Shown here: positions 1 through 62,301 of the stretch, piece by piece
Numbering within the stretch: position 1 is the stretch's first letter
Layout of the letters: every line of letters starts with the position of its first letter
Source: Marinoscillum pacificum
GTDB lineage: Bacteria; Bacteroidota; Bacteroidia; Cytophagales; Cyclobacteriaceae
Length of the DNA stretch: 62,301 bases
Direction: 5' to 3'
Assembly (NCBI RefSeq): GCF_024714495.1
Contig: NZ_JAMZMJ010000022.1
Location: 1 to 62,301, forward strand
The notes under the pieces: model-generated
The model's input: the letters and a program-made list of their open reading frames with translations, nothing else
What the model was told of the DNA's origin: nothing
Databases searched by the model: none
Made by a program: the position numbers and the translations under genes

Positions 1-84
1 AACCACATGATGTTTGAAAGACGCTCGATAACCTGAGCCTGATTTGTATTTTACCAAGTCATTTGACTTTTCTTGTTTATCCAT
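1..84 (-). CDS. Possible IS transposase OrfA, N-terminal 28 residues only
   Basis: An open frame begins with ATG at position 84 on the minus strand and runs off the left edge without a stop. The 28 visible residues start MDKQEKSNDLVKYKSG and end FKHHVV. A short basic start ending in FK..VV resembles the beginning of helix-turn-helix OrfA proteins of IS3-type elements. The sequence just upstream looks like an IS end, which supports this reading. The fragment is too short to be sure, and it could be an unrelated gene start. Confidence 0.4.
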   Translation of the reverse strand, partial: MDKQEKSNDLVKYKSGSGYRASFKHHVV

Positions 85-122
85 TTTTGACACTGTTTGT
101 GTCAACCTATTTCAGGACCTGA
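1..122 (-). mobile_element. Left-edge insertion sequence end (probable IS3-type), element continues outside window
   Basis: Read on the minus strand, 117-100 is TCCTGAAATAGGTTGACA, which matches 62187-62204 on the plus strand at 16 of 18 bases. It is followed inward by a perfect 7-bp inverted repeat, TTGACAC-N5-GTGTCAA (87-105), and then by the start of the candidate OrfA at 84. An inverted-repeat end, a short leader and a small ORF is the usual left-end layout of IS3-family elements. The exact outer boundary near 118-122 is a guess; the stop codon of the neighbouring giant gene lies inside this end. Confidence 0.5.
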
Positions 123-3100
123 CCTTCAATATTCTATGTGTTTTGACCTCATTTCCTGACTCAATGATCAGCAAGTAAATCCCTGCCGACAAGTCAGCTA
201 CATCAAACGAAATATCTGTTCCAGTTTTAGACTCTCTTATTGTCTTACCCTCTACATCAAGCAATCTCGCTGACACAGTAGTCTTAGCATTGATGTACAG
301 CTGACTAGCTACTGGATTTGGGTAAATCTTTAAGTTCATCCCCTTATCTGCACTTAGCAAACCAGGGTCAGGTTCTGAGTCTTCTTCTTCCACTTCCACA
401 GTTACCGTCCACTCCTGAACTGTCACTTCATCCTCAGCGGTTACGGTAATCACAACTGGTGATGTAAAGTCTATCCCCTCTCCACTAGCAGGATCACTGG
501 TTGCTCCGTCTGACAAAGTGAAGGATGGTGTGAGCGCAGTTACATTCGTTCCAAACGCCACAACTACTGCCACTGTATGATTCTCTGTGTCAATTTCAGC
601 ATCTGACACTTGCTCTGGTAAAGTAAAGCTGAGGATAGTAGTTGAAGTTTTGGGCACCGTCAAAACCTCTACTTCAACCAACACTCGCCACGCCCGCGTA
701 GTGCCATCCTCAGCTGTCAGTGTATAAACCACCGAACTATCTTCTGATATTGTAAAGTCTACAACCTCACCACTGCCAGGGTCACTGGTTGCTCCCTCAG
801 AAATCGTAAATACTGGTACAAGACTTGTTAAATCCGTTCCTTCCGCAACAATTACTTCAACAGTGTGATTGGTTGCATCAATATTTGGAGTAGACACTTG
901 CTCTGCTACTTCAAAAGTCAAAATATCTTTCTCTGAACTGAGAGCAACCTCCTGATCTACTGATACAGTCCATTCCTGTGCGTCACCATTCTCAGCTGTG
1001 ACGGTATAGGTTACGTTACCACTAAAATCTTGAACCGTGCCACTGGCAGGATCACTTGTCGCATCTTCCGATAAAGTAAGCACTGGTGCTAATGCTGTAA
1101 TATCCGCAGAATCATTGACCACCAGACTTATGGTATGATTTTCTATATCGATGGTTGCCGGCTCCACTTGCTCAGCCAACTCAAATGTCAGGATATCATT
1201 AGCTGAGTTTAACGCTTCCGTCACAGAAACAGTCCATGCTTGAGTGGTTTCTGCATCCTGGGCTGTCACTGTGATGATAGCTGACTCAGAAAAATCTATA
1301 GTGGATCCCGATACAGGATCACTGGTTGCCCCTGCTGATAAAGTAAACTCAGGTGATAATGCTGTTAAATCTGTCCCACGAGCCACTTCCAGTAGAATCT
1401 CATGGCTTACAGAATCAATAGTAGCATCTCCTGTTTGTGCATCTAACACAAATGTGAGTATCTCAGTAGCAATGCTGTGAATAGTAATGCTAACACTTTC
1501 TTCATCAGAGAATTCCCCATCACTTACAGAAACAACAACTGTATGATCTCCAACTTGATCAACTGTAGGAGTCCAAACTAAAACTCCAGAAGCGGGATCT
1601 ATAGTTATTCCCTTATTTTGGGAATCTGTGTCAATAGAGTAAACCAAAGTATTAGCCGGAAGGTCTACATCTGAAGCAACCGCAGTTATCGACAGTTCTT
1701 CACCAACTTTACCTATCTGTGCCTCAAAAGCTGTCAATACAGGAGCCTCGTTCACATCAGTCAGCGCAATATTTACCTGCTGGGTTACTGTTCTTATGGT
1801 TTCTACATCATCGCTGACTTCCACTGTCAAAACGAAAGACGGGTTGACTTCAAAATCGAGAGTAGCGGATGAATTGACAGTAATAATCCCAGAATTGCTA
1901 ATCGTGAATGCATCTCCGGTATTACCTCCAGTAATTGTGTAGGATAAAGACTGAAAAATATCTTCATCTGATGCAATCACAGAAGCCACTACGGTTCCGC
2001 TAGCTACATTTTCATTTAATGCATTGACTTGAACTTCATCAATAACCGGTGTATATTCATTGATATCATTGACCGAAATAGTTACCGTTTCTGTGGCTTC
2101 CAGCTGACCAATTCCCAGATCAGTGAGTTTGACTTCAAGTACTATTTCCTGGAGCGTTTCATAATCAAGCTCAAATGCTGATCCCGAGCCAACCAAAGTG
2201 ATCACTCCTGTTTTACTGTTCAACGAAAGAATTCCTTCTTCGCTTGCAGATATGATCTCATATGACTCTATTCCATCCGCATCATCTGAGCTTAATGTTG
2301 CAATAACTGTCCCTATTGAAGAGTTTTCATCAATATCAAAATCAGAGGCGATCAAGGCAGGGAAACGATTCACGAATACAGAAATCTCTGCGGAAATAAT
2401 GGCCGACAACTCTCCATCGCTTACTGCAATTTCCAAATCGTAACTAGGCGTATTTTCAACATTAATTTGACTTGCATCTAAGACAGTACCAACTCCAGTA
2501 TTAGCATCAATAGCAAATACTCCATCTTCATTTCCTGATACAATGGAATATGATAAAACATCATTTTCTGGATCAGAAGCAACTACAGTTCCCCAAACAT
2601 GTCCATTCTGAACGAAGGCACTCATGTTCAAAGAAAGATCATCGGCTGTAGGTGCTTCATTGACATCCTGAAGAGTGATCGTTATAGCTTCGGTGGTCGC
2701 AAGTGATCCTTCGCTATCATCGCTTGCTTCTATGATCAATTCAAAAGAGGGATTAACTTCAAAGTTCAGCATCTCTTCATCTGCAACTGTAATCACGCCA
2801 TCTTCATCGATTAAAAAAGCACCAAGTGAATTACCACCAATTAACGAAAAGCTTATGGCATCACCTTCGGCATCTGTAGCCAGCACTGTCCCCACCTCTG
2901 TACCATCGGCAAGGTTTTCATCGATTGTAAATGATGTGGTAACAATCGCTGGAGCGGCATTTTTAAACACCGACATTAAAACTTCGGTTTGCCCAGTCAG
3001 CGGTGGTACTCCATCGTCTGTTACTGTCACTGTCAAAGTGATCGCCGAACCATTTTCCAGCGCTTCTAACGCATCACTGTTAACTACAGTAATACTGCCA

Positions 3101-6100
3101 GTTCCTACATTTATCCCAAAAATACCATCATCATTTCCAGCAGTGATCGCAAAAGAATGCGTCTGACCTGCATCCTGATCTTGAAAAGAAATAGTTCTTA
3201 TAAGAGATCCATTGGGAAGAAATCCACTGATACCAAAGTCTGGTAAACTAGTTAACACTGGAGCTTCATTTACATCATTGAGGGTGATGGTAATAGTAGC
3301 AGTGCTGGCCAACGGAAGCAATGCATCATCATCCTGCACCTTCACAACGAATTCGAAAACTGATTGCTCTTCAAAATTTAAAGCAGTTTCATCACTGACT
3401 GTAATTTCTCCAGATGAGCTGATGACAAAAGGAACTTCCCCCTGTCCTTCAGCAATTGAAAATTCTATTCCATCATCGTCGCTGGCTATAACCTGCATCA
3501 CCACAGTACCATTGCTAGCGTTTTCGTCTACCGATGCACTTTGATTAGCAATCTCAGGAAAATCATTATCTATGATATTGATGGTAACCGTTCCTGTAGA
3601 GGTAAGGGTACCAGGTCCCTGGTCTGCAGCCTGAATGGTCAGTTCAAAACTGGTAGTAGCTGAAGCTAGCAAAGCGGCTTCATTGATTACAGAGATCTCC
3701 CCAGTCACTTCATTAATCGCAAAGATTGACTCCTCATTACCTGCTTCAATACTGTATCTCTGCTCATGTCCTTCCTCGTCATTTGATTCGACCGTGACTA
3801 CCAGACTACCACTAGTACTGAAACGACTGATAGCAACTTCCGCGTCCTCTACAATCGCAGCAGTATTTGGTCCATCATTGACCAGAATAGTGAAGGTACC
3901 CTCACTAACTTCATCATTCCAGAGCTGAAGGAGATAATCGGTATTTGGTTGTACTTCCATTGAGAAAGTACCCTGGTTCTCACATAGATCCAGAGATTCA
4001 CCACCACAGGTTTCATAACCATCGATTCGTATAAATTCTGCAACCTCTAATGGACCGTCTGAATCGGTATCTGTTAATGCAACTGTAACGGACACCTCTA
4101 CATTGGCACCAGAATTGAATCGATACCACACATCATTGATAGTACCGTACTGATCACAAAGTTGTGGCTTAGTAAAAGTTGTTGCATGCGAATTAGTACC
4201 ATTTGTAGGAGTTCCAGCTCCTTCTGCAAATACCGTGAGTTCTTCAGCGTCTGAGCAGTTGTCATTATCTGGAGGGGGGATTGTAGGTTGACTGGTGATT
4301 GTCAAATCAAATTCGCCGCTTGCAGAACCATAACCATCTACCAATATGAGATACTCTTCATCTACGACTGAATTAAATTTCAATTTGGATCTGAAATCTT
4401 CACATTCCTCACCATCATCATTCCCAGATAAGCAATTGAGTCCTGCTGAGCAAGACCCTGTATAAACGCTAATGCCCGTATCAAAGTCTGCAAAATCACA
4501 AGTACTAAGAATAACCGTTTCTCCATTGCCAATCAAACGATACCATACACCAACAGATATTCCTCCATTTTCACCATCTTCATCATTTCTCACTTCGTTA
4601 CTACCACAGCTTGAAGCTACATTTGAATCGTTGGTAGCGAAAGTCGTATTACCAGTTACAGTCTCTCCTATGGTTATCGTGATCGCACCGGAGCAAAAGT
4701 CATTACTTGGAACTACATGAACAGTGACAACCCACTCCTGCGTGGTAGTTCCATCTTCAGCTGTGATTGTGATGCTTACTGGATTGGTAAAATCCACCAC
4801 TTCTTCATTTGCAGGAGATGAAGTCGCACCTGGAGAAAGTGTCATTACTGGTTGTAAAATGCTCACGTCTGTATTTTGTGGCAATACGATCTCCAAAGTA
4901 TGATTAGCTGCATCAATTACTGCAGTTTTATTAAAACCAAGAATTTTAAAATCAAGAATATCCGTTTCGTCTAAGCAAAACTGCCCATCATCTTCAATGA
5001 TCCAACCATGATCATCTATTAGAGACTGTCTGGCTACTTCTCCTTTGCAAAACGTAATATCATTCACTCCTAGACTAACGTTATCAAGAACCTCTTGTGC
5101 AGACCAGGCTATTAGAAGCTTGTCATAATTTTGAGGAGAAAGCCCTGAACCTGAAAGCATATTGGTCATATTGGTTACTGCACCAACACTCCATTGAGAG
5201 ACATCCTGATTAAATGCCTTAGCACTGGCGAACATATCTCTCATATCCTGAGCCTTACCTGTCTGCCAACCACTAACATCCTGGTCGAAATTTTCTGCAC
5301 CAGAAAACATAAAGGACATATTCGTTCCTTCATTTACCTGCCAATTGCTGATGTCTCCATTAAAAGCAGTGGCGTTTCTAAAAGTGCTTTCAAAATTGGT
5401 TACCTGACTTACATTCCAGTTATTCAAATCCTGATTAAATGAAGAAGCTCCACTGAAAAGCTCCAACATATTCGTAACATTACTAACATTCCACCCGCTT
5501 ATATCACTATTGAAATTAGAGGCATCCTTGAACATTTTGGACATATTCGTCAACTCACTTACCTGCCAATCACTAAGATCTCCATTAAAAGAATTAGCAT
5601 TTTCAAACATTCTTGACATGTCCTCAACTTTTACTACATCCCATTCACTGACATCTCCATTGAAAACTATTGCTTCTCTAAAAACAGAGTTCATGTTAGT
5701 CACATTACTAACATCCCAGCTACCTATGTTACCATTGAAATTTTCAGCTTGATAAAACAACTCAAACATTTCAGTCACTTGACTTAGATCGGGCACATCC
5801 GTTGCACTAAAATCAGAACCTGGCCAATTCTTAAAGCTTTTGACAAAGCTCTTCCATTCGATATCCCCCCATTGCAACACATCCAAAAGTTGATCTTTGG
5901 GATAGTTTTCAGTCAAATGAGGAAAATCATCAAAAATCTCAAGGGTATATATGCCTGTTTCTGGTAGAGTGGAAGTGAAATTTCCGTCTGATATGGAGTG
6001 ATTACCAAAAACTATCAAATTGCCATTTTCATCCTTCCAGAGATAGTTAAAATCATAGGACAGTTGATTATTGAGTCCAATGGTTATGCTTTCACCTGCT

Positions 6101-7254
6101 GTGGCAGACCATGAGGAAATAAATGGAAGCTGATCTGTAAAACTTACGTTAACCGTCCAATCCTGAGTTGTTATTCCATCTTCAGCTGTAACTGTATAAG
6201 TCACAGAGTTGGTAAAATCTTGAGATACTTCACCATCTGGAGTACTTGTTGCTCCTTCTGATAATTTAAATACTGGAACGACAGATGAAATATCGATACC
6301 TGGGAACACTTCCAATTCTACGATATGATTCGTATAATCAATGAATTCATCACCTATTTGAATTTCAGGAAATTGAAAAGAAAGAATATTGCTTGCTTCA
6401 TCACAGGTACCTCCATCTGAAATCGACCAGTTAAAGTCTCGGATTAGCTTTTCCCTGGCAACCTCTCCTTCCGTACTACAGGCTTGAGTATTACCAATAT
6501 TAAAACTTACTCCTCTGTTTGCATTCTGATTTGACCAACTGATAAGGATGCTATCATATGTAGCAGTGGCAATGGCTGTATTGTTAAAAGTACCAGCAAA
6601 CCTTGTTGCATTAGTAATGTCCCATTCGCTCAGGCCGTGACCCTCAAATTTAATAGCTCCATTAAAGGAATTTCCAAAATTATCAACCCCGGTAAGATCC
6701 CAGGTACTTAAATCAGAATTGAAGGAACGAGCACTCTGAAAGGACTCATTGAATTGAGTGACATGACTCACATCCCAATGACTGAGATCACCTGCAAAAC
6801 TGCCAGATTGACGAAATATCCTGAAGAAACTAACTCCTTCTTCACTCAAAATGGGAGCATCAGTAGCTGAAAAAGTGGTTCCTGACCAGTTTGCGAAGGT
6901 TTGATTGAAACTTTTCCAAACTATATCTCCCCACTGCTGCACATCCAATAGTCTCCCTTTAGGGTAATTAGTGAAATGTGGGAAAGAACCTGTGATTTCT
7001 AAGGTATAGGTTCCAGCTTTTGCGAACCCTGTCTTGAAATCCCCATCTGCAGAAGCATGGGTTCCAGAACTGACCGTACTATCGGCATTATTTTTCCATA
7101 CATAGGAAAAATCATAAGACTGACCTGAATTTAAACCTATCTGAATAGTATCCAGATCATTTGCAACATTCCATTGGGTAATAAACGGATTTGACTGGGC
7201 AAACAACCCATATAGTCCAAATAGACCTATGGCTGTTAATAAGAGTTTTTTCAT
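112..7254 (-). CDS. Giant T9SS-secreted adhesin-like protein with BspA/DUF285, cadherin and DUF5018-like repeats
   Basis: A 2380-residue surface protein. Residues 1-20 form a signal peptide ending LFAQ. Two N-terminal blocks (about 20-285 and 378-718) carry BspA/DUF285-type repeats of the form FNGDxSxWDVSxVTNMxxMF. After each block comes a module of about 85 residues (ATSxPxxGxxxDFT ... AEDGTTQxWTVxV), like DUF5018. Two cysteine-containing pre-peptidase-like domains follow (about 855-1125), then a run of cadherin-like repeats with DxNEAP and DDDG-type calcium sites (about 1128-1835). Four more DUF5018-like modules (about 1928-2295) precede a type A sorting domain beginning LKIYPNPV. The protein is presumably exported by T9SS and anchored outside the cell for adhesion or gliding. 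The C-terminus ends THRILKVRS, and its last codons fall in the adjoining IS end, so the native end was probably altered. Confidence 0.9.
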   Translation of the reverse strand: MKKLLLTAIGLFGLYGLFAQSNPFITQWNVANDLDTIQIGLNSGQSYDFSYVWKNNADSTVSSGTHASADGDFKTGFAKAGTYTLEITGSFPHFTNYPKGRLLDVQQWGDIVWKSFNQTFANWSGTTFSATDAPILSEEGVSFFRIFRQSGSFAGDLSHWDVSHVTQFNESFQSARSFNSDLSTWDLTGVDNFGNSFNGAIKFEGHGLSEWDITNATRFAGTFNNTAIATATYDSILISWSNQNANRGVSFNIGNTQACSTEGEVAREKLIRDFNWSISDGGTCDEASNILSFQFPEIQIGDEFIDYTNHIVELEVFPGIDISSVVPVFKLSEGATSTPDGEVSQDFTNSVTYTVTAEDGITTQDWTVNVSFTDQLPFISSWSATAGESITIGLNNQLSYDFNYLWKDENGNLIVFGNHSISDGNFTSTLPETGIYTLEIFDDFPHLTENYPKDQLLDVLQWGDIEWKSFVKSFKNWPGSDFSATDVPDLSQVTEMFELFYQAENFNGNIGSWDVSNVTNMNSVFREAIVFNGDVSEWDVVKVEDMSRMFENANSFNGDLSDWQVSELTNMSKMFKDASNFNSDISGWNVSNVTNMLELFSGASSFNQDLNNWNVSQVTNFESTFRNATAFNGDISNWQVNEGTNMSFMFSGAENFDQDVSGWQTGKAQDMRDMFASAKAFNQDVSQWSVGAVTNMTNMLSGSGLSPQNYDKLLIAWSAQEVLDNVSLGVNDITFCKGEVARQSLIDDHGWIIEDDGQFCLDETDILDFKILGFNKTAVIDAANHTLEIVLPQNTDVSILQPVMTLSPGATSSPANEEVVDFTNPVSITITAEDGTTTQEWVVTVHVVPSNDFCSGAITITIGETVTGNTTFATNDSNVASSCGSNEVRNDEDGENGGISVGVWYRLIGNGETVILSTCDFADFDTGISVYTGSCSAGLNCLSGNDDGEECEDFRSKLKFNSVVDEEYLILVDGYGSASGEFDLTITSQPTIPPPDNDNCSDAEELTVFAEGAGTPTNGTNSHATTFTKPQLCDQYGTINDVWYRFNSGANVEVSVTVALTDTDSDGPLEVAEFIRIDGYETCGGESLDLCENQGTFSMEVQPNTDYLLQLWNDEVSEGTFTILVNDGPNTAAIVEDAEVAISRFSTSGSLVVTVESNDEEGHEQRYSIEAGNEESIFAINEVTGEISVINEAALLASATTSFELTIQAADQGPGTLTSTGTVTINIIDNDFPEIANQSASVDENASNGTVVMQVIASDDDGIEFSIAEGQGEVPFVISSSGEITVSDETALNFEEQSVFEFVVKVQDDDALLPLASTATITITLNDVNEAPVLTSLPDFGISGFLPNGSLIRTISFQDQDAGQTHSFAITAGNDDGIFGINVGTGSITVVNSDALEALENGSAITLTVTVTDDGVPPLTGQTEVLMSVFKNAAPAIVTTSFTIDENLADGTEVGTVLATDAEGDAISFSLIGGNSLGAFLIDEDGVITVADEEMLNFEVNPSFELIIEASDDSEGSLATTEAITITLQDVNEAPTADDLSLNMSAFVQNGHVWGTVVASDPENDVLSYSIVSGNEDGVFAIDANTGVGTVLDASQINVENTPSYDLEIAVSDGELSAIISAEISVFVNRFPALIASDFDIDENSSIGTVIATLSSDDADGIESYEIISASEEGILSLNSKTGVITLVGSGSAFELDYETLQEIVLEVKLTDLGIGQLEATETVTISVNDINEYTPVIDEVQVNALNENVASGTVVASVIASDEDIFQSLSYTITGGNTGDAFTISNSGIITVNSSATLDFEVNPSFVLTVEVSDDVETIRTVTQQVNIALTDVNEAPVLTAFEAQIGKVGEELSITAVASDVDLPANTLVYSIDTDSQNKGITIDPASGVLVWTPTVDQVGDHTVVVSVSDGEFSDEESVSITIHSIATEILTFVLDAQTGDATIDSVSHEILLEVARGTDLTALSPEFTLSAGATSDPVSGSTIDFSESAIITVTAQDAETTQAWTVSVTEALNSANDILTFELAEQVEPATIDIENHTISLVVNDSADITALAPVLTLSEDATSDPASGTVQDFSGNVTYTVTAENGDAQEWTVSVDQEVALSSEKDILTFEVAEQVSTPNIDATNHTVEVIVAEGTDLTSLVPVFTISEGATSDPGSGEVVDFTISEDSSVVYTLTAEDGTTRAWRVLVEVEVLTVPKTSTTILSFTLPEQVSDAEIDTENHTVAVVVAFGTNVTALTPSFTLSDGATSDPASGEGIDFTSPVVITVTAEDEVTVQEWTVTVEVEEEDSEPDPGLLSADKGMNLKIYPNPVASQLYINAKTTVSARLLDVEGKTIRESKTGTDISFDVADLSAGIYLLIIESGNEVKTHRILKVRS

Positions 7255-7538
7255 AGTAATACTGGCTTAGCGTGAAATAGAAATGGCTAGCCAAAATGCA
7301 TTCTCTGATTTCCCTTATTTCAGATATTAAAATGCCCGGCTTACTCATTTCTGATTTCCTCCGCGAAAGATTGATTTGAAAAATGATGTAGCTGGTTAGG
7401 AAACGTCAATTTCAAATCAACCCTAAAGCAGAGGTTATTTTAAGCCTCGAAACTCTATGATTTGATAATTATAAATGAAGGAATTATTGGTTTAGCAGGA
7501 TTACGTGAGAGTTTGGCAGCAATACTTTAGAGAAGTGT

Positions 7539-8273
7539 TTAGCTGACTTGCATTAGTTTCGCAAAAGTCTCTCGCTTATTCCTGGCCAAAGGAATGGTGC
7601 TCCCGTCCACCATTTTGATACTTCCACCTTCTTTCTTATCAAATGAACGGATCATTTTTAAGTTGATCAGGTAGGATCGGTGCGTTCTGAAAAAGCCGGA
7701 AGGTCTCAGCAAAGTTTCATACCCCTTCAGGGTTTTAGAAATGGTAATTTGACTACCATCTCGCAAAAAGAAAGTAGTGTAGTTATTCTCTGACTGACAG
7801 TAGACAATCTCTTTTACCTCCACAAAATACACCGACTGAATATCTCTCAGTACAATCTTAGGTATATCATCGGAGGTCATATCTGCAGTCAACTTATCAA
7901 GCAGCTGATTGCTTAACGGCAAGGCATCTTTTGCTTTCTCTAATGCCTCCTCAAATTCGCGAGGTTCTATCGGTTTGAGTATGTAGTCAACTGCATTAAA
8001 TCTAAAAGCTTTAACAGCGTACTCATTATGCCCGGAAATGAAGATAATCTTGAACGGTATCTGATCAAACCGTGCCAGAAAATCAAAACTGGTGCCTTGA
8101 CCAAGATGTATATCTAAAAATGCTAAATCGATAGAATGATCGTCTGTGATCTTTACGGCATCCTCAATAGTGTCAGCTTCCCAAAAAGAATAGTCCACTC
8201 CCATAAATCGATTAAGATAAGACTTAACAGAAACACGCGCATGGGACTCATCATCCAATATCAGGATGTTCAT
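7539..8273 (-). CDS. LytTR-family response regulator
   Basis: A 244-residue regulator of the LytR/AgrA type. The N-terminal receiver domain has the acidic pair DD at 7-8, the phospho-acceptor D54 (AFLD), a conserved SGH segment near 80-82 and K100 in YILKP. The C-terminal LytTR DNA-binding domain spans about 140-240 and includes FFRTHRSYLINL and IPLARNKR. It lies 52 bp downstream of a LytS-type kinase on the same strand, which is its likely partner. Target genes cannot be deduced from the sequence. Confidence 0.92.
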   Translation of the reverse strand: MNILILDDESHARVSVKSYLNRFMGVDYSFWEADTIEDAVKITDDHSIDLAFLDIHLGQGTSFDFLARFDQIPFKIIFISGHNEYAVKAFRFNAVDYILKPIEPREFEEALEKAKDALPLSNQLLDKLTADMTSDDIPKIVLRDIQSVYFVEVKEIVYCQSENNYTTFFLRDGSQITISKTLKGYETLLRPSGFFRTHRSYLINLKMIRSFDKKEGGSIKMVDGSTIPLARNKRETFAKLMQVS

Positions 8274-8325
8274 AGGGCTTTTACTTTTCCACTAATCTAC
8301 AATCAAACAAGGTGCAAAACAGCAT

Positions 8326-10401
8326 TTATGCCACAAACTTGCTTGGCAAACTTAAAGTCACTTTGTAACCTTCTACCTCTCCTGATTGATTTGTGATATT
8401 CTCTGAACGCATAGAAAAATCCGTTTTGTAAGTCACACGCATTTTATCCAGACGTTCGTTGGTTATGGTTGTTGCCAAAGATTGATGATCACTGGTTTTG
8501 ATCAACTTCTCAATCATTCCAGTACCATTATCAGTTATCTCCAAACTGATCAAATCATCTGAAACCTTAGTGAATTTGATTCTGATTTCATTGTTATCTT
8601 TCTTGAATAAGCCATGTTCCAGCGCATTTTCAATAAATGGTTGAGCAAACATTGGAGGGATACCATCATATTCTGGATCCAAATCCTCATCTAGCTCTAT
8701 CGAATAATCAAACGCATTTTGAAAACGAAGTTTCTGGACTTCTAGATAGTTGGTCAACATGTTTACTTCTTCCTCCAACGTAATGAATTCCTGTCTGGAA
8801 TTCTCCAATATCTGACGCATAAGTTTGCTAAACAGACTCATGTAATCACTTGCTTTTTCAGGACTCTCAGTTAACAAATATTGCTGAATGGCTCCAATGG
8901 AATTGAAGATAAAATGTGGATTAAGCTGAGAACGCAAGAAACGTTGTTCCAATTCCAAAGATGCCTGATCTCGTTTGGCTTTATACTGTCTGTAGTAGAA
9001 ATACCCTCCTCCACTTAACAATAGCAATATCATCACTCCTCCAAAGAGGTAAACTTTCGAACGTAAGTCCTGAATCTCTGCTTGCTGCTCTAGACTTGCA
9101 ATCTCTTGTTCTTTTTGTTCTGTTTCATACTGTACTTTGAGCTTGGATAGCGCCAGGTCACTTTGCTCGGTAAGAAACGACTTCTCTAAAGAATCACGTT
9201 TATCGAGGTAATAATATGCCTTTTCAAACATGCCTAAATGCTTGTAAACATCCTGGCTCATGACGAGCAAATTCCGATAACGTACTATTCCTAATTGATC
9301 CATGGGAAGTGAGATCGCCTCAGCCGAGTCGAGATATGTTTTGAAAATAGGATTACCCAACTTCTTATAACTCAGGGTCATTTCCAGATATACATTTAAT
9401 CTTTCGAATTCTTCCTCTAATGGGGAAAACCGCAACCTGGTGAGATCTGAACGATGATCATGCAGCAGGTCTAGAGCATCTTTCCATCTATCATACATCT
9501 GATAGGTATTTATCAGTTTATCCCGACATCCGAAAACCGTGTAATCGTCTCCAGAATTCTGAGCATATTCCAGAGACAACTCTGTGTATTTGATACGTTC
9601 GTCTCCTTCATACAAATTGGAAAGGACTCTATACCCGTTAGACAACCACTTATCATTCTCCAATTCCTTAAATATTTCAATACCAAGGTTGATTTCTTCG
9701 ATAGCCTCCTCAGCTCTATTAAGCTTGACTAACGAATTGCCTATGTTGATATGCAATTCACCTTGATTCGTCAAATCCCCTAACTCGGTAGACAAATCCA
9801 GTGCCTTAAACTTATACTCCACACTTTTCTCCAGGTCAATATTACTGTATAGAGACCCCATTTTGGAGTACATTTCCGCAAGTCCCTCAGAATAATTAAA
9901 CTCCTCAAATACCTTTATAGCCTGCTCGTTGTACCATAAGGCCGAATCAGCTTTATTTTGCTGATTGAGTATTATGACAAGATTATTGTAACTTTTGAGA
10001 AGACCATTTAGATCATCTACTTTCAGAGAATGAGTTACCGCCTTGTCATAAAAATAGATTGCAGAATCAGACTGCCTTTGTTTAGCAAACAACAGTCCTT
10101 TTAGTCTATAAAAGGATGCCTTGTATAGATCACTGCCTGATTGTAAAGCCATCTGCTCATATTGATCCAAATACATTTTCGAGCTATCCTTATTTGCACT
10201 ATGGTAATGGCTTACTAATTGTTCGAGCGCACTAGACTTTACAGAATCACTGCCCGATTTAGATGCCTGCTCTAATTTTTCAAGGTCTACTACTTTCGAC
10301 TGCTGTACCGAAGACATAGTGGTCAGTGAACTCAAAAGCAGAAACACAAACAATATATTGGCAGAAGCAGAGAATCTAGAATGCCGAGAGATGGTTTTCA
10401 T
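8326..10401 (-). CDS. TPR-containing LytS-type sensor histidine kinase
   Basis: A 691-residue kinase. It has an N-terminal hydrophobic export or anchor segment (about 12-28) and a long helical region of TPR repeats (about 60-420) that should face the periplasm. A coiled coil (415-450) leads into one clear transmembrane helix (451-469). The cytoplasmic His_kinase domain has H496 in LNPHFIFN, and the HATPase domain has the N-box in QPFIENALEHG and a DNGTG motif. Kinases of this plan pair with LytTR regulators, and one follows directly. The lack of a recognisable ligand domain other than TPR suggests that protein-protein contacts are sensed. Confidence 0.92.
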   Translation of the reverse strand: MKTISRHSRFSASANILFVFLLLSSLTTMSSVQQSKVVDLEKLEQASKSGSDSVKSSALEQLVSHYHSANKDSSKMYLDQYEQMALQSGSDLYKASFYRLKGLLFAKQRQSDSAIYFYDKAVTHSLKVDDLNGLLKSYNNLVIILNQQNKADSALWYNEQAIKVFEEFNYSEGLAEMYSKMGSLYSNIDLEKSVEYKFKALDLSTELGDLTNQGELHINIGNSLVKLNRAEEAIEEINLGIEIFKELENDKWLSNGYRVLSNLYEGDERIKYTELSLEYAQNSGDDYTVFGCRDKLINTYQMYDRWKDALDLLHDHRSDLTRLRFSPLEEEFERLNVYLEMTLSYKKLGNPIFKTYLDSAEAISLPMDQLGIVRYRNLLVMSQDVYKHLGMFEKAYYYLDKRDSLEKSFLTEQSDLALSKLKVQYETEQKEQEIASLEQQAEIQDLRSKVYLFGGVMILLLLSGGGYFYYRQYKAKRDQASLELEQRFLRSQLNPHFIFNSIGAIQQYLLTESPEKASDYMSLFSKLMRQILENSRQEFITLEEEVNMLTNYLEVQKLRFQNAFDYSIELDEDLDPEYDGIPPMFAQPFIENALEHGLFKKDNNEIRIKFTKVSDDLISLEITDNGTGMIEKLIKTSDHQSLATTITNERLDKMRVTYKTDFSMRSENITNQSGEVEGYKVTLSLPSKFVA

Positions 10402-10514
10402 ATTAGCTGGTTGATGGTGACTTAAGTGATTCTAATCCACTTTAACAAGATTAAATTTAGTTAGCTGAAATCTTATTCCTACGGTTAAACGATATAAATA
10501 ATCCCTAACTATCA

Positions 10515-10548
10515 TAAAAAAGCCTCCAGAAAATGCATTCCGAAGGCT
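10515..10548 (-). terminator. Rho-independent terminator after the NADH dehydrogenase gene
   Basis: On the minus strand an AGCCT/AGGCT stem with an inner GGAATGCATTTTC partial palindrome is followed by TTTTTT (plus strand 10515-10520 is all A). It sits about 30 bp past the stop at 10576. Confidence 0.7.
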
Positions 10549-10575
10549 CCAAAGTCATTCCTAATTTTTCAAGTT

Positions 10576-11919
10576 TTACAAATCGTCCAGATCTTTATTG
10601 ATAATCAGTCGATTTCCACGGTTATAAGTGAAGTAGTTCCAAACCCAGTTTGAGAATACCAACACCTTTCTGCGTATCCCGATAATTGAGAAAAGGTGAA
10701 CAAACATCCAGACAAACCAGCCAAAAAAACCTCCAAATGTGATTTTCATAGGAGCATCTACCACTGCCCGGTTTCTTCCTACCGTAGCCATACTACCTTT
10801 ATCTACATACTTGAAAGGCTTTAACTCTTTGTCCTTTTGCAAGCGAATGATATTTTCACCCAAATTTTCAGCTTGCTGAATAGCTACCGGAGCCAATTGA
10901 GGTAGGCCTTTTGGATGTTCCTCACTTATTTGAAGCGATACATCACCAATAGCATAAACGTACTCGTGATTTTTCACACGGTTGAATTCATCAACCAAGA
11001 TACGGCCCTTATCTTCAGCACCCTCTCTCAACCCTTTGATCACGTTGCCCTTTACTCCAGCTGCCCATATCAAACACTTGGTTTTAATTTGCGTACCGTC
11101 ATTGAGGTAAGCAATATCGTCTTCGTATCTCTCCACCAATTTCCCTAAAGAAACTTCTACTCCAAAGTGCTCCAGGTACTTAGCAGCCTTACGTCCGGAT
11201 TTATCAGACATGGGTGGCAATACCCTATCCGCTCCTTCTATTAGGTGTATGTTCATTTTAGAAAAGTCCAACTCAGGGTAATCCTTGGGTAGCACATGAC
11301 TTCTTAGCTCTCCAATAGCTCCTGCCAATTCTACCCCTGTTGGACCAGCTCCCACGATTACAACGTTCATGTGCTTTTCGATCTCATCTTGTTCCTCATC
11401 ATAGTATTGGAGAGCTTCTTCAAAATTCTCTATGAGTCGGGTTCTGAGTTCGATTGCATCACTCATCACGCGGAGTTTCATTGCTTTCTTTTCAAGTTCT
11501 TTGTTCCCAAAGAAATTCGTTGATGCACCTGTAGCAATTACCAGCATGTCATATTTCAAAAATCCAAGGTTCGTTTCCACTTCCTTCTCATCTGCATGTA
11601 TCTGGATGACCCGAGCCATGCGGAAATGGAAGTTTTTATTGTCCTGCAAAAATTCACGTAGCGGACTGGAAATATCCCCAGGACTCAAACCAGCCGTAGC
11701 CACCTGATACAATAACGGAATAAACGTGTGGTGATTGCGCCTGTCAATCATTACGATCTGCACATCTTCCTTGCTGAGTTGCTTCACCAATTCGATCCCT
11801 GCAAACCCTCCACCAATAATCACAATGCGGGGCATATCCGTCTCCGGAATACGTTCGGTGATTTTGTCACCTTTCTTTTTGGGTGCTGTTGCTACTGGTA
11901 GTTCTTCTAAAGTTTCCAC
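10576..11919 (-). CDS. ndh: Type II NADH:quinone oxidoreductase (NDH-2)
   Basis: A 447-residue FAD-dependent oxidoreductase. The first dinucleotide-binding motif is IIGGGFAGIE (about 34-43) for FAD, and a second, VIVGAGPTGVELAG, lies near 187 for NADH. AIGDV near residue 320 is the usual second FAD contact. The C-terminus has hydrophobic and aromatic segments (GFFGWFVWMFVHLFSIIG and onward) typical of the membrane-associated form in Bacteroidota. It should pass electrons from NADH to menaquinone without proton pumping. The first 30 residues are a poorly conserved tail, so a later start is possible. It is a single gene with its own terminator. Confidence 0.92.
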   Translation of the reverse strand: METLEELPVATAPKKKGDKITERIPETDMPRIVIIGGGFAGIELVKQLSKEDVQIVMIDRRNHHTFIPLLYQVATAGLSPGDISSPLREFLQDNKNFHFRMARVIQIHADEKEVETNLGFLKYDMLVIATGASTNFFGNKELEKKAMKLRVMSDAIELRTRLIENFEEALQYYDEEQDEIEKHMNVVIVGAGPTGVELAGAIGELRSHVLPKDYPELDFSKMNIHLIEGADRVLPPMSDKSGRKAAKYLEHFGVEVSLGKLVERYEDDIAYLNDGTQIKTKCLIWAAGVKGNVIKGLREGAEDKGRILVDEFNRVKNHEYVYAIGDVSLQISEEHPKGLPQLAPVAIQQAENLGENIIRLQKDKELKPFKYVDKGSMATVGRNRAVVDAPMKITFGGFFGWFVWMFVHLFSIIGIRRKVLVFSNWVWNYFTYNRGNRLIINKDLDDL

Positions 11920-12052
11920 GATTTCCTTTTTATATAATCAACAGATAAACTTAAAACTTGTTAATCTTGTCGTTCTAAGCTCTTAGGTAAAACGATTTTG
12001 AGCTTGAAATGGATCGTGAGGATCGAGGTTTTTTCAAATTATTTTTCAAACA

Positions 12053-13342
12053 ATGGAAGCCAACAAAAAAGTAATCAATTCATGGTGCATGTATGACTGG
12101 GCCAACTCAGTGTACAACCTGGTGATCAACACTTCCATTTTCCCGATTTATTATACGGCTGTTACCGCCAATGAAGCCAACGATGACAAAGTGGTATTCT
12201 TTGGGTATGAGATGGTTAACTCCGTTCTTTACAGTTACGCGATTTCCATATCTTATTTACTTTCTGCCATGATGCTTCCATTACTATCTGGAATTGCTGA
12301 TTACACAGGAAAGAAAAAGAAGTACCTGAAAATATTTACCACGCTCGGTTCCATTGCGTGCATGAGCATGTTCTTCTTCACTTCTGACAATTTGGAGTGG
12401 GGAATCATCTGTGTAGTATTGGCAAGCCTAGGATATAGCTCTGGACTTGTTTTTTACGATGCGTACCTTCCAGAAATTGCTCCTGCGCACATGACAGACC
12501 GAATAAGTGGACGTGGATATTCATTCGGATATGCAGGAAGTGCCATTCTGCTAATCATTAGTTTGGTGCTCATCATGAAATTTGAATGGTTCGGTTTCCC
12601 TGATAGTGGAACGGCCACTCGCACCGTTTTCCTATTAGTTGGTGTATGGTGGATCGGGTTTGCCCAGATTCCATTTAAAAACCTTCCATCCAATGTTTTC
12701 AACAGAAAACCAACGGGAAGAGTATTAGTCAACGGCTACTTAGAACTCAAAAAAGTATTCTTTGAGTTGAAGGGACAGCCAAACATTAAGAAATACCTGA
12801 TCTCGTTCTTCTTCTTCAACATGGGCGTCCAAACGATCATGCTCTTAGCAACTTTATTCGGCACCAAAGAATTAAACCTTGGCTCTGCCCAATTAATTCC
12901 AGTCATTCTTATCATCCAGTTTGTGGCTATTGGTGGAGCAATCCTGTTTGCACGAATCTCTGAAAGAAAGGGAAATGTATTCTCTCTTGGCGTAATGATC
13001 AGCATATGGATTGGAATCTGCTTTTTTGCTTACACAGTGACGACAGTCAATGAATTCTACATTGTTGCCGTACTTGTAGGATTAGTAATGGGAGGAATTC
13101 AAGCATTATCCAGAGCTACATTCTCTAAACTCATTCCACAAGACTCCATCGATCATGCATCCTATTTTTCATTCTTTGACGTCCTATTCCATCTATCTGT
13201 AGTAATAGGAACATTTAGCTACGGCTTCATCGAGCAGCTAACTGGCAGCATGAGAAATAGTACGCTTGCACTGGCATCCTATTTTGTGATTGGCTTGTTA
13301 TTACTAGTTTTCGTGAAGATGCCAAAAGTAAAAAAGAGTTAA
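12053..13342 (+). CDS. MFS transporter of the UMF1/Atg22-like family
   Basis: A 429-residue membrane protein with about 12 hydrophobic helices. The opening VINSWCMYDWANSVYN is the hallmark of the UMF1 family (MFS proteins related to yeast Atg22), and GIADYTGKKKKYL matches the loop 2-3 MFS signature. The C-terminal half has GLVMGGIQALSRATFSKLIP, also typical of the family. The substrate is unknown; small amphipathic solutes or amino acids are guesses from the family. It is divergent from the NDH-2 gene and convergent with the next gene. Confidence 0.88.
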   Translation: MEANKKVINSWCMYDWANSVYNLVINTSIFPIYYTAVTANEANDDKVVFFGYEMVNSVLYSYAISISYLLSAMMLPLLSGIADYTGKKKKYLKIFTTLGSIACMSMFFFTSDNLEWGIICVVLASLGYSSGLVFYDAYLPEIAPAHMTDRISGRGYSFGYAGSAILLIISLVLIMKFEWFGFPDSGTATRTVFLLVGVWWIGFAQIPFKNLPSNVFNRKPTGRVLVNGYLELKKVFFELKGQPNIKKYLISFFFFNMGVQTIMLLATLFGTKELNLGSAQLIPVILIIQFVAIGGAILFARISERKGNVFSLGVMISIWIGICFFAYTVTTVNEFYIVAVLVGLVMGGIQALSRATFSKLIPQDSIDHASYFSFFDVLFHLSVVIGTFSYGFIEQLTGSMRNSTLALASYFVIGLLLLVFVKMPKVKKS

Positions 13343-13363
13343 ACCTGCAAAAGTATTAAAGGC

Positions 13364-14053
13364 TTAATCCTTCATAGAAGCGAAAGCGGCTTTAATTCGA
13401 TCAAATTCCCGATCCTGTTCAAACAATATAAGTTTGGAGTCTGGGCCAATGATCGCCGTAGTTGGCATGGTAAATATTTGGTATCGAAGAAAAAAATTAT
13501 ATGCATCCGGAACTACGATAAGCCTATCCGAGTCAAACTGTTGCAAATGAGGTCTTATTTCTTGTATGGTATTTCGAGATACAATAACTATACCTAAGGG
13601 TGATTCACTCATAACAAGATTCAAGAGTTCATCAAATTTTGTCACCTCAGTCAACCGTGAATCAAATAACTCTTGAAAAATCACAACAACTCCATTTTCC
13701 GAAAAATCGGACAAGCGGACTGTTCCTTTTTCACTTTTCATGTTAAACGGAGGAAACACCTCACCAATTACCGGCTGCATCTCCTTATCTCTCATTTTAA
13801 TTGACGTTGAGTGATTTGAAGAGTCCACCTGAAAATATTCAGCCAATCCATCCGCATTAATAATTGGGAGAACTAAGGTAAGTTCATTCTCCTTTTTTAA
13901 GCTCTGAAGTTGACGATGAGTAATGACCTCTCCAGTAGATTTCAGTATAAACTTATCTCGAGATGTATATGATATTGAACTTTCCATTTGCGCATTAACC
14001 TGCACAAAAAGCAACAAAAAAAACTGTATAGATAAGAAGGTTTTAGAATTCAT
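13364..14053 (-). CDS. Exported thioredoxin-fold (redoxin/TlpA-like) protein lacking the CxxC motif
   Basis: 229 residues from the ATG at 14053. This start gives a clean signal peptide (MNSKTFLSIQFFLLLFVQVNAQ region), whereas the ATG at 14080 would place acidic residues in front of it. The C-terminal half matches the AhpC/TSA-TlpA fold: an IGEVFPPF strand, VVVIFQELF where redoxins have the active-site CxxC, and the cis-proline loop FTMPTTAIIG. No cysteine is present at the active site, so a thiol-disulfide role is unlikely. It may bind a partner or be a structural remnant of a TlpA protein. Confidence 0.7.
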   Translation of the reverse strand: MNSKTFLSIQFFLLLFVQVNAQMESSISYTSRDKFILKSTGEVITHRQLQSLKKENELTLVLPIINADGLAEYFQVDSSNHSTSIKMRDKEMQPVIGEVFPPFNMKSEKGTVRLSDFSENGVVVIFQELFDSRLTEVTKFDELLNLVMSESPLGIVIVSRNTIQEIRPHLQQFDSDRLIVVPDAYNFFLRYQIFTMPTTAIIGPDSKLILFEQDREFDRIKAAFASMKD

Positions 14054-14175
14054 TTCATCATCATTTGGCCAATAAATCAAACACTAATTTAATTAAACGA
14101 AATAGTTATTTGACATATTAATGATTTATAAAGTCTAAGTGATTCATCAACTGTTTACCCATATTTGCATTCATC

Positions 14176-14619
14176 ATGCAGCAACTCAATCTTCCGACAT
14201 GTGATCTAAAAATTAAAAATGAAGAAGGCAACCAGTTTGTCTTAGACATCATACGGAAGAAATATGTGGTGTTGACGGCAGAAGAATGGGTGCGTCAGCA
14301 TTTCATTCACTTGATGGTTAACCATCTCAAGTATCCGAAATCACTGCTGAAGATCGAGTCAGGGCTCTCCTATTTCAAATCTTCTAAACGAAGCGACATC
14401 AATTTGATGAATTCAGATGGTTCGTTATTTCTGGTATTGGAATGCAAAGCACCTGATGTAAAAATCAATCAAAAAGCGCTGAACCAAATCAGCGTATACA
14501 ACAAGGAACTTCAGGCACAATACGTCGCATTGACCAATGGATTGCAGCACTTCATTTGGCTTTATGATAAAAAGAAGGAGCAGTATCAACAACTCCCAAA
14601 ATTCCCTGCCTTCAAATAA
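14176..14619 (+). CDS. HsdR N-terminal-domain protein (PD-(D/E)xK nuclease fold), stand-alone
   Basis: A 147-residue protein matching only the N-terminal nuclease domain of type I restriction subunit R (HSDR_N). SDINLM supplies the catalytic aspartate and VLECKAP the ExK motif, followed by a QxxxY-like QISVYN. There are no helicase motor or partner hsdM/hsdS genes around it. Free-standing short versions of this domain are widespread in Bacteroidota and appear to be housekeeping-like genes of unknown function, so it should not be taken as a restriction system. Confidence 0.8.
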   Translation: MQQLNLPTCDLKIKNEEGNQFVLDIIRKKYVVLTAEEWVRQHFIHLMVNHLKYPKSLLKIESGLSYFKSSKRSDINLMNSDGSLFLVLECKAPDVKINQKALNQISVYNKELQAQYVALTNGLQHFIWLYDKKKEQYQQLPKFPAFK

Positions 14620-14688
14620 TCCAAATGTATGCTTCACATAATTTGCGCTTTCGGGTGGACGAAAGCCTTGCTCTGTCAGGATAAAAAA

Positions 14689-14714
14689 AAGCATCCGCCA
14701 ACCGGCAGATGCTT
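14689..14714 (-). terminator. Rho-independent terminator of ald
   Basis: On the minus strand: AAGCATC, then GCC-AACC-GGC with one mismatch, then GATGCTT and eight Ts. The stop of ald is at 14739. The hairpin closely resembles the terminator at 47724-47754. Confidence 0.85.
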
Positions 14715-14738
14715 TCTAAATATCTATTAATTAATCTC

Positions 14739-15854
14739 TTAAGCTAAAAACTTCTCAGCTGGTGAAAACGGAAGACCGAACGCAGTAGCCACCCCTTCGT
14801 AAACTATCTCTCCATCGATCACATTCAAGCCTAGCAACAACTCTCTGTTTTCATTACAAGCCTTCTTCCATCCTTTGTTTGCTAGCTGCAATGCATAAGG
14901 CAAAGTAGCATTAGTCAAAGCCAAAGTAGAAGTGTAAGGCACAGCACCCGGCATGTTTGCTACACAGTAGTGAAGTACTCCATCCACTACGTAAGTAGGA
15001 TCCTGGTGCGTAGTTGGCTTACAGGTCTCGATACATCCACCTTGATCTACAGCAACGTCTACTACTACAGTACCTGGTTGCATGTCTTTCAACATGTCTT
15101 TTGTAATCAAATGTGGTGCTTTAGCTCCTGGGATCAATACTCCACCAATGATTAGATCATGGGTTGGAAGTAACTCCCTAATGTTATACTCATTAGACAT
15201 GAATGTATTGACATTGGCAGGCATTACATCGTCCAGATATCTCAATCTTGGAAGATTCACATCCATAATGGTTACGTCAGCACCCATACCTGCAGCCATT
15301 TTAGCTGCGTTGGTACCAACAACACCACCACCAAGAATCAAAACCTTTGCTGGTCTAACACCGGGAACACCACCAAGTAGAATTCCTCTACCTCCCATTG
15401 GCTTCTCAAGATATTTCGCGCCTTCCTGAATAGACATTCTACCAGCTACTTCAGACATTGGAACCAACAATGGTAATGATCTGTCAGCTTTTTCAACAGT
15501 CTCATATGCCAAACAGGTAGCTCCGCTTTCCATCATCGCCTTTGTCAGGGGCTCATAAGAAGCAAAGTGAAAATAAGTGAACAACAATTGACCTTTCTTT
15601 ACCAGTTTATATTCTGGCTCAATTGGCTCTTTCACCTTGATGATCATCTCAGCGATCTCATAGGTTTCTTCAATTGTTGGAAGAATTTTAGCACCTGCTT
15701 CAGCATACTGCTCGTCGCTAAATCCACTACCAATTCCAGCAGTAGACTGCACATAAACCTGATGTCCATTCTTGGTGAACTCTTGTACACCAGCGGGGGT
15801 GACGGCCACCCTGTTTTCGTTGTTTTTAATTTCCTTTGGAACCCCAATAATCAT
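14739..15854 (-). CDS. ald: Alanine dehydrogenase
   Basis: 371 residues, the usual length. It begins MIIGVPKEIKNNENRVAVTP, the signature of alanine dehydrogenase, with a Rossmann motif ILGGGVVGTNAAKMAAGMGAD near 170-190 and the family segment VDVAVDQGGCIET near 265. The enzyme reversibly converts L-alanine and NAD+ to pyruvate, ammonium and NADH in the cytoplasm. It is monocistronic, with a recognisable -7 element upstream and a strong terminator downstream. Confidence 0.95.
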   Translation of the reverse strand: MIIGVPKEIKNNENRVAVTPAGVQEFTKNGHQVYVQSTAGIGSGFSDEQYAEAGAKILPTIEETYEIAEMIIKVKEPIEPEYKLVKKGQLLFTYFHFASYEPLTKAMMESGATCLAYETVEKADRSLPLLVPMSEVAGRMSIQEGAKYLEKPMGGRGILLGGVPGVRPAKVLILGGGVVGTNAAKMAAGMGADVTIMDVNLPRLRYLDDVMPANVNTFMSNEYNIRELLPTHDLIIGGVLIPGAKAPHLITKDMLKDMQPGTVVVDVAVDQGGCIETCKPTTHQDPTYVVDGVLHYCVANMPGAVPYTSTLALTNATLPYALQLANKGWKKACNENRELLLGLNVIDGEIVYEGVATAFGLPFSPAEKFLA

Positions 15855-15887
15855 AGTTGTATAATCTATTTTGGATCAATTCTCGTA

Positions 15888-15895
15888 CAAAGATA
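15888..15895 (-). promoter_or_regulatory. Putative Bacteroidota -7 promoter element of ald
   Basis: TATCTTTG on the minus strand fits TAnnTTTG and lies about 34 bp before the ATG at 15854, giving a leader of about 27 nt. No strong -33 TTTG is visible at the ideal spacing. Confidence 0.5.
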
Positions 15896-16083
15896 TAGGG
15901 CGAGTTTCACAATTATTTAAGGGTCTGAAAATTCGATATAAGCGACACCCCTTGTTTGCATTTTAAGATATTTTATTTTGATTAATCAATAAATACAAAA
16001 TATTATTCTTACTGAAAACGTTTGATATAGAGCAAACAACTATTTTCTATGGGATTTTTAAAACAAAAGTCGATGGATTTTAT

Positions 16084-16091
16084 TAGATTTG
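16084..16091 (+). promoter_or_regulatory. Putative -7 promoter element of the E1 dehydrogenase gene
   Basis: TAGATTTG matches TAnnTTTG exactly and lies 41 bp before the ATG at 16133. The -33 box is not clear; a run of Ts lies near 16055-16060. Confidence 0.45.
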
Positions 16092-16132
16092 AAGGTGACA
16101 ACATTCAGCATTAACCCCCAAAACAATTATTT

Positions 16133-18538
16133 ATGAGCGCTACAAAAACCAAGAAAAAAACCTCCCTGAACACCAGTGAAATCTTGCATGATTACGCTCT
16201 GGCAGTAGAGAGCCGCGAAAACAGTCTCATAGGACGAAAAGAAGTCTTTATGGGAAAAGCAAAGTTTGGAATATTCGGTGACGGTAAAGAGGTAGCGCAA
16301 ATTGCCAAAGCCAAGTTTTTCCAAAACGGAGATTGGAGATCAGGATACTACAGAGACCAAACATTCATGATGGCCCTAGGCCAGCTAACTTCTCAGCAGT
16401 TCTTTGCACAGCTCTATGCACACACAGATGTGGATGCCGAACCTGCATCTGCAGGTCGAATGATGAACGGTCACTTTGGAACTCGTTCATTGAATAATAA
16501 AGGAGAATGGAGAACTCTGACAGACATGAAAAATAGTTCTTCAGATATTTCATGTACTGCTGGTCAAATGCCACGATTAATCGGGCTTGGATGGGCTTCT
16601 AAACTTTACAGAGAAAACCCCGCTCTTCAAGAGTTTAAAGACTTTTCAATCAATGGGAATGAAGTAGCATTCGGAACAATCGGAAATGCATCTACCTCTG
16701 AAGGACATTTCTGGGAAGCAATGAACGCCGCAGGCGTATTGCAAATCCCGATGGTAATGTCCATCTGGGACGACTTCTATGGCATCTCAGTACCTCAGCA
16801 GTACCACACAACCAAAGAATCGATTTCGGAAGCCTTATCCGGAATGCAGCGCACAGCTAACAAAAAGGGATTCGAGATTTTCAAAGTCAATGGATGGGAT
16901 TATGCGGCACTTATTAATACATATGAAAAGGCTGTAAAATTAGCTAGAGAAGAACACGTACCATGTCTGGTACACGTGGAGGAAGTGACACAACCACAAG
17001 GACACTCTACTTCTGGTTCGCATGAAAGATACAAGTCCAAAGAAAGACTTGACTGGGAAAAGGCACATGATTGCATATTAAAAATGCGTCAATGGATCAC
17101 CTCTGAAGGCATTGCCACTGAGGAGGATCTTGAAAAGTTAGAAAAAGAAGCTAAAAACAAAGCTAAAAAAGCAAGAGATAACGCCTGGAAGGCTTACAAC
17201 AATGAAATCAAAGAGGATCTTGAACAAGCCCTTGAATTGATTGGCAAAGCCGCTCTTACTTCTGACAACAATAAAGCAGTACAGCAAATCAAGAATGATT
17301 TAAAAAGTACGCTAAACCCGTTCAAAGCGGACATTATTAAGGCCGTTAGAAAAAGCTTCAGACACCTAACTACAACAGATTCGGCTGAAAAAGCCAGACT
17401 CATTGAGTGGTACCAAGAGAAGCTTGGCAAATATAGGGATGAGTACTCTTCTCACCTTTACAGTGAATCAGATGAATCTGCACTAAAAGTAGAAGAGGTA
17501 AAAGCAGAATATAACACAGAATCTAAACTTGTTGACGGGCGAGAAATCGTTCAAGCTTGTTTTGACGCTTTATTTGAAAGAGACCCGAGAGTTATTGCTT
17601 TTGGAGAAGACGTTGGTAAAATTGGTGATGTAAACCAGGGGTTTGCTGGGCTACAAGATAAGTACGGTGAAATTCGAATTACCGATACGGGAATTCGTGA
17701 AACCACTATCATTGGCCAAGGTATTGGAGCAGCTTTGAGAGGATTGAGACCAATAGCTGAAATTCAATACCTGGATTACCTATTATATGCTATTCAAACT
17801 CTTTCAGACGACCTTGCATCATTGCAATACCGAATGAAAGGTGGTCAAAAAGCACCATTGATCGTAAGATCCAGAGGTCATAGACTAGAAGGCGTATGGC
17901 ACAGTGGATCACCAATGGGAATGATCATCAACTCTATCAGAGGAATGCATGTATTAGTTCCTAGAAACATGACACAGGCTGCAGGCTTCTATAACACATT
18001 GATGGCGTCTGACGACCCAGCCATTGTTATTGAGTCCCTCAATGGATATAGACTGAAAGAAAAGCTTCCAGAGAACATCGGAGAGTTTAAAGTACCTCTT
18101 GGTGTGCCAGAAGTGCTACGAGAAGGAACCGACATTACCCTTGTCACTTATGGATCTATGTGCAGGATCGTAATGGAAGCAGCCCAGCAATTGAGCGAAA
18201 TAGGCATTAGCTGTGAAGTGATTGACGCTCAGACCTTACTTCCGTTCGATAGGCATCAAATAATCGCTGAATCCCTTAAGAAAACAAACAGGGTAGCGTT
18301 CTTAGACGAAGATGTACCTGGAGGAGCTTCTGCATTTATGATGCAAAATGTACTGGAAAGAGACAATGGATACTTCTATCTTGACTCCAAACCAGTAACA
18401 GTTACTGCACAAGAACACAGACCTGCCTATGGAACTGATGGAGATTATTTCTCCAAACCTAGTGTAGAGGATGTTTATGAGAAGGTATATCAGGTGATGC
18501 ACGAAGCAAATCCTGATCGATTCAAAAAACTGTATTAA
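16133..18538 (+). CDS. Fused E1 alpha/beta thiamine-dependent 2-oxoacid dehydrogenase (branched-chain type)
   Basis: An 801-residue single-chain E1. The first half (about 1-400) is E1 alpha, with the thiamine-diphosphate segment GTIGNASTSEGHFWEAMN near 175-195. A lysine-rich helical linker (about 330-460) joins it to E1 beta (about 475-801), which has AFGEDVGKIGDVNQGF, GIRETTIIGQGIGAA and FLDEDVPGGA. Fused E1 proteins of this length are typical of Bacteroidota and are usually annotated as 2-oxoisovalerate dehydrogenase. It would decarboxylate branched-chain 2-oxoacids for transfer to a lipoyl E2, supplying starters for iso-fatty acids. No E2 or E3 gene is nearby. The convergent lipoprotein gene overlaps its last four bases. 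Confidence 0.9.
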   Translation: MSATKTKKKTSLNTSEILHDYALAVESRENSLIGRKEVFMGKAKFGIFGDGKEVAQIAKAKFFQNGDWRSGYYRDQTFMMALGQLTSQQFFAQLYAHTDVDAEPASAGRMMNGHFGTRSLNNKGEWRTLTDMKNSSSDISCTAGQMPRLIGLGWASKLYRENPALQEFKDFSINGNEVAFGTIGNASTSEGHFWEAMNAAGVLQIPMVMSIWDDFYGISVPQQYHTTKESISEALSGMQRTANKKGFEIFKVNGWDYAALINTYEKAVKLAREEHVPCLVHVEEVTQPQGHSTSGSHERYKSKERLDWEKAHDCILKMRQWITSEGIATEEDLEKLEKEAKNKAKKARDNAWKAYNNEIKEDLEQALELIGKAALTSDNNKAVQQIKNDLKSTLNPFKADIIKAVRKSFRHLTTTDSAEKARLIEWYQEKLGKYRDEYSSHLYSESDESALKVEEVKAEYNTESKLVDGREIVQACFDALFERDPRVIAFGEDVGKIGDVNQGFAGLQDKYGEIRITDTGIRETTIIGQGIGAALRGLRPIAEIQYLDYLLYAIQTLSDDLASLQYRMKGGQKAPLIVRSRGHRLEGVWHSGSPMGMIINSIRGMHVLVPRNMTQAAGFYNTLMASDDPAIVIESLNGYRLKEKLPENIGEFKVPLGVPEVLREGTDITLVTYGSMCRIVMEAAQQLSEIGISCEVIDAQTLLPFDRHQIIAESLKKTNRVAFLDEDVPGGASAFMMQNVLERDNGYFYLDSKPVTVTAQEHRPAYGTDGDYFSKPSVEDVYEKVYQVMHEANPDRFKKLY

Positions 18539-19308
18539 TCAACTTGAATTTGAGGGAGCGTTAAATCAGGTGTATCAACGATATTACTTTGGTTTAGCGC
18601 TCTATCATATATATAGAACCTTAATTTAAAAGTATCTCTACTCAAAACATATTTATGTCCATTAGTAGGCATTGAATATGAGATTTCACCTTTCAATGTT
18701 CTGCCTAAATTATCAGTATCGAAGATTGGAATCCTACTGCTAAAACTAGACAATGTGCAATCCACATTTCCAGTGTATTCTGCATAGTTAACAACACTAT
18801 ATTCTCCATTCAGCTTTTTTAGAATTTCCACATTCAAATTATAGTGATACGGATTTTGCTCAATAAATATAGCGCTATCATAATTTTCACCTACCTCACC
18901 ATTTTCTATCACATATGACTTACAGCTGTAAGGGGGCCTATTATCAACCTCACTGTACAATGAGAAGTTATTAAAATCATCTATTGAATAATAAGGAAGC
19001 TCATACTCACCACCCAAACGAACCAACAAACCATTTGAATCAATAATCCTGTTATACGAATGATAGGGAGGAAAACTTTCATCAGCAGACAAGCCTACAT
19101 CACCGTTGCCATCTTGTATTTCAAAAGTAAGTACCAAAGAATCCACAGCACGCTCACCCACCTCAGGAATATATCCGTCAGGCACTTCATAATAACTCAA
19201 TTTCTTAAAACTCACTTCCGGAATATCTGATAATTCAGGAGGTTCAAAGCATCCAGAAAGCGCTAGAATGAATAAAATTATGGATATTTGGCCTATTCTT
19301 AGTTTCAT
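18535..19308 (-). CDS. Lipoprotein of unknown function
   Basis: 257 residues with a SPase II signal (ILFILALSGC, lipidated cysteine near 20). The rest is beta-rich with a GNGDVG loop that looks like a calcium-binding turn. Acidic and aromatic residues dominate and no enzyme motif is visible. It is convergent with the E1 gene (4-base overlap) and divergent from the LuxE-like gene. It is likely attached to the outer membrane; family unknown. Confidence 0.75.
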   Translation of the reverse strand: MKLRIGQISIILFILALSGCFEPPELSDIPEVSFKKLSYYEVPDGYIPEVGERAVDSLVLTFEIQDGNGDVGLSADESFPPYHSYNRIIDSNGLLVRLGGEYELPYYSIDDFNNFSLYSEVDNRPPYSCKSYVIENGEVGENYDSAIFIEQNPYHYNLNVEILKKLNGEYSVVNYAEYTGNVDCTLSSFSSRIPIFDTDNLGRTLKGEISYSMPTNGHKYVLSRDTFKLRFYIYDRALNQSNIVDTPDLTLPQIQVD

Positions 19309-19361
19309 ACTTTATAGTTAGACAAATCTATCTTTTCTTACCCTTACAGTGGTAATAACCA

Positions 19362-20339
19362 ATGATTAATCCTGAAAATTTCAAAAAGCAGATATTTTCT
19401 TTACAATCTAATCAATTCAACGATTATGCCCTGAAAGTATTTGAATATCAATATACTTATAATAAGGTATATCGCGCATACTGTGATCGATTAGAGAAAG
19501 CACCGCAAAATGTTTTTCAAATTGAATCAGTACCCTTTCTTCCTATAGAGTTCTTTAAAAGCAAAAAGGTTGTAACAGAAGAATGGGCAGCTGAAAAAAT
19601 ATTTAAAAGCAGTGGAACCACATTTCAATCAAGAAGTAAGCATCATGTAAAAGATGTATCATTCTATCACCGCATCACCAAACATACTTTCGAGGAGTTT
19701 TACGGCCCTCTTGATGACTATGAAATTCTAGCTCTTCTCCCTTCTTATCAAGAACAAGGAGATTCATCTTTGATCAGCATGATTGATTACTTTATGCAGT
19801 TTGCATCTAGTGAAAGTAGCTATTATCTACACAACCATGAAGAGTTAATAGAGCGACTTAATCATACTACTAATCCGAAGAGACTTCTCATTGGCGTAAG
19901 CTATGCACTTCTTGATTTGGCTGAAAAACATGCATTTTCACTTTCTGATATTGTAATCATGGAAACCGGCGGCATGAAAGGCCGAAGAAAAGAAATGATC
20001 CGTGAAGAACTGCATGAAATTTTCAAACAAAGGTTCGGGGTTAATGAAATTCACTCAGAATATGGAATGTCCGAACTCTCGTCTCAGGGATATAGTGTAA
20101 ATGGCTTTTTCAAACTTCCAAGTTGGTCCAAAATCCTCATAAGGGATACTAATGACCCATTCACTTATTTGAACTCGAATAAAACAGGCGGGATAAATAT
20201 TATTGACCTGGCAAACATTCATTCCTGTGCTTTTCTTGAAACAAAAGATCTTGGAAAACTGCACTCAGATGGAACTTTTAGCGTTTTAGGACGGTTTGAT
20301 AATTCAGATGTAAGGGGTTGCAACCTTCTTATCAGTTAA
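19362..20339 (+). CDS. LuxE-like acyl-protein synthetase/acyltransferase
   Basis: 325 residues. IFKSSGTTFQSRSKHHVKD near 85-103 is the adenylate-binding P-loop of the LuxE/acyl-protein synthetase family, and EYGMSEL near 230 is the matching later motif. LuxE activates fatty acids as acyl-AMP within the luciferase fatty-acid reductase complex, but there are no lux genes here. Such lone copies are common in Bacteroidota and probably act on another carboxylic acid. A small lipoprotein gene follows 91 bp after it. Confidence 0.8.
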   Translation: MINPENFKKQIFSLQSNQFNDYALKVFEYQYTYNKVYRAYCDRLEKAPQNVFQIESVPFLPIEFFKSKKVVTEEWAAEKIFKSSGTTFQSRSKHHVKDVSFYHRITKHTFEEFYGPLDDYEILALLPSYQEQGDSSLISMIDYFMQFASSESSYYLHNHEELIERLNHTTNPKRLLIGVSYALLDLAEKHAFSLSDIVIMETGGMKGRRKEMIREELHEIFKQRFGVNEIHSEYGMSELSSQGYSVNGFFKLPSWSKILIRDTNDPFTYLNSNKTGGINIIDLANIHSCAFLETKDLGKLHSDGTFSVLGRFDNSDVRGCNLLIS

Positions 20340-20430
20340 CAATAATTAGAAATATTTTTGCTTTGGTAGAAAGTAAATGATATTTTTGATGGAAGGTAGT
20401 CATGAATATAATATTGCAAACAAGCCGCTC

Positions 20431-20559
20431 ATGAAAGTAAAAATATTTGCCATCGCATTAGTAATCTTAGGTCTTTCAGCATGCACTCAGAAGACTTGCC
20501 CTACATACGCTAAAGGCGATGCAGGCAAGACTCCAACTGAGGAAAAAGCTAACGTTTAA
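20431..20559 (+). CDS. Small 42-residue lipoprotein
   Basis: The ATG at 20431 starts a lipoprotein signal peptide (IALVILGLSAC, cysteine 18) followed by a short mature part containing KTCPTYAKG. An in-frame ATG at 20377 is less likely, because it would add a charged stretch before the signal. Very short lipoproteins of this kind with CPTYAK are seen in related bacteria; the function is unknown. Confidence 0.65.
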   Translation: MKVKIFAIALVILGLSACTQKTCPTYAKGDAGKTPTEEKANV

Positions 20560-20561
20560 GA

Positions 20562-21719
20562 TTAAATCTCAACGTATTTTTTTACGTCCGCTTCAGTAAT
20601 CTCATCATTCGACATGATGATCAAACGCTCTACAATATTTCTGAGCTCGCGGATATTTCCTGTCCAAGCATATTCTTTCAATTGTTTGATTGCGCCATCA
20701 GAGATAGCTTTTGGAGCAGTCCCATACTCATTTGATATTTGATTCAAAAAGTGATCAACCAGAAGAGGTATATCATCTTTTCGATCTCTCAATGCTGGAA
20801 CCTGAATGATCATAACACTTAGTCGATGATATAAGTCTTCTCTGAAGTTACCCTCTTCAATCTCTTTTTTAAGATCTTTATTGGTAGCTGCAAGTACTCT
20901 TACATCTACTTTGATCTTTTTATCACCACCTACTCTGGTTACTTGACTCTCCTGTAACGCTCTCAATACTTTTGCCTGAGCAGACAAACTCATATCTCCG
21001 ATTTCATCTAAGAACAGTGTCCCGCCATTAGCTTGTTCAAATTTACCAGAACGCTGCTTATGCGCAGAAGTAAATGAACCTTTCTCATGACCAAACAACT
21101 CACTCTCGATAAGCTCTGAAGGTATTGCGGCACAATTTACCTCCACTAGCGGAGAACCAGCTCTAGCACTTTTATCATGCAACCATTTAGCCACAAGCTC
21201 TTTACCTGTACCATTTTCCCCAGTTATCAAAACACGCGCATCTGTCGGTGCTACTTTCTCAATAGTTTGCTTAATGTCTGTTATCGCTGCAGACTCACCA
21301 ACAATATCGAAAGCCTTGTTAATCTTTTTCTTCAACCTTTTAGTCTCCGTCTGAAGAGTAGATTTATCAAGAGCATTTCTAACTGTAAGTAGCAGTCTAT
21401 TCAAATCAGGCGGCTTCTGAATGAAGTCATAGGCACCTTTCTTAGTTGCGTCAACTGCCGTTTCGATAGTGCCATGTGCCGAAATCATAATGAAAGGAAC
21501 ATCAATTCCTGCTTCTACCACTTTATCCAGCAATTCAATACCATCAAGTTTTGGCATTTTGATATCGCAAAGCACCGCATCATATTGATTGGACTCTAGC
21601 AGACCCCAAGCTTCTTCACCATCAGCTGCCTGAGATACTTCATACGATTCGTCTTCCAATATTTCTGTTAGTGCCTGCCGGATGGTTTTCTCATCATCCA
21701 CTACTAGTATATGTGACAT
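20562..21719 (-). CDS. Sigma-54-type response regulator (receiver + AAA+), no Fis HTH seen
   Basis: 385 residues. The receiver domain has D52 (LCDIKMP) and K102 in QKPP. The AAA+ domain has Walker A GENGTGKE (167-174), the sigma-54 contact loop as GSFTSA (214-219) in place of GAFTGA, and Walker [13 protein letters not shown] (about 233-244). The protein ends soon after the R-finger/lid region at VKKYVEI, so the usual Fis-type DNA-binding domain seems to be missing. It may act from solution or through partners. No kinase is adjacent. Confidence 0.88.
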
Positions 21720-21740
21720 AGTGTACGTTTAAATAAAAAA

Positions 21741-22120
21741 ATGCAAGTCTATAAGCCGGGTTCTGTATACTCATGCAAGCATGAGCATGTTCATCATTTA
21801 TCTAGTCCAGATGTCACCATCTGGATCAATCAGCCTACCCATCCCGTATACGAGCGAGCAACTCTAAACCGGGACCTATTTGGCTTTTCAGCCCGCAAGG
21901 TTTACCATGCGTCATGACTCGCGCCATAGACCGGTGGGCTCTTACTCCACCTTTTCACCTTTTCCCAACACGAAAACCGTGCCAGGTAGTTTGTTTTCTG
22001 TTGCACTATCTGTCCAGCATCCAATAAGATGCCGTCCTTCCCATTAGGAAGTGCGGTGCTCTATGCTGCCCGGACTTTCCTCTCAGAACGTAAACGCCTG
22101 AGCGATGAACCGACTTGCAT
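21741..22120 (-). ncRNA. rnpB: RNase P RNA (bacterial class A)
   Basis: On the minus strand the conserved 5' block GAGGAAAGTCCGGGC and the 3' block ending GGCTTATAGACTTGCAT are both present. The ends pair perfectly as helix P1: ATGCAAGTC at the 5' end (22120-22112) with GACTTGCAT at the 3' end (21749-21741). The internal CACAGAAAA-type core is also visible. The length is about 380 nt. A T-run follows the 3' end and a good -7 element lies just upstream, so it has its own promoter. It is the catalytic RNA that matures tRNA 5' ends. Confidence 0.95.
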
Positions 22121-22122
22121 TG

Positions 22123-22130
22123 CAAAAATA
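22123..22130 (-). promoter_or_regulatory. -7 promoter element of rnpB
   Basis: TATTTTTG on the minus strand matches TAnnTTTG exactly. The start expected about 4 nt later, near 22119, coincides with the 5' end given by the P1 helix of RNase P RNA. Confidence 0.65.
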
Positions 22131-22142
22131 ATAAGATAGATA

Positions 22143-22541
22143 TCAGTAAATGTCCTTACCGGTAATTTTAAACTCCCACTCATCGGCAAGATTGGCCAGC
22201 TCCACTATGCTATCACCGAGCAACTCAACATTTGCTTCGTTTAACAGTATTGAAGCATCTACTTTCAAGAAGCCACCTTCTACAATAAAGTTCGCCAATG
22301 CAAACTCAGCACTGGCTTCCAAAATAGATGGGTAATCAATGCTCTCCGTAGTTTCGCACACTTTAGATGTAATCTGAACTACATCATAATTGTACTTCTC
22401 AAGCTTAACAACTCGAGCGATAACCGTTTGAAAACGATCATTCTTAATTGGAATCACAAAAATGGAGTGGCTATCGTCGTAATCGTTGTATTTACAATCG
22501 ATTTTATCGGCAAAATTTTGACTAAATGATTTGAAATCCAT
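22143..22541 (-). CDS. Small acidic protein, possible YbjN/secretion-chaperone-like fold
   Basis: 132 residues, acidic, with no signal or membrane segment. An alternating strand pattern (SIFVIPIKNDRFQTVIARVV, YDVVQITSKVC) followed by helices resembles the YbjN / type III chaperone-like fold, but this is an impression only. It lies between rnpB and the photolyase gene on the same strand. Function unknown. Confidence 0.6.
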   Translation of the reverse strand: MDFKSFSQNFADKIDCKYNDYDDSHSIFVIPIKNDRFQTVIARVVKLEKYNYDVVQITSKVCETTESIDYPSILEASAEFALANFIVEGGFLKVDASILLNEANVELLGDSIVELANLADEWEFKITGKDIY

Positions 22542-22578
22542 GACTTAACAGTTTAGTAGAAAGTTACTAAAAATATGA

Positions 22579-23877
22579 TTAGGACAAGGCTTCTTTATAG
22601 GTATCAATTGCTCTTTGCCTAGCTTCTTTATGCGGAACTATAGGTTGAGGATATTCACTCGTTCCATATTCAGGAACCCACTTTTTGATATACTTCAGAT
22701 CTTTGTCAAATTTATCCTGCTGGCTAGTTGGATTAAACACCCTAAAATAAGGCTGTGCATCAGTACCTGTTCCTGCTGCCCACTGCCATCCTCCATTGTT
22801 ACTTGCCAACTCAAAATCCAATAGCTTCTGCGCAAAATAGCGCTCACCCCATCTCCAGTCAATCAGAAGATGTTTGGTTAAAAAACTTGCCACAACCATA
22901 CGAACTCTATTGTGCATATATCCAGTCGCATTCAGCTCACGCATTCCCGCATCCACAATTGGGTAACCTGTTTTTCCCTCACACCATTTCTGAAAATGAT
23001 CTTCATTATTAGACCAGGGTATGGCATCATATTGAGACTTAAATGCCCTATCAACAACTTCAGGATAATGAGCTAAAATCATCATATAAAATTCTCTCCA
23101 AATAAGCTCGCTCAGCCAAACCTCACTTTTCTGGTCTCCACGCTGCACTTGCTCTCTCACGCTTATTGTTCCAAAACGTAAATGAATGCCCAATCTAGAA
23201 GTACCATTAACTGCCGGAAAATCCCTCTTTTCGGCATAATTCTCAAGTATCTTATCAGGAACGGTTTCAGAAGGAATTTCTATCGAAGCAGGTTCAATCC
23301 CAATATCACTTAGAGTCATCACTGGCTCTACAGTGGTTTTCCACAGCGCTTGCAGTTTGTTCTCAGAGTTGTAATGATCCAATTTCATTTTATGAAACTT
23401 CTCCAACCACTTGTTCTTATATGGGGTGTAGACTTTGTATGGCTGACCTTGATCTGTCAAAATCTCTCCCTCTTCAAAGATTACCTGATCCTTAAATGAG
23501 TAGAATTTTATGTTCTTAGTCTTGAGATACTCCTCAACCTTCTTATCTCTTTCCTTTGCATAAGGTTCATAATCCCTGTTGGTATAAACAGCATTTACCT
23601 GATATTCATCAATAATCTGCTTATAAATCTCCAAAGGCTCACCATAAAACACTTTTAACCCACTTTCGCAATTACGGTAGCTCTTATCTAACTCCAATAG
23701 TTGCTCATGAATGAACGCCACGCGGGCATCGGACTTATCCTCCAATTCATCCAAAATGTTTGTATCAAAAATGAAAATAGGCAAAACTGGCTCATCAGAG
23801 TCCAATGCATAGTATAAGCCAACGTTATCTGTATACCTTAGATCTCTACGATGCCAAAAGATATTGATCTTCTCCAT
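22579..23877 (-). CDS. phrB: Deoxyribodipyrimidine photolyase (class I cryptochrome/photolyase family)
   Basis: 432 residues. It starts INIFWHRRDLRYTDN, the antenna-domain signature, and has VYTNRDYEPYAKERD. The FAD/DNA-binding domain is in the second half, with SELIWREFYMMIL, PIVDAGMRELNATGYMHNR and GGWQWAAGTGTDAQPYFRVF. These are the motifs of class I CPD photolyases, which use blue light to split cyclobutane pyrimidine dimers. A 33-bp gap separates it from the TamB-like gene upstream on the same strand. Confidence 0.95.
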   Translation of the reverse strand: MEKINIFWHRRDLRYTDNVGLYYALDSDEPVLPIFIFDTNILDELEDKSDARVAFIHEQLLELDKSYRNCESGLKVFYGEPLEIYKQIIDEYQVNAVYTNRDYEPYAKERDKKVEEYLKTKNIKFYSFKDQVIFEEGEILTDQGQPYKVYTPYKNKWLEKFHKMKLDHYNSENKLQALWKTTVEPVMTLSDIGIEPASIEIPSETVPDKILENYAEKRDFPAVNGTSRLGIHLRFGTISVREQVQRGDQKSEVWLSELIWREFYMMILAHYPEVVDRAFKSQYDAIPWSNNEDHFQKWCEGKTGYPIVDAGMRELNATGYMHNRVRMVVASFLTKHLLIDWRWGERYFAQKLLDFELASNNGGWQWAAGTGTDAQPYFRVFNPTSQQDKFDKDLKYIKKWVPEYGTSEYPQPIVPHKEARQRAIDTYKEALS

Positions 23878-23910
23878 AAGGATTGGAACCTGAAAAGATG
23901 CGAGTTGTTT

Positions 23911-26900
23911 TTACTTTGAAGAAGGTTTTTGATTTTTATTTGCTTCGATCTCTTTAGAGACATCTTTGGGAGTGGTCGTAATCGCTTCTTCCCTGCTTCT
24001 TGTAATTAATTCTTTGAAGTCATTGAAAGATTTCAAATACTGAAAACTAACTCCTGTTTCCCTAATTAGTTGACTAGCTAATTGCTCGGTCTGAGAGAAC
24101 GCTTTAACCCTTAGATGGCCATCAGATGTTAGGAGATATCTGACTGACCAGTCACCGATAAAACTTGCCGTATTGGTTTCATTATCCTGTGGCAATCCAC
24201 CTCCACCAGAAACTCTTAGTCGACCATCCAAGAATGTATACGACAAGCGAAGTTGGAAGGTGTTAAATGCATTTTGATCCAAAGAGGACAAATCAACGTC
24301 TACTTCTAAATTTTCATCCACCTGGCTAATAAAGTAAGAAAACTGATTAGAAAAGAACTCACTCAAACTTCCTTGCACTGCACCTGTATTGCCCAGATTG
24401 CTGAACCCACCATCAGGAGATATCTTTCTCAGAATCAACAAGCTAAAAACTTGCTTCTTTAAGATTTGCTCATCATTGTTGATGGTAGTTATTACCTGTT
24501 CAACGTCGGTCGTAGGACTAGCTTGAGAATCTTCTATTTGAATTTCAAATTCAATATTTGGAGATAGCATTTCTCCTGTCAAAATCACCACCACCAAAAC
24601 AGGGTATTTCTGATGGACTGTTTGATCATCAGAACTTGTTCCATAAAAATCCAATGGTGCCGCGAGCTGACGATATGACGCTCTAAGATTTAAAATTCCA
24701 GCATAAGGATCTCCATACCAACTCAGGGTGCTCCCTGGAACAATAGAAAACTCCTTGTTAATAAAATTCGGAATGGTAAAATTATAAGCTCCTTCGGTTA
24801 TAGATAGATCACCAAACAACTCAAACTCCCCACTGGTATCCAATGACAAGTTCAGGTTACCATTACCTCTTCCTCTTATGATATCGCCAGTTCGTATATC
24901 GAAAATAAGCTCCACATAAGCATCAGGAGTCACATCTACCTCAAAATCCAATCTAACCCCGGAGATGCTATTTTTTACGATCTGCTCTAAATCTACCGAC
25001 TGTGTAGTATCTCTCAAGTCTACAAAAGAGATATACTCCTTTTGTGTGACCTCTTCAGAAGATCCAGAAAGTGGAATATACAGTTTTGTTCCTTTGTTAG
25101 TTGTTGCTTTGGCTCTTATGAGCAGGTCTGTCACTGGGCCAACAATATCAATATCTCCGGTGGCAACTGCAGAGCCATAGTACGATGAATTATCCTGAGC
25201 TGTGGTATTGAGTAATTGAAAATTGCTAACTGCTAAACTAAGGTCCGTATTGAAGTTCGTAAAGAACTCATGCTTTATGACACCTGAAAATGACGCACGA
25301 TTTTGATCCTTGTCTAGTAATCTTAAACCATTGAATTTAATTGACTCATTATCAAAAGCAATATTTCCATTAAAACCATAAGTGGTACCGAGATAATCAA
25401 ATTTAAATGTACCAGACTCAACATCTGTACTCCCAATAACAATAGGTTGCAATAAGGAACCAGAAATATCAACCTCACCACTTGCATTGCCCCCTATATT
25501 AGAAAATAAACTCGCCAAAAAAGGATTCGCTATCTGTAAATTCGCTTGATTAAACTTAGCATTGATATCCAATTCATTATTCTCTTCTTCTGGACTGTAA
25601 TACCCATCTATATCAATTGTATTGATTCCTTCTCTTCTTACATTGTAGTCAATAGCTAGTCGTTTCCTATCAGGATCCCATTGAGACTTTCCTTTCACGT
25701 TTCCAATCAAGAAATTATTCATTTCAAGTTGATCCAAACGCAAATCACTATCCAAAACAAAAGGATCACCTTTCTGTGACCGTTTTAGTTCTATTGTACT
25801 ATTCAACACTCCATCCAAATCAAAGGCAATCAAAGGCCCAATATTCACCAAATCAAAATCTTTGATCTTCAAAGTAAGATCAGTTTGACTACTGTCAGAA
25901 TAATCCCCTGACAACAAAATAGATTCTGCATTTTGGTAAAGCTCAAGCCGATCTACCTGAATATTATTCTCTGTTATAACGATTTTGTTATATGGATTGA
26001 AAAACCATTGATCACCGAAAATGATCATTTTGGAAGGCATAAAATTAAAAACCAATCGATCATTCTGAATTTTAAGTTCACCTCCTACGCTCGCTGAGCT
26101 ATTATTCTGAGGTTGAGCAATAGAAGTATTGATATTGACCTTATTGTTAAACCAAACTGCTTCTAAAGAAAAATTACGTGTTTCAGGTATCTTACGCCAA
26201 ACTTGCTTCCCAGAGTTTATGAATGCCGAAGCAATTATACCTGCCGAATCCAAATCCTTTGAAAAGTTGAAATCAAAAGTGTTTTGATTGTATCCAACTC
26301 CGTCATAATTAATGGAATCTACTTCTGTGAATAAGGAAAGGGTAGCATTTTTCCGTTGGTAGTAGGTCCCTTCTACTATACCTTTTGGTGATACATAAAT
26401 ATCTGTATTGAAAAGCTTGATATACTTCGTGATATCTTTATAAGCTACAGTAAAATCAATGGAGTATCTATTCACTTCATCATTAGATCGATATTCAACT
26501 TGATCCCCCGAATAATTTGGATCAAAATAGCTTTGTACTTCCTGACTTAACACTTTCAAATCCTCTATCAACTCCGAGAAATAGAAATTACCATTAACAT
26601 CCACCTCCAGGTCTGGCAACTTTACCTTTATCTGCCTAAAAGACTGTCCTGAAGTCGAAGAGACGTAAATAGAGTCCAACTGAATAGAATCTTGTTTCCA
26701 GTGAGTTTCCAATTCCGTAATTTTCACTCCGCCTTGCAAGCTATCCATATGCAATCCCGTCACATCCGCGTTTAGTTTTCCTGAGAATGTCAGTAAGTCC
26801 TCCATGAACCCTAACTTTTGCAAATTGACGAAATCAATGGTTGAATTCACATTTATCTGTTCAGGCTTAACACTCAAGTCTACTTGCCCCACTGTATTGA

Positions 26901-28434
26901 TCCGGCAATTAGGATCAGCAACCACCAACATCCCTTCGAAAAACTCCGATGCTAATTCACCTCTTGCTCTAATGGAATCATATTTATATCCGTAGATTTC
27001 TGACTCAACAAAAGTCGCGTCAAGGTAAATTCTTGCAGTTTCTGGTCTCACTCCCGTACCATCCACTTTACCATTCATATTCAGCCTACCTACATATTCA
27101 GGCATCCCAATCAAACGCCCAAGATTGAAGTTCTTCAGCATCAAATCACCAGAGTAATCAGCTGTCTCCCACCCTTCAGAAAACTTCAGATTCACATCAG
27201 ACTCTAAGGAACCTAAGTTTGTTTGAAACTCACCATTAGCTACAAAATCATGAGTGAACCCTAAGAAATGACCATCAAATTTTATATCGTTTAATGCGCG
27301 TATTTTACGTTTAGTAGTTTGATCAAAATAATCTGAAAAGTCTGCGATAAATATCTCAGCCGAAGTAATTCGGGCATCAATAAAGGTTTCGTCAATTTTA
27401 GGAAGACCCATAAAATCAATAGAGCCTTTTAGTTTAGTTCTTTCACCAAAAGTGATATCGAGATTATTTAACGATAAACCAGGAACCTTTCCATAGATTT
27501 CTCCACTGACTTCCCCTCTCAGTTCTTCTCTTGGAATTTTAGCAAAATAATTGATGTCCTTAGTTGAAATTTTGGAGCCTTTAAGACTGATGTCCATACT
27601 CACGCTATCTGTGAAATGAGCTAAATCATCATATCCATTAAATTTCAATATGATTTGATCCTTTATCTCTGAATTTGATGTAATGAGATCCAAATCGGTC
27701 ATTTCCAATCCAGAACTACTAATTCTAAAGAAAGATATGAGTTTATTGACTTCTAACCCTGAAGCATTGTCCTTCGCTTCAAAACGGTTAATTGTAGATT
27801 CTATCGTATCTGAGACTACTCGGAAACCCTCAAACTCACCTATTGGCACACTTAACCTAAAATGACCATAGTCAAAGTACCCCTCAGGAAGACTATCATT
27901 CAGTTGATTATCATAGGCAAATTCAAAATCATTCAATTCAATATCCGCAATTGATAATTCTATCGGCTTAGCCTGTTTGGTTGTATCTTTCGGCTTAATC
28001 CCATTCAAATCATTTATAAACTCAACAAGGTTAATACCAAGCGAATCTTTATACTTGGTCATATTGAGTTTCGCGTTTGACAGCCCTATCTCATCAAAAG
28101 CGATATTACCTCCTGATAAAAGCTTATTTACCTGATAATTAACTTTCAAGTCGGCCGCCGCTACCATCAAGTTCCCCTGATAATCATAGAGCTCAAAGTC
28201 TTTTATTTCCACAAAATCGAACCATTTGATCTGAATGTTTGTAAACTTTGCGGTTTGGCGAGTATTGGAATTAATAAAAGTAAGGACTTTATCGCCGAGG
28301 TAATTTTGAAAAACAGGAGTCTGAAGAAGTATTATAAGCACGAATAAAAAGAGAATAAGGGCTGTGGCAAACCAAAAAATGATTCGCTTTATCCAGTTCA
28401 ATATTTTCCTTACTACGTTCTGCTGTCCCTTCAA
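23911..28434 (-). CDS. TamB-like translocation/assembly module protein (DUF490)
   Basis: A 1507-residue inner-membrane-anchored giant. One N-terminal helix (about 14-38: IIFWFATALILFLFVLI) is followed by about 1400 residues of repetitive beta-strand sequence, ending in a TamB/DUF490 domain with LSWYGDPYAGILNLRASYR. Proteins of this class span the periplasm as hydrophobic grooves, and roles in outer-membrane protein assembly or lipid transfer are known for the family. The start appears to be TTG at 28434; no ATG is near. Only 21 bp separate it from the divergent tsaD. Confidence 0.9.
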   Translation of the reverse strand: MKGQQNVVRKILNWIKRIIFWFATALILFLFVLIILLQTPVFQNYLGDKVLTFINSNTRQTAKFTNIQIKWFDFVEIKDFELYDYQGNLMVAAADLKVNYQVNKLLSGGNIAFDEIGLSNAKLNMTKYKDSLGINLVEFINDLNGIKPKDTTKQAKPIELSIADIELNDFEFAYDNQLNDSLPEGYFDYGHFRLSVPIGEFEGFRVVSDTIESTINRFEAKDNASGLEVNKLISFFRISSSGLEMTDLDLITSNSEIKDQIILKFNGYDDLAHFTDSVSMDISLKGSKISTKDINYFAKIPREELRGEVSGEIYGKVPGLSLNNLDITFGERTKLKGSIDFMGLPKIDETFIDARITSAEIFIADFSDYFDQTTKRKIRALNDIKFDGHFLGFTHDFVANGEFQTNLGSLESDVNLKFSEGWETADYSGDLMLKNFNLGRLIGMPEYVGRLNMNGKVDGTGVRPETARIYLDATFVESEIYGYKYDSIRARGELASEFFEGMLVVADPNCRINTVGQVDLSVKPEQINVNSTIDFVNLQKLGFMEDLLTFSGKLNADVTGLHMDSLQGGVKITELETHWKQDSIQLDSIYVSSTSGQSFRQIKVKLPDLEVDVNGNFYFSELIEDLKVLSQEVQSYFDPNYSGDQVEYRSNDEVNRYSIDFTVAYKDITKYIKLFNTDIYVSPKGIVEGTYYQRKNATLSLFTEVDSINYDGVGYNQNTFDFNFSKDLDSAGIIASAFINSGKQVWRKIPETRNFSLEAVWFNNKVNINTSIAQPQNNSSASVGGELKIQNDRLVFNFMPSKMIIFGDQWFFNPYNKIVITENNIQVDRLELYQNAESILLSGDYSDSSQTDLTLKIKDFDLVNIGPLIAFDLDGVLNSTIELKRSQKGDPFVLDSDLRLDQLEMNNFLIGNVKGKSQWDPDRKRLAIDYNVRREGINTIDIDGYYSPEEENNELDINAKFNQANLQIANPFLASLFSNIGGNASGEVDISGSLLQPIVIGSTDVESGTFKFDYLGTTYGFNGNIAFDNESIKFNGLRLLDKDQNRASFSGVIKHEFFTNFNTDLSLAVSNFQLLNTTAQDNSSYYGSAVATGDIDIVGPVTDLLIRAKATTNKGTKLYIPLSGSSEEVTQKEYISFVDLRDTTQSVDLEQIVKNSISGVRLDFEVDVTPDAYVELIFDIRTGDIIRGRGNGNLNLSLDTSGEFELFGDLSITEGAYNFTIPNFINKEFSIVPGSTLSWYGDPYAGILNLRASYRQLAAPLDFYGTSSDDQTVHQKYPVLVVVILTGEMLSPNIEFEIQIEDSQASPTTDVEQVITTINNDEQILKKQVFSLLILRKISPDGGFSNLGNTGAVQGSLSEFFSNQFSYFISQVDENLEVDVDLSSLDQNAFNTFQLRLSYTFLDGRLRVSGGGGLPQDNETNTASFIGDWSVRYLLTSDGHLRVKAFSQTEQLASQLIRETGVSFQYLKSFNDFKELITRSREEAITTTPKDVSKEIEANKNQKPSSK

Positions 28435-28455
28435 TTCCCAAAATATTTAGATCCA

Positions 28456-29466
28456 ATGAGCACAATCATCTTAGGTATTGAGTCATCGTGTGATGAAACT
28501 GCCGCTGCAGTTTGCAAAGATGGACAAATAATCAATAACATTATTGCAACTCAATCAATCCATGAAAGTTATGGTGGAGTTGTTCCAGAACTTGCCTCTC
28601 GTGCCCATCAGAAAAACATCATCCCTGTAATAAACGAAGCATTAGACCTTGCAGATATATCTATGCAAGAAATTAGTGCTATCGCATACACACAAGGCCC
28701 AGGCCTACTGGGAGCCTTGTTGGTGGGCAGCTCATTTGCTAAGGCCGCTGCTCTGGCCTTAAATATCCCATTAATCCCTGTAAACCATATGCAAGCACAT
28801 GTTTTGGCTCACTTTATTGAAGATCCCAAGCCAGAATTTCCCTTCTTATGTTTAACAGTAAGTGGTGGACATACACAAATTGTAAAAGTTACTAGCTACC
28901 TGGAAATGGAAGTCATTGGTCAAACAAAAGATGATGCTGTTGGGGAAGCTTTTGACAAGTGTGCTAAGTTACTAGGTGTTGGATACCCCGGAGGGCCCAA
29001 AATAGACAAACTAGCACAGCAAGGAGATCCTAATAAATTTCCATTCCCGCAGAGTGACATTCCAGACCTGGATTACTCCTTCTCCGGTATAAAAACGGCA
29101 TTCATGTATTTCTTACGTGACCAACAAAAGAAAAACCAAAACTTCATTGAAGAAAACATTAACGATCTAGCTGCAAGCCTTCAGTTCACACTAATTGACA
29201 TGCTGTTTAAAAAATTAAAAAAAGCAACTAAAAAAGAGAAAATTAAAAACATCGCTATTGCCGGAGGCGTTTCAGCTAACAGTGGTTTAAGAAAGCACCT
29301 TCAAGAAGAAGCCAAGAAATATGGATGGGAAGTTTTTATTCCAAAATTTGAGTACTGCACAGATAATGCTGCGATGATTGCTACTACTGGATATTACCAG
29401 TTTTTAGAAGGAAAAAAGGGTTCTCTAAGGGACAGTCCGTTACCAAGAATGTCATTTTCCTCTTAA
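28456..29466 (+). CDS. tsaD: tRNA N6-adenosine threonylcarbamoyltransferase TsaD
   Basis: 336 residues. It opens with ILGIESSCDETAAAV. The iron-binding histidines H111 and H115 lie in NHMQAHVLAH, and CLTVSGGHTQIV and GEAFDKCAKLLGVGYPGG are also family motifs. It transfers the threonylcarbamoyl group to A37 of ANN-decoding tRNAs with TsaB and TsaE, which are not in this window. It heads a same-strand run with smpB, an HNH gene and an aldehyde dehydrogenase. Confidence 0.97.
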   Translation: MSTIILGIESSCDETAAAVCKDGQIINNIIATQSIHESYGGVVPELASRAHQKNIIPVINEALDLADISMQEISAIAYTQGPGLLGALLVGSSFAKAAALALNIPLIPVNHMQAHVLAHFIEDPKPEFPFLCLTVSGGHTQIVKVTSYLEMEVIGQTKDDAVGEAFDKCAKLLGVGYPGGPKIDKLAQQGDPNKFPFPQSDIPDLDYSFSGIKTAFMYFLRDQQKKNQNFIEENINDLAASLQFTLIDMLFKKLKKATKKEKIKNIAIAGGVSANSGLRKHLQEEAKKYGWEVFIPKFEYCTDNAAMIATTGYYQFLEGKKGSLRDSPLPRMSFSS

Positions 29467-29519
29467 AACTTCGAAACTCCATTCTTCTTCATTATTTTTA
29501 ATTTGATTCAAAAAGTACA

Positions 29520-29987
29520 ATGGCTAAAGAGCAACCTAGATTTTCTAACAACATTTCAATAAGAAACCGTAAAGCAAGCTATGAATATGAGTTCATAGGT
29601 ACTTATGAAGCTGGTATTGTATTGAAAGGAACAGAAATCAAGTCCTTACGTGAAGGAAAAGCTTCTGTCTCTGAAGCTTACTGTTATATAGAAAAAGGTG
29701 AACTATTCATTAAAGGCATGAATATCTCTCCTTATACGAATAGCTCTTTTGAAAGCCATCAAATTGATCGTCAGCGAAAACTTTTGGTTAAAAAGAAAGA
29801 ACTGGAAAAGATCCAAAGTAAAATAGAAGAGAAAGGTTTGACCATAGTCCCTACCAAGATTTACATCAATAAACGGGGCTTTGCTAAACTTGAGATTGCA
29901 GTTGCTCGCGGTAAGAAATTGTTTGACAAGCGAGATAGTATTAAGAAAAAAGATCAGGACCGAGAATTGAAACGAATGACCATCTAA
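29520..29987 (+). CDS. smpB: SsrA-binding protein SmpB
   Basis: 155 residues. It matches SmpB throughout: NRKASYEYEF, GTEIKSLREGKAS, FIKGMNISPY and a basic tail (GKKLFDKRDSIKKKDQDRE). It binds tmRNA and brings it to stalled ribosomes for trans-translation. The tmRNA gene is not in this window. The HNH gene begins 2 bp after its stop. Confidence 0.97.
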   Translation: MAKEQPRFSNNISIRNRKASYEYEFIGTYEAGIVLKGTEIKSLREGKASVSEAYCYIEKGELFIKGMNISPYTNSSFESHQIDRQRKLLVKKKELEKIQSKIEEKGLTIVPTKIYINKRGFAKLEIAVARGKKLFDKRDSIKKKDQDRELKRMTI

Positions 29988-29988
29988 T

Positions 29989-30492
29989 ATGTCCGTACTG
30001 GTACTAAACGCAGATCACACACCTCTTTCAGTTTGTACCACTGAACGAGCATTTCTGCTTATGTACCTTAAAAAAGCTGAAATCATCTCAGCCACAGCCA
30101 ATAAAGCTTTAAGATCAGTTAGCCAGTCATATCCTTTCCCCAGTGTTATTAAGATCAAACAATACATCCATGTACCTTATAAGGGTGTTGTATTGACCAG
30201 ACAAAACATCTTCAAGCGTGACAATCATGCCTGTCAATATTGCGGTAGTAACAAGGAGCTTACTTTAGACCACTTGATCCCAAAATCAAAAGGTGGTAAA
30301 TCCTCCTGGACCAACCTTGTAACAGCTTGTAAAAGCTGTAACTCTCATAAAGGAGACTATTCACCTGAAGAGGTTGGACTTAAGCTCAAAAACAAACCAA
30401 TCAGACCTTCATATGTTATGTTCTTAAGGGCTTCATCAAAATATCTAAACGATGACTGGATCCCATTCTTAGAACATAAAGCAAGTGCATAA
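29989..30492 (+). CDS. HNH endonuclease-family protein
   Basis: 167 residues. A zinc-binding HNH domain lies in the second half: CQYCG (C..C), the catalytic LDHLIPKSKGG, NLVTACKSCNSHKG. The N-terminal part (VLVLNADHTPLSVCTTERAF) is typical of the short HNH proteins found in most Bacteroidota next to housekeeping genes. No phage or restriction partners are present, so a DNA repair or processing role is more likely than defence. Its stop overlaps the next start as TAATG. Confidence 0.88.
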   Translation: MSVLVLNADHTPLSVCTTERAFLLMYLKKAEIISATANKALRSVSQSYPFPSVIKIKQYIHVPYKGVVLTRQNIFKRDNHACQYCGSNKELTLDHLIPKSKGGKSSWTNLVTACKSCNSHKGDYSPEEVGLKLKNKPIRPSYVMFLRASSKYLNDDWIPFLEHKASA

Positions 30493-31862
30493 TGGGCAAC
30501 TTCCATACTATTAACCCAGCCACGGGACAAAAACTGTCAGAATACTCTTATCAATCCAGTGAGGAGATCAACCAAACAATAGATCAATGTCATCAAAGCT
30601 GGAAAGAATGGAAAAAGATTTCCTTTCCAGATAGAGCTCATCTGATGAATAACCTTTCCTCACTACTCGCTAATCAAAAGGAAGAACTAGGCAAACTAAT
30701 TACAATGGAAGTAGGAAAACCGCTCTCTCAATCCATTGCTGAAATAGAAAAATGTGCTTGGGTTTGTACATATTACGCAGACAATGCCGAAAAATTCCTC
30801 AAAGATGAACCTATTTTAACTGAAGCAACTAAGTCATTTATTAGCTATCAACCTTTAGGTATCGTCTTAGCTATTATGCCGTGGAATTTTCCTTTTTGGC
30901 AAGTTTTTCGTTTTGCAGCCCCAGGTCTTATGGCAGGCAATGCAGCTCTTCTCAAACATTCGCCCAACAGTACGGCTTGCGCATTAAAAATTGAAGAACT
31001 ATTTGAAAGTGCAGGATTCCCAAAACATCTTTTTTCTACCATTATTGCAGATGTTCCTGAAATAGAAGGAGTAATTGCCCATGAGAATGTTGCAGCCGTT
31101 ACCTTGACAGGCTCTACCAATGCCGGAAAATCTGTAGCCAGTCTTGCTGGGAAATACCTTAAAAAAACTGTATTAGAACTTGGAGGAAGTGACCCATATG
31201 TCATACTAGATGATGCTGACCTTGATCTTGCAGCAGACAAATGTGTAACTGGCAGGCTAATCAACACCGGACAAAGCTGTATAGCAGCAAAGCGATTTAT
31301 TGTTACTCAGAAAAACAGTGACACATTTACCGAGAAAATACTAGCACTACTCTCTCAAAAGGAATTCGGGGATCCAGCAACAGACGACTATGCCCTAGGG
31401 TCTATGGCCAGAGAAGACTTAAGAGATCAACTCCACAAACAAGTACAAACCAGTATTGATAAAGGAGCCAGCTGCTTACTCGGAGGTATTATTCCTGACT
31501 GTGATGGATATTTTTACCCTGCTACACTTCTTACAAATGTATCATCAGGCATGCCGGCTTACGATGAAGAGCTTTTTGGTCCGGTAGCCACAATAATTAC
31601 CGCACAAAACGAAGAAGAAGCTCTTGATATCGCCAATGGCACTACTTACGGCTTAGGAGGGGCAATATTTACCTCAAACAAAGACCGTGGTTTAGAGCTT
31701 GCTACTAAATACCTGGATGCTGGGTGCGTGTTTATCAACGATTTCGTTAAATCTGATCCAAGACTGCCTTTTGGAGGGATCAAGCAAAGCGGATATGGAC
31801 GCGAATTATCACTCCTTGGAATCCGTGAATTCATAAACTGTAAAACCATCTATCTAGCCTAA
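30492..31862 (+). CDS. NAD(P)-dependent aldehyde (succinate-semialdehyde) dehydrogenase
   Basis: 456 residues. It has aldehyde dehydrogenase motifs in order: PWNFPFWQVFRFAAP (about 130-145), the cofactor segment LTGSTNAGKSVA, the glutamate motif LELGGSDP, and the catalytic cysteine in NTGQSCIAAKRF. The short length and motif forms match the succinate-semialdehyde dehydrogenase group (Sad/GabD). It shares one base with the HNH stop codon and is translated from the same transcript. Confidence 0.9.
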   Translation: MGNFHTINPATGQKLSEYSYQSSEEINQTIDQCHQSWKEWKKISFPDRAHLMNNLSSLLANQKEELGKLITMEVGKPLSQSIAEIEKCAWVCTYYADNAEKFLKDEPILTEATKSFISYQPLGIVLAIMPWNFPFWQVFRFAAPGLMAGNAALLKHSPNSTACALKIEELFESAGFPKHLFSTIIADVPEIEGVIAHENVAAVTLTGSTNAGKSVASLAGKYLKKTVLELGGSDPYVILDDADLDLAADKCVTGRLINTGQSCIAAKRFIVTQKNSDTFTEKILALLSQKEFGDPATDDYALGSMAREDLRDQLHKQVQTSIDKGASCLLGGIIPDCDGYFYPATLLTNVSSGMPAYDEELFGPVATIITAQNEEEALDIANGTTYGLGGAIFTSNKDRGLELATKYLDAGCVFINDFVKSDPRLPFGGIKQSGYGRELSLLGIREFINCKTIYLA

Positions 31863-31917
31863 TCTAAACATACAACTCTGCTCTCTGTTAGGTATATGTA
31901 CCAATTATGATAAAACT

Positions 31918-32283
31918 ATGAATACTAGTAACAGGGAATATCTATTTATATACAACAGCAACATGATTCAGGATAAGACTGCCAAAGGATATATTCTATC
32001 AGTTAATCATGTAAAAATCAATGAAAAAGACATTCATAAAAACCACTTAACGCCTAAGCAAATAGTGGATATTGCTAATAAGCTAGATGTTCCCATAAAG
32101 GAACTTTATAAAGAAAAGTCCGTATCAGCTTATGAACAATATACTGATGAGGACCTAATAAGGGTACTTTCACATGATCCATCTAAAATGAAAACACCCA
32201 TAATATTATCTGATGAACATTCATTTATCGTAGGATCATCCTATGAATTAATAAAAGAGGAGTTAAGTCATGAAGACAGTTAA
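31918..32283 (+). CDS. ArsC/Spx-like thioredoxin-fold protein without catalytic cysteine
   Basis: 121 residues. The order of elements fits the ArsC/Spx family: a first strand EYLFIYNSN, a helix with LTPKQIVDIANKLDVPIKELY, then DLIRVLSHDPSKMKTPIILSD and FIVGSSYELIKEEL, close to the ArsC C-terminal region with its MxxPI strand. The catalytic cysteine expected after the first strand is absent (YNSNMIQDKTAKG), and no cysteine occurs anywhere. Arsenate reduction is therefore not expected. Its end overlaps the next gene by 14 bases, so the two are probably co-expressed. Confidence 0.7.
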   Translation: MNTSNREYLFIYNSNMIQDKTAKGYILSVNHVKINEKDIHKNHLTPKQIVDIANKLDVPIKELYKEKSVSAYEQYTDEDLIRVLSHDPSKMKTPIILSDEHSFIVGSSYELIKEELSHEDS

Positions 32284-32635
32284 ATCATTACTGATTATAG
32301 CCATTTTGACATTTATTGGAGCTTGTCAGCAAGAAGAAAGCAAACGATCATTATCTGACAAACTTGAAGAAAAGCAGGAAATACTAGAAAAGAAGATTGA
32401 GTCACTAAAGTCAGACTCTAAGAACCTGACTGGAGATGCTAAGCGTCAAGTAGAAAAGGCTATCGCTCAAATTGATAACGAAAGAGATAAATTAAAAAGT
32501 CTAATTCGGAAAGTAAAACGCTCTTCTTCTAAGGATCTAAAAAAGGTTGAAAATGAAATTGAAGAAAGCTTTGAAGATTCTAGTAAGCAAATAGAAAAAT
32601 GGATAGACCAAGCTTCCAAATCATTGAAAAATTAA
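32270..32635 (+). CDS. Coiled-coil lipoprotein
   Basis: 121 residues. The lipoprotein signal is LLIIAILTFIGAC (cysteine about 19). The mature part is almost entirely charged heptad-like helix rich in K, E and S (DKLEEKQEILEKKIESLK and onward), a predicted coiled coil. It overlaps the ArsC-like gene by 14 bases and is closed by a bidirectional terminator. Function unknown; a Lpp-like spacer or stress lipoprotein is possible. Confidence 0.75.
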   Translation: MKTVKSLLIIAILTFIGACQQEESKRSLSDKLEEKQEILEKKIESLKSDSKNLTGDAKRQVEKAIAQIDNERDKLKSLIRKVKRSSSKDLKKVENEIEESFEDSSKQIEKWIDQASKSLKN

Positions 32636-32642
32636 GCAATAA

Positions 32643-32670
32643 AAAAGGCTTGTCGAATGACAAGCCTTTT
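32643..32670. terminator. Bidirectional terminator between lipoprotein and ExbD genes
   Basis: A perfect 12-bp stem, AAAAGGCTTGTC / GACAAGCCTTTT, with loop GAAT. An A-run on the left and a T-run on the right let it serve both converging transcripts. Confidence 0.9.
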
Positions 32671-32692
32671 AATTTATATCGATTTATTAATA

Positions 32693-33154
32693 TCAATCTT
32701 CTCCTCTTTTAATGGAGCTATACAAAACTTTCAAAGCATTTGCTTCTCTAAGCTCTTGCTGAACGTCCGATACGATACCCATTTTCACACCTACGTCCAC
32801 TTTCATAGACATTGTGATCTTATCTCTCTCAGCTTCAGAAAGCTTGTCTTTTTCCTGGTTTACAAACAAAATAACATCATCGATATCAACGAATGCATCA
32901 TTTGTTTGAACTTTTGGTTCATCTCCAAATAAGGAAACATTTTTAGGCTCCCCTATGTAGATGTAACTAACCAAAGACTTTCTTTCAATCTTTTGTAGCT
33001 GAGTAGCTTTTGGAAGCTGCTGCTTTACAAGGATATCTGTTTCTCTCATTACTGTTGTCACCATGAAGAAGAACAACAACATGAAAATAATATCTGGCAA
33101 AGCCGCAGTAGGTATCTCCTGCTGTGTATTAGAACTCTTTTTAAATTTTGACAT
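32693..33154 (-). CDS. exbD: ExbD/TolR-family biopolymer transporter (second copy)
   Basis: 153 residues. A short cytoplasmic start is followed by one membrane helix with the essential aspartate (ALPDIIFMLLFFFMVTTVM, about 18-36) and a periplasmic domain. This is the ExbD/TolR plan: with ExbB it couples the proton gradient to outer-membrane transport or tethering. It is the last gene of the operon, 8 bp after the longer ExbD. Confidence 0.9.
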   Translation of the reverse strand: MSKFKKSSNTQQEIPTAALPDIIFMLLFFFMVTTVMRETDILVKQQLPKATQLQKIERKSLVSYIYIGEPKNVSLFGDEPKVQTNDAFVDIDDVILFVNQEKDKLSEAERDKITMSMKVDVGVKMGIVSDVQQELREANALKVLYSSIKRGED

Positions 33155-33162
33155 TGTTCAAA

Positions 33163-33798
33163 TTATTTATCAGGTTCTGCAATTGAAATCGCTCGAGGAA
33201 TACCCTGACGTGCTCTTTCGTACATGTCATTCTGAATGTCATCTTCTTTATCAAGTGACAACCATTCCTCTACACTAATCCCTACTCTTTCAGCGTATAT
33301 CTCGTTATAAGCACCATTGATTGCATCTAATACTTCAATGTACAACTCATAACTAGTACCACGAGCAGCTTTAAATGAAATCACACATTCAGTAGGATCG
33401 TCCGAAGAATCCTTTCTCTTACCGAATTGATTGATTTTCGCTTTCATGGTTGAAGGTAAGCTGTTGTAAATCTGAATTCCTTCATCACCTGGAGAACCAA
33501 AGTTCAAAACGAATTCCTTAACATCTTCCTTCAATTGTTCCATACCCGCTCTATACGGCTCATCCTCAATAAGCAACTGATCTCCAGAGTTAGCAAGAAT
33601 TTTGAAGATATTCTTATCATTCTTGTTTACTTCTGGTGGCGGCTCATTCGGATCCGGTTTAGGAGGTAGTCGCATTGCGATCCCTTTATCATTTGCTATA
33701 GTGGTAGTTACCAAGAAGAAAATAAGCAAAAGGAACGCAATATCGGCCATTGATCCTGAGCTTACCTCAGGTGGCTGTCTATTCTTATTTCTTGGCAT
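33163..33798 (-). CDS. exbD: ExbD/TolR-family biopolymer transporter (first copy, extended periplasmic domain)
   Basis: 211 residues. The helix SMADIAFLLLIFFLVTTTI (about 16-34) carries the conserved aspartate. The periplasmic part is longer than usual (about 175 residues), with a proline-rich stretch PPKPDPNEPPPEV and an extra C-terminal acidic segment. It shares one base with the upstream small membrane protein gene. Paired unequal ExbD proteins are common in Bacteroidota. Confidence 0.9.
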   Translation of the reverse strand: MPRNKNRQPPEVSSGSMADIAFLLLIFFLVTTTIANDKGIAMRLPPKPDPNEPPPEVNKNDKNIFKILANSGDQLLIEDEPYRAGMEQLKEDVKEFVLNFGSPGDEGIQIYNSLPSTMKAKINQFGKRKDSSDDPTECVISFKAARGTSYELYIEVLDAINGAYNEIYAERVGISVEEWLSLDKEDDIQNDMYERARQGIPRAISIAEPDK

Positions 33799-34109
33799 TA
33801 TTTAAGCAGTTTAGATATTTCTGTGTATACGATTCCTATCAAAGCGATGAAGAAAAATATATACATCGCGATCAATCCTGCTCCTGATAGTTTAGCCGCG
33901 CCTTCTGTTACTTCTTTATTTGTAGTAACACTATCAGCCATTGCATAACTAATCAAGAAAACAACCACAATCACACCTAAACCAATACCTGACTTCACCA
34001 AGGATTGAGGGTCACCAAATGATTGTGCCAACGGAATAACGATAGCCGCAACCGCACAAAGAGCGATCAACAAATAGCTAGCATATAATCCTACGTCTAT
34101 AATATCCAT
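33798..34109 (-). CDS. Small three-helix membrane protein of the Exb operon
   Basis: 103 residues with three hydrophobic helices (about 8-27, 41-57, 79-97) and few charged residues. It lies between ExbB and the two ExbD genes with almost no spacing, a position conserved in many Bacteroidota. This suggests an accessory subunit of the proton channel. It has no recognised enzymatic motif, and the role is inferred from its place in the operon. Confidence 0.75.
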   Translation of the reverse strand: MDIIDVGLYASYLLIALCAVAAIVIPLAQSFGDPQSLVKSGIGLGVIVVVFLISYAMADSVTTNKEVTEGAAKLSGAGLIAMYIFFFIALIGIVYTEISKLLK

Positions 34110-34132
34110 ATGTCAGTTAGTTTAAAGGTAAA

Positions 34133-34963
34133 TTATTTAGAAAGGTTGTGCTTAACTAGCATGTCAACAAGAGAGATAGAAGCATCTTCCATGCTGTTTA
34201 CTAGAGAGTCAATTTTTGACACCAAGTAGTTGTAGAACAACTGAAGGATAACCGCAACGATCAAACCACCTACAGTAGTCAAAAGTGCAACCTTAATACC
34301 ACCAGCAACTAGTGAAGGAGAAACGTCACCCGCTTCAGCGATCGCGTCGAATGCGTCGATCATACCAATTACTGTACCCATGAAACCAAGCATAGGAGCA
34401 AGTGAGATGAAAAGGGAAATCCATACCATTCCTTTTTCTAGTTTACCCATCTCAACAGATCCGTAAGCGATGATTGACTTCTCAACCATTTCAATGCCTT
34501 CTGACATTCTCATCATACCTTGTACGAAGATTGACGCTACAGGGCCTCTTGTATTTCTGCAAACTTCTTTAGCAGCTTCAACACCACCTGAAGAAAGAGC
34601 GCTCTCTACATTGCTCAATAACTTCTTAACGTTTGTTGTAGCTAAGTTTAAGTGAATAATTCTTTCGATAGCAACTGCCAAACCAAGAATCAAACAAAGC
34701 AATACAATACCCATGAACGTTGGTCCACCGTCGATGAATTGCTCTTTTACTATTTGATGGAATGATGCTTCCGTTTCTGGTTCTGGCTCAGGTGCAGAGA
34801 TTTCTTCAGCTATAGTTTCCACTGGTTCCTCTTCAACCACAGTGGTGCTGTCAGCCACTTCAGTAGAATCTGATGCTACATCAGAACTGTCTTGTGCGAA
34901 TGCGTTCACTGAAGAAAAGGTGAAAACACCTGCCAACATCAAAAGAGATAATAACTGTTTCAT
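34133..34963 (-). CDS. exbB: MotA/TolQ/ExbB proton-channel protein with N-terminal acidic extension
   Basis: 276 residues. A signal-like segment (MLAGVFTFSSVNAFAQ) is followed by a periplasmic acidic low-complexity linker rich in E, D, V and P (about 24-65). Three membrane helices and a cytoplasmic loop follow, ending in the TolQ/ExbB core (FISLAPMLGFMGTVIGMIDAF, VGGLIVAVILQLFYNYL). It forms the proton channel with ExbD. It is first in the four-gene operon. Confidence 0.92.
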   Translation of the reverse strand: MKQLLSLLMLAGVFTFSSVNAFAQDSSDVASDSTEVADSTTVVEEEPVETIAEEISAPEPEPETEASFHQIVKEQFIDGGPTFMGIVLLCLILGLAVAIERIIHLNLATTNVKKLLSNVESALSSGGVEAAKEVCRNTRGPVASIFVQGMMRMSEGIEMVEKSIIAYGSVEMGKLEKGMVWISLFISLAPMLGFMGTVIGMIDAFDAIAEAGDVSPSLVAGGIKVALLTTVGGLIVAVILQLFYNYLVSKIDSLVNSMEDASISLVDMLVKHNLSK

Positions 34964-35039
34964 AATCTGTCTCGTAGTCTTCGGTTAAGTTTAAATTTTA
35001 TGTAAGATTCGTAAATATATCAATAATTCAAGAACTCTG

Positions 35040-35127
35040 CAGAGAGGAAGGGATTCGAACCCTCGATACCCTTTTGGGGTATACACACTTTCCAGGCGTG
35101 CGCCTTCGACCACTCGGCCACCTCTCT
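35040..35127 (-). tRNA. tRNA-Ser (anticodon GGA)
   Basis: An 88-nt cloverleaf with a seven-bp acceptor stem AGAGAGG/CCTCTCT and discriminator G. The D-arm begins GCCGAGTGGTCGAAGGC. The anticodon loop CTGGAAA gives GGA (plus-strand 35091-35093). A long variable arm, TATACCCCAAAAGGGTAT, is diagnostic of the serine class, and the T-loop is GGTTCGAATCC. CCA is not encoded. Confidence 0.97.
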
Positions 35128-35213
35128 GTGTCGGTACTTGACCTATTTTACAAGCCAACAAAGAAATTAATAAAAAAAAGGTTATGCAAATTTTAATTTC
35201 ATTTGCCTAAACT

Positions 35214-36281
35214 TCAGTTATCCATTTCGCCATTTAGCGGAATAGCCAATTTTCTTTTGATTGAGGCTTCATTTTTCTCATTTCCCAAAAGAAACATAAG
35301 CTTAGAAACCGCTGCTTCTGTAGTGATGTCGCCACCACTTATAATTCCTATATCATCTAATCTCTTGCTCGTCTCGTATCGGCCTTGTATAACCTCTCCT
35401 CCGCTACATTGACTAACATTATAGATAATGATTCCTTTCTTAACTGCTCCTTCTAAAATCTTCAGGAACCAGTCAAAGTTCATCGTGTTACCGGAACCAT
35501 ATGTTTCCAAAATAACACCTCTTAATCCCTTGATCTTAAAAAAGCTCTCAACTGTCGCTTTATTTATACTAGGGAATATCTTCAATATGGCCACATTGTC
35601 ATCAAAATTCTTCACCAATTTCAACTTGGCAGAAGGATCATGAGGGGCCATATAATTTTGTCTATACTCTATTTCAATACCTGACTCAGCTAGATAAGGA
35701 TAGTTCTGACTTTGGAATGCGGCGAAAGTACTGCTTCGAATTTTCTGTGATCTATTACCTCTGAGTAAGAAGTAGTTAAAGTAGATACACACTTCATTCA
35801 CCATTGGAACATTTCCATTCTTAGCAGAAGCAATTTCCAAAGCAGTGATCAAATTTTCTCGAGCATCTGACCGGATGGATCCTATTGGAATTTGAGCTCC
35901 AGTTAATATCACAGGCTTATTCAATCCCTTCAGCATATATGATAACGCTGAGGCACTGTATGACATTGTATCCGTACCATGCAGTATCACAAAACCATCG
36001 TATTGAGAGTAATTCTCATAGATGATATAGGCCATATCCTGCCAGTCCTGGTAATTGATATTAGAAGAATCTCGAGGCTCAGGAAAAGAAATAACAGTTA
36101 GCTTCAACTCTAGTCCTCGAAGCTCCGGAACGCGATCAATTACACGTCCAAAGTTGAAGGGAGCAAGAGATCCTGAGTCGTCATAAGCCATTCCAAACGT
36201 ACCTCCTGTGTAAATGATCAGTATGGAATCTACTGGATCTACACTTGCCGTCGTTCGTATATTGACTATTTTGTAATTCAT
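35214..36281 (-). CDS. ansA: Type I (cytoplasmic) L-asparaginase
   Basis: 355 residues with no signal peptide. The first catalytic threonine is in YTGGTFGM (about 24-31), and the second motif is ILHGTDTMSYSASAL near 100. It hydrolyses asparagine to aspartate and ammonia. It is the last gene of a seven-gene overlapping operon; its ATG overlaps the TatD stop as ATGA. Confidence 0.93.
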   Translation of the reverse strand: MNYKIVNIRTTASVDPVDSILIIYTGGTFGMAYDDSGSLAPFNFGRVIDRVPELRGLELKLTVISFPEPRDSSNINYQDWQDMAYIIYENYSQYDGFVILHGTDTMSYSASALSYMLKGLNKPVILTGAQIPIGSIRSDARENLITALEIASAKNGNVPMVNEVCIYFNYFLLRGNRSQKIRSSTFAAFQSQNYPYLAESGIEIEYRQNYMAPHDPSAKLKLVKNFDDNVAILKIFPSINKATVESFFKIKGLRGVILETYGSGNTMNFDWFLKILEGAVKKGIIIYNVSQCSGGEVIQGRYETSKRLDDIGIISGGDITTEAAVSKLMFLLGNEKNEASIKRKLAIPLNGEMDN

Positions 36282-37048
36282 GGGTTGATGAACAGGTTTT
36301 TGCTGTTTCGGCTCGTAATTTCCCCAATTTCTTCGACATCTCTATCAAGAACCGCCGCGATTTTTTCTGAGACCAGTTTTACATAAGCGGGCTCATTTCG
36401 TTTTCCACGGTTGGGAGTTGGAGCCAAATATGGGCTATCCGTCTCTAACATAATGTGTTCAAGTGACACTTTTTCAATTACAGACTCTAATCCGCCATTT
36501 TTAAATGTAGCAACTCCACCAAATCCCAACTTAAATCCTTGCTGAATTATTTGATTTGCCTGATCCAATGAACCTGTAAAGCAGTGAAAAACTCCTGTAA
36601 GTCCTCGTTCCGAAAAAGGTTTAACCAATTCAATTGTTTCATCTATTGATTCCCGACAATGGATCACAATTGGTAGTTTATGTTTCAACGCTAATTCACA
36701 TTGAATCTTAAAAGCCTCCTTTTGCTGCTCATAAAAAGTTTTATCCCAATAAAGGTCTGTTCCCATTTCCCCTACTGCAGCGAATGGTTCTTTTGAGAGA
36801 TATTCCTCAACCTCATAAAGCTGCTTTTCAAAATCTTTCTCAACAGAGCAAGGGTGAAGGCCCATCATCGGAATACAATAACCTGGATATTTCTGAGCAA
36901 GATTCAGCATTGACTCAATTGATTCATGATCAATATTTGGCATGTAAATCTTCTCAACGCCAACTTCCTTTGCTCTCTCAATTACATCATCTATATCTTC
37001 CTTGAACTCTTTGGTATATATATGAGCGTGTGAATCAACTAAAATCAT
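36278..37048 (-). CDS. TatD-family metal-dependent hydrolase
   Basis: 256 residues. The metal ligands appear in order: DSHAHIYT (about 4-11), the central E in VGEMGTDLYWD, PIVIHCRES, VFHCFTG, and ETDSPYLAP near the end. This is the amidohydrolase-type TatD deoxyribonuclease family, thought to act in DNA repair or quality control. It overlaps both neighbours by four bases. Confidence 0.93.
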   Translation of the reverse strand: MILVDSHAHIYTKEFKEDIDDVIERAKEVGVEKIYMPNIDHESIESMLNLAQKYPGYCIPMMGLHPCSVEKDFEKQLYEVEEYLSKEPFAAVGEMGTDLYWDKTFYEQQKEAFKIQCELALKHKLPIVIHCRESIDETIELVKPFSERGLTGVFHCFTGSLDQANQIIQQGFKLGFGGVATFKNGGLESVIEKVSLEHIMLETDSPYLAPTPNRGKRNEPAYVKLVSEKIAAVLDRDVEEIGEITSRNSKNLFINP

Positions 37049-37668
37049 ACTTGGGGTAATGCTTTAAATGGAAGCCGCAAAGTTGAGAAATGATCTAAGA
37101 CTCTTGGCAATATGTATGTTAAATTTTCAAAAGCTTTCTGACTATCATGAAAAACCAGGATGGAGCCTGTTTCAGCAGACTTCAATACTTCTAGTGATGC
37201 CTCTCGGTTTACTTTTTCATCAAAATCACCTGATAAATGAGACCACATTACTGTTTTGATTCCTTTTTTCGTTAATTGTGTGAGCTGATTTAGTCTAATT
37301 TGACCATAAGGTGGACGAAAAAGTTTTGTCTTTGGAATCACTGATAATCCTTCTTCTATTTCCTTGTAATAGGCTTCATTAGTCAATTGCCAACCACTCG
37401 TATGATGATGAGTGTGCCCGCCTATTGAATGTCCTTCACTTATAATTTGGCTTACCAACTCAGGATTCTTCTCAGCCATTTTACCGATTAAAAAGAATGT
37501 CGCTTTTGCATTATACTTTTTCAATTGATCTAAAACCCAAGGAGTGACTATTTCATTAGGTCCGTCATCGAATGTTAAATAAATGCCTTCAGAACCTGGA
37601 ATGGAAAAAGTAGCCTTAAGATAAAATTTAGCAAGCCACCACGGATTCTTGAAGAAATAAGTCCGCAT
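37045..37668 (-). CDS. Polysaccharide deacetylase (NodB-type)
   Basis: 207 residues. The NodB domain motifs are TFDDGPN (the catalytic base D and a metal D), GGHTHHHTSG (metal-binding HxxxH-type) and RPPYGQIR; the last is LVFHDSQ. The enzyme removes N-acetyl groups from a polymer such as peptidoglycan or an exopolysaccharide. No clear signal peptide is visible; a short hydrophobic N-terminus (WWLAKFYLKATF) may act as one. The adjacent glycosyltransferase and flippase-like genes suggest a surface-polymer role. Confidence 0.88.
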   Translation of the reverse strand: MRTYFFKNPWWLAKFYLKATFSIPGSEGIYLTFDDGPNEIVTPWVLDQLKKYNAKATFFLIGKMAEKNPELVSQIISEGHSIGGHTHHHTSGWQLTNEAYYKEIEEGLSVIPKTKLFRPPYGQIRLNQLTQLTKKGIKTVMWSHLSGDFDEKVNREASLEVLKSAETGSILVFHDSQKAFENLTYILPRVLDHFSTLRLPFKALPQV

Positions 37669-37671
37669 GCT

Positions 37672-38856
37672 TTAGTTCTTGACTAAACAGGACAACATAG
37701 TAATATCATCTCTATAAGGTGTATCCTCTCTGAATTTATCAAGACTCTTGAAAATCTCTGTATGAAGCTGATTGATGTCTTTAGGCAAACCTTTTTCAAA
37801 AAACTCAACTAATCGCTCTTCACCATATTGCTCATCCTTCTTATTGAAAGTTTCAGTCAAGCCATCGGTGTAACCAAAGAACATAAACTCATCCAAACCT
37901 TCCAACTTTACTGTATTTAAGAATGGCAATGGGTCGAACATCCCGAGGATAGTGGTTCCATCGTTCAATTCAATAATCTCATCTTTCTTCACCAGATAAA
38001 GTGGATTATGCCCACAATTAACATATTCGAAAGATTTATCATTGAAGTCGTAAATACCGAGGAAGAAGGTGATGAAGTTTTCAGCGTTGCCACTATCTGT
38101 AATGACATGATTTAGTTCACTAACTATCTCTTTAGGGTCCTGAGTTTTGCGAACCAAGGTACGAAGCGATGCCTGGAAATTAGACATCAATAATGCAGCA
38201 GGAACACCCTTGCCGCTTACATCGGCAACACAAACCAAGAAACGATCATTATCTATAGTCAAATAATCATAGTAATCTCCACCTACATCCTGATGAGGCA
38301 GGTATACAGCTTCAATTTTAAGTCGATGTGTTTGTGGAAGTTCCTTTGGGAACAAGAAGTTTTGAACTCTTTTAGCAATTTCTAGCTCCTTACGATAGGC
38401 TTCTTGCTGTAATTGACGCTTTGCTAGCTTCTTATTCTCAATAGCCACTATAATAATATTGGTAAGCGCTCTTAAGAATGTAGAATCAGAGGTTTTGTTT
38501 TCTTGACCACCCACAAATATGATTGCCAGCAATCTGTCTTTGTGAAGTACTGGAATCAACTCATCAAACACAGAGAACTCTCCATCCTCCTCCGTCATGC
38601 ATCGACCATCTCTGGCCTCCCAATATTCCTGAGGCAAGAAAGTATCTGACCAATCAGTCTGAGTTCCAAAATGTACCTTACATTCCCAATGATCGTCTTT
38701 TACGTATAGAGCCAGCTGCTTAACTTTCAGATCTGCCAATACCGTAAACCTGTAAATCTTATATAGATCAGCCTCTGCCAGATTATTATTAATGGCTTGA
38801 GTTATTTCCAGTAGCGCATTGAGCTCCAGATCACGTATGTCGAGACTATTAGGCAT
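37672..38856 (-). CDS. SpoIIE-type PP2C serine phosphatase with GAF-like sensor
   Basis: 394 residues. The N-terminal half (about 10-160) looks like a GAF-type domain, followed by a short coiled coil (NKKLAKRQLQQEAYRKELEIAKRVQ). The C-terminal PP2C domain has DVGGDYYDY, VCVADVSGKGVPAAL, VNCGHNPLYL and the final RDDITMLS. It dephosphorylates serine or threonine on a regulatory protein, typically an anti-sigma-factor antagonist, but no such partner is in the window. Confidence 0.9.
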   Translation of the reverse strand: MPNSLDIRDLELNALLEITQAINNNLAEADLYKIYRFTVLADLKVKQLALYVKDDHWECKVHFGTQTDWSDTFLPQEYWEARDGRCMTEEDGEFSVFDELIPVLHKDRLLAIIFVGGQENKTSDSTFLRALTNIIIVAIENKKLAKRQLQQEAYRKELEIAKRVQNFLFPKELPQTHRLKIEAVYLPHQDVGGDYYDYLTIDNDRFLVCVADVSGKGVPAALLMSNFQASLRTLVRKTQDPKEIVSELNHVITDSGNAENFITFFLGIYDFNDKSFEYVNCGHNPLYLVKKDEIIELNDGTTILGMFDPLPFLNTVKLEGLDEFMFFGYTDGLTETFNKKDEQYGEERLVEFFEKGLPKDINQLHTEIFKSLDKFREDTPYRDDITMLSCLVKN

Positions 38857-38862
38857 TGGTGC

Positions 38863-39114
38863 TTAAGAATTATGTGCAAGCAATCCTTCTTTGGTAGCAA
38901 GGAAAAAATACTGGCCTGCGTGATTGTTAAGGTCAAGTTTATCTCTTGAAACTTCGTCATCGACCGTTTCAAGAATTTTAATCCATCCCTTCTGATGTAG
39001 TTGACTTAGTACCAGAATCAATTCGTCTGTTTGTATATCGATTTCTTCCTGGATTTGATCCAATTTCGATACAAAATACAACTGATCTAGCACATCAAAT
39101 TCCGCGTCGCTCAT
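38863..39114 (-). CDS. Small winged-helix-like protein
   Basis: 83 residues from the ATG at 39114, which overlaps the glycosyltransferase stop as ATGA; a start at 39135 is also open. The pattern SDAEFDVLDQLYFVSKL, then DELILVLSQLHQKGWIKIL, then a beta-wing region fits a winged-helix fold of MarR/transcriptional type. It may be a DNA-binding or protein-interaction module that works with the downstream SpoIIE phosphatase; this is inference from position. Confidence 0.65.
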   Translation of the reverse strand: MSDAEFDVLDQLYFVSKLDQIQEEIDIQTDELILVLSQLHQKGWIKILETVDDEVSRDKLDLNNHAGQYFFLATKEGLLAHNS

Positions 39115-40217
39115 GAGTAGTATCTCCCTTTCCATGAATACTTCCCAAAAATAGAAGCTATTCCTAAGAAAAATACGAAGAACGGATAAATAATCTCCAA
39201 CAGCAGGGATATCCAGACAACGTTGGATATTCTAAAAAATTGAGCTAAAGGGTGAGAAAAATACAATAAACTGATCCAACGTATCAATACAACTCCAAGA
39301 AAGGCCATTGGATAACCTCCTGCAAAAGACTCAATACCAGCCATGAACAAGGCCAGATAATTTAGAAAAACCAGCAAAGCCATCAGCTTGATAAAAATGC
39401 TTTTGTGGAATCGCCATTTGCTACTCCATCTAATTCGTTGGTTTAGCAACTCTCCAATACTTTGTTTAGCATCTGTAAACGCTACAGCTTCGGCAGATTT
39501 TAAAAAAGATACTTTATCTGGATACTTTCGATGGATCTTTTGAAGTAAGAATTCATCATCACCTGAAGGAATATTCTCGTTACCCAGGTATCCACTTACC
39601 TCTTGAAAAATCAACTTTTTATAGGATAAGTTCGCTCCGTTACACATAGTAGGATTACCTGATTTTAATGTAGCGGCACCTATTCCGATCAGGCAACTAA
39701 ATTCTAGTGATTGCAAACTAGTGAACAAGTTTCTAGATTCCATTTTTACAGGCCCAGTAACCATTACCGCATCAGAATTTGAATATTTAGAAGCATAAGC
39801 CCTGAGCCATTTATCACCAAACCGACAATCACCATCAGTTGTAATGATATGATCGTATTTAGACTCTGAAACACCAAATGTTATGGCGTTCTTCTTTCCG
39901 CCTTTATCGCCTGTATTAACTGATAGCAATTTCCAATCAAGAGAGTTGTTCTGAATATATGACTTTACGAGATTAAATGTGTTATCCTCTGACTGATCAT
40001 CTATGACTATAACCTCATAATGATCGCTGGGATAGTCCTGAGATTTAATGCACTCCAATAACTCAAGAATTTTTATCTCTTCGTTTCTAACTGGCACAAG
40101 GATAGAAAACCGAACAAATTGCGAGTCAATTTCGACTAATTCAGTCTCTGTCCAGTACCATCTACTCCAGGCCAGAAAAAGAATATATACAGCAGAAAAC
40201 GCAACAAATACGATCAT
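39111..40217 (-). CDS. Family 2 glycosyltransferase, membrane-bound
   Basis: 368 residues. An N-terminal membrane helix (IVFVAFSAVYILFLAW) is followed by a GT-A domain with ILVPVRNEE, VIDDQSEDNT, TTDGDCRF (the DxD-type metal site), SGDDEFLL and the processive-type QRIRW motif (about 257-261). Three or four C-terminal helices follow. It probably makes a surface polysaccharide or glycolipid. Its ATG overlaps the flippase-like stop by 4 bases. Confidence 0.9.
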   Translation of the reverse strand: MIVFVAFSAVYILFLAWSRWYWTETELVEIDSQFVRFSILVPVRNEEIKILELLECIKSQDYPSDHYEVIVIDDQSEDNTFNLVKSYIQNNSLDWKLLSVNTGDKGGKKNAITFGVSESKYDHIITTDGDCRFGDKWLRAYASKYSNSDAVMVTGPVKMESRNLFTSLQSLEFSCLIGIGAATLKSGNPTMCNGANLSYKKLIFQEVSGYLGNENIPSGDDEFLLQKIHRKYPDKVSFLKSAEAVAFTDAKQSIGELLNQRIRWSSKWRFHKSIFIKLMALLVFLNYLALFMAGIESFAGGYPMAFLGVVLIRWISLLYFSHPLAQFFRISNVVWISLLLEIIYPFFVFFLGIASIFGKYSWKGRYYS

Positions 40218-41080
40218 TGCGCAATGTTAAGTTTTAATTTGAAAATGAAAAACGCTCCAACAATTGATGGAATCACGGTATTAATCAACCAAATCAACAA
40301 ACATGGAACCAGTATTAGCGTTGGGACATCTAAAAATCTTTCGAAGTAAATCAATGCACTCGCTTCACGAACGCCAAAATTCCCAAAGATGGATGGCACT
40401 ATACTCCTAAAAAAAAACACCCAGCCAACACCTCCAAAAATTGATTCTACCGATAAGGCAGGAATTACAGCCCATATTATTAAGGCGAATTGAATAGTGA
40501 AAACGAAATACCTGAAAAAAGTGAGGCCAACAACTCGTCGAAAATTCTTCAGGTGACTTTTATTATAAATCCTTCGCACACCTATTAACAAAAGAAGTAA
40601 CCCAAGAGCAATCAAAAAATAATACACGTCCGACAAGCCAAAATATTGGATTAACGCAAATCCTCCATATGCAGAAGTGATTCCAACAGAAATCACTCGA
40701 GTTAACATAAGTGCGATGCCTGACTGTTTATAGTTTTTGACATTCGCTAGTCTACCGCCTATATCTCCCAGCGTAAATGGGAAGACCCAATTCAAAGCTA
40801 AACCTGATAAAACCGCATACATCCCTTGCTTGAAACTCAACTCCTCATTAGCGACCGAAAATCTCCATTTTTGAATCTCCAAAAACCAATTCAATGGCAT
40901 GAGCAACAGCATCACTCCTAAAACAATCAAAATATGAGAATCAAGCAATAACTTTAAAGGAGGATATTCACTTGAGCTAAGCTTGCTCCCAACAAACCAA
41001 AGACAAGAGACCGTCACCATTATTTTCAGAAGCCAGAAGAACTTTTCTTTATATCTCACAGGGTTATCGCTAATTTGCAT
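40214..41080 (-). CDS. Flippase-like membrane protein (LPG synthase TM region / UPF0104)
   Basis: 288 residues from the ATG at 41080; an ATG at 41101 would overlap ruvC. It has about eight hydrophobic helices with LNWVFPFTLGDIGGRLANV and the re-entrant SIFGNFGVREASAL motif, both features of the lysylphosphatidylglycerol-synthase membrane domain family. The soluble synthase domain is absent, so a lipid flippase or glycolipid role is more likely. It heads the operon and is divergent from ruvC, with starts only 2 bp apart. Confidence 0.85.
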   Translation of the reverse strand: MQISDNPVRYKEKFFWLLKIMVTVSCLWFVGSKLSSSEYPPLKLLLDSHILIVLGVMLLLMPLNWFLEIQKWRFSVANEELSFKQGMYAVLSGLALNWVFPFTLGDIGGRLANVKNYKQSGIALMLTRVISVGITSAYGGFALIQYFGLSDVYYFLIALGLLLLLIGVRRIYNKSHLKNFRRVVGLTFFRYFVFTIQFALIIWAVIPALSVESIFGGVGWVFFFRSIVPSIFGNFGVREASALIYFERFLDVPTLILVPCLLIWLINTVIPSIVGAFFIFKLKLNIAQ

Positions 41081-41082
41081 GA

Positions 41083-41646
41083 ATGTCTGCAGTTGCTTCA
41101 TCAGAGAAAATCATATTGGGTATTGATCCCGGAACAACAGTAATGGGATATGGACTGATCAAAGTTAAGAAGCAAAACGTTAGTCTGCTTCAATTTGGAG
41201 TCATCCACTTAAGTAAATACTCAGGACATGAACTAAAGCTCAAGAAAATATTTGAGCGAATACTTAGCTTGATTGATGATTACCATCCTGACGAAGTAGC
41301 ACTGGAAGCTCCATTTTTTGGTAAAAACGTACAATCAATGCTCAAATTAGGGCGTGCTCAAGGGGTTGCTATGGCAGCCGCACTTTCAAGAGAAATACCA
41401 ATTACCGAATATGCTCCAAAAAAGGTGAAGCAATCTGTAACCGGCAATGGTAATGCATCAAAAGAACAAGTGGCAGCCATGCTGAAAAACCTATTAAAAA
41501 TGCCTGACCAACAAAATATAATGCTTGATGCTACAGATGCATTAGGTGTTGCCATGTGTCATTATTATCAAGGAGGTGGTAAGGCTAAGGCTAGCTATAA
41601 AAGTTGGAATGCCTTCTTAAGTGAGAACCCTGGAAGGGTTAAATAA
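41083..41646 (+). CDS. ruvC: Holliday junction endonuclease RuvC
   Basis: 187 residues. Catalytic acids are visible at D15 (ILGIDPGTT), E75 (VALEAPFF) and D149/D152 (MLDATDALGVAMCH). LKLGRAQGVAMAA and the basic YAPKKVKQSVTGNG loop are also typical. It cuts Holliday junctions with RuvAB, which are not in this window. The promoter must lie within the start of the divergent flippase-like gene. Confidence 0.97.
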   Translation: MSAVASSEKIILGIDPGTTVMGYGLIKVKKQNVSLLQFGVIHLSKYSGHELKLKKIFERILSLIDDYHPDEVALEAPFFGKNVQSMLKLGRAQGVAMAAALSREIPITEYAPKKVKQSVTGNGNASKEQVAAMLKNLLKMPDQQNIMLDATDALGVAMCHYYQGGGKAKASYKSWNAFLSENPGRVK

Positions 41647-41734
41647 CCGTCCCAACATCTTGAAATATTAAAATTTAATACCCTTAAAGTGGTATTTTCA
41701 TTCAATTAAATTGCAACAAACACTCATAAGTTGA

Positions 41735-41742
41735 TATCTTTA
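41735..41742 (+). promoter_or_regulatory. Possible promoter (-7 element) of the TIGR03032 gene
   Basis: TATCTTTA, with TTGC about 20 bp upstream (41711), roughly fits the Bacteroidota TTTG-N20-TAnnTTTG arrangement. The start of transcription would then fall at or very near the ATG at 41749, giving an almost leaderless message. Confidence 0.35.
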
Positions 41743-41748
41743 TTGACT

Positions 41749-42819
41749 ATGAGTAGTCCCGCCCCGCCATTTAGCTATACGTTTAGTCATAACGTACCTG
41801 AGCTGTTAAAAGCCCTGAACATTTCATTAGCAATAAGCACTTACCAAACTGGTAAGGTGGTAATCTTTTCACCAAAGGATGATAGTTCACTTGTGCAGTT
41901 ACCAAGGAACTTCGAAAGACCAATGGGAATGGCTGTTAGAAACAATAACATAGCCATTGCATTAAAAGATCAAGTGATCATTGCTGCCAATGCTCCTGGA
42001 ATGGCGCCAAATTATCCAGCCAACCCCAATACATATGATTCTTTGTTCATTCCGCGAGCCAGCTTTTATACAGGAGTTTTAGACATCCATGACCTGGCCT
42101 GGACTAATAAAGGTTTGATCACAGTTAACACCTCTTTTTCATGCCTTTCTTCAGTGAGTTACCAGTTTAGCTTTGAACCGATATGGAAACCTAAGTTCAT
42201 CACAGAGCTCTATCCTGAAGATAGATGTCACCTGAATGGTATCGCTGTAGATAATGGTACTCCTAAATACGTAACTGCCTTAGGATCTGGAAACACTAAA
42301 CTTAGCTGGAAAGAAAACATGCTTAACGGTGGTGTACTTATAGACATTGAAAGCAATGAAATAATATTATCGGAATTACCTGTCCCTCATTCTCCACGAT
42401 GCTACGAAGATGGAACATATGCACTTCTTAGTGCAGAAGGAAAAGTTGTAAAAATCAATCCTGAAGCAGGTACATATGACGAGGTTTCCCAAATCAATGG
42501 TTTCTTGCGAGGCATGGATAGAATTGGAGATTATTTGTTTGTAGCAAGTTCTAAATTAAGAGAAGGCTCTTCCTTATTTAAAGATGCCCCTATTGCTAAA
42601 ACAAAAACTTTCTGTGGGATTTCTATTATTTATATTCCCACTGGAAAACAGGTTGGCTTTATACAATACCAAAATACAGTGGATGAACTATTTGAGGTTA
42701 AAGTTCTTCCTAACACCATCAGACCTAATCTTTTAAACCTTGATAAGGAACTACATCTAACGAGTGTTTCTACCAGAGAGAATGTATTCTGGCAAGAAGC
42801 TCAACCCCAAACAAGCTAA
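41749..42819 (+). CDS. TIGR03032-family protein (beta-propeller-like)
   Basis: 356 residues from the ATG at 41749; a TTG at 41731 is also in frame. The sequence matches the TIGR03032 family: SNPP-type start with FSYTFSHNVPELL, LAISTYQTGKVV, RPMGMAV, DIHDLAWT, SCLSSV and CHLNGIAV. The repeated short strand blocks suggest a beta-propeller. No signal peptide is visible. The next gene starts 10 bp after its stop, so the two are probably co-transcribed; members of this family are often found beside very large secreted proteins. Confidence 0.8.
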   Translation: MSSPAPPFSYTFSHNVPELLKALNISLAISTYQTGKVVIFSPKDDSSLVQLPRNFERPMGMAVRNNNIAIALKDQVIIAANAPGMAPNYPANPNTYDSLFIPRASFYTGVLDIHDLAWTNKGLITVNTSFSCLSSVSYQFSFEPIWKPKFITELYPEDRCHLNGIAVDNGTPKYVTALGSGNTKLSWKENMLNGGVLIDIESNEIILSELPVPHSPRCYEDGTYALLSAEGKVVKINPEAGTYDEVSQINGFLRGMDRIGDYLFVASSKLREGSSLFKDAPIAKTKTFCGISIIYIPTGKQVGFIQYQNTVDELFEVKVLPNTIRPNLLNLDKELHLTSVSTRENVFWQEAQPQTS

Positions 42820-42829
42820 ATCGCCGCAT

Positions 42830-45800
42830 ATGAAACCAGAGCTACAAAACATTATCAAAGAACGCCAGCATAGCACGTACCAAAAACTTCGTGGACGTTT
42901 CTTGAAATCAATGAAATCAGGAACCTTTCAAGAGAAGAGTTCCAAACGAAAACATCGATTAGTTGAAAAACTTAAACACCTCGAGGAACAGTTAGGGTTC
43001 AAATCAACTCCTAAGCTTAAGCATTGGGCAATGGCTGTTGCTTTAGGGTTTGTAACGGTAATAGCCAATGGGCAGGATACAGATACCTCAAAAAAAACAG
43101 GAATACTCGGGAGAAGAGAGGTTCGCGCAAAATCAACACCTTTATCCAACGTTCCTAAAGTGAGCAATGTGGCCGAAATCGCCCTTTTTGAATCTCAAGA
43201 TTTCTTTGGGGATCCGCTCATGGAAGACGGGGTATATCTTCATGGTGATATGGATGGTGATGGAGATGAGGATCTTGTAGTTTTTAATTATTCAGGCACT
43301 CTTGACATGTTACAAAATGATGGAGCTGGGAATTTTGACAACAGAATTGTAATAAGCAATGTATCAAGCAATTACCTTGACAACACTTTAATTACAGATA
43401 TAGATGCTGATGGAGACCTGGACCTGTTAGCTCTTAACAGCTCTTATGACTCCTATGGAACCCCTACCTTAGAAATTCATACCTATTTAAATGATGGTAC
43501 GGGCTTACTCTCAAGTACTTCACAGACAATAGCAGATATTGGAGCTAACAACGATTTCGAAATTGTAGATATTAATGGAGACGGAAATTCAGACATAATT
43601 ACCGGCTCATATTCTCCTCAAAATGGAAGTTCGGTCATCACCCTGATAAATGACGGAACAGGATCCTTTTCGCTAGGCTCTTCTATTGGCAGCAGCACCG
43701 AGTTTATATTGGGTGATTTTGACGGTGATAGTGACCTTGATATAGTAGTGAGCGACTATTTCGTCCGGGTTTATACTAATGATGGAAGTGGTGGATTTGC
43801 TCCGGCAAACTATATCCTGAATGACGCCATATCCAATGCCTATTTCGAACAAGGCGATGCTGGAGACTTAGATGGGAATGGCACTGACGACATAGTTTTA
43901 TCCTATTATAACTCAGGGGTTGTTGTCCTATACAATACCGAAGGTACGGGAATCTTTGACATTCCCGATACATTAATACAAAACAATGTTACCACAGATT
44001 TTGCAAGAAGAGCATACCTTGAACATCTTATTGACATTGATAAAGATGGAGATTTAGACATTGTATACAAGGAAGAGTATCGGAACTACCTGCTCTTTGA
44101 AGAGAGTGATTCCTTCACAGCACTTTACAATGATGGTATAGGCACATTTACCCCCAGCCAACTACCAATTACGACTAATGGAGGCTCAATAGACGCATTA
44201 TCCATCTTCGATGTAGATGGCGATTCAGACCTGGATCTTATTGCTTCAAATTATTTTGACATTGTTGTGTATAAGAACACGGCTCAAACGTTCACATTAT
44301 TCAGAGATGACTTCACAACCGTTTTTTATGGACTAAGGAACAAATTTGTTGACATTGACAATGATGACGACCTAGATGTTATTATCTCAGGCACACCGGC
44401 AGTTTTCGAAAACGATGGCAAAGGTAACTTGACTATTAAACAAGACTTATTCCGTGATTTCAACGCCCCGTTGGGATATGCCCTGGTTGTTGGTGATTTT
44501 GACTCTGATGGTGACATTGATATGATGTTAGGAGACATTGATGGCTTCCAGTCCAATCTAACTCTTTGGACCAATGATGGTACCGGCACATTTACTGAAG
44601 GCACACCAATTTCCTTAACTGGAGAAGTCTTTCAAACAGAAGTGGCTGATCTGGATGGGGATGGAGATCTGGATATAGTTACCATTTCTGAATATTTAGA
44701 AGGAACATATTACTTAATGACCCATTTCAATGAAGGCGGTGTATTTACTACAAACCAAACGCAATTCATCAATCAAGAAATAAAAAATGAACTGCAGCTA
44801 GTGGATATTGATGGAGATGGCGATATGGACATTATTTCAGGAGGCTCTAATGGAGTGGTGATCATTACCAATGATGCTGGCACTTTAGCTTCAACTCCAA
44901 CCACCTATCTTGATGGAATTGGTGGAGAATTTGACAAATTGATTATTGGTGATATTGATGCAGACTCTGATCTGGATATTATAGCTTTAAATAGCTACAT
45001 ATCTGGTGGAGCACCTCACTATTTACTTACAAATGATGGTTTAGGTGTTTTTTCATCTGAAGTACTTCCATTTAGCCCAACTGCATACTATGGAGGAAAA
45101 ATAGCTGACTTTGATCTAGATGGTGATGTTGATATACTGATCTTAGGCGGTGAAGAGTATGAAGATGAATTTTGGGCAAATGATGGTGCTGGAGCATTTA
45201 CGTTAGCTGGTACTCTTGGAACATCATCATACGATGCAGACTATGGAGATATTGATGGAGATGGAGATTTAGATATTATAGCGCTTCAATACTATGCAGG
45301 CTCGCATTTAATACTTAACACAACAAACGAACCAGTTTTAATCCCAACTATTGCCGGATCAATCCTGTACAATGATGCTCCTGTAACTGATGGACAAGTG
45401 GTATTGTATCAAATGTCTGTTGGTCCATTTGTACCTGTTGACACTGTAGCTATAGTAGATGGAGCTTTCTCATTTGAAGATGTAGCAGATGGAGCTTATA
45501 TATTGGAGACTAAAGCTGACCCAACATTATACCCGGATGCCTTACCTACTTATGGATCCACTGGAGAACCAAGCTGGACTCTAGCAGACACTATATTCTT
45601 CGCTGAAAGTCTGGATCCAACTACTATAATCATTAGCACTTTCGTACCCCCATCGGTCGAAGATGGAGCCTTGTTGAGTGCCTCTGTAAGCAATACCATA
45701 TCAGCGGACTTAAATGAAGCAATTCCGTTAGTGATTTCAAGATCAGACACGGAAAACGGGACATATATCCCGTATGATTATAAAGAAACGGATGCTTCAG

Positions 45801-47698
45801 GCAATATTGACTTTGGGGCTATTGGCACCGGTTTTTATAGCGCAGAGCTCGCTTACCCTGGATTAATAAGTCCTGAGTTGGTATTTGAAGTAGCTGATGC
45901 TAACCTGCTAGATGAATATGTTCTTGATGCAACAATTTCATTTACAAGTATAGAAATTACTACGACAATTATTACTCCGTCCAATACGATTACAAAAGGA
46001 GATTCCACAGCATTAGTTAGACTTTACAACAACTTAGGAGGACCTGAATGGGCAAACGCAGACACCAATGGATGGTTATCAACAACAGCTGACTCCTGGG
46101 CTGGAGTTACCATCGATGCTGACAAAAGAGTTTCAAAGTTAGATTTAGCTGAAAATAATCTCGTTGGAAAATTCCCAGCATTAGAAGAACTAGATCAACT
46201 GGATACGCTTATAATTAACAATAATGACCTTGGAACAAATGCTATCGATTCATTAGGGTTCAACTTTAGCCTTATTTATCTTGATGCCTCTTCCAACAAT
46301 CTGGATACAATTCCAAATTTCGGTCTTTTTGAGTTGATGACCTATCTGGATGTGAGCAATAACAATCTCACATTTGAAGAGCTCGTGCCTAATGCTGCTA
46401 TTGCCAATTACACTTACACCGAACAAGCAATAATTGGACAAGCAAAGAGTGATACACTTGCAGCAGGTAGCTCAATTGAAATTTCCGTGCCTGATCTTGG
46501 AGTTGGCACTGTTTATCAATGGAAATTTGGCAAATTAATACCAGGACAAAACATCAACACTGATGTTGTTGAGTTGGCGGGTCAAGTAAACAGAAACCTT
46601 CTCATTGAGAATATCAATTTTGACAACCAGGGAACCTATATCCTAACAGCAACACACCCATCAGTTCCAGAACTTACGCTTATTAGCGAGCCGCTCAATG
46701 TATGGGCAAAAACGAATTTGTTTGGTGCAATAACTACGGCAGGCAATCCACTAACCGATGGCGATGTAATTATATTAAGATTAACGCCTTCAGGGCCTTT
46801 TGTAGCGGAAGACACCGTTGAATTATCGACCACTGGTACTTACGAATTTTCTGATGTAATACTCGGAGATTTCCTTATCAATGTTAAGCCAAATAGAGAG
46901 GTCTTTGAAAACACGATTCAAACCTATTACATCAAAGAACAGGATTACGAAGATGCTGACACGTTAAAATTGAGACAGGAGACAACTGGAGTAAATATAG
47001 AAATGATTGTCTTTACACCTCCTACTACTACTCCACCTCCTTCACAAGCAAAATCTATCACAGGAATAGTTGAAACCAATTTTCAAGAGGATGGAACAGA
47101 CAATAACGGCAATCGTATTGATGCACGTCGAAAGGTTAAACGTGCAGCATGTAGTGTCAGACGTTTTGTTCCAAAAGGAAGAACTACTCAAGAAGGTGAC
47201 TTTGTTCTTTATGCTTATGTAGAGTCTAATGACAATGGTGAATTCCAATTTACAAACCTAGAAGCCGGTACTTATCGATTGAGAATCGAATATCCTGGTG
47301 TTCCTATGGATGAAGATTCTGATGTAGAGTTTGTATTAGAAGGATCCAATGTGACCGGATACTCGGTGTTAGCAACAGTTACAGAGGATGGGATTTTTGT
47401 AGAAAGTTCTCCTGTACTAGGCACACCGTCTCCTTTCCTGAATGAAATAAAAGTTTATCCGAACCCAGTCAAAGAGACAGCACAGCTGAGGTATACTGTC
47501 AATAGAAAAATAAGTAGCCTTAACTTCAAGTTGCTTTCTATCGATGGAAAAATAATCTCCAATGGCTCATTAGGAACAAAGACCGGAACCTATGATTTGA
47601 AATTAAACACTGAAAATCTAGATCCGGGCATCTACTTTGTCAACCTATACGATACGGAACGAAACTTCAGCTATCAGGTAAAACTTATTAAAGAATAA
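42830..47698 (+). CDS. Giant T9SS-secreted FG-GAP/VCBS repeat protein
   Basis: 1622 residues from the ATG at 42830. An unusually long basic N-terminus (about 63 residues) precedes the hydrophobic export segment HWAMAVALGFVTVIANGQ (64-82). About a dozen FG-GAP/VCBS calcium repeats of the form DIDGDGDLDI span roughly 120-860 and probably fold as propellers. After them come carboxypeptidase-regulatory-like domains, an LRR-like segment (about 1100-1200), an Ig-like part and, at the end, a T9SS type A domain (KVYPNPVKETAQLRY). It should be secreted across the outer membrane and bind calcium; adhesion or gliding is likely but unproven. Confidence 0.9.
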   Translation: MKPELQNIIKERQHSTYQKLRGRFLKSMKSGTFQEKSSKRKHRLVEKLKHLEEQLGFKSTPKLKHWAMAVALGFVTVIANGQDTDTSKKTGILGRREVRAKSTPLSNVPKVSNVAEIALFESQDFFGDPLMEDGVYLHGDMDGDGDEDLVVFNYSGTLDMLQNDGAGNFDNRIVISNVSSNYLDNTLITDIDADGDLDLLALNSSYDSYGTPTLEIHTYLNDGTGLLSSTSQTIADIGANNDFEIVDINGDGNSDIITGSYSPQNGSSVITLINDGTGSFSLGSSIGSSTEFILGDFDGDSDLDIVVSDYFVRVYTNDGSGGFAPANYILNDAISNAYFEQGDAGDLDGNGTDDIVLSYYNSGVVVLYNTEGTGIFDIPDTLIQNNVTTDFARRAYLEHLIDIDKDGDLDIVYKEEYRNYLLFEESDSFTALYNDGIGTFTPSQLPITTNGGSIDALSIFDVDGDSDLDLIASNYFDIVVYKNTAQTFTLFRDDFTTVFYGLRNKFVDIDNDDDLDVIISGTPAVFENDGKGNLTIKQDLFRDFNAPLGYALVVGDFDSDGDIDMMLGDIDGFQSNLTLWTNDGTGTFTEGTPISLTGEVFQTEVADLDGDGDLDIVTISEYLEGTYYLMTHFNEGGVFTTNQTQFINQEIKNELQLVDIDGDGDMDIISGGSNGVVIITNDAGTLASTPTTYLDGIGGEFDKLIIGDIDADSDLDIIALNSYISGGAPHYLLTNDGLGVFSSEVLPFSPTAYYGGKIADFDLDGDVDILILGGEEYEDEFWANDGAGAFTLAGTLGTSSYDADYGDIDGDGDLDIIALQYYAGSHLILNTTNEPVLIPTIAGSILYNDAPVTDGQVVLYQMSVGPFVPVDTVAIVDGAFSFEDVADGAYILETKADPTLYPDALPTYGSTGEPSWTLADTIFFAESLDPTTIIISTFVPPSVEDGALLSASVSNTISADLNEAIPLVISRSDTENGTYIPYDYKETDASGNIDFGAIGTGFYSAELAYPGLISPELVFEVADANLLDEYVLDATISFTSIEITTTIITPSNTITKGDSTALVRLYNNLGGPEWANADTNGWLSTTADSWAGVTIDADKRVSKLDLAENNLVGKFPALEELDQLDTLIINNNDLGTNAIDSLGFNFSLIYLDASSNNLDTIPNFGLFELMTYLDVSNNNLTFEELVPNAAIANYTYTEQAIIGQAKSDTLAAGSSIEISVPDLGVGTVYQWKFGKLIPGQNINTDVVELAGQVNRNLLIENINFDNQGTYILTATHPSVPELTLISEPLNVWAKTNLFGAITTAGNPLTDGDVIILRLTPSGPFVAEDTVELSTTGTYEFSDVILGDFLINVKPNREVFENTIQTYYIKEQDYEDADTLKLRQETTGVNIEMIVFTPPTTTPPPSQAKSITGIVETNFQEDGTDNNGNRIDARRKVKRAACSVRRFVPKGRTTQEGDFVLYAYVESNDNGEFQFTNLEAGTYRLRIEYPGVPMDEDSDVEFVLEGSNVTGYSVLATVTEDGIFVESSPVLGTPSPFLNEIKVYPNPVKETAQLRYTVNRKISSLNFKLLSIDGKIISNGSLGTKTGTYDLKLNTENLDPGIYFVNLYDTERNFSYQVKLIKE

Positions 47699-47723
47699 CC
47701 CACAATAATTCAATTAATTACTG

Positions 47724-47754
47724 AAAGCATCCGTCAGTTGGCGGATGCTTTTTT
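47724..47754 (+). terminator. Rho-independent terminator after the FG-GAP gene
   Basis: The stem is AAAGCATCCG/CGGATGCTTT with an 8-nt loop, followed by six Ts. The core differs from the ald terminator (14689-14714) at only three positions over 31 bases. Confidence 0.9.
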
Positions 47755-47838
47755 ATTCTCCAATGATTTAGATCATATGCGATTTACATAAGTCAGCAAC
47801 TGATTTTTATATATTCGCGCACATTTAATCCTAAAGTG

Positions 47839-48192
47839 ATGTCAGAAGAATTTGCTCCGTGCCCAAAATGTAGCTCACCCTATACATACCCTACCGGCAT
47901 ATTACTAGCTTGTCCTGAATGTGGCCACGAATGGAACCCTGAAGAAACAACCACTGAAGAAGATACTGTTTCAGAAGAAAATGTCGTAAAAGACGCCAAC
48001 GGAAACATTCTTCAGGATGGTGATGCTGTAGTTGTGGTTAAAGACCTACCTGTAAAAGGAGCTCCGAAACCAATCAAAGCTGGCACTAAAGTGAAAAGTA
48101 TCCGATTGGTAGATGGTGATCACAACATCGATTGTAAAATTGATGGATTTGGATCTATGGCATTAAAATCAGAGTTTGTGCGCAAAGCGTAA
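47839..48192 (+). CDS. yjdM: YjdM/PhnA-family zinc-ribbon protein
   Basis: 117 residues from the ATG at 47839; a GTG at 47836 is in frame. The N-terminal zinc ribbon has CPKC (about 7-10) and CPEC (about 26-29). The C-terminal beta-rich domain has [15 protein letters not shown] and [14 protein letters not shown], as in YjdM (formerly PhnA). The family was once linked to phosphonate use; its real role is uncertain. The next gene is convergent, 7 bp away. Confidence 0.92.
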
Positions 48193-48199
48193 TAAATCG

Positions 48200-49222
48200 T
48201 CAAACCGTACAGCCTTCGTTGATAGAATTCATTGCTTCGGCAAAAATCTCAATTGAACGAATTCTTGCGTATGGATCATAAATATTTGACCCTATAATTA
48301 CTTCATTGACAGCAGTACGCTCTATGAAATCTGCCGTCTGGTTTTGAACCGTTTCTTGACTACCGATAAACGCATATTTGGTCATTCGCTGAAATGATGG
48401 ATTGGCCAATAAATCCTCAAACTCACTGGTAAACTCTTCAGGAGCCTGCAAATAGTCAATGTTGTTGGTCATTACTCCGAGCATCATGCGTATCATAGAA
48501 GTTGACAATCGCTTGGCAGCCTCATCAGTCTCAGCTGCAATCACATTGATTCCTGCGATGGTATAGGGCTTATCCAAAAACTGTGAGGGTTGAAACTCTC
48601 TGTGGTAAATTTCTAATGCCTCAAATAAATGTGTAGGCGCAAAATGACTTGCAAAAGCATATGGCAATCCCATTTGAGCAGCGACGTGAGCACTATCTGT
48701 ACTGGAGCCTAAAATGTAAACAGGGACATCTACTCCTTCCGCAACGGTTGCTCTAACTCTTGCACCTTCATTGTCGTTGAAATAGTTCATCACAGCGGCC
48801 ACCTCATCAGGAAACTTATAAACGGACTCCATTCTATCTGATCGAATGGCAGCAGCGGTAACTTGATCCGTCCCAGGAGCTCTTCCTAATCCAAGATCGA
48901 TTCTATTCGGATACAGTGAACCTAAGGTTCCAAACTGCTCAGCCACCACTAATGGTGAATGATTGGGCAGCATTACACCGCCAGATCCAACTCTAATAGT
49001 CTCTGTACCGCCCGCTATATGGCCGATAAGCACTGGAGTAGCAGAACTCGCAATACTTTTCATATTGTGATGTTCAGCTAACCAAAAGCGTTTAAATCCA
49101 AGTTGCTCAGCTCTTTGAGCAAATTTTAAGCTATTATCAAATGTATCCTTAATTGTAGATCCCTGTGAAACAGTGGCTAACTCAAGTATGGAATAAGCAA
49201 TCGGGCTGGATGATTGAGACAT
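48200..49222 (-). CDS. LLM-class flavin-dependent oxidoreductase (luciferase-like)
   Basis: 340 residues. It matches the bacterial luciferase-like family: RFWLAEHHNMKSIASSATPVLIGHIA, RVGSGGVMLPNHSPLVVAEQFG, RIDLGLGRAPG, and VYILGSSTDSAHVAA. It should use reduced FMN to oxygenate a small substrate that the sequence does not reveal. It is a single gene, not linked to luxAB or to the LuxE-like gene at 19.4 kb. Confidence 0.92.
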   Translation of the reverse strand: MSQSSSPIAYSILELATVSQGSTIKDTFDNSLKFAQRAEQLGFKRFWLAEHHNMKSIASSATPVLIGHIAGGTETIRVGSGGVMLPNHSPLVVAEQFGTLGSLYPNRIDLGLGRAPGTDQVTAAAIRSDRMESVYKFPDEVAAVMNYFNDNEGARVRATVAEGVDVPVYILGSSTDSAHVAAQMGLPYAFASHFAPTHLFEALEIYHREFQPSQFLDKPYTIAGINVIAAETDEAAKRLSTSMIRMMLGVMTNNIDYLQAPEEFTSEFEDLLANPSFQRMTKYAFIGSQETVQNQTADFIERTAVNEVIIGSNIYDPYARIRSIEIFAEAMNSINEGCTV

Positions 49223-49407
49223 ATCTCTAAGTTGAATATTTATTGACTATTTGATGTAAATGAAAATATGAATTAAATAATTCCCCGTTTTGACAAAATC
49301 CTGATTATCATTTTTTCCACTCGAATTCTAGACCAATTCCTTCAAATCCTAAAAACCAACTTTTCTAAGTGAAGATCAGCTCTATCCTTGTCTAAAAAAG
49401 AATATCT

Positions 49408-49989
49408 ATGAACAGATTAGCTCGGGAATTTGGACTATGTGGAATAATAGTGAGCAGCCTATTTTCATGCAAGGATGAATCTCCTAACATCCCTGAAGGA
49501 ATCAACATTCCAGATGAAAACTTCAAATCTTATCTGATCGGTGAATCCGCCATCAATACCAATGGAAATGATGTAATAGAAGTTTCAGAGGCAGAAGCGT
49601 ATGAAGGATCTTTGCTGATTTCCAACATGGAGATTGCCAGCCTGGAAGGTATCCAATATTTTCCCAACATCCGTAGCCTACAGGCATTCAGAAATAATCT
49701 AACATCCGTAGACCTGTCGGCTAATACAATGCTCTTACAAGTTCTTTTGGAAACCAATGAATTAGAAACACTGGACGTATCCATGCTTCCGCTTCTTACA
49801 GACCTCAAGGCACATAGCAACCAACTGACCTCTGTAAACATGGCCAATGGCAAGAATGAAAATTTTACGCGAGTAGAATTTCAAGGTAATCCTGACTTAA
49901 CGTGTATCCAAGTAGACAATCTCGAAGCACCATCATCTGGATGGCTCAAAGACAATGAGGCTGGATATAGTACCGATTGCACTAATTAG
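49408..49989 (+). CDS. Leucine-rich-repeat lipoprotein
   Basis: 193 residues. The lipoprotein signal ends IIVSSLFSC (cysteine about 23). Then come a FKSYLIGESAINTNGND segment typical of Bacteroidota LRR lipoproteins and about five LRRs of SDS22/BspA-like pattern (LQAFRNNLTSVDLSANTML and onward). It lies on the cell surface and probably binds proteins. It is a single gene. Confidence 0.8.
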   Translation: MNRLAREFGLCGIIVSSLFSCKDESPNIPEGINIPDENFKSYLIGESAINTNGNDVIEVSEAEAYEGSLLISNMEIASLEGIQYFPNIRSLQAFRNNLTSVDLSANTMLLQVLLETNELETLDVSMLPLLTDLKAHSNQLTSVNMANGKNENFTRVEFQGNPDLTCIQVDNLEAPSSGWLKDNEAGYSTDCTN

Positions 49990-50031
49990 CAGTTAAGAGG
50001 AGATTTCCTTTATTCTTTCAGTGAATATATA

Positions 50032-50059
50032 AAGCCTGTAAAATCGAAATTACAGGCTT
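50032..50059. terminator. Hairpin, possible terminator after the LRR lipoprotein gene
   Basis: A perfect 10-bp stem AAGCCTGTAA/TTACAGGCTT with an 8-nt loop, 43 bp past the stop at 49989. There is no real T-run on the plus side, so termination strength is uncertain. Confidence 0.45.
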
Positions 50060-50193
50060 CATCTATTCCATTCTATCTGCATAAAGCTCATGAAAGTATT
50101 TAATTTGATAGAACCATTTGGCATGATTACTCCGATCACTTATTTTCATTGAATAATCAGTTTTAAACATTCTTTATTCAACCAAAAGCCATA

Positions 50194-50763
50194 ATGACAT
50201 CTTTAAAATCTTTTTTTGATCCTGACATCACCTCTCAGGTGGAAATGGATAAAATTCTCTCGGCATTTGAATCCGTATCCTTCGACAAGAAAGAATATAT
50301 ATTCACTCCAGACCAGGTGATCAATCACTACTACTTCATTGAATCTGGTTTTGCCAGGTCGTTTGTGATCAATATGGAAGGTAATGAAGTCACTACAGAG
50401 TTTTTTTCTCAAGGAAACTTGATTATTGATTGGCCAGCATTTTTTATGAGAAATCCGTCTACTGAATATTATCAAGCCAGCACACAGATCAAAGCCTGGA
50501 AGATTGGTTTCGACAGCTTTCAAGAACTGTTTCACTCAATAGCTGACTTCAGAGAATCAGGAAGAGCCAGGCTAGTCAAAAGCTTTTTTATGATGAAAAA
50601 ACGACATCTGGATCTCATTGCAAAGCCTGCCAAAGAAAGATACCTAACCATGCTAAAACTACACCCTGAAGTTTTCCAAAACGCTTCTCTCAAAGACATA
50701 GCGACATATCTCGGCATTACGGACACTTCACTTAGTAGAATCAGAAAAGAGCTATCCAATTAG
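50194..50763 (+). CDS. Crp/Fnr-family transcriptional regulator
   Basis: 189 residues. The N-terminal cyclic-nucleotide-binding-like domain (about 15-125) has YIFTPDQVINHYYFIESGFAR. The C-terminal HTH is in SLKDIATYLGITDTSLSRIRKEL. Proteins of this short type in Bacteroidota often sit beside a stress or detoxification gene they control. Here the next gene is a DUF1569 protein 117 bp downstream. Confidence 0.88.
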   Translation: MTSLKSFFDPDITSQVEMDKILSAFESVSFDKKEYIFTPDQVINHYYFIESGFARSFVINMEGNEVTTEFFSQGNLIIDWPAFFMRNPSTEYYQASTQIKAWKIGFDSFQELFHSIADFRESGRARLVKSFFMMKKRHLDLIAKPAKERYLTMLKLHPEVFQNASLKDIATYLGITDTSLSRIRKELSN

Positions 50764-50880
50764 CTTTCTTGTCATAGGGCAAGAATTCAAAAATGAAAAG
50801 GTGAAAGCTTTGTAATCAAAGCAAGAAGGAATTAATCAAAACTTACTTGCAGTTGTTTTACTCACCTTACCATTTAAATT

Positions 50881-51333
50881 ATGAAATCAATTTTTGACCC
50901 TTCCTCGGTTTCCGTCTTTTCTGAAAGAATTGATAAACTCAACAATGATCACTCTGCGATATGGGGGAAAATGTCAGCATATCAAATGCTAAAACATTGT
51001 GTTCTCAGTGAACACATGTATTTAGGAGACCACTCATACAACAGACTATTCATTGGTAAACTTTTTGGCAAAATGGCGTTGAAGAGTATTTTAAAAGATG
51101 ACAGTCCACTAAAGAAAAATCAACCAACACATCCAGAATTTAAGATAGTCGGTGAAGGAGATATTACACCGCTACAAAAGGATTGGAAGGAATTGCTCAA
51201 ACGATATCTGAAAACTCCTGACAATTCTTTTTCCGGATTTATTCACCCCTTCTTTGGTCCTATGTCCAAGGAACAAATTGGTCAATATGTCTATAAACAC
51301 ACCGACCATCATTTGAGACAATTTGGGTTATAA
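50881..51333 (+). CDS. DUF1569 (DinB-like) protein
   Basis: 150 residues. WGKMSAYQMLKHCVLSEHMYLGD and the C-terminal YVYKHTDHHLRQFG supply histidines arranged as in the DinB/DUF1569 four-helix metal-binding fold. The family is of unknown function; related DinB proteins act as metal-dependent thiol transferases. It is possibly regulated by the Crp/Fnr protein upstream. Confidence 0.82.
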   Translation: MKSIFDPSSVSVFSERIDKLNNDHSAIWGKMSAYQMLKHCVLSEHMYLGDHSYNRLFIGKLFGKMALKSILKDDSPLKKNQPTHPEFKIVGEGDITPLQKDWKELLKRYLKTPDNSFSGFIHPFFGPMSKEQIGQYVYKHTDHHLRQFGL

Positions 51334-51344
51334 CTCATTTCAAG

Positions 51345-51374
51345 AGGCCTTTTCAAAAGTTATTTAAAAGGCCT
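51345..51374 (+). terminator. Rho-independent terminator after DUF1569 gene
   Basis: A perfect 9-bp stem AGGCCTTTT/AAAAGGCCT, then TTATTTTAATT. It starts 12 bp after the stop at 51333. Confidence 0.8.
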
Positions 51375-51544
51375 TTATTTTAATTGCAAACAAGGATTCC
51401 CAAAATCAGTCTGTCATAATACTGGATCTATTCTATCGACAAATGCATAACCTTTTGATTTCTTCATTTTTCAAAAAATGATGGTCGGATGTCTAATAAA
51501 ACAGGTTAAATCCTATAATTTGCCTGACACCTAAAACCCTGATG

Positions 51545-52432
51545 ATGAATAGACGTGACTTTGTTAAGAAGACAGCCTTAGGAAGCTCAGCATTGCTCAT
51601 ACCCTTGCCACATTTTGCAAGAGCTTCAAAATACAAAATGGGACTGCAACTGTTTACCGTGAATGAGGACATGCTCAAAAACCCTCAACAAACATTGGCT
51701 CATGTAAAAGCGCTTGGATATGAAGACTTTGAAATCTTCGGTTTTGAACCATTAAAGAATACCTTCTATGGCATTCCATCTACAGAGTTCAAAAGCCTAT
51801 TGACTGACATGAATTTAACCGCCTCCTCGGGACATTTCGGGTTTTCATCCTATTTAGATAAAAGCATAGAGGAACTGAAAACTTTTGTAGACCAGTGTAT
51901 AGTGGGTGCAAAGGACCTTGACTTAAGCTATATCACCTGGCCATGGATCGCCCCTGAGCAAAGAACTCGCGAAAACTTCAAAAAAATGGCTGCACGCCTC
52001 AACCTTATTGGTGAACAGGTTAACGCCGCTGGACTTGGTTTTGCCTACCACAATCATGGGTATGAGTTTGAAGACTATGGTGGAGAAACCGGATACGACA
52101 TCATTCTTCAAAATACCGATGCTGATCTGGTGAAACTACAAATGGACATGTATTGGGTGATGCACTCAGCCAACTTCACTCCTAAAGAACTTGTAGCAGC
52201 CCAACCAGGCAGAGTGGTGATGTGGCACATCAAAGACATGCACAAAACATCAAGAGACTACACCGAACTGGGTAATGGAAGTATTGACTACACCAAAATC
52301 TTACCGGATCCTGAGCAGTCAGGACTTGAATATTACTACATAGAGCAGGGCGGTAATTTTGCTGAGAATGCACTAAAAAGTGTGGAAACAAGTGCGATCT
52401 ACTTCAAGAAAAAGCTGAAGAAGTATTTGTAA
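51545..52432 (+). CDS. Sugar phosphate isomerase/epimerase (TIM barrel) with Tat signal
   Basis: 295 residues from the second of two adjacent ATGs (51542 and 51545). The N-terminus NRRDFVKKTALGSSALLIPL is a twin-arginine export signal. The rest is an AP endonuclease 2-type TIM barrel with GYEDFEIFGF, FAYHNHGYEF, LVKLQMDMYWVMHS, VMWHIKDMH and YYYIEQGG, which carry the usual metal ligands. The exact sugar substrate is unknown; folded export to the periplasm is indicated. Confidence 0.88.
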   Translation: MNRRDFVKKTALGSSALLIPLPHFARASKYKMGLQLFTVNEDMLKNPQQTLAHVKALGYEDFEIFGFEPLKNTFYGIPSTEFKSLLTDMNLTASSGHFGFSSYLDKSIEELKTFVDQCIVGAKDLDLSYITWPWIAPEQRTRENFKKMAARLNLIGEQVNAAGLGFAYHNHGYEFEDYGGETGYDIILQNTDADLVKLQMDMYWVMHSANFTPKELVAAQPGRVVMWHIKDMHKTSRDYTELGNGSIDYTKILPDPEQSGLEYYYIEQGGNFAENALKSVETSAIYFKKKLKKYL

Positions 52433-52758
52433 ATTTTCAATAAATAGCGTGTGTTGAAAATGAGTGTCAAGAACTTAATCCGCATGGGAAAATTATCTAT
52501 CTGCGCCTGGCAATCACTCATCCACTGATTTTGGTTAATCCTTAAGTAGGCAATAAATACTTCATCTGCTACTAGACGTTAATAGTAAATACATTTCTGT
52601 CCAAAAACCTATCTCTTCAAGGTGCATAAAATGTGAAATTCCGTTATTTTGGAGGAATGAAAAGGCCAACCCTCTATAAAAAGAACATAGGTTATTTCAT
52701 ATTTAAAATAACATGATCGGTCATGTTGTTACGATATTGTGTGTTATATGACTGCCTC
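52433..52758. other. Gene-free region upstream of the NACHT gene
   Basis: 326 bp without a convincing gene if the NACHT start is 52759. It holds a short block of the 21-bp repeat family (52474-52536) and then AT-rich sequence. No clear terminator for the sugar isomerase gene or classical promoter is visible. Confidence 0.6.
52474..52536. repeat. Short copy of the 21-bp tandem repeat family (about three units)
   Basis: Three consecutive 21-base units. The first contains atccgcatgggaaaat and agrees with unit 61982-62002 at 17 of 21 positions. The second contains gcgcctggcaatc and agrees with unit 62003-62023 at 14 of 21. The third starts actcatcca. The two unit types alternate in the same phase as at the right end of the window. 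A weaker fourth unit (ggcaata) may follow with a 2-base shift. Confidence 0.6.
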
Positions 52759-54504
52759 ATGGAATTAAAGGAAATTACAAGCACATTTAAGAAACCACTT
52801 GAAAAAATTTTTTCAATCCTTGGTGAAGAACTACAACACACTTTTTCCAACAGGTTATTGGAGTATCAGACTGAAGAATATAAAAGAAACTATTTCTCAA
52901 AAACCTTACTTCATCGGTCTGAGCCAAAATGTCTGACGGAGTTTTACCAGCCTCTGTTTATCAAAAAGTTCGCAGAACAAACGCATCCCGAAAAACGCAT
53001 TTCGACCAGTTCGACTAAGAAACTTTTAAATAAATGGAATTGCATAACATTAATTGGAAATGCCGGAAGTGGAAAAAGTACAATCATAAAGTACCTATAC
53101 ACTAATTGCTTCAAAGAACAATTCAAAATACCTATTAAAATTGAACTCCGGTATTTAAACGAGTTTGATGGTTCAATATCTGAATACATTTATGATCAAA
53201 TATTCCACTTTCATAAGATCGGTTTTAGTGAAAGGATAATTGATCGACTTTTATCATCAGATAGCTTTGCATTCTTTCTTGATGGTTACGATGAACTGAA
53301 CTCAAACATCAAGGCCAAAACAACAAAGGATATTGATTCCTTTGTTCAGAAATTTCCTAACAACAAATATGTAATAACTTCCCGACCATATACTAGCATT
53401 GACCTATTACCTCTTTTTTCAAACTTTGAAGTCTGTGATCTAGATGAAAATGAAATAGCTGCTTTTGTTAAGAAGCAAATACCGATTGAAGAAATAGAAT
53501 TGGCTGAAAAGATAATTAAGTCGATAAACAAATCTGAAAATAGATCTTATAGGTCATTTCTAAGCAATCCTCTTCTTTTATCCATGTTCATCCTGACTTT
53601 TCAGTCATTTTCTGATATCCCACAAAAAAGAAGCGAGTTCTATGATCAGGTATTTGATACATTATTCTCTATTCACGATAGCATATCCAAATTGGCATTT
53701 GTTAGAGAACGGCTTTCTGGGCTGGCAAAAGATCAATTTGAAGAAATTCTTCAACTCTTTTCATTTTTATCTTTCTTCGAAGAGAAGTTTGTTTTTTCTA
53801 GTAATTATCTGACGGATAAATTAGAAATTATTAAATCCAAAAAATCTAATATTGACTTTAACAACGAAAGATTAATTGATGATTTGCAAGTTGCCATAGG
53901 AATTCTAAACAAAGAAGGTTTAGACTACACATTTCCTCACCGATCATTGCAAGAATATTTCGCATCATTATATATAACAAAGTTAGGCCCAGACAATAAA
54001 AAGAAACTTTACGATAAGCTTAACAGGGAAATCCAATCGAATCCAACAACTCTTTTGAGACGAGAACACTTTTTTTTATTACTCGTTGAGATGGATTACA
54101 ATAATATCTGCCAATACGTATCGATTCCCACAGTGGAACGGTTTCTATTAGAATTACAAGGCATCAGCAATCCATCAAGTGGAGTCATTCATGAATATTA
54201 TGGGAAGTTGATGTTGTCATTTCACATATTATTAGATACGTATAAAAATCATCCGGCAGTTCATTTAAGTATTTTTGAGGAAGAACTTGCCTATGCATTT
54301 TTTGGTGAAGGTGATGATGTTTTTAAAGTATCAAAGGAAGATGAGAAGAACTTCTACAGTGGCGAACGAGGAATGGAGCAGATAGAATTAATGAAGAAGG
54401 CTTTAAATAATTTTATTGTCGATGGTGCGAACACTATCAAAAAATTTCGAAAGAAACTTATTGATGATGAGCAAAGTGATTCTGAAATAATAAATCTAAT
54501 ATAA
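52759..54504 (+). CDS. NACHT-domain STAND NTPase (bacterial NLR-like)
   Basis: 581 residues from the ATG at 52759; an in-frame ATG at 52723 would add 12 residues. An N-terminal helical region of about 95 residues with no recognised effector motif precedes the NACHT domain. Walker A is GNAGSGKST (100-108), Walker B is FFLDGYDEL (172-180), and sensor-like ITSRP is at 206-210. The winged-helix end FPHRSLQEYFASLY lies near 400, followed by a short C-terminal part of about 165 residues without LRR or TPR repeats. Known bacterial NACHT proteins of this compact type can be anti-phage sensors that oligomerise on infection. It is alone, looks more AT-rich than its neighbours, and follows a repeat block, all of which suggest acquisition. 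Confidence 0.85.
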   Translation: MELKEITSTFKKPLEKIFSILGEELQHTFSNRLLEYQTEEYKRNYFSKTLLHRSEPKCLTEFYQPLFIKKFAEQTHPEKRISTSSTKKLLNKWNCITLIGNAGSGKSTIIKYLYTNCFKEQFKIPIKIELRYLNEFDGSISEYIYDQIFHFHKIGFSERIIDRLLSSDSFAFFLDGYDELNSNIKAKTTKDIDSFVQKFPNNKYVITSRPYTSIDLLPLFSNFEVCDLDENEIAAFVKKQIPIEEIELAEKIIKSINKSENRSYRSFLSNPLLLSMFILTFQSFSDIPQKRSEFYDQVFDTLFSIHDSISKLAFVRERLSGLAKDQFEEILQLFSFLSFFEEKFVFSSNYLTDKLEIIKSKKSNIDFNNERLIDDLQVAIGILNKEGLDYTFPHRSLQEYFASLYITKLGPDNKKKLYDKLNREIQSNPTTLLRREHFFLLLVEMDYNNICQYVSIPTVERFLLELQGISNPSSGVIHEYYGKLMLSFHILLDTYKNHPAVHLSIFEEELAYAFFGEGDDVFKVSKEDEKNFYSGERGMEQIELMKKALNNFIVDGANTIKKFRKKLIDDEQSDSEIINLI

Positions 54505-54531
54505 GACACACAGTTTACTCCTTTTCATTCA

Positions 54532-54963
54532 CTAATTATAAAAGATCACATCATTAAAACTTCCCGTAAGCTCATAAGCTGTTCCTTGATATTGCCCCCT
54601 CACGTGAAAGTTACCCCATATTTTACCTCCATCTTCATTTCTATCCAGACGGGTAATGTTAACTTCTATAACATAAGGAGATACATCTTTATAGTAAGCG
54701 CCATCTTCTTCAGTATACGTTCCCTTCTCAATCAAACCATCTAAGTCCTGTATTAAAAGAGTCCCCACTCCGCCTGCTACACGAAAGTCTATAAAAATTT
54801 CTTCATACGTCTCACCATCTGACTCACTGCGTGGAGATGAAACTCTTGCACAGGTTTCACCCAGTTTCCCATTAAAATCTTCTCCGCATTCGGGCTCTTT
54901 TTCACACGACCAGGCAGCAGCACCCAAAATCACGATTGCTAATAATTGCCTCAAATTCTTCAT
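54532..54963 (-). CDS. Lipoprotein of unknown function
   Basis: 143 residues. The signal ends ILGAAAWSC (cysteine about 20), followed by CGEDFNGKLGETC and a beta-rich body. No family is recognised. It is the last gene of the five-gene surface operon; only 5 bp separate it from the kelch gene. Confidence 0.75.
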   Translation of the reverse strand: MKNLRQLLAIVILGAAAWSCEKEPECGEDFNGKLGETCARVSSPRSESDGETYEEIFIDFRVAGGVGTLLIQDLDGLIEKGTYTEEDGAYYKDVSPYVIEVNITRLDRNEDGGKIWGNFHVRGQYQGTAYELTGSFNDVIFYN

Positions 54964-54968
54964 TATCC

Positions 54969-56153
54969 TTATTTATCTAAATAGTACATCCAGCTATTCT
55001 CATCATATCCCAGCACTCCCATCAATCGTGGAAACACAATGATATCACCAGTAACAGCGCCATTTCCATAGAGACCCGTTGGTGCAATGATCAGTTGAGT
55101 AGCTCCTTCCATGTCCACTTCTGTTACCTTTTCCCCATCAAACTGGACCGTTTTCCCTGCCAGTCCTCCATACATCACTCCATTGAAAGGAACGAACCCA
55201 GGAGAAAACCCCACATCCACAGAAAAGTTATCACCGCCTTTTTTCCAGGTATCCGTAGCGATATCATACTCATATTTACCTGCGTAGATTTTACCCTTGT
55301 AGGCAAACGAGTGATCTCCTATCTCGCCTCGCTCTGGCCGATCTGTCAACTGTTTCCATTCATTGGTTTCGGGAGCGTATTCGTAGAGGTGATACATATT
55401 ACCTATCCCGAAATAGCCTTTACCCCCTTCTGAAACGCCAAGAACAGGGTAATTGTAATTTTCTCGACCAACACCTCCCAAGTTGAGTATGGTAGATACC
55501 AATTGCGGCAGCTGACCTTTGTTAGCCCAGGAATTGGTCGCAGGATCATATTCATAAAGAATGGAGTTATTGCCTACCAAATAGCCTTTCCCTTCAATAG
55601 CAAAACCGGCAAATGCATTAAAGTCTACCAGATTAGGGATGTTAGCCATCTCCTGCCAGCGGAAGGAAACTGTATCTAATCGGTACCAGTTGTTGAAATT
55701 GCCAAAACCACTGTAAACATCTCCATTGATGGTCATGGACACGCTTTGTTTGGTTTTGCCTCCAGGAAAATCTACATAATGCCTGGCCCAAACATGCTTA
55801 CGGTGTACAGTAATGTCTTTGCAAAGCCGCTCTGTTCTACTTCCTCCAGACTCCAGCTCTACACACATGGTACCGCTGGTTAGTAATTCAAAGCTTTTGT
55901 TTCCGACCATTTCGTAGATCTCACCCGAATAATCCCACACATATTCTGCCGAACCACCAAAACACTCTCCGACGGTATAATACACATCACCTCCTGAGTT
56001 GTTATGATAGGCTACATTCTGGTTGAGCGTATAATCCTCGTCCTCCAGAGGTTCAGCTGTTATCGGGCAGTCCGCATCACTATCATCTAGCAGCCCACAG
56101 CCTGAAAACCATACCAGAAATAAAAGCGCGAGTGTTGATCGTAAATTCTTCAT
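54969..56153 (-). CDS. Kelch-repeat lipoprotein
   Basis: 394 residues from the ATG at 56153, which gives a lipoprotein signal MKNLRSTLALLFLVWFSGC. Longer upstream reading to 56330 only overlaps the previous gene. After a PKD/Ig-like domain with paired cysteines (about 35-115) come kelch repeats: YSGFGNFNNWYRLDTVSFRWQ-like, GKGYLVGNNSILYEYDPATNSW and GKIYAGKYEYDIATDTW, making a beta-propeller. It is likely exposed at the outer membrane as a binding protein. Confidence 0.8.
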   Translation of the reverse strand: MKNLRSTLALLFLVWFSGCGLLDDSDADCPITAEPLEDEDYTLNQNVAYHNNSGGDVYYTVGECFGGSAEYVWDYSGEIYEMVGNKSFELLTSGTMCVELESGGSRTERLCKDITVHRKHVWARHYVDFPGGKTKQSVSMTINGDVYSGFGNFNNWYRLDTVSFRWQEMANIPNLVDFNAFAGFAIEGKGYLVGNNSILYEYDPATNSWANKGQLPQLVSTILNLGGVGRENYNYPVLGVSEGGKGYFGIGNMYHLYEYAPETNEWKQLTDRPERGEIGDHSFAYKGKIYAGKYEYDIATDTWKKGGDNFSVDVGFSPGFVPFNGVMYGGLAGKTVQFDGEKVTEVDMEGATQLIIAPTGLYGNGAVTGDIIVFPRLMGVLGYDENSWMYYLDK

Positions 56154-56160
56154 GATTTGA

Positions 56161-56682
56161 TTAGTTAAATGGATTGCAACCTGGAGATAAGGATGATGAT
56201 TCGGTACCTGCCCCTTTGAAATAGACAAACTTGCCATCGGTATAATTAAAAGGGGTGATACCACCAGTCTGTGCAGTAAGTGTAAAAGTTCCAGCGATGC
56301 ACCCTTCTTTACCTTGAGATGGTGGGTCAAAAACGAGTAGTGTTAAGCTCCCTTCAGTGATATCATCAGCGTCGTATATCTTTCCTTCAAGTACCGGATA
56401 TGCTGTATTTAGTGCAATCCCTTCTACCGGAATAGAAAACTCGACATATATTTCTGGTGCCATAGTTGGCCCTTCATTTCTAGCTGACATAATGATCTTG
56501 GCAGCCGAACTATTAGCATGGAAATAGGTAACCTCTACTTGCCCAAGGCAAATTGGTTCACCATTCCTTATTGAAGTTGCCCACCTGTTATCATCACAGG
56601 GATCAATAGGCTCTGGTATTTCTTCACAAGCGACACCAGCCATTAGCCCGGCTAGTCCTATGAGTACTATTAATTTTCTCAT
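56161..56682 (-). CDS. Lipoprotein of unknown function
   Basis: 173 residues from the ATG at 56682; an in-frame TTG two codons earlier is less likely. The signal ends GLAGLMAGVAC. The mature part is beta-rich with CDDNRWATS, and C-terminal GCIAGTFTLTAQ resembles the calycin-like lipoproteins of Bacteroidota surface operons. It sits 2 bp after the upstream gene's stop and 7 bp before the kelch gene. Confidence 0.72.
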   Translation of the reverse strand: MRKLIVLIGLAGLMAGVACEEIPEPIDPCDDNRWATSIRNGEPICLGQVEVTYFHANSSAAKIIMSARNEGPTMAPEIYVEFSIPVEGIALNTAYPVLEGKIYDADDITEGSLTLLVFDPPSQGKEGCIAGTFTLTAQTGGITPFNYTDGKFVYFKGAGTESSSLSPGCNPFN

Positions 56683-56684
56683 GA

Positions 56685-57401
56685 TCAATTAATTAAAGAG
56701 TTGCAATCAAAATCATCCCATTTGAAGCCAAATCGCTGCTTATCCTTTTCGGTGAATTGTGTTTCATCAAATTGAGTGAGGATACTACCGTAAAACTTAA
56801 TCCAATCAATTTCAACATGAATACTCGCTGTAGGTCGTCCGTTATTTCTTGCAGGGTTCACACCCACATCTATATAAAATAGCTTAGGAGATGCAGATAT
56901 TGGCGTTTCAGACTTAATAGGATTGGGACTTCTGGTATCAAAAACGACTTCATCAGCCTCACCGAAAATGTAATTGGAGCCACTCTGAAAACTTTCATAG
57001 ACTTTTTCGCCATAGAAATACCCTAGATTTCCATATCCACCATTGATACGGGTAATGAATGGATTTTCTGGGTCCGATACGTATGCAAATGAATACTTGA
57101 CATGGTAATCATGTGAATATTCATCTACTGGAACTGCTTCAGTTATTCCTCCTGACAGATAAACTCCAACTTCAGAACCAATGTATTCGGAACTTTGGCG
57201 TTGTATTATCCGGACATCTTTGGCAGTTTTAGGATTAGGAACGTCAATCACCAAAACTCCATCCTCTATCACAACTGTAGCCTCTGGATTATTGATTTCC
57301 ACCTCCCATTTACCACAGTCAGGAGTCATATCCTTCTCTTCTACACAAGAGTTTAGCAGTAGTACCACTGCTATTCCAAACACTATTTTGATCTTTTTCA
57401 T
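56685..57401 (-). CDS. Lipoprotein of unknown function
   Basis: 238 residues. The signal ends VVLLLNSC (cysteine about 19). The body has jelly-roll-like strands (VEINNPEATVVIEDGVLVIDVP; HVEIDWIKFYGS), similar to carbohydrate-binding or lectin-like folds, but no motif is decisive. It lies between the outer-membrane protein gene and the other lipoproteins of the operon. Confidence 0.72.
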   Translation of the reverse strand: MKKIKIVFGIAVVLLLNSCVEEKDMTPDCGKWEVEINNPEATVVIEDGVLVIDVPNPKTAKDVRIIQRQSSEYIGSEVGVYLSGGITEAVPVDEYSHDYHVKYSFAYVSDPENPFITRINGGYGNLGYFYGEKVYESFQSGSNYIFGEADEVVFDTRSPNPIKSETPISASPKLFYIDVGVNPARNNGRPTASIHVEIDWIKFYGSILTQFDETQFTEKDKQRFGFKWDDFDCNSLIN

Positions 57402-57413
57402 TTAAACCGATTT

Positions 57414-58151
57414 TTAAATAGAAATTCCAAATCCGAATTGCTGACGTTTGATACGATTGCCCCAGTCATTCATACCATAGACGATCTCCGCAGTAACAAA
57501 GAGTTGCCTCCAACGAACCTCAAAGGTTTGATTGAGAATATCAGGTTTTACATCCAGAGAATCTGGCTCTGGCTGACCGCCCCATAAAAAGGCATATGAT
57601 CCTTCATAGTGCACCCAAAACCCGGTATTGCCAATGGCCACATCCGCCATCCAGGTTGGGCCTGTAGCACCATAGTAATAGCGGCTTCCACTGGTATTTT
57701 GCTCGGATCGTTTGTGAGTAGTTAAAGGCTCTATACCATACCAATAATCCCCTGCATGAAGCCCCAATGACAGCTGTACATAATCTGAGTGAAATGCTGA
57801 AAAGGCGAAGTTGTGCCAACCAAATATGCTAGTAAGAATAGGCGTGCCTGCTGCTGGCTTCCCGGTAAGTCCTTCACCAGAATACAACAGCGATATCACG
57901 TCACCGAAAATTTTGTAACGGTGAGAGTTTTGGTACTTTCCCCACCCAAACGTAGACCTGCTCTGACTCCAGTCAAATACCACCGTACTCGACTTTTCAT
58001 CCTCTATTTTGCCTGACCATTGATTGGTGATCGCTCCATAGTATAGTGCAAACCTCATAGTCTTCTCTCCATCCAATGGATAATCAGTAAGCTGTGCTTT
58101 TAACTGAAATGTGAAAAACACCAGCAGTATTAATGGAACAATCTTTTTCAT
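57414..58151 (-). CDS. Probable outer-membrane beta-barrel protein
   Basis: 245 residues. The signal peptide is MKKIVPLILLVFFTFQLKAQ. The mature part alternates polar and aromatic residues (FGWHNFAFSAFHSDYVQLSLGLHAGDYWYG-type strands) and ends FGFGISI, as expected for an outer-membrane barrel. It is the first gene of the minus-strand operon and lies 74 bp from a conserved inverted repeat shared with the LuxR regulator locus. Confidence 0.72.
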   Translation of the reverse strand: MKKIVPLILLVFFTFQLKAQLTDYPLDGEKTMRFALYYGAITNQWSGKIEDEKSSTVVFDWSQSRSTFGWGKYQNSHRYKIFGDVISLLYSGEGLTGKPAAGTPILTSIFGWHNFAFSAFHSDYVQLSLGLHAGDYWYGIEPLTTHKRSEQNTSGSRYYYGATGPTWMADVAIGNTGFWVHYEGSYAFLWGGQPEPDSLDVKPDILNQTFEVRWRQLFVTAEIVYGMNDWGNRIKRQQFGFGISI

Positions 58152-58169
58152 TTGATGAATAGTTTATGA

Positions 58170-58200
58170 CAAATTTCTCCACTTCGCTCATCGGTTTCAA
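58170..58200 (-). promoter_or_regulatory. Possible promoter of the surface operon
   Basis: On the minus strand TTG (58200-58198) and GAAATTTG (58177-58170) are 20 bp apart, close to the Bacteroidota TTTG-N20-TAnnTTTG form with T-to-G at the first base. The start would be near 58166, and the conserved inverted repeat would be centred at about -67. Confidence 0.35.
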
Positions 58201-58224
58201 TCAACTAAATCAGGTAGATTTGAT

Positions 58225-58242
58225 ATACCTAGTGGTAGGTAG
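58225..58242. promoter_or_regulatory. Inverted-repeat operator candidate, copy 1
   Basis: ATACCT-AGTGGT-AGGTAG. The arms TACCT and AGGTA are perfect complements. It repeats at 61223-61240 with the spacer ending TGGT conserved and the same following A. An extra half-site AGGTAGA sits at 58212-58218, 25 bp from the arm AGGTAGA. It lies between the divergent barrel operon and the TPR kinase gene. Confidence 0.6.
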
Positions 58243-58261
58243 ACCGTAAACATTATTTGAA

Positions 58262-60391
58262 TTGAACTACATCAAAACTGCAATCCTGATGATGGCATTC
58301 ATGGCCTCATCTCATATTTACTCGCAAGACATCATCTATTCTGATTCATTGAAAAAGGCTCTAACAAAGATGCGTAGAGAAGAACAAGTCAATCTGCTCT
58401 GGACACTGGCACGTGAATATGCCTTTGTGGACTCTACCGCTACCATTGAGATTATTCATCAACTTGAACAAACAGAGACTGATGTCAAAAAATTGGAAGC
58501 GATGAAAATGGGAATTGAAGCCAATTTACTGGACGCCAACAACCAGACTTTACAGGCCAAAAAGTCTTATTTGACAGCATATGAGCAACTCCTGAGCAAT
58601 GATGAACCTGAAAAAGCAGCGCAAGTCCTCAATGACTTATCTACTTTTTATGGCCTGCATGGTGAGTTCGATTCCTTAAAATACTTTGCACAAGAAGCGG
58701 TGAAGATTTTCATCGATCATAAAGACACCATGGGCTTAATTTCCAATTATTCCAACATAGGGAGAGCCTACCAACTCATGGGGCAATTCGATTCGGCTAT
58801 AGTTAATTTGTATAAAGCTATAGATCTTATGGAAGCATACACTCCCACGCCTGTGCTTCAAAAAACTCACTTAAGATATCAAGGCAATGTTTTCAATAAC
58901 CTGGGAATCGCCTATGTGGAGCACGGAGATTTAGAAAATGGCATTAAATTTTATCTCAAAGCCACTGAGAAAAAAGTAGCGCTGGGAGACCTAACAGAAG
59001 TTGGCAATATCATGATCAACATTGGTGGAGTAAAGTTTGATGAAGGAGATCCAATTGCGGCCAGAGCCTATCTGGACAGTGCCTCTTTCTATTATGAAAA
59101 GACGAATTACTCACTAGGACTTTTGATGTGTAAAACCAACTCGGCTGCAGTTTCCAATATGGTTGGAGAACATGCCAAAGCCATTGAGTATAGCAAGGAT
59201 GGCGCTCAAATCGCTAAACAACTAGATGATCAAACCAACGTAGCCCTCAACTACATTCACTTGGGTACCGCGCATTGGAGGCTGGGAAACAAAGAACTTG
59301 CTTATACCTACTTGGATTCATCCGCCATGGTAAGTCAGGCTATAGACTCCAAACGAGTAATGAATGAAGTCCAAAACCTGCGCTATGAATTTGCACTGGA
59401 AGAAAAGGACTTTGAGCGAGCTCTGAATTATCGCAACGAATTCTTTGCCACCAAAGACTCCATGTATCAGACTCAAAAGTCACGAGAAATATCAGAGCTA
59501 GAAACGCAGTACAAAACAGCAGAGAAAGAACAAGAGATTGCCTTTTTGGAACAGGAAAATAAGCTAAAAGAAGCCACCATACAACGTAATACGTTCTTAC
59601 TGATTGGATTGGTGGTGCTGATCATCTTACTTATTGTGATCTTCTATTTCATCAGATACCGAACCAGACAGCAGCATCTCGCAGTATTGCAAGAGCAGAA
59701 AATAAGAATGCGCGAAAGCCAGATGCAGGCCGTCATAGATTCACAAGAAACCGAACGCAAACGATTTGCCACAGACCTTCACGACGGCATGGGGCAATTG
59801 ATCTCGGCTCTTAACCTCAACATTCAGTCAATGAATGAAACGGCTGGAGATAAAGATAAGCGAGACAAATTGTACAACAACTCCACAACCTTATTGAAGG
59901 ACATCCATACTGAGATTAGAAACATCGCCTTTAACCTGATGCCACAAACACTGATGAAGGCAGGGTTAATAGAAGGTTTAGAAGAGCTCATTCATCGGAT
60001 CAACAGAACCGAGAAAATTCAGGTCCACTTGTCGGTTTATGATCTGGATCACCGCCTACCAGAAGTAGTAGAGGTGTCGATATACCGCATCATACAAGAG
60101 TTTCTTTCCAATATCATGAAGTACAGCCAGGCTGAAAATGTCTATATAGGCATCACCAATCATGAAGACGAACTGGTGCTGACCATAGAGGATGACGGCA
60201 TTGGTTACGACATTGAAAAATTCAAAGTAAGTGAAGGCAATGGCTGGCGCAACATCAACTCCAGAGTAAATCTGATCAAAGGAGAACTGGATATCGATAC
60301 AACCGAAGGCAGAAAAGGGTCTTCAGTGGTCATCAACATCGACGCGAAGCACATCGAGAAGATGAGAAGTGCGGATGTAGCTACCAATTAA
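58262..60391 (+). CDS. TPR-containing NarX-type sensor histidine kinase (HisKA_3)
   Basis: 709 residues. The start is TTG at 58262, the only start that yields a full signal peptide (MNYIKTAILMMAFMASSHIY ending SQ). TPR repeats span about 85-405, then a coiled coil and one membrane helix (444-464). The HisKA_3 domain has H507 in RFATDLHDGMGQ, and HATPase motifs include DDGIGYD. Kinases of this type phosphorylate LuxR/NarL-type regulators, and one lies 86 bp past its end on the other strand. The divergent surface operon is a likely target. Confidence 0.9.
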   Translation: MNYIKTAILMMAFMASSHIYSQDIIYSDSLKKALTKMRREEQVNLLWTLAREYAFVDSTATIEIIHQLEQTETDVKKLEAMKMGIEANLLDANNQTLQAKKSYLTAYEQLLSNDEPEKAAQVLNDLSTFYGLHGEFDSLKYFAQEAVKIFIDHKDTMGLISNYSNIGRAYQLMGQFDSAIVNLYKAIDLMEAYTPTPVLQKTHLRYQGNVFNNLGIAYVEHGDLENGIKFYLKATEKKVALGDLTEVGNIMINIGGVKFDEGDPIAARAYLDSASFYYEKTNYSLGLLMCKTNSAAVSNMVGEHAKAIEYSKDGAQIAKQLDDQTNVALNYIHLGTAHWRLGNKELAYTYLDSSAMVSQAIDSKRVMNEVQNLRYEFALEEKDFERALNYRNEFFATKDSMYQTQKSREISELETQYKTAEKEQEIAFLEQENKLKEATIQRNTFLLIGLVVLIILLIVIFYFIRYRTRQQHLAVLQEQKIRMRESQMQAVIDSQETERKRFATDLHDGMGQLISALNLNIQSMNETAGDKDKRDKLYNNSTTLLKDIHTEIRNIAFNLMPQTLMKAGLIEGLEELIHRINRTEKIQVHLSVYDLDHRLPEVVEVSIYRIIQEFLSNIMKYSQAENVYIGITNHEDELVLTIEDDGIGYDIEKFKVSEGNGWRNINSRVNLIKGELDIDTTEGRKGSSVVINIDAKHIEKMRSADVATN

Positions 60392-60477
60392 TGTTCCTAC
60401 TAGGATAGTGGTTTCATTAATTCTTTTCAGTGATAGACACAGATCTAAAGTCTAGCATCTATCATCTAACATCTTGT

Positions 60478-61095
60478 TTAGGCTAGTCCATGCTTTATCG
60501 CGTACTTGGTCAAACCTACCAGATTGGATGTTTCAGTCTTTTTCAGAATGTTCTTGCGATGAGTTTCCACTGTCTTCTCACTAATAAACAGGATCTCTGC
60601 TATTTGTTTGGTGCTATATTCTTTCACTATGAGCTTCACGATCTCTTGCTCTCGTGGTGTCAAAGAACTAGAGTTAGGCTTTTCCGTGTGATGAATGAGC
60701 ATCTGAGAAATGTTCTGACTCAGAAAAATCTTACCCTCCTCCACACGTTTTAGTGCTTCCATAATATCTGTGTGAGAATCACTTTTGAGAACAAACCCAT
60801 TCAGACCCAATTTGAGCAATTCTTTCACCACCGCTGGCTCATCATGCATACTTAGCACTATAGTTTTCAGATCAGCATTGATGGTTTTTGCTATTTGAAT
60901 CAGCTCCATGCCGGTCATCCCCGGCATTTCATAATCCGTGATCAGCACATCATAATCATTCCGCTTCAAGAGCTCCAGCGCTTGGTCTACAGAGCTTGCC
61001 ATGTCCTTTACTTTGTATTGATCAGAAGATGCTTCTAAGATCGTTTTGGTTCCTTCCAGTAAAATACGATGATCGTCTACCAGTAAAATATCCAT
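60478..61095 (-). CDS. LuxR/NarL-family response regulator
   Basis: 205 residues from the ATG at 61095, which puts ILLVDDH at the N-terminus as in other receivers; a start at 61146 would add 17 unrelated residues. The phospho-acceptor is D54 (LITDYEMPG). The C-terminal LuxR HTH has LTPREQEIVKLI and SEKTVETHRKNILKK. It is convergent with the TPR kinase, its likely partner. The upstream region carries the same inverted repeat as the kinase/surface-operon intergenic region. Confidence 0.92.
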   Translation of the reverse strand: MDILLVDDHRILLEGTKTILEASSDQYKVKDMASSVDQALELLKRNDYDVLITDYEMPGMTGMELIQIAKTINADLKTIVLSMHDEPAVVKELLKLGLNGFVLKSDSHTDIMEALKRVEEGKIFLSQNISQMLIHHTEKPNSSSLTPREQEIVKLIVKEYSTKQIAEILFISEKTVETHRKNILKKTETSNLVGLTKYAIKHGLA

Positions 61096-61222
61096 TATGG
61101 CTTTGTCTTTGTGGGTTGCGGAATATAGTTTTTCAAAAAGCTTCACCGAATATCTGTTTTTATTCCGTAAAGGTCATACGCTAAGATATCAATTTCCATC
61201 GGTCTATTAAGGGATAATGCCA

Positions 61223-61240
61223 CTACCTGATGGTAGGTAG
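61223..61240. promoter_or_regulatory. Inverted-repeat operator candidate, copy 2
   Basis: CTACCT-GATGGT-AGGTAG with perfect 6-bp arms. It is the same as copy 1 at all but three of 18 positions, and both are followed by A. It lies between the response regulator gene (128 bp before its ATG) and the divergent membrane-protein gene (41 bp before its ATG). Confidence 0.6.
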
Positions 61241-61281
61241 AAGGTGTTGGAGATTTATATTGAATCAGTTAGTTTGGAGAT

Positions 61282-61743
61282 ATGTTTTTAAGCCATAAGT
61301 CAAAATACAGCACCTTCCTTTCTGAAGATGAAATTGAAAAACGATTTAATCATTTGCTTACAGAATCCATGATCTCCAATGAACAAAAATTCAGTGGTTA
61401 TTTTGACAAACACTATTTCGTTATCAATGACAATGAACCATCAAAATTCGGTGAACCAGCTACTATTGAAGGTAGAATTCTAGAAACATTTAACAGAAAA
61501 ACTGTTCTTGAAATCACTACTACAGCACGTGCTAAAAGTGTTATACAGTTTGCATTTATTCTTTTGAGCTTACTAATATTAATCATCTTAATGAGTCTAA
61601 AAGTTGTACCAGTTCCTTTAGATACTATTGGCTCTATTCTCACATCAGTATTCATGATTTCTGCGCTCATCATTGCGATGAGAATTCAATATTACTCACT
61701 CAAAAGAATAGTAATATCTACTTTGCAACTTGAGAAAAGTTGA
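61282..61743 (+). CDS. Small membrane protein of unknown function
   Basis: 153 residues. A soluble N-terminal part of about 90 residues (YFDKHYFVINDNEPSKFG) is followed by two membrane helices (about 92-108 and 115-135) and a short basic tail. No family is recognised. It is divergent from the LuxR regulator, and the shared inverted repeat lies in between, so it may belong to the same regulon. Confidence 0.7.
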   Translation: MFLSHKSKYSTFLSEDEIEKRFNHLLTESMISNEQKFSGYFDKHYFVINDNEPSKFGEPATIEGRILETFNRKTVLEITTTARAKSVIQFAFILLSLLILIILMSLKVVPVPLDTIGSILTSVFMISALIIAMRIQYYSLKRIVISTLQLEKS

Positions 61744-61897
61744 TGAATTCAATTATAAGATTGGTTAGCCACATCTGGTGTACCAACTGAGATATGTCAA
61801 GTGTCACCAAATGATCTTTACTTTATTTTTATACTAGTCGAATTATTATAGACACTTGCCCTGTCTGCAGCGTCAGTGAACTCCAACAAAGGCAAAC

Positions 61898-62191
61898 ATT
61901 AATCAGCATAGAAAAATCATATGTCCGTATCTGGCAATGATATATCCGCATGAGAAAATCATATGTCCGTATCTGGCAATGATTTATCCGCATGAGAAAA
62001 TGACCAAAACGCTCCTAGCAATCACATAAACGCATCCGACAATAATTCATCCGCATGAGAAAATGACCGAACCGCTCCTGGCAACAACAAAAACGCATCC
62101 GGCAGTTACATAAACGCTCTCGACAATCGTATAAACGCTGACGGCAATGATAAAAACGCATCAAGCAGTCGTAAAAACGGGACCCATCCTA
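61898..62191. repeat. Degenerate tandem array with strict 21-bp period (14 units)
   Basis: Fourteen consecutive units, each exactly 21 bases, begin at 61898, 61919, 61940, 61961, 61982, 62003, 62024, 62045, 62066, 62087, 62108, 62129, 62150 and 62171 (the last is degenerate). There are two unit types: one with atccgcatgagaaaat (units at 61940, 61982, 62045) and one with a variable acgcatccggcaatg core (most others). Units 61919-61960 and 61961-62002 are a near-perfect 42-bp duplication. The phase is unbroken and there are no spacers. All six reading frames have stops. Confidence 0.85.
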
Positions 62192-62301
62192 AAATAAGTT
62201 GACAGATTATTACTTAATACTAGATGTAGTTTACAATGATACTACAAAGTCCTATTTGCACTTTACAGAGATTACTTTAATCCTGATTGAAGTATACAGG
62301 C
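62182..62301 (-). mobile_element. Right-edge insertion sequence end, element continues outside window
   Basis: 62187-62204 reads tcctaaaataagttgaca, matching the minus-strand IS end at 117-100 (16 of 18). The preceding bases are gacccA. If the element extends to the right, its transposase would read leftward; a frame ending VYFNQD-stop (stop at 62279-62277) fits an OrfB end but is too short to judge. Identification rests mainly on the shared end sequence. Confidence 0.4.

Follow-up and report, generated by a model that had tools for sequence, protein, structure and literature searches.

BrickBuilt of Porphyromonas gingivalis is described, in the part of the source drawn on here, as an intergenic 23-nt minisatellite inside a MITE that has a leader and a tail, and MITE464/PgRS, with 41-nt repeats, is named alongside it (PMC4596501). 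REP sequences, in the excerpt of the source used, are intergenic repeats that are preferred insertion sites of particular insertion sequences (ISs) (PMC1525189). TAACTGA heptamer repeats are reported from Beggiatoaceae, Cyanobacteria, and some Bacteroidetes, and in the genome chiefly studied, the cited sections place most of the 7-mers immediately upstream of start codons (PMC4679880). The simple repeats covered by the consulted portion of PMC4060949 have units of up to 11 bp. No account linking 21-bp arrays to the ends of IS3 elements was found in the open-licence literature searched. The array considered here lies near one end of a 62,301-nucleotide stretch of Marinoscillum pacificum DNA, called the window, which is the whole of contig C14 of that genome (G000), and it stops 122 bp short of the contig end. 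Like TAACTGA repeats, as far as the cited sections describe them, it consists of intergenic direct repeats and occurs in Bacteroidetes; unlike them, it is built of degenerate 21-mers, and arrays of its kind have no fixed gene context.

Autocorrelation of positions 61901 to 62200 gave a self-identity of 0.57 at lag 21 and of 0.62 at both lag 42 and lag 63, and no other lag of 1 to 69 rose above about 0.32 to 0.33. The last third of that region on its own peaked at lag 21 (0.58), and among 280-bp segments taken every 20 bp across the 62 kb, those on the array had the highest lag-21 score. The 21-bp period read from the letters alone in an earlier note was thus borne out, and no other part of the window gave a stronger signal of this kind. 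Lag-21 identity was also raised at positions 32353 to 32541, more weakly (0.51). Twenty-one base pairs correspond to two helical turns of DNA. The consensus unit was about AATCATATAAACGCATCTGGC, and that of the family was CCGC-N3-CGGCAATCA. Mean pairwise identity over 12 units was 0.62, in agreement with the wide variation of single bases noted before. Moreover, no open frame ran through the array, which was intergenic and contiguous, and the earlier reading of it as non-coding and free of spacers held. A CRISPR array was rejected, as contiguous degenerate 21-mers were found and not near-identical repeats with unique spacers between them.

Table 1. Positions in the window of the array, its internal duplications, and the neighboring features
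Feature	Position	Strand	Evidence
153-aa ORF, nearest upstream gene candidate, without Pfam match	61282..61743	+	
Dispersed repeat AGCGTCAGTGAACTCCAACAAAGGC a short way 5′ of the array	61869..61893	+	four genome places at ≤3 mismatches
Degenerate array, 21-bp period, ~12.6 units	61915..62179	+	autocorrelation, unit listing, Tandem Repeats Finder (TRF; period 21, 12.6 copies), scoring versus related arrays, consensus
Higher-order 42-bp duplication (two units), 97% match	61913..62001	+	TRF
Higher-order 63-bp duplication (three units), 87% match	61977..62101	+	TRF
Candidate 3-bp target-site duplication ACG at unit core AAACG|C	62177..62179	+	flank triplets; in-register empty site
Right terminal repeat of IS3-like element, GGACCC...TTGACA, outward TGTCAACTTATTTTAGGATGGGTCC	62180..62204	-	same end at five contig ends
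Subterminal part of IS right end, repeats ~31 bp apart, cut by contig end	62205..62301	-	sequence; lag 31/62 in related M. furvescens (G001) end

The extent and composition of the array differed in part from the first description. Fourteen blocks had been proposed; the period of 21 holds over the tabulated interval, and the last block, from 62180, belongs to an IS right end that had been missed. The block to the left of 61915 fits the unit weakly, at 5 of 10 core positions. The two alternating unit types that had been proposed were found at the left only, in the 42- and 63-bp duplications, and GGCAAT-like and GAAAAT-like units did not alternate array-wide. As these duplications comprise two and three whole units, they indicate growth of the window array by whole units. 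By eye, a related array in a congener (G003) is likewise preceded by a hairpin-like element similar to AGCGTCAGTGAACTCCAACAAAGGC.

At position 62180 the outer part of an IS begins, and the contig end cuts it off. The same right end was also present at contig ends C22, C26, C29, and C2, and arrays of the window family were found at three further contig ends: the end of C22, the end of C4, and the start of C26. C14, C22, and C26 all enter the same terminal sequence, and C4 enters a left end (outward TGTCAACCTATTTCAGGACC) that has the start of an ORF on its inner side. Thus, the arrays of this family sit at contig ends because of the repeated element there. At its start, too, C14 lies within a left end of this IS (C14:8-122, minus strand; window 1-122), and the whole 62-kb window therefore lies between two IS copies. 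In total, six left and five right ends of the element were found in G000, together with two more left ends of a second element that were 83% alike. The outward flank triplets were TTC, ACC, TTC, AGT, ACG, and GTT at the left ends and GAA, GAA, CGT, GGT, and CGT at the right ends, such that four of the six left ends had a complementary partner, as a 3-bp target duplication requires; the AGT (C7) and GTT (C3) left ends had no matching right end in G000. The ACG triplet of the window array was matched at the left end on C4, and C26 has the same triplet. Further triplet pairs fitting 3-bp duplications were found in Marinoscillum furvescens (G001; CCA) and in G004 (ACT and CCG).

The rve transposase core had no match in G000 or G001, and the transposase gene of their IS copies is therefore unassembled, for which reason these copies were assigned to IS3 by their similar ends. 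L102, a complete related element of G003, contains two ORFs and an rve domain; its OrfB scored 240 bits against NF033516 (cut-off 160) and 70.5 bits against PF00665, and its left ends are 80% alike over 51 bp to those of the G000 IS. Moreover, the 25-bp IS ends with complementary 3-bp flanks have the terminal inverted repeats and target duplications of the IS3 family. Judged through L102, the element adjoining the window array is IS3-like. In this IS group, right ends carrying repeats at a spacing of about 31 bp (three helical turns) were seen in Marinoscillum and, with a spacing of 62 to 63 bp, in two other Bacteroidota bins (L059 1-390, L134 1-110, and L166); these repeats are possible subterminal binding sites.

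The left end on C4 could be partnered by triplet with either C14 or C26, and both joins restored the register. Joining the C4 and C14 flanks gave identities of 0.31, 0.62, and 0.33 at lags 20, 21, and 22, and joining those of C4 and C26 gave 0.33, 0.56, and 0.30. In G003, an array whose first part is 69% identical over 147 bp to the window array lies beside the same kinase/response-regulator genes (79% over 3.27 kb), at a distance of 4.4 kb, versus 0.8 kb in the window. As the gene content in between differs, the place is a variable spot. By eye, the right side of the G003 array meets another right-end-like sequence, outward TGTCAACCTGCTTTAGGATTAAT. Because the array is kept in a syntenic place of a congener and the IS flanks rejoin in register, we conclude that the array is older than the present IS copy. 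Nor is it part of the IS, since array sequence flanks one copy on either side and, among the matches listed, the majority of right ends from other genera have no array.

A search of 98 genomes with the window array (E ≤ 0.01) gave matches in four: its own genome, the congeners G001 and G003, and G092, the last over 21 bp only. The G001 right end, used as a query against G000 to G005, matched in three of the six (G000, G001, and G004). In G001, a 21-bp array followed 15 of 16 distinct right-end tips, a count that includes the weak L082 and L084 and also L077, where the array begins after a 29-bp palindromic stretch; the sixteenth tip, L085, has just 116 bp left before the contig end. By eye, the G001 units formed about seven families without mutual resemblance, examples being CATCCGCACCCGGCAATCATC, TTGCACGGGTGTAAAACTCAA, CGGAAGCCTCCAACCAACGGA, and TTGCAG followed by freely varying bases. 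An array of 20- to 21-bp units followed all three right ends found in G004, the first TRF unit lying 25 to 60 bp out, and in two of its loci (L089 and L095) right-end-like sequences are followed by a left end after about 90 bp. In G000, three of five right ends were followed by an array. Of the left ends, one of six in G000 (C4) faced an array, and one of two in G001 (L382) had a lag-41 segment some 180 bp away; at the five left ends that the related element has in G003, none was seen by eye. In raw counts, with C4 and L382 as the left-end cases, right ends are thus much more frequently array-facing than left ends are.

Outside the genus, most right-end matches among those listed had no array. 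Eighty-one right-end pattern matches were present in 80 listed loci (of at least 118 found), and 5 of the 76 scorable matches among these had lag 21 among their three best lags at ≥0.5, two of them in Marinoscillum. In L119 (Ekhidna), lag 21 was at 0.52 when a shorter stretch was scored, and solely on the side of the right end. The congener G005 had no match to either IS end and no 21-bp array in 400 kb, and G002 likewise had no match to either end. In the uncultured Bacteroidetes bin Umea1 0439, 21- and 42-bp arrays with differing units were found away from a right end (L134 7131, L146 3592, and L223); the arrays of that bin in L134 3488-3752 and L221 are within or next to open frames, and part of their sequence may be coding. 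We conclude that 21-bp arrays are not strictly bound to the IS.

Apparently repeated modules were also seen in G000. At L055 1-1700 (the start of C26) and L056 15690-16111 (the end of C4), an array is followed by a promoter-like stretch that is 79% alike between the two, and by eye a different ORF follows in each; this looks like a recurring module made up of a hairpin, an array, a promoter-like stretch, and a gene. A non-coding array of 41-bp period at G000:C22 139862-140138 has no IS end nearby and, by eye, has TTTGGG..CCCAAA halves.

The reading we lean to, tentatively, is that the arrays are phased, sequence-diverse 21-bp minisatellites on which an IS3 element lands. An old non-coding minisatellite would grow by whole-unit duplication, keeping its period of 21 while its letters drift, and the window array would be one of a class of locus-specific 21-bp arrays in genomes of the Marinoscillum group. 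The element would insert at the conserved unit core, in most cases oriented so that its right end faces the array, and leave 3-bp target duplications. In G000, an IS copy would have split an array of the window family, leaving the window on one side and the left-end side on C4 in register, and old right ends would persist as truncated relics. Target choice, by the transposase alone or by a candidate host protein on the phased cores, may be the cause of the association, and selection may keep the spacing. Insertion anywhere within arrays would put both ends beside arrays, and the rarity of left ends there counts against the arrays as landing sites. So do the unpaired C7 and C3 left ends of G000 and the truncated solo right ends in G001, the latter left unexplained by simple insertion. 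Moreover, core sequences differ between families, and no single sequence-specific recognizer therefore explains all of them.

The position of the core relative to the tip was determined by cutting the flanks of 18 right-end junctions into 21-mers, with the first unit left out, and locating the most conserved 6-bp window of each. The conserved core started within -3 to +2 bp of the IS tip in 16 of the 18: 13 of 15 in G001 (the exceptions were L076 and L086) and 3 of 3 in G000, with the array running in the opposite direction. A Rayleigh test gave p = 0.018 with one value per family (n = 8) and p = 0.0016 over the 15 G001 junctions. The binomial probability of 16 in 18, 1.6e-7, is based on a six-phase window chosen after looking and treats each related array as a separate case, when members of one family are not independent; both points weigh against the use of arrays as landing sites.

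The register is also what would be expected if the right end itself generated the arrays, by repeated duplication of about 21 bp of flank, such that the core would be the first flank and the period would reflect transpososome geometry. We regard this as unlikely but as the main rival, because it explains differing cores with one period, arrays that start at the tip, and polarity, and accounts for the cores and the polarity better than landing sites do. It is also consistent with the core being at the tip in 16 of 18 junctions, with tips repeated at 20, 22, and 41 bp (L125, L068, and L047) and loosely at 33 bp (L112), and with the absence of both IS and arrays from the G005 DNA searched. However, the 41-bp tip repeat is explained by insertion of a further IS copy next to an older tip, with CCA as the target duplication, and the 20- and 22-bp repeats may be the same, which weakens tip duplications as proof of array writing. 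Further against it, the window family predates the present IS insertion, arrays of Umea1 0439 lie away from any right-end match (L134 7131 and L223), and most right-end matches elsewhere, among those listed, are without an array. Generation by the right end thus accounts neither for the window array nor for arrays lying at a distance from IS ends. A remaining lead is insertion at a spacing of about two or four helical turns from an earlier tip. An equally doubtful reading is a landing strip that is specific for helix phase and blind to sequence, in which an IS3-family right end reads, or itself writes, the two-turn period in flanking DNA, whereby unrelated sequences would turn into 21-bp arrays with the conserved core placed at the tip. 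If so, the array would record transpososome geometry and not sequence recognition.

The frequency of period 21 depended on the DNA sampled. Among TRF rows with at least 4 copies, 47 had a period of exactly 21 and none had 19, 20, 22, or 23, in a set that is enriched for IS ends and contains duplicate records and overlapping rows. In less selected DNA, periods of 21, 41, or 42 were found for 5 of 8 non-coding arrays in 480 kb of G001, for 2 of 2 in 862 kb of G000, and for 11 of 20 in 118 loci, where five of the 11 are Marinoscillum records. Periods 20, 22, and 23 appeared once each over all sets of this less selected DNA. Order-mates sampled regardless of the IS (720 kb, nine genomes) had one array of period 21 among five non-coding arrays, and 21-bp arrays were therefore rejected as a general feature of the order. 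From their distribution over the sampled genomes, the arrays are confined to certain genomes, mostly with this IS group.

Constraint was tested for 31 of 38 arrays, 7 being dropped for too few units, against 120 neutral tandem-growth simulations each. Column conservation was more uneven than in the simulations in 19 of the 31 (p ≤ 0.05), with the other 12 fitting neutrality (p > 0.05), and a contiguous 6-bp core stood out in 20 (p ≤ 0.05). The window array had columns more uneven than in all 120 simulations, and its contiguous 6-bp core was not significant (p = 0.13). Compared with three stretches of orthologous intergenic DNA, which had 6 indels to 47 substitutions, nine arrays of the window family were indel-poor, at 13 to 409 (p = 0.013), and the ratio was 4 to 355 (p = 0.0005) when the degenerate C4 array was left out afterwards. 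Over all 38 arrays, indels were not rarer than in orthologous intergenic DNA (108 to 1,550 substitutions; p = 0.16). Moreover, pairwise comparison of non-array IS-end copies within G001 gave equally few indels (22 to 1,083 substitutions), and the same IS-end stretch compared between G000 and G001 gave 25 to 355. With the indel and core tests mixed, constraint on the spacing is suggested rather than established. The earlier claim that the period is maintained thus draws on the uneven columns of the window array and the few indels of its family and is set back by the core test, the 38-array comparison, and the indel-poor IS-end copies. We conclude that selection for the 21-bp spacing is only partly supported.

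Two other explanations were weighed. In one, the arrays are phased binding sites of a nucleoid or regulatory protein, unconnected with the IS, which then lands on bent or accessible DNA; two helical turns per unit, uneven columns in 19 of 31 arrays, and few indels in the window family are consistent with it. We nevertheless consider it rather improbable, as one genome contains many unrelated cores, gene context is not fixed among the 38 arrays, and none occur in 400 kb of the congener G005. In the other, which we rate marginally lower again, a chance 21-mer was amplified by slippage and is decaying neutrally, with the IS link due to hitchhiking or a hot spot. Whole-unit duplications in the window, the 12 arrays that fit neutral simulations, indels that are not rarer over 38 arrays, and the equally few indels of the G001 IS-end copies all agree with neutral decay. 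It is opposed by the 47 TRF rows at period 21 with none at 19, 20, 22, or 23 (in the IS-enriched set), by a core in register with the IS tip, and by the order-mates, in which one of five arrays at period 21, a small number, gives no hint of a general slippage preference.

Other origins and functions of the arrays were considered. A decayed heptad-repeat coding origin, offered earlier as an alternative, was rejected, as no open frame crosses the window array and a codon-phase pattern was found in 0 of 31 arrays at p < 0.05 (window, p = 0.99). Dyad or palindromic units were likewise rejected, as only 3 of the 38 consensus sequences reached about p = 0.05. At gathering thresholds, Rfam gave just RNase P and one tRNA in the window. 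The window array folded worse than dinucleotide shuffles (z = +3.1 and +2.2) and unremarkably against column-permuted arrays (z = +1.2 and +0.6). Across arrays, 62 strand tests against column-permuted arrays gave a mean z of -0.28; four arrays (L134 7131, L071, G000 C22 139862, and L068) folded better than the permuted null, with z of about -2 to -2.9 (-2.3 and -2.0 for C22 139862). No fixed gene context was found for the 38 arrays, which lay between convergent (5), co-directional (11), divergent (9), or unclassified (13) genes.

Two further dispersed sequences were observed. The intergenic motif CATTCCTCCAAAATAACGGAAT occurs at window positions 52586 to 52662 and other places, including beside arrays in C22 and G003, and has 18 matches in G000, 10 in G003, and 13 in G004 at E ≤ 1, many of them short. 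A dispersed hairpin, TGTTGGTGN..CACCAACA, has several copies in G000 and G003 (L006 1470-1530, L013 1600-1660, and L062 9345-9419) and is REP-like. The flanking hairpin was also considered as a possible attC-like site.

Tandem arrays are usually defined by a common sequence, and those described here are defined by a period of two helical turns across unrelated sequences, with a transposon end in register with their conserved core. If the association reflects target choice, spacing and not letters would define the arrays as a natural target of transposition; if it reflects array formation, it would be a transposon-driven source of bacterial minisatellites. Like members of the IS3 family (NF033516), the element has terminal repeats and 3-bp target duplications, with two ORFs with an rve domain in L102; it appears to differ from them in its right-end repeats, spaced by about 31 bp, and in the way its insertions face arrays. 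Like REPs as characterized in the excerpt cited, the arrays are intergenic repeats that would be preferred IS sites; REPs are palindromic, whereas the present units are not dyads and share a period rather than a sequence (PMC1525189). Like BrickBuilt, as presented in the part of the report used, they are spacer-free intergenic tandem arrays of Bacteroidota with an IS-end-like flank and several copies per genome. BrickBuilt is described there as having one 23-nt unit sequence and leader and tail terminal inverted repeats most like an IS5-family ISPg (PMC4596501), whereas the present arrays have a period of 21, locus-specific units, and an IS3-like right end as flank; no shared distal end or tail repeat was seen when distal array flanks were read by eye, unaligned. 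We conclude that the present arrays resemble both BrickBuilt and IS-targeted REPs.
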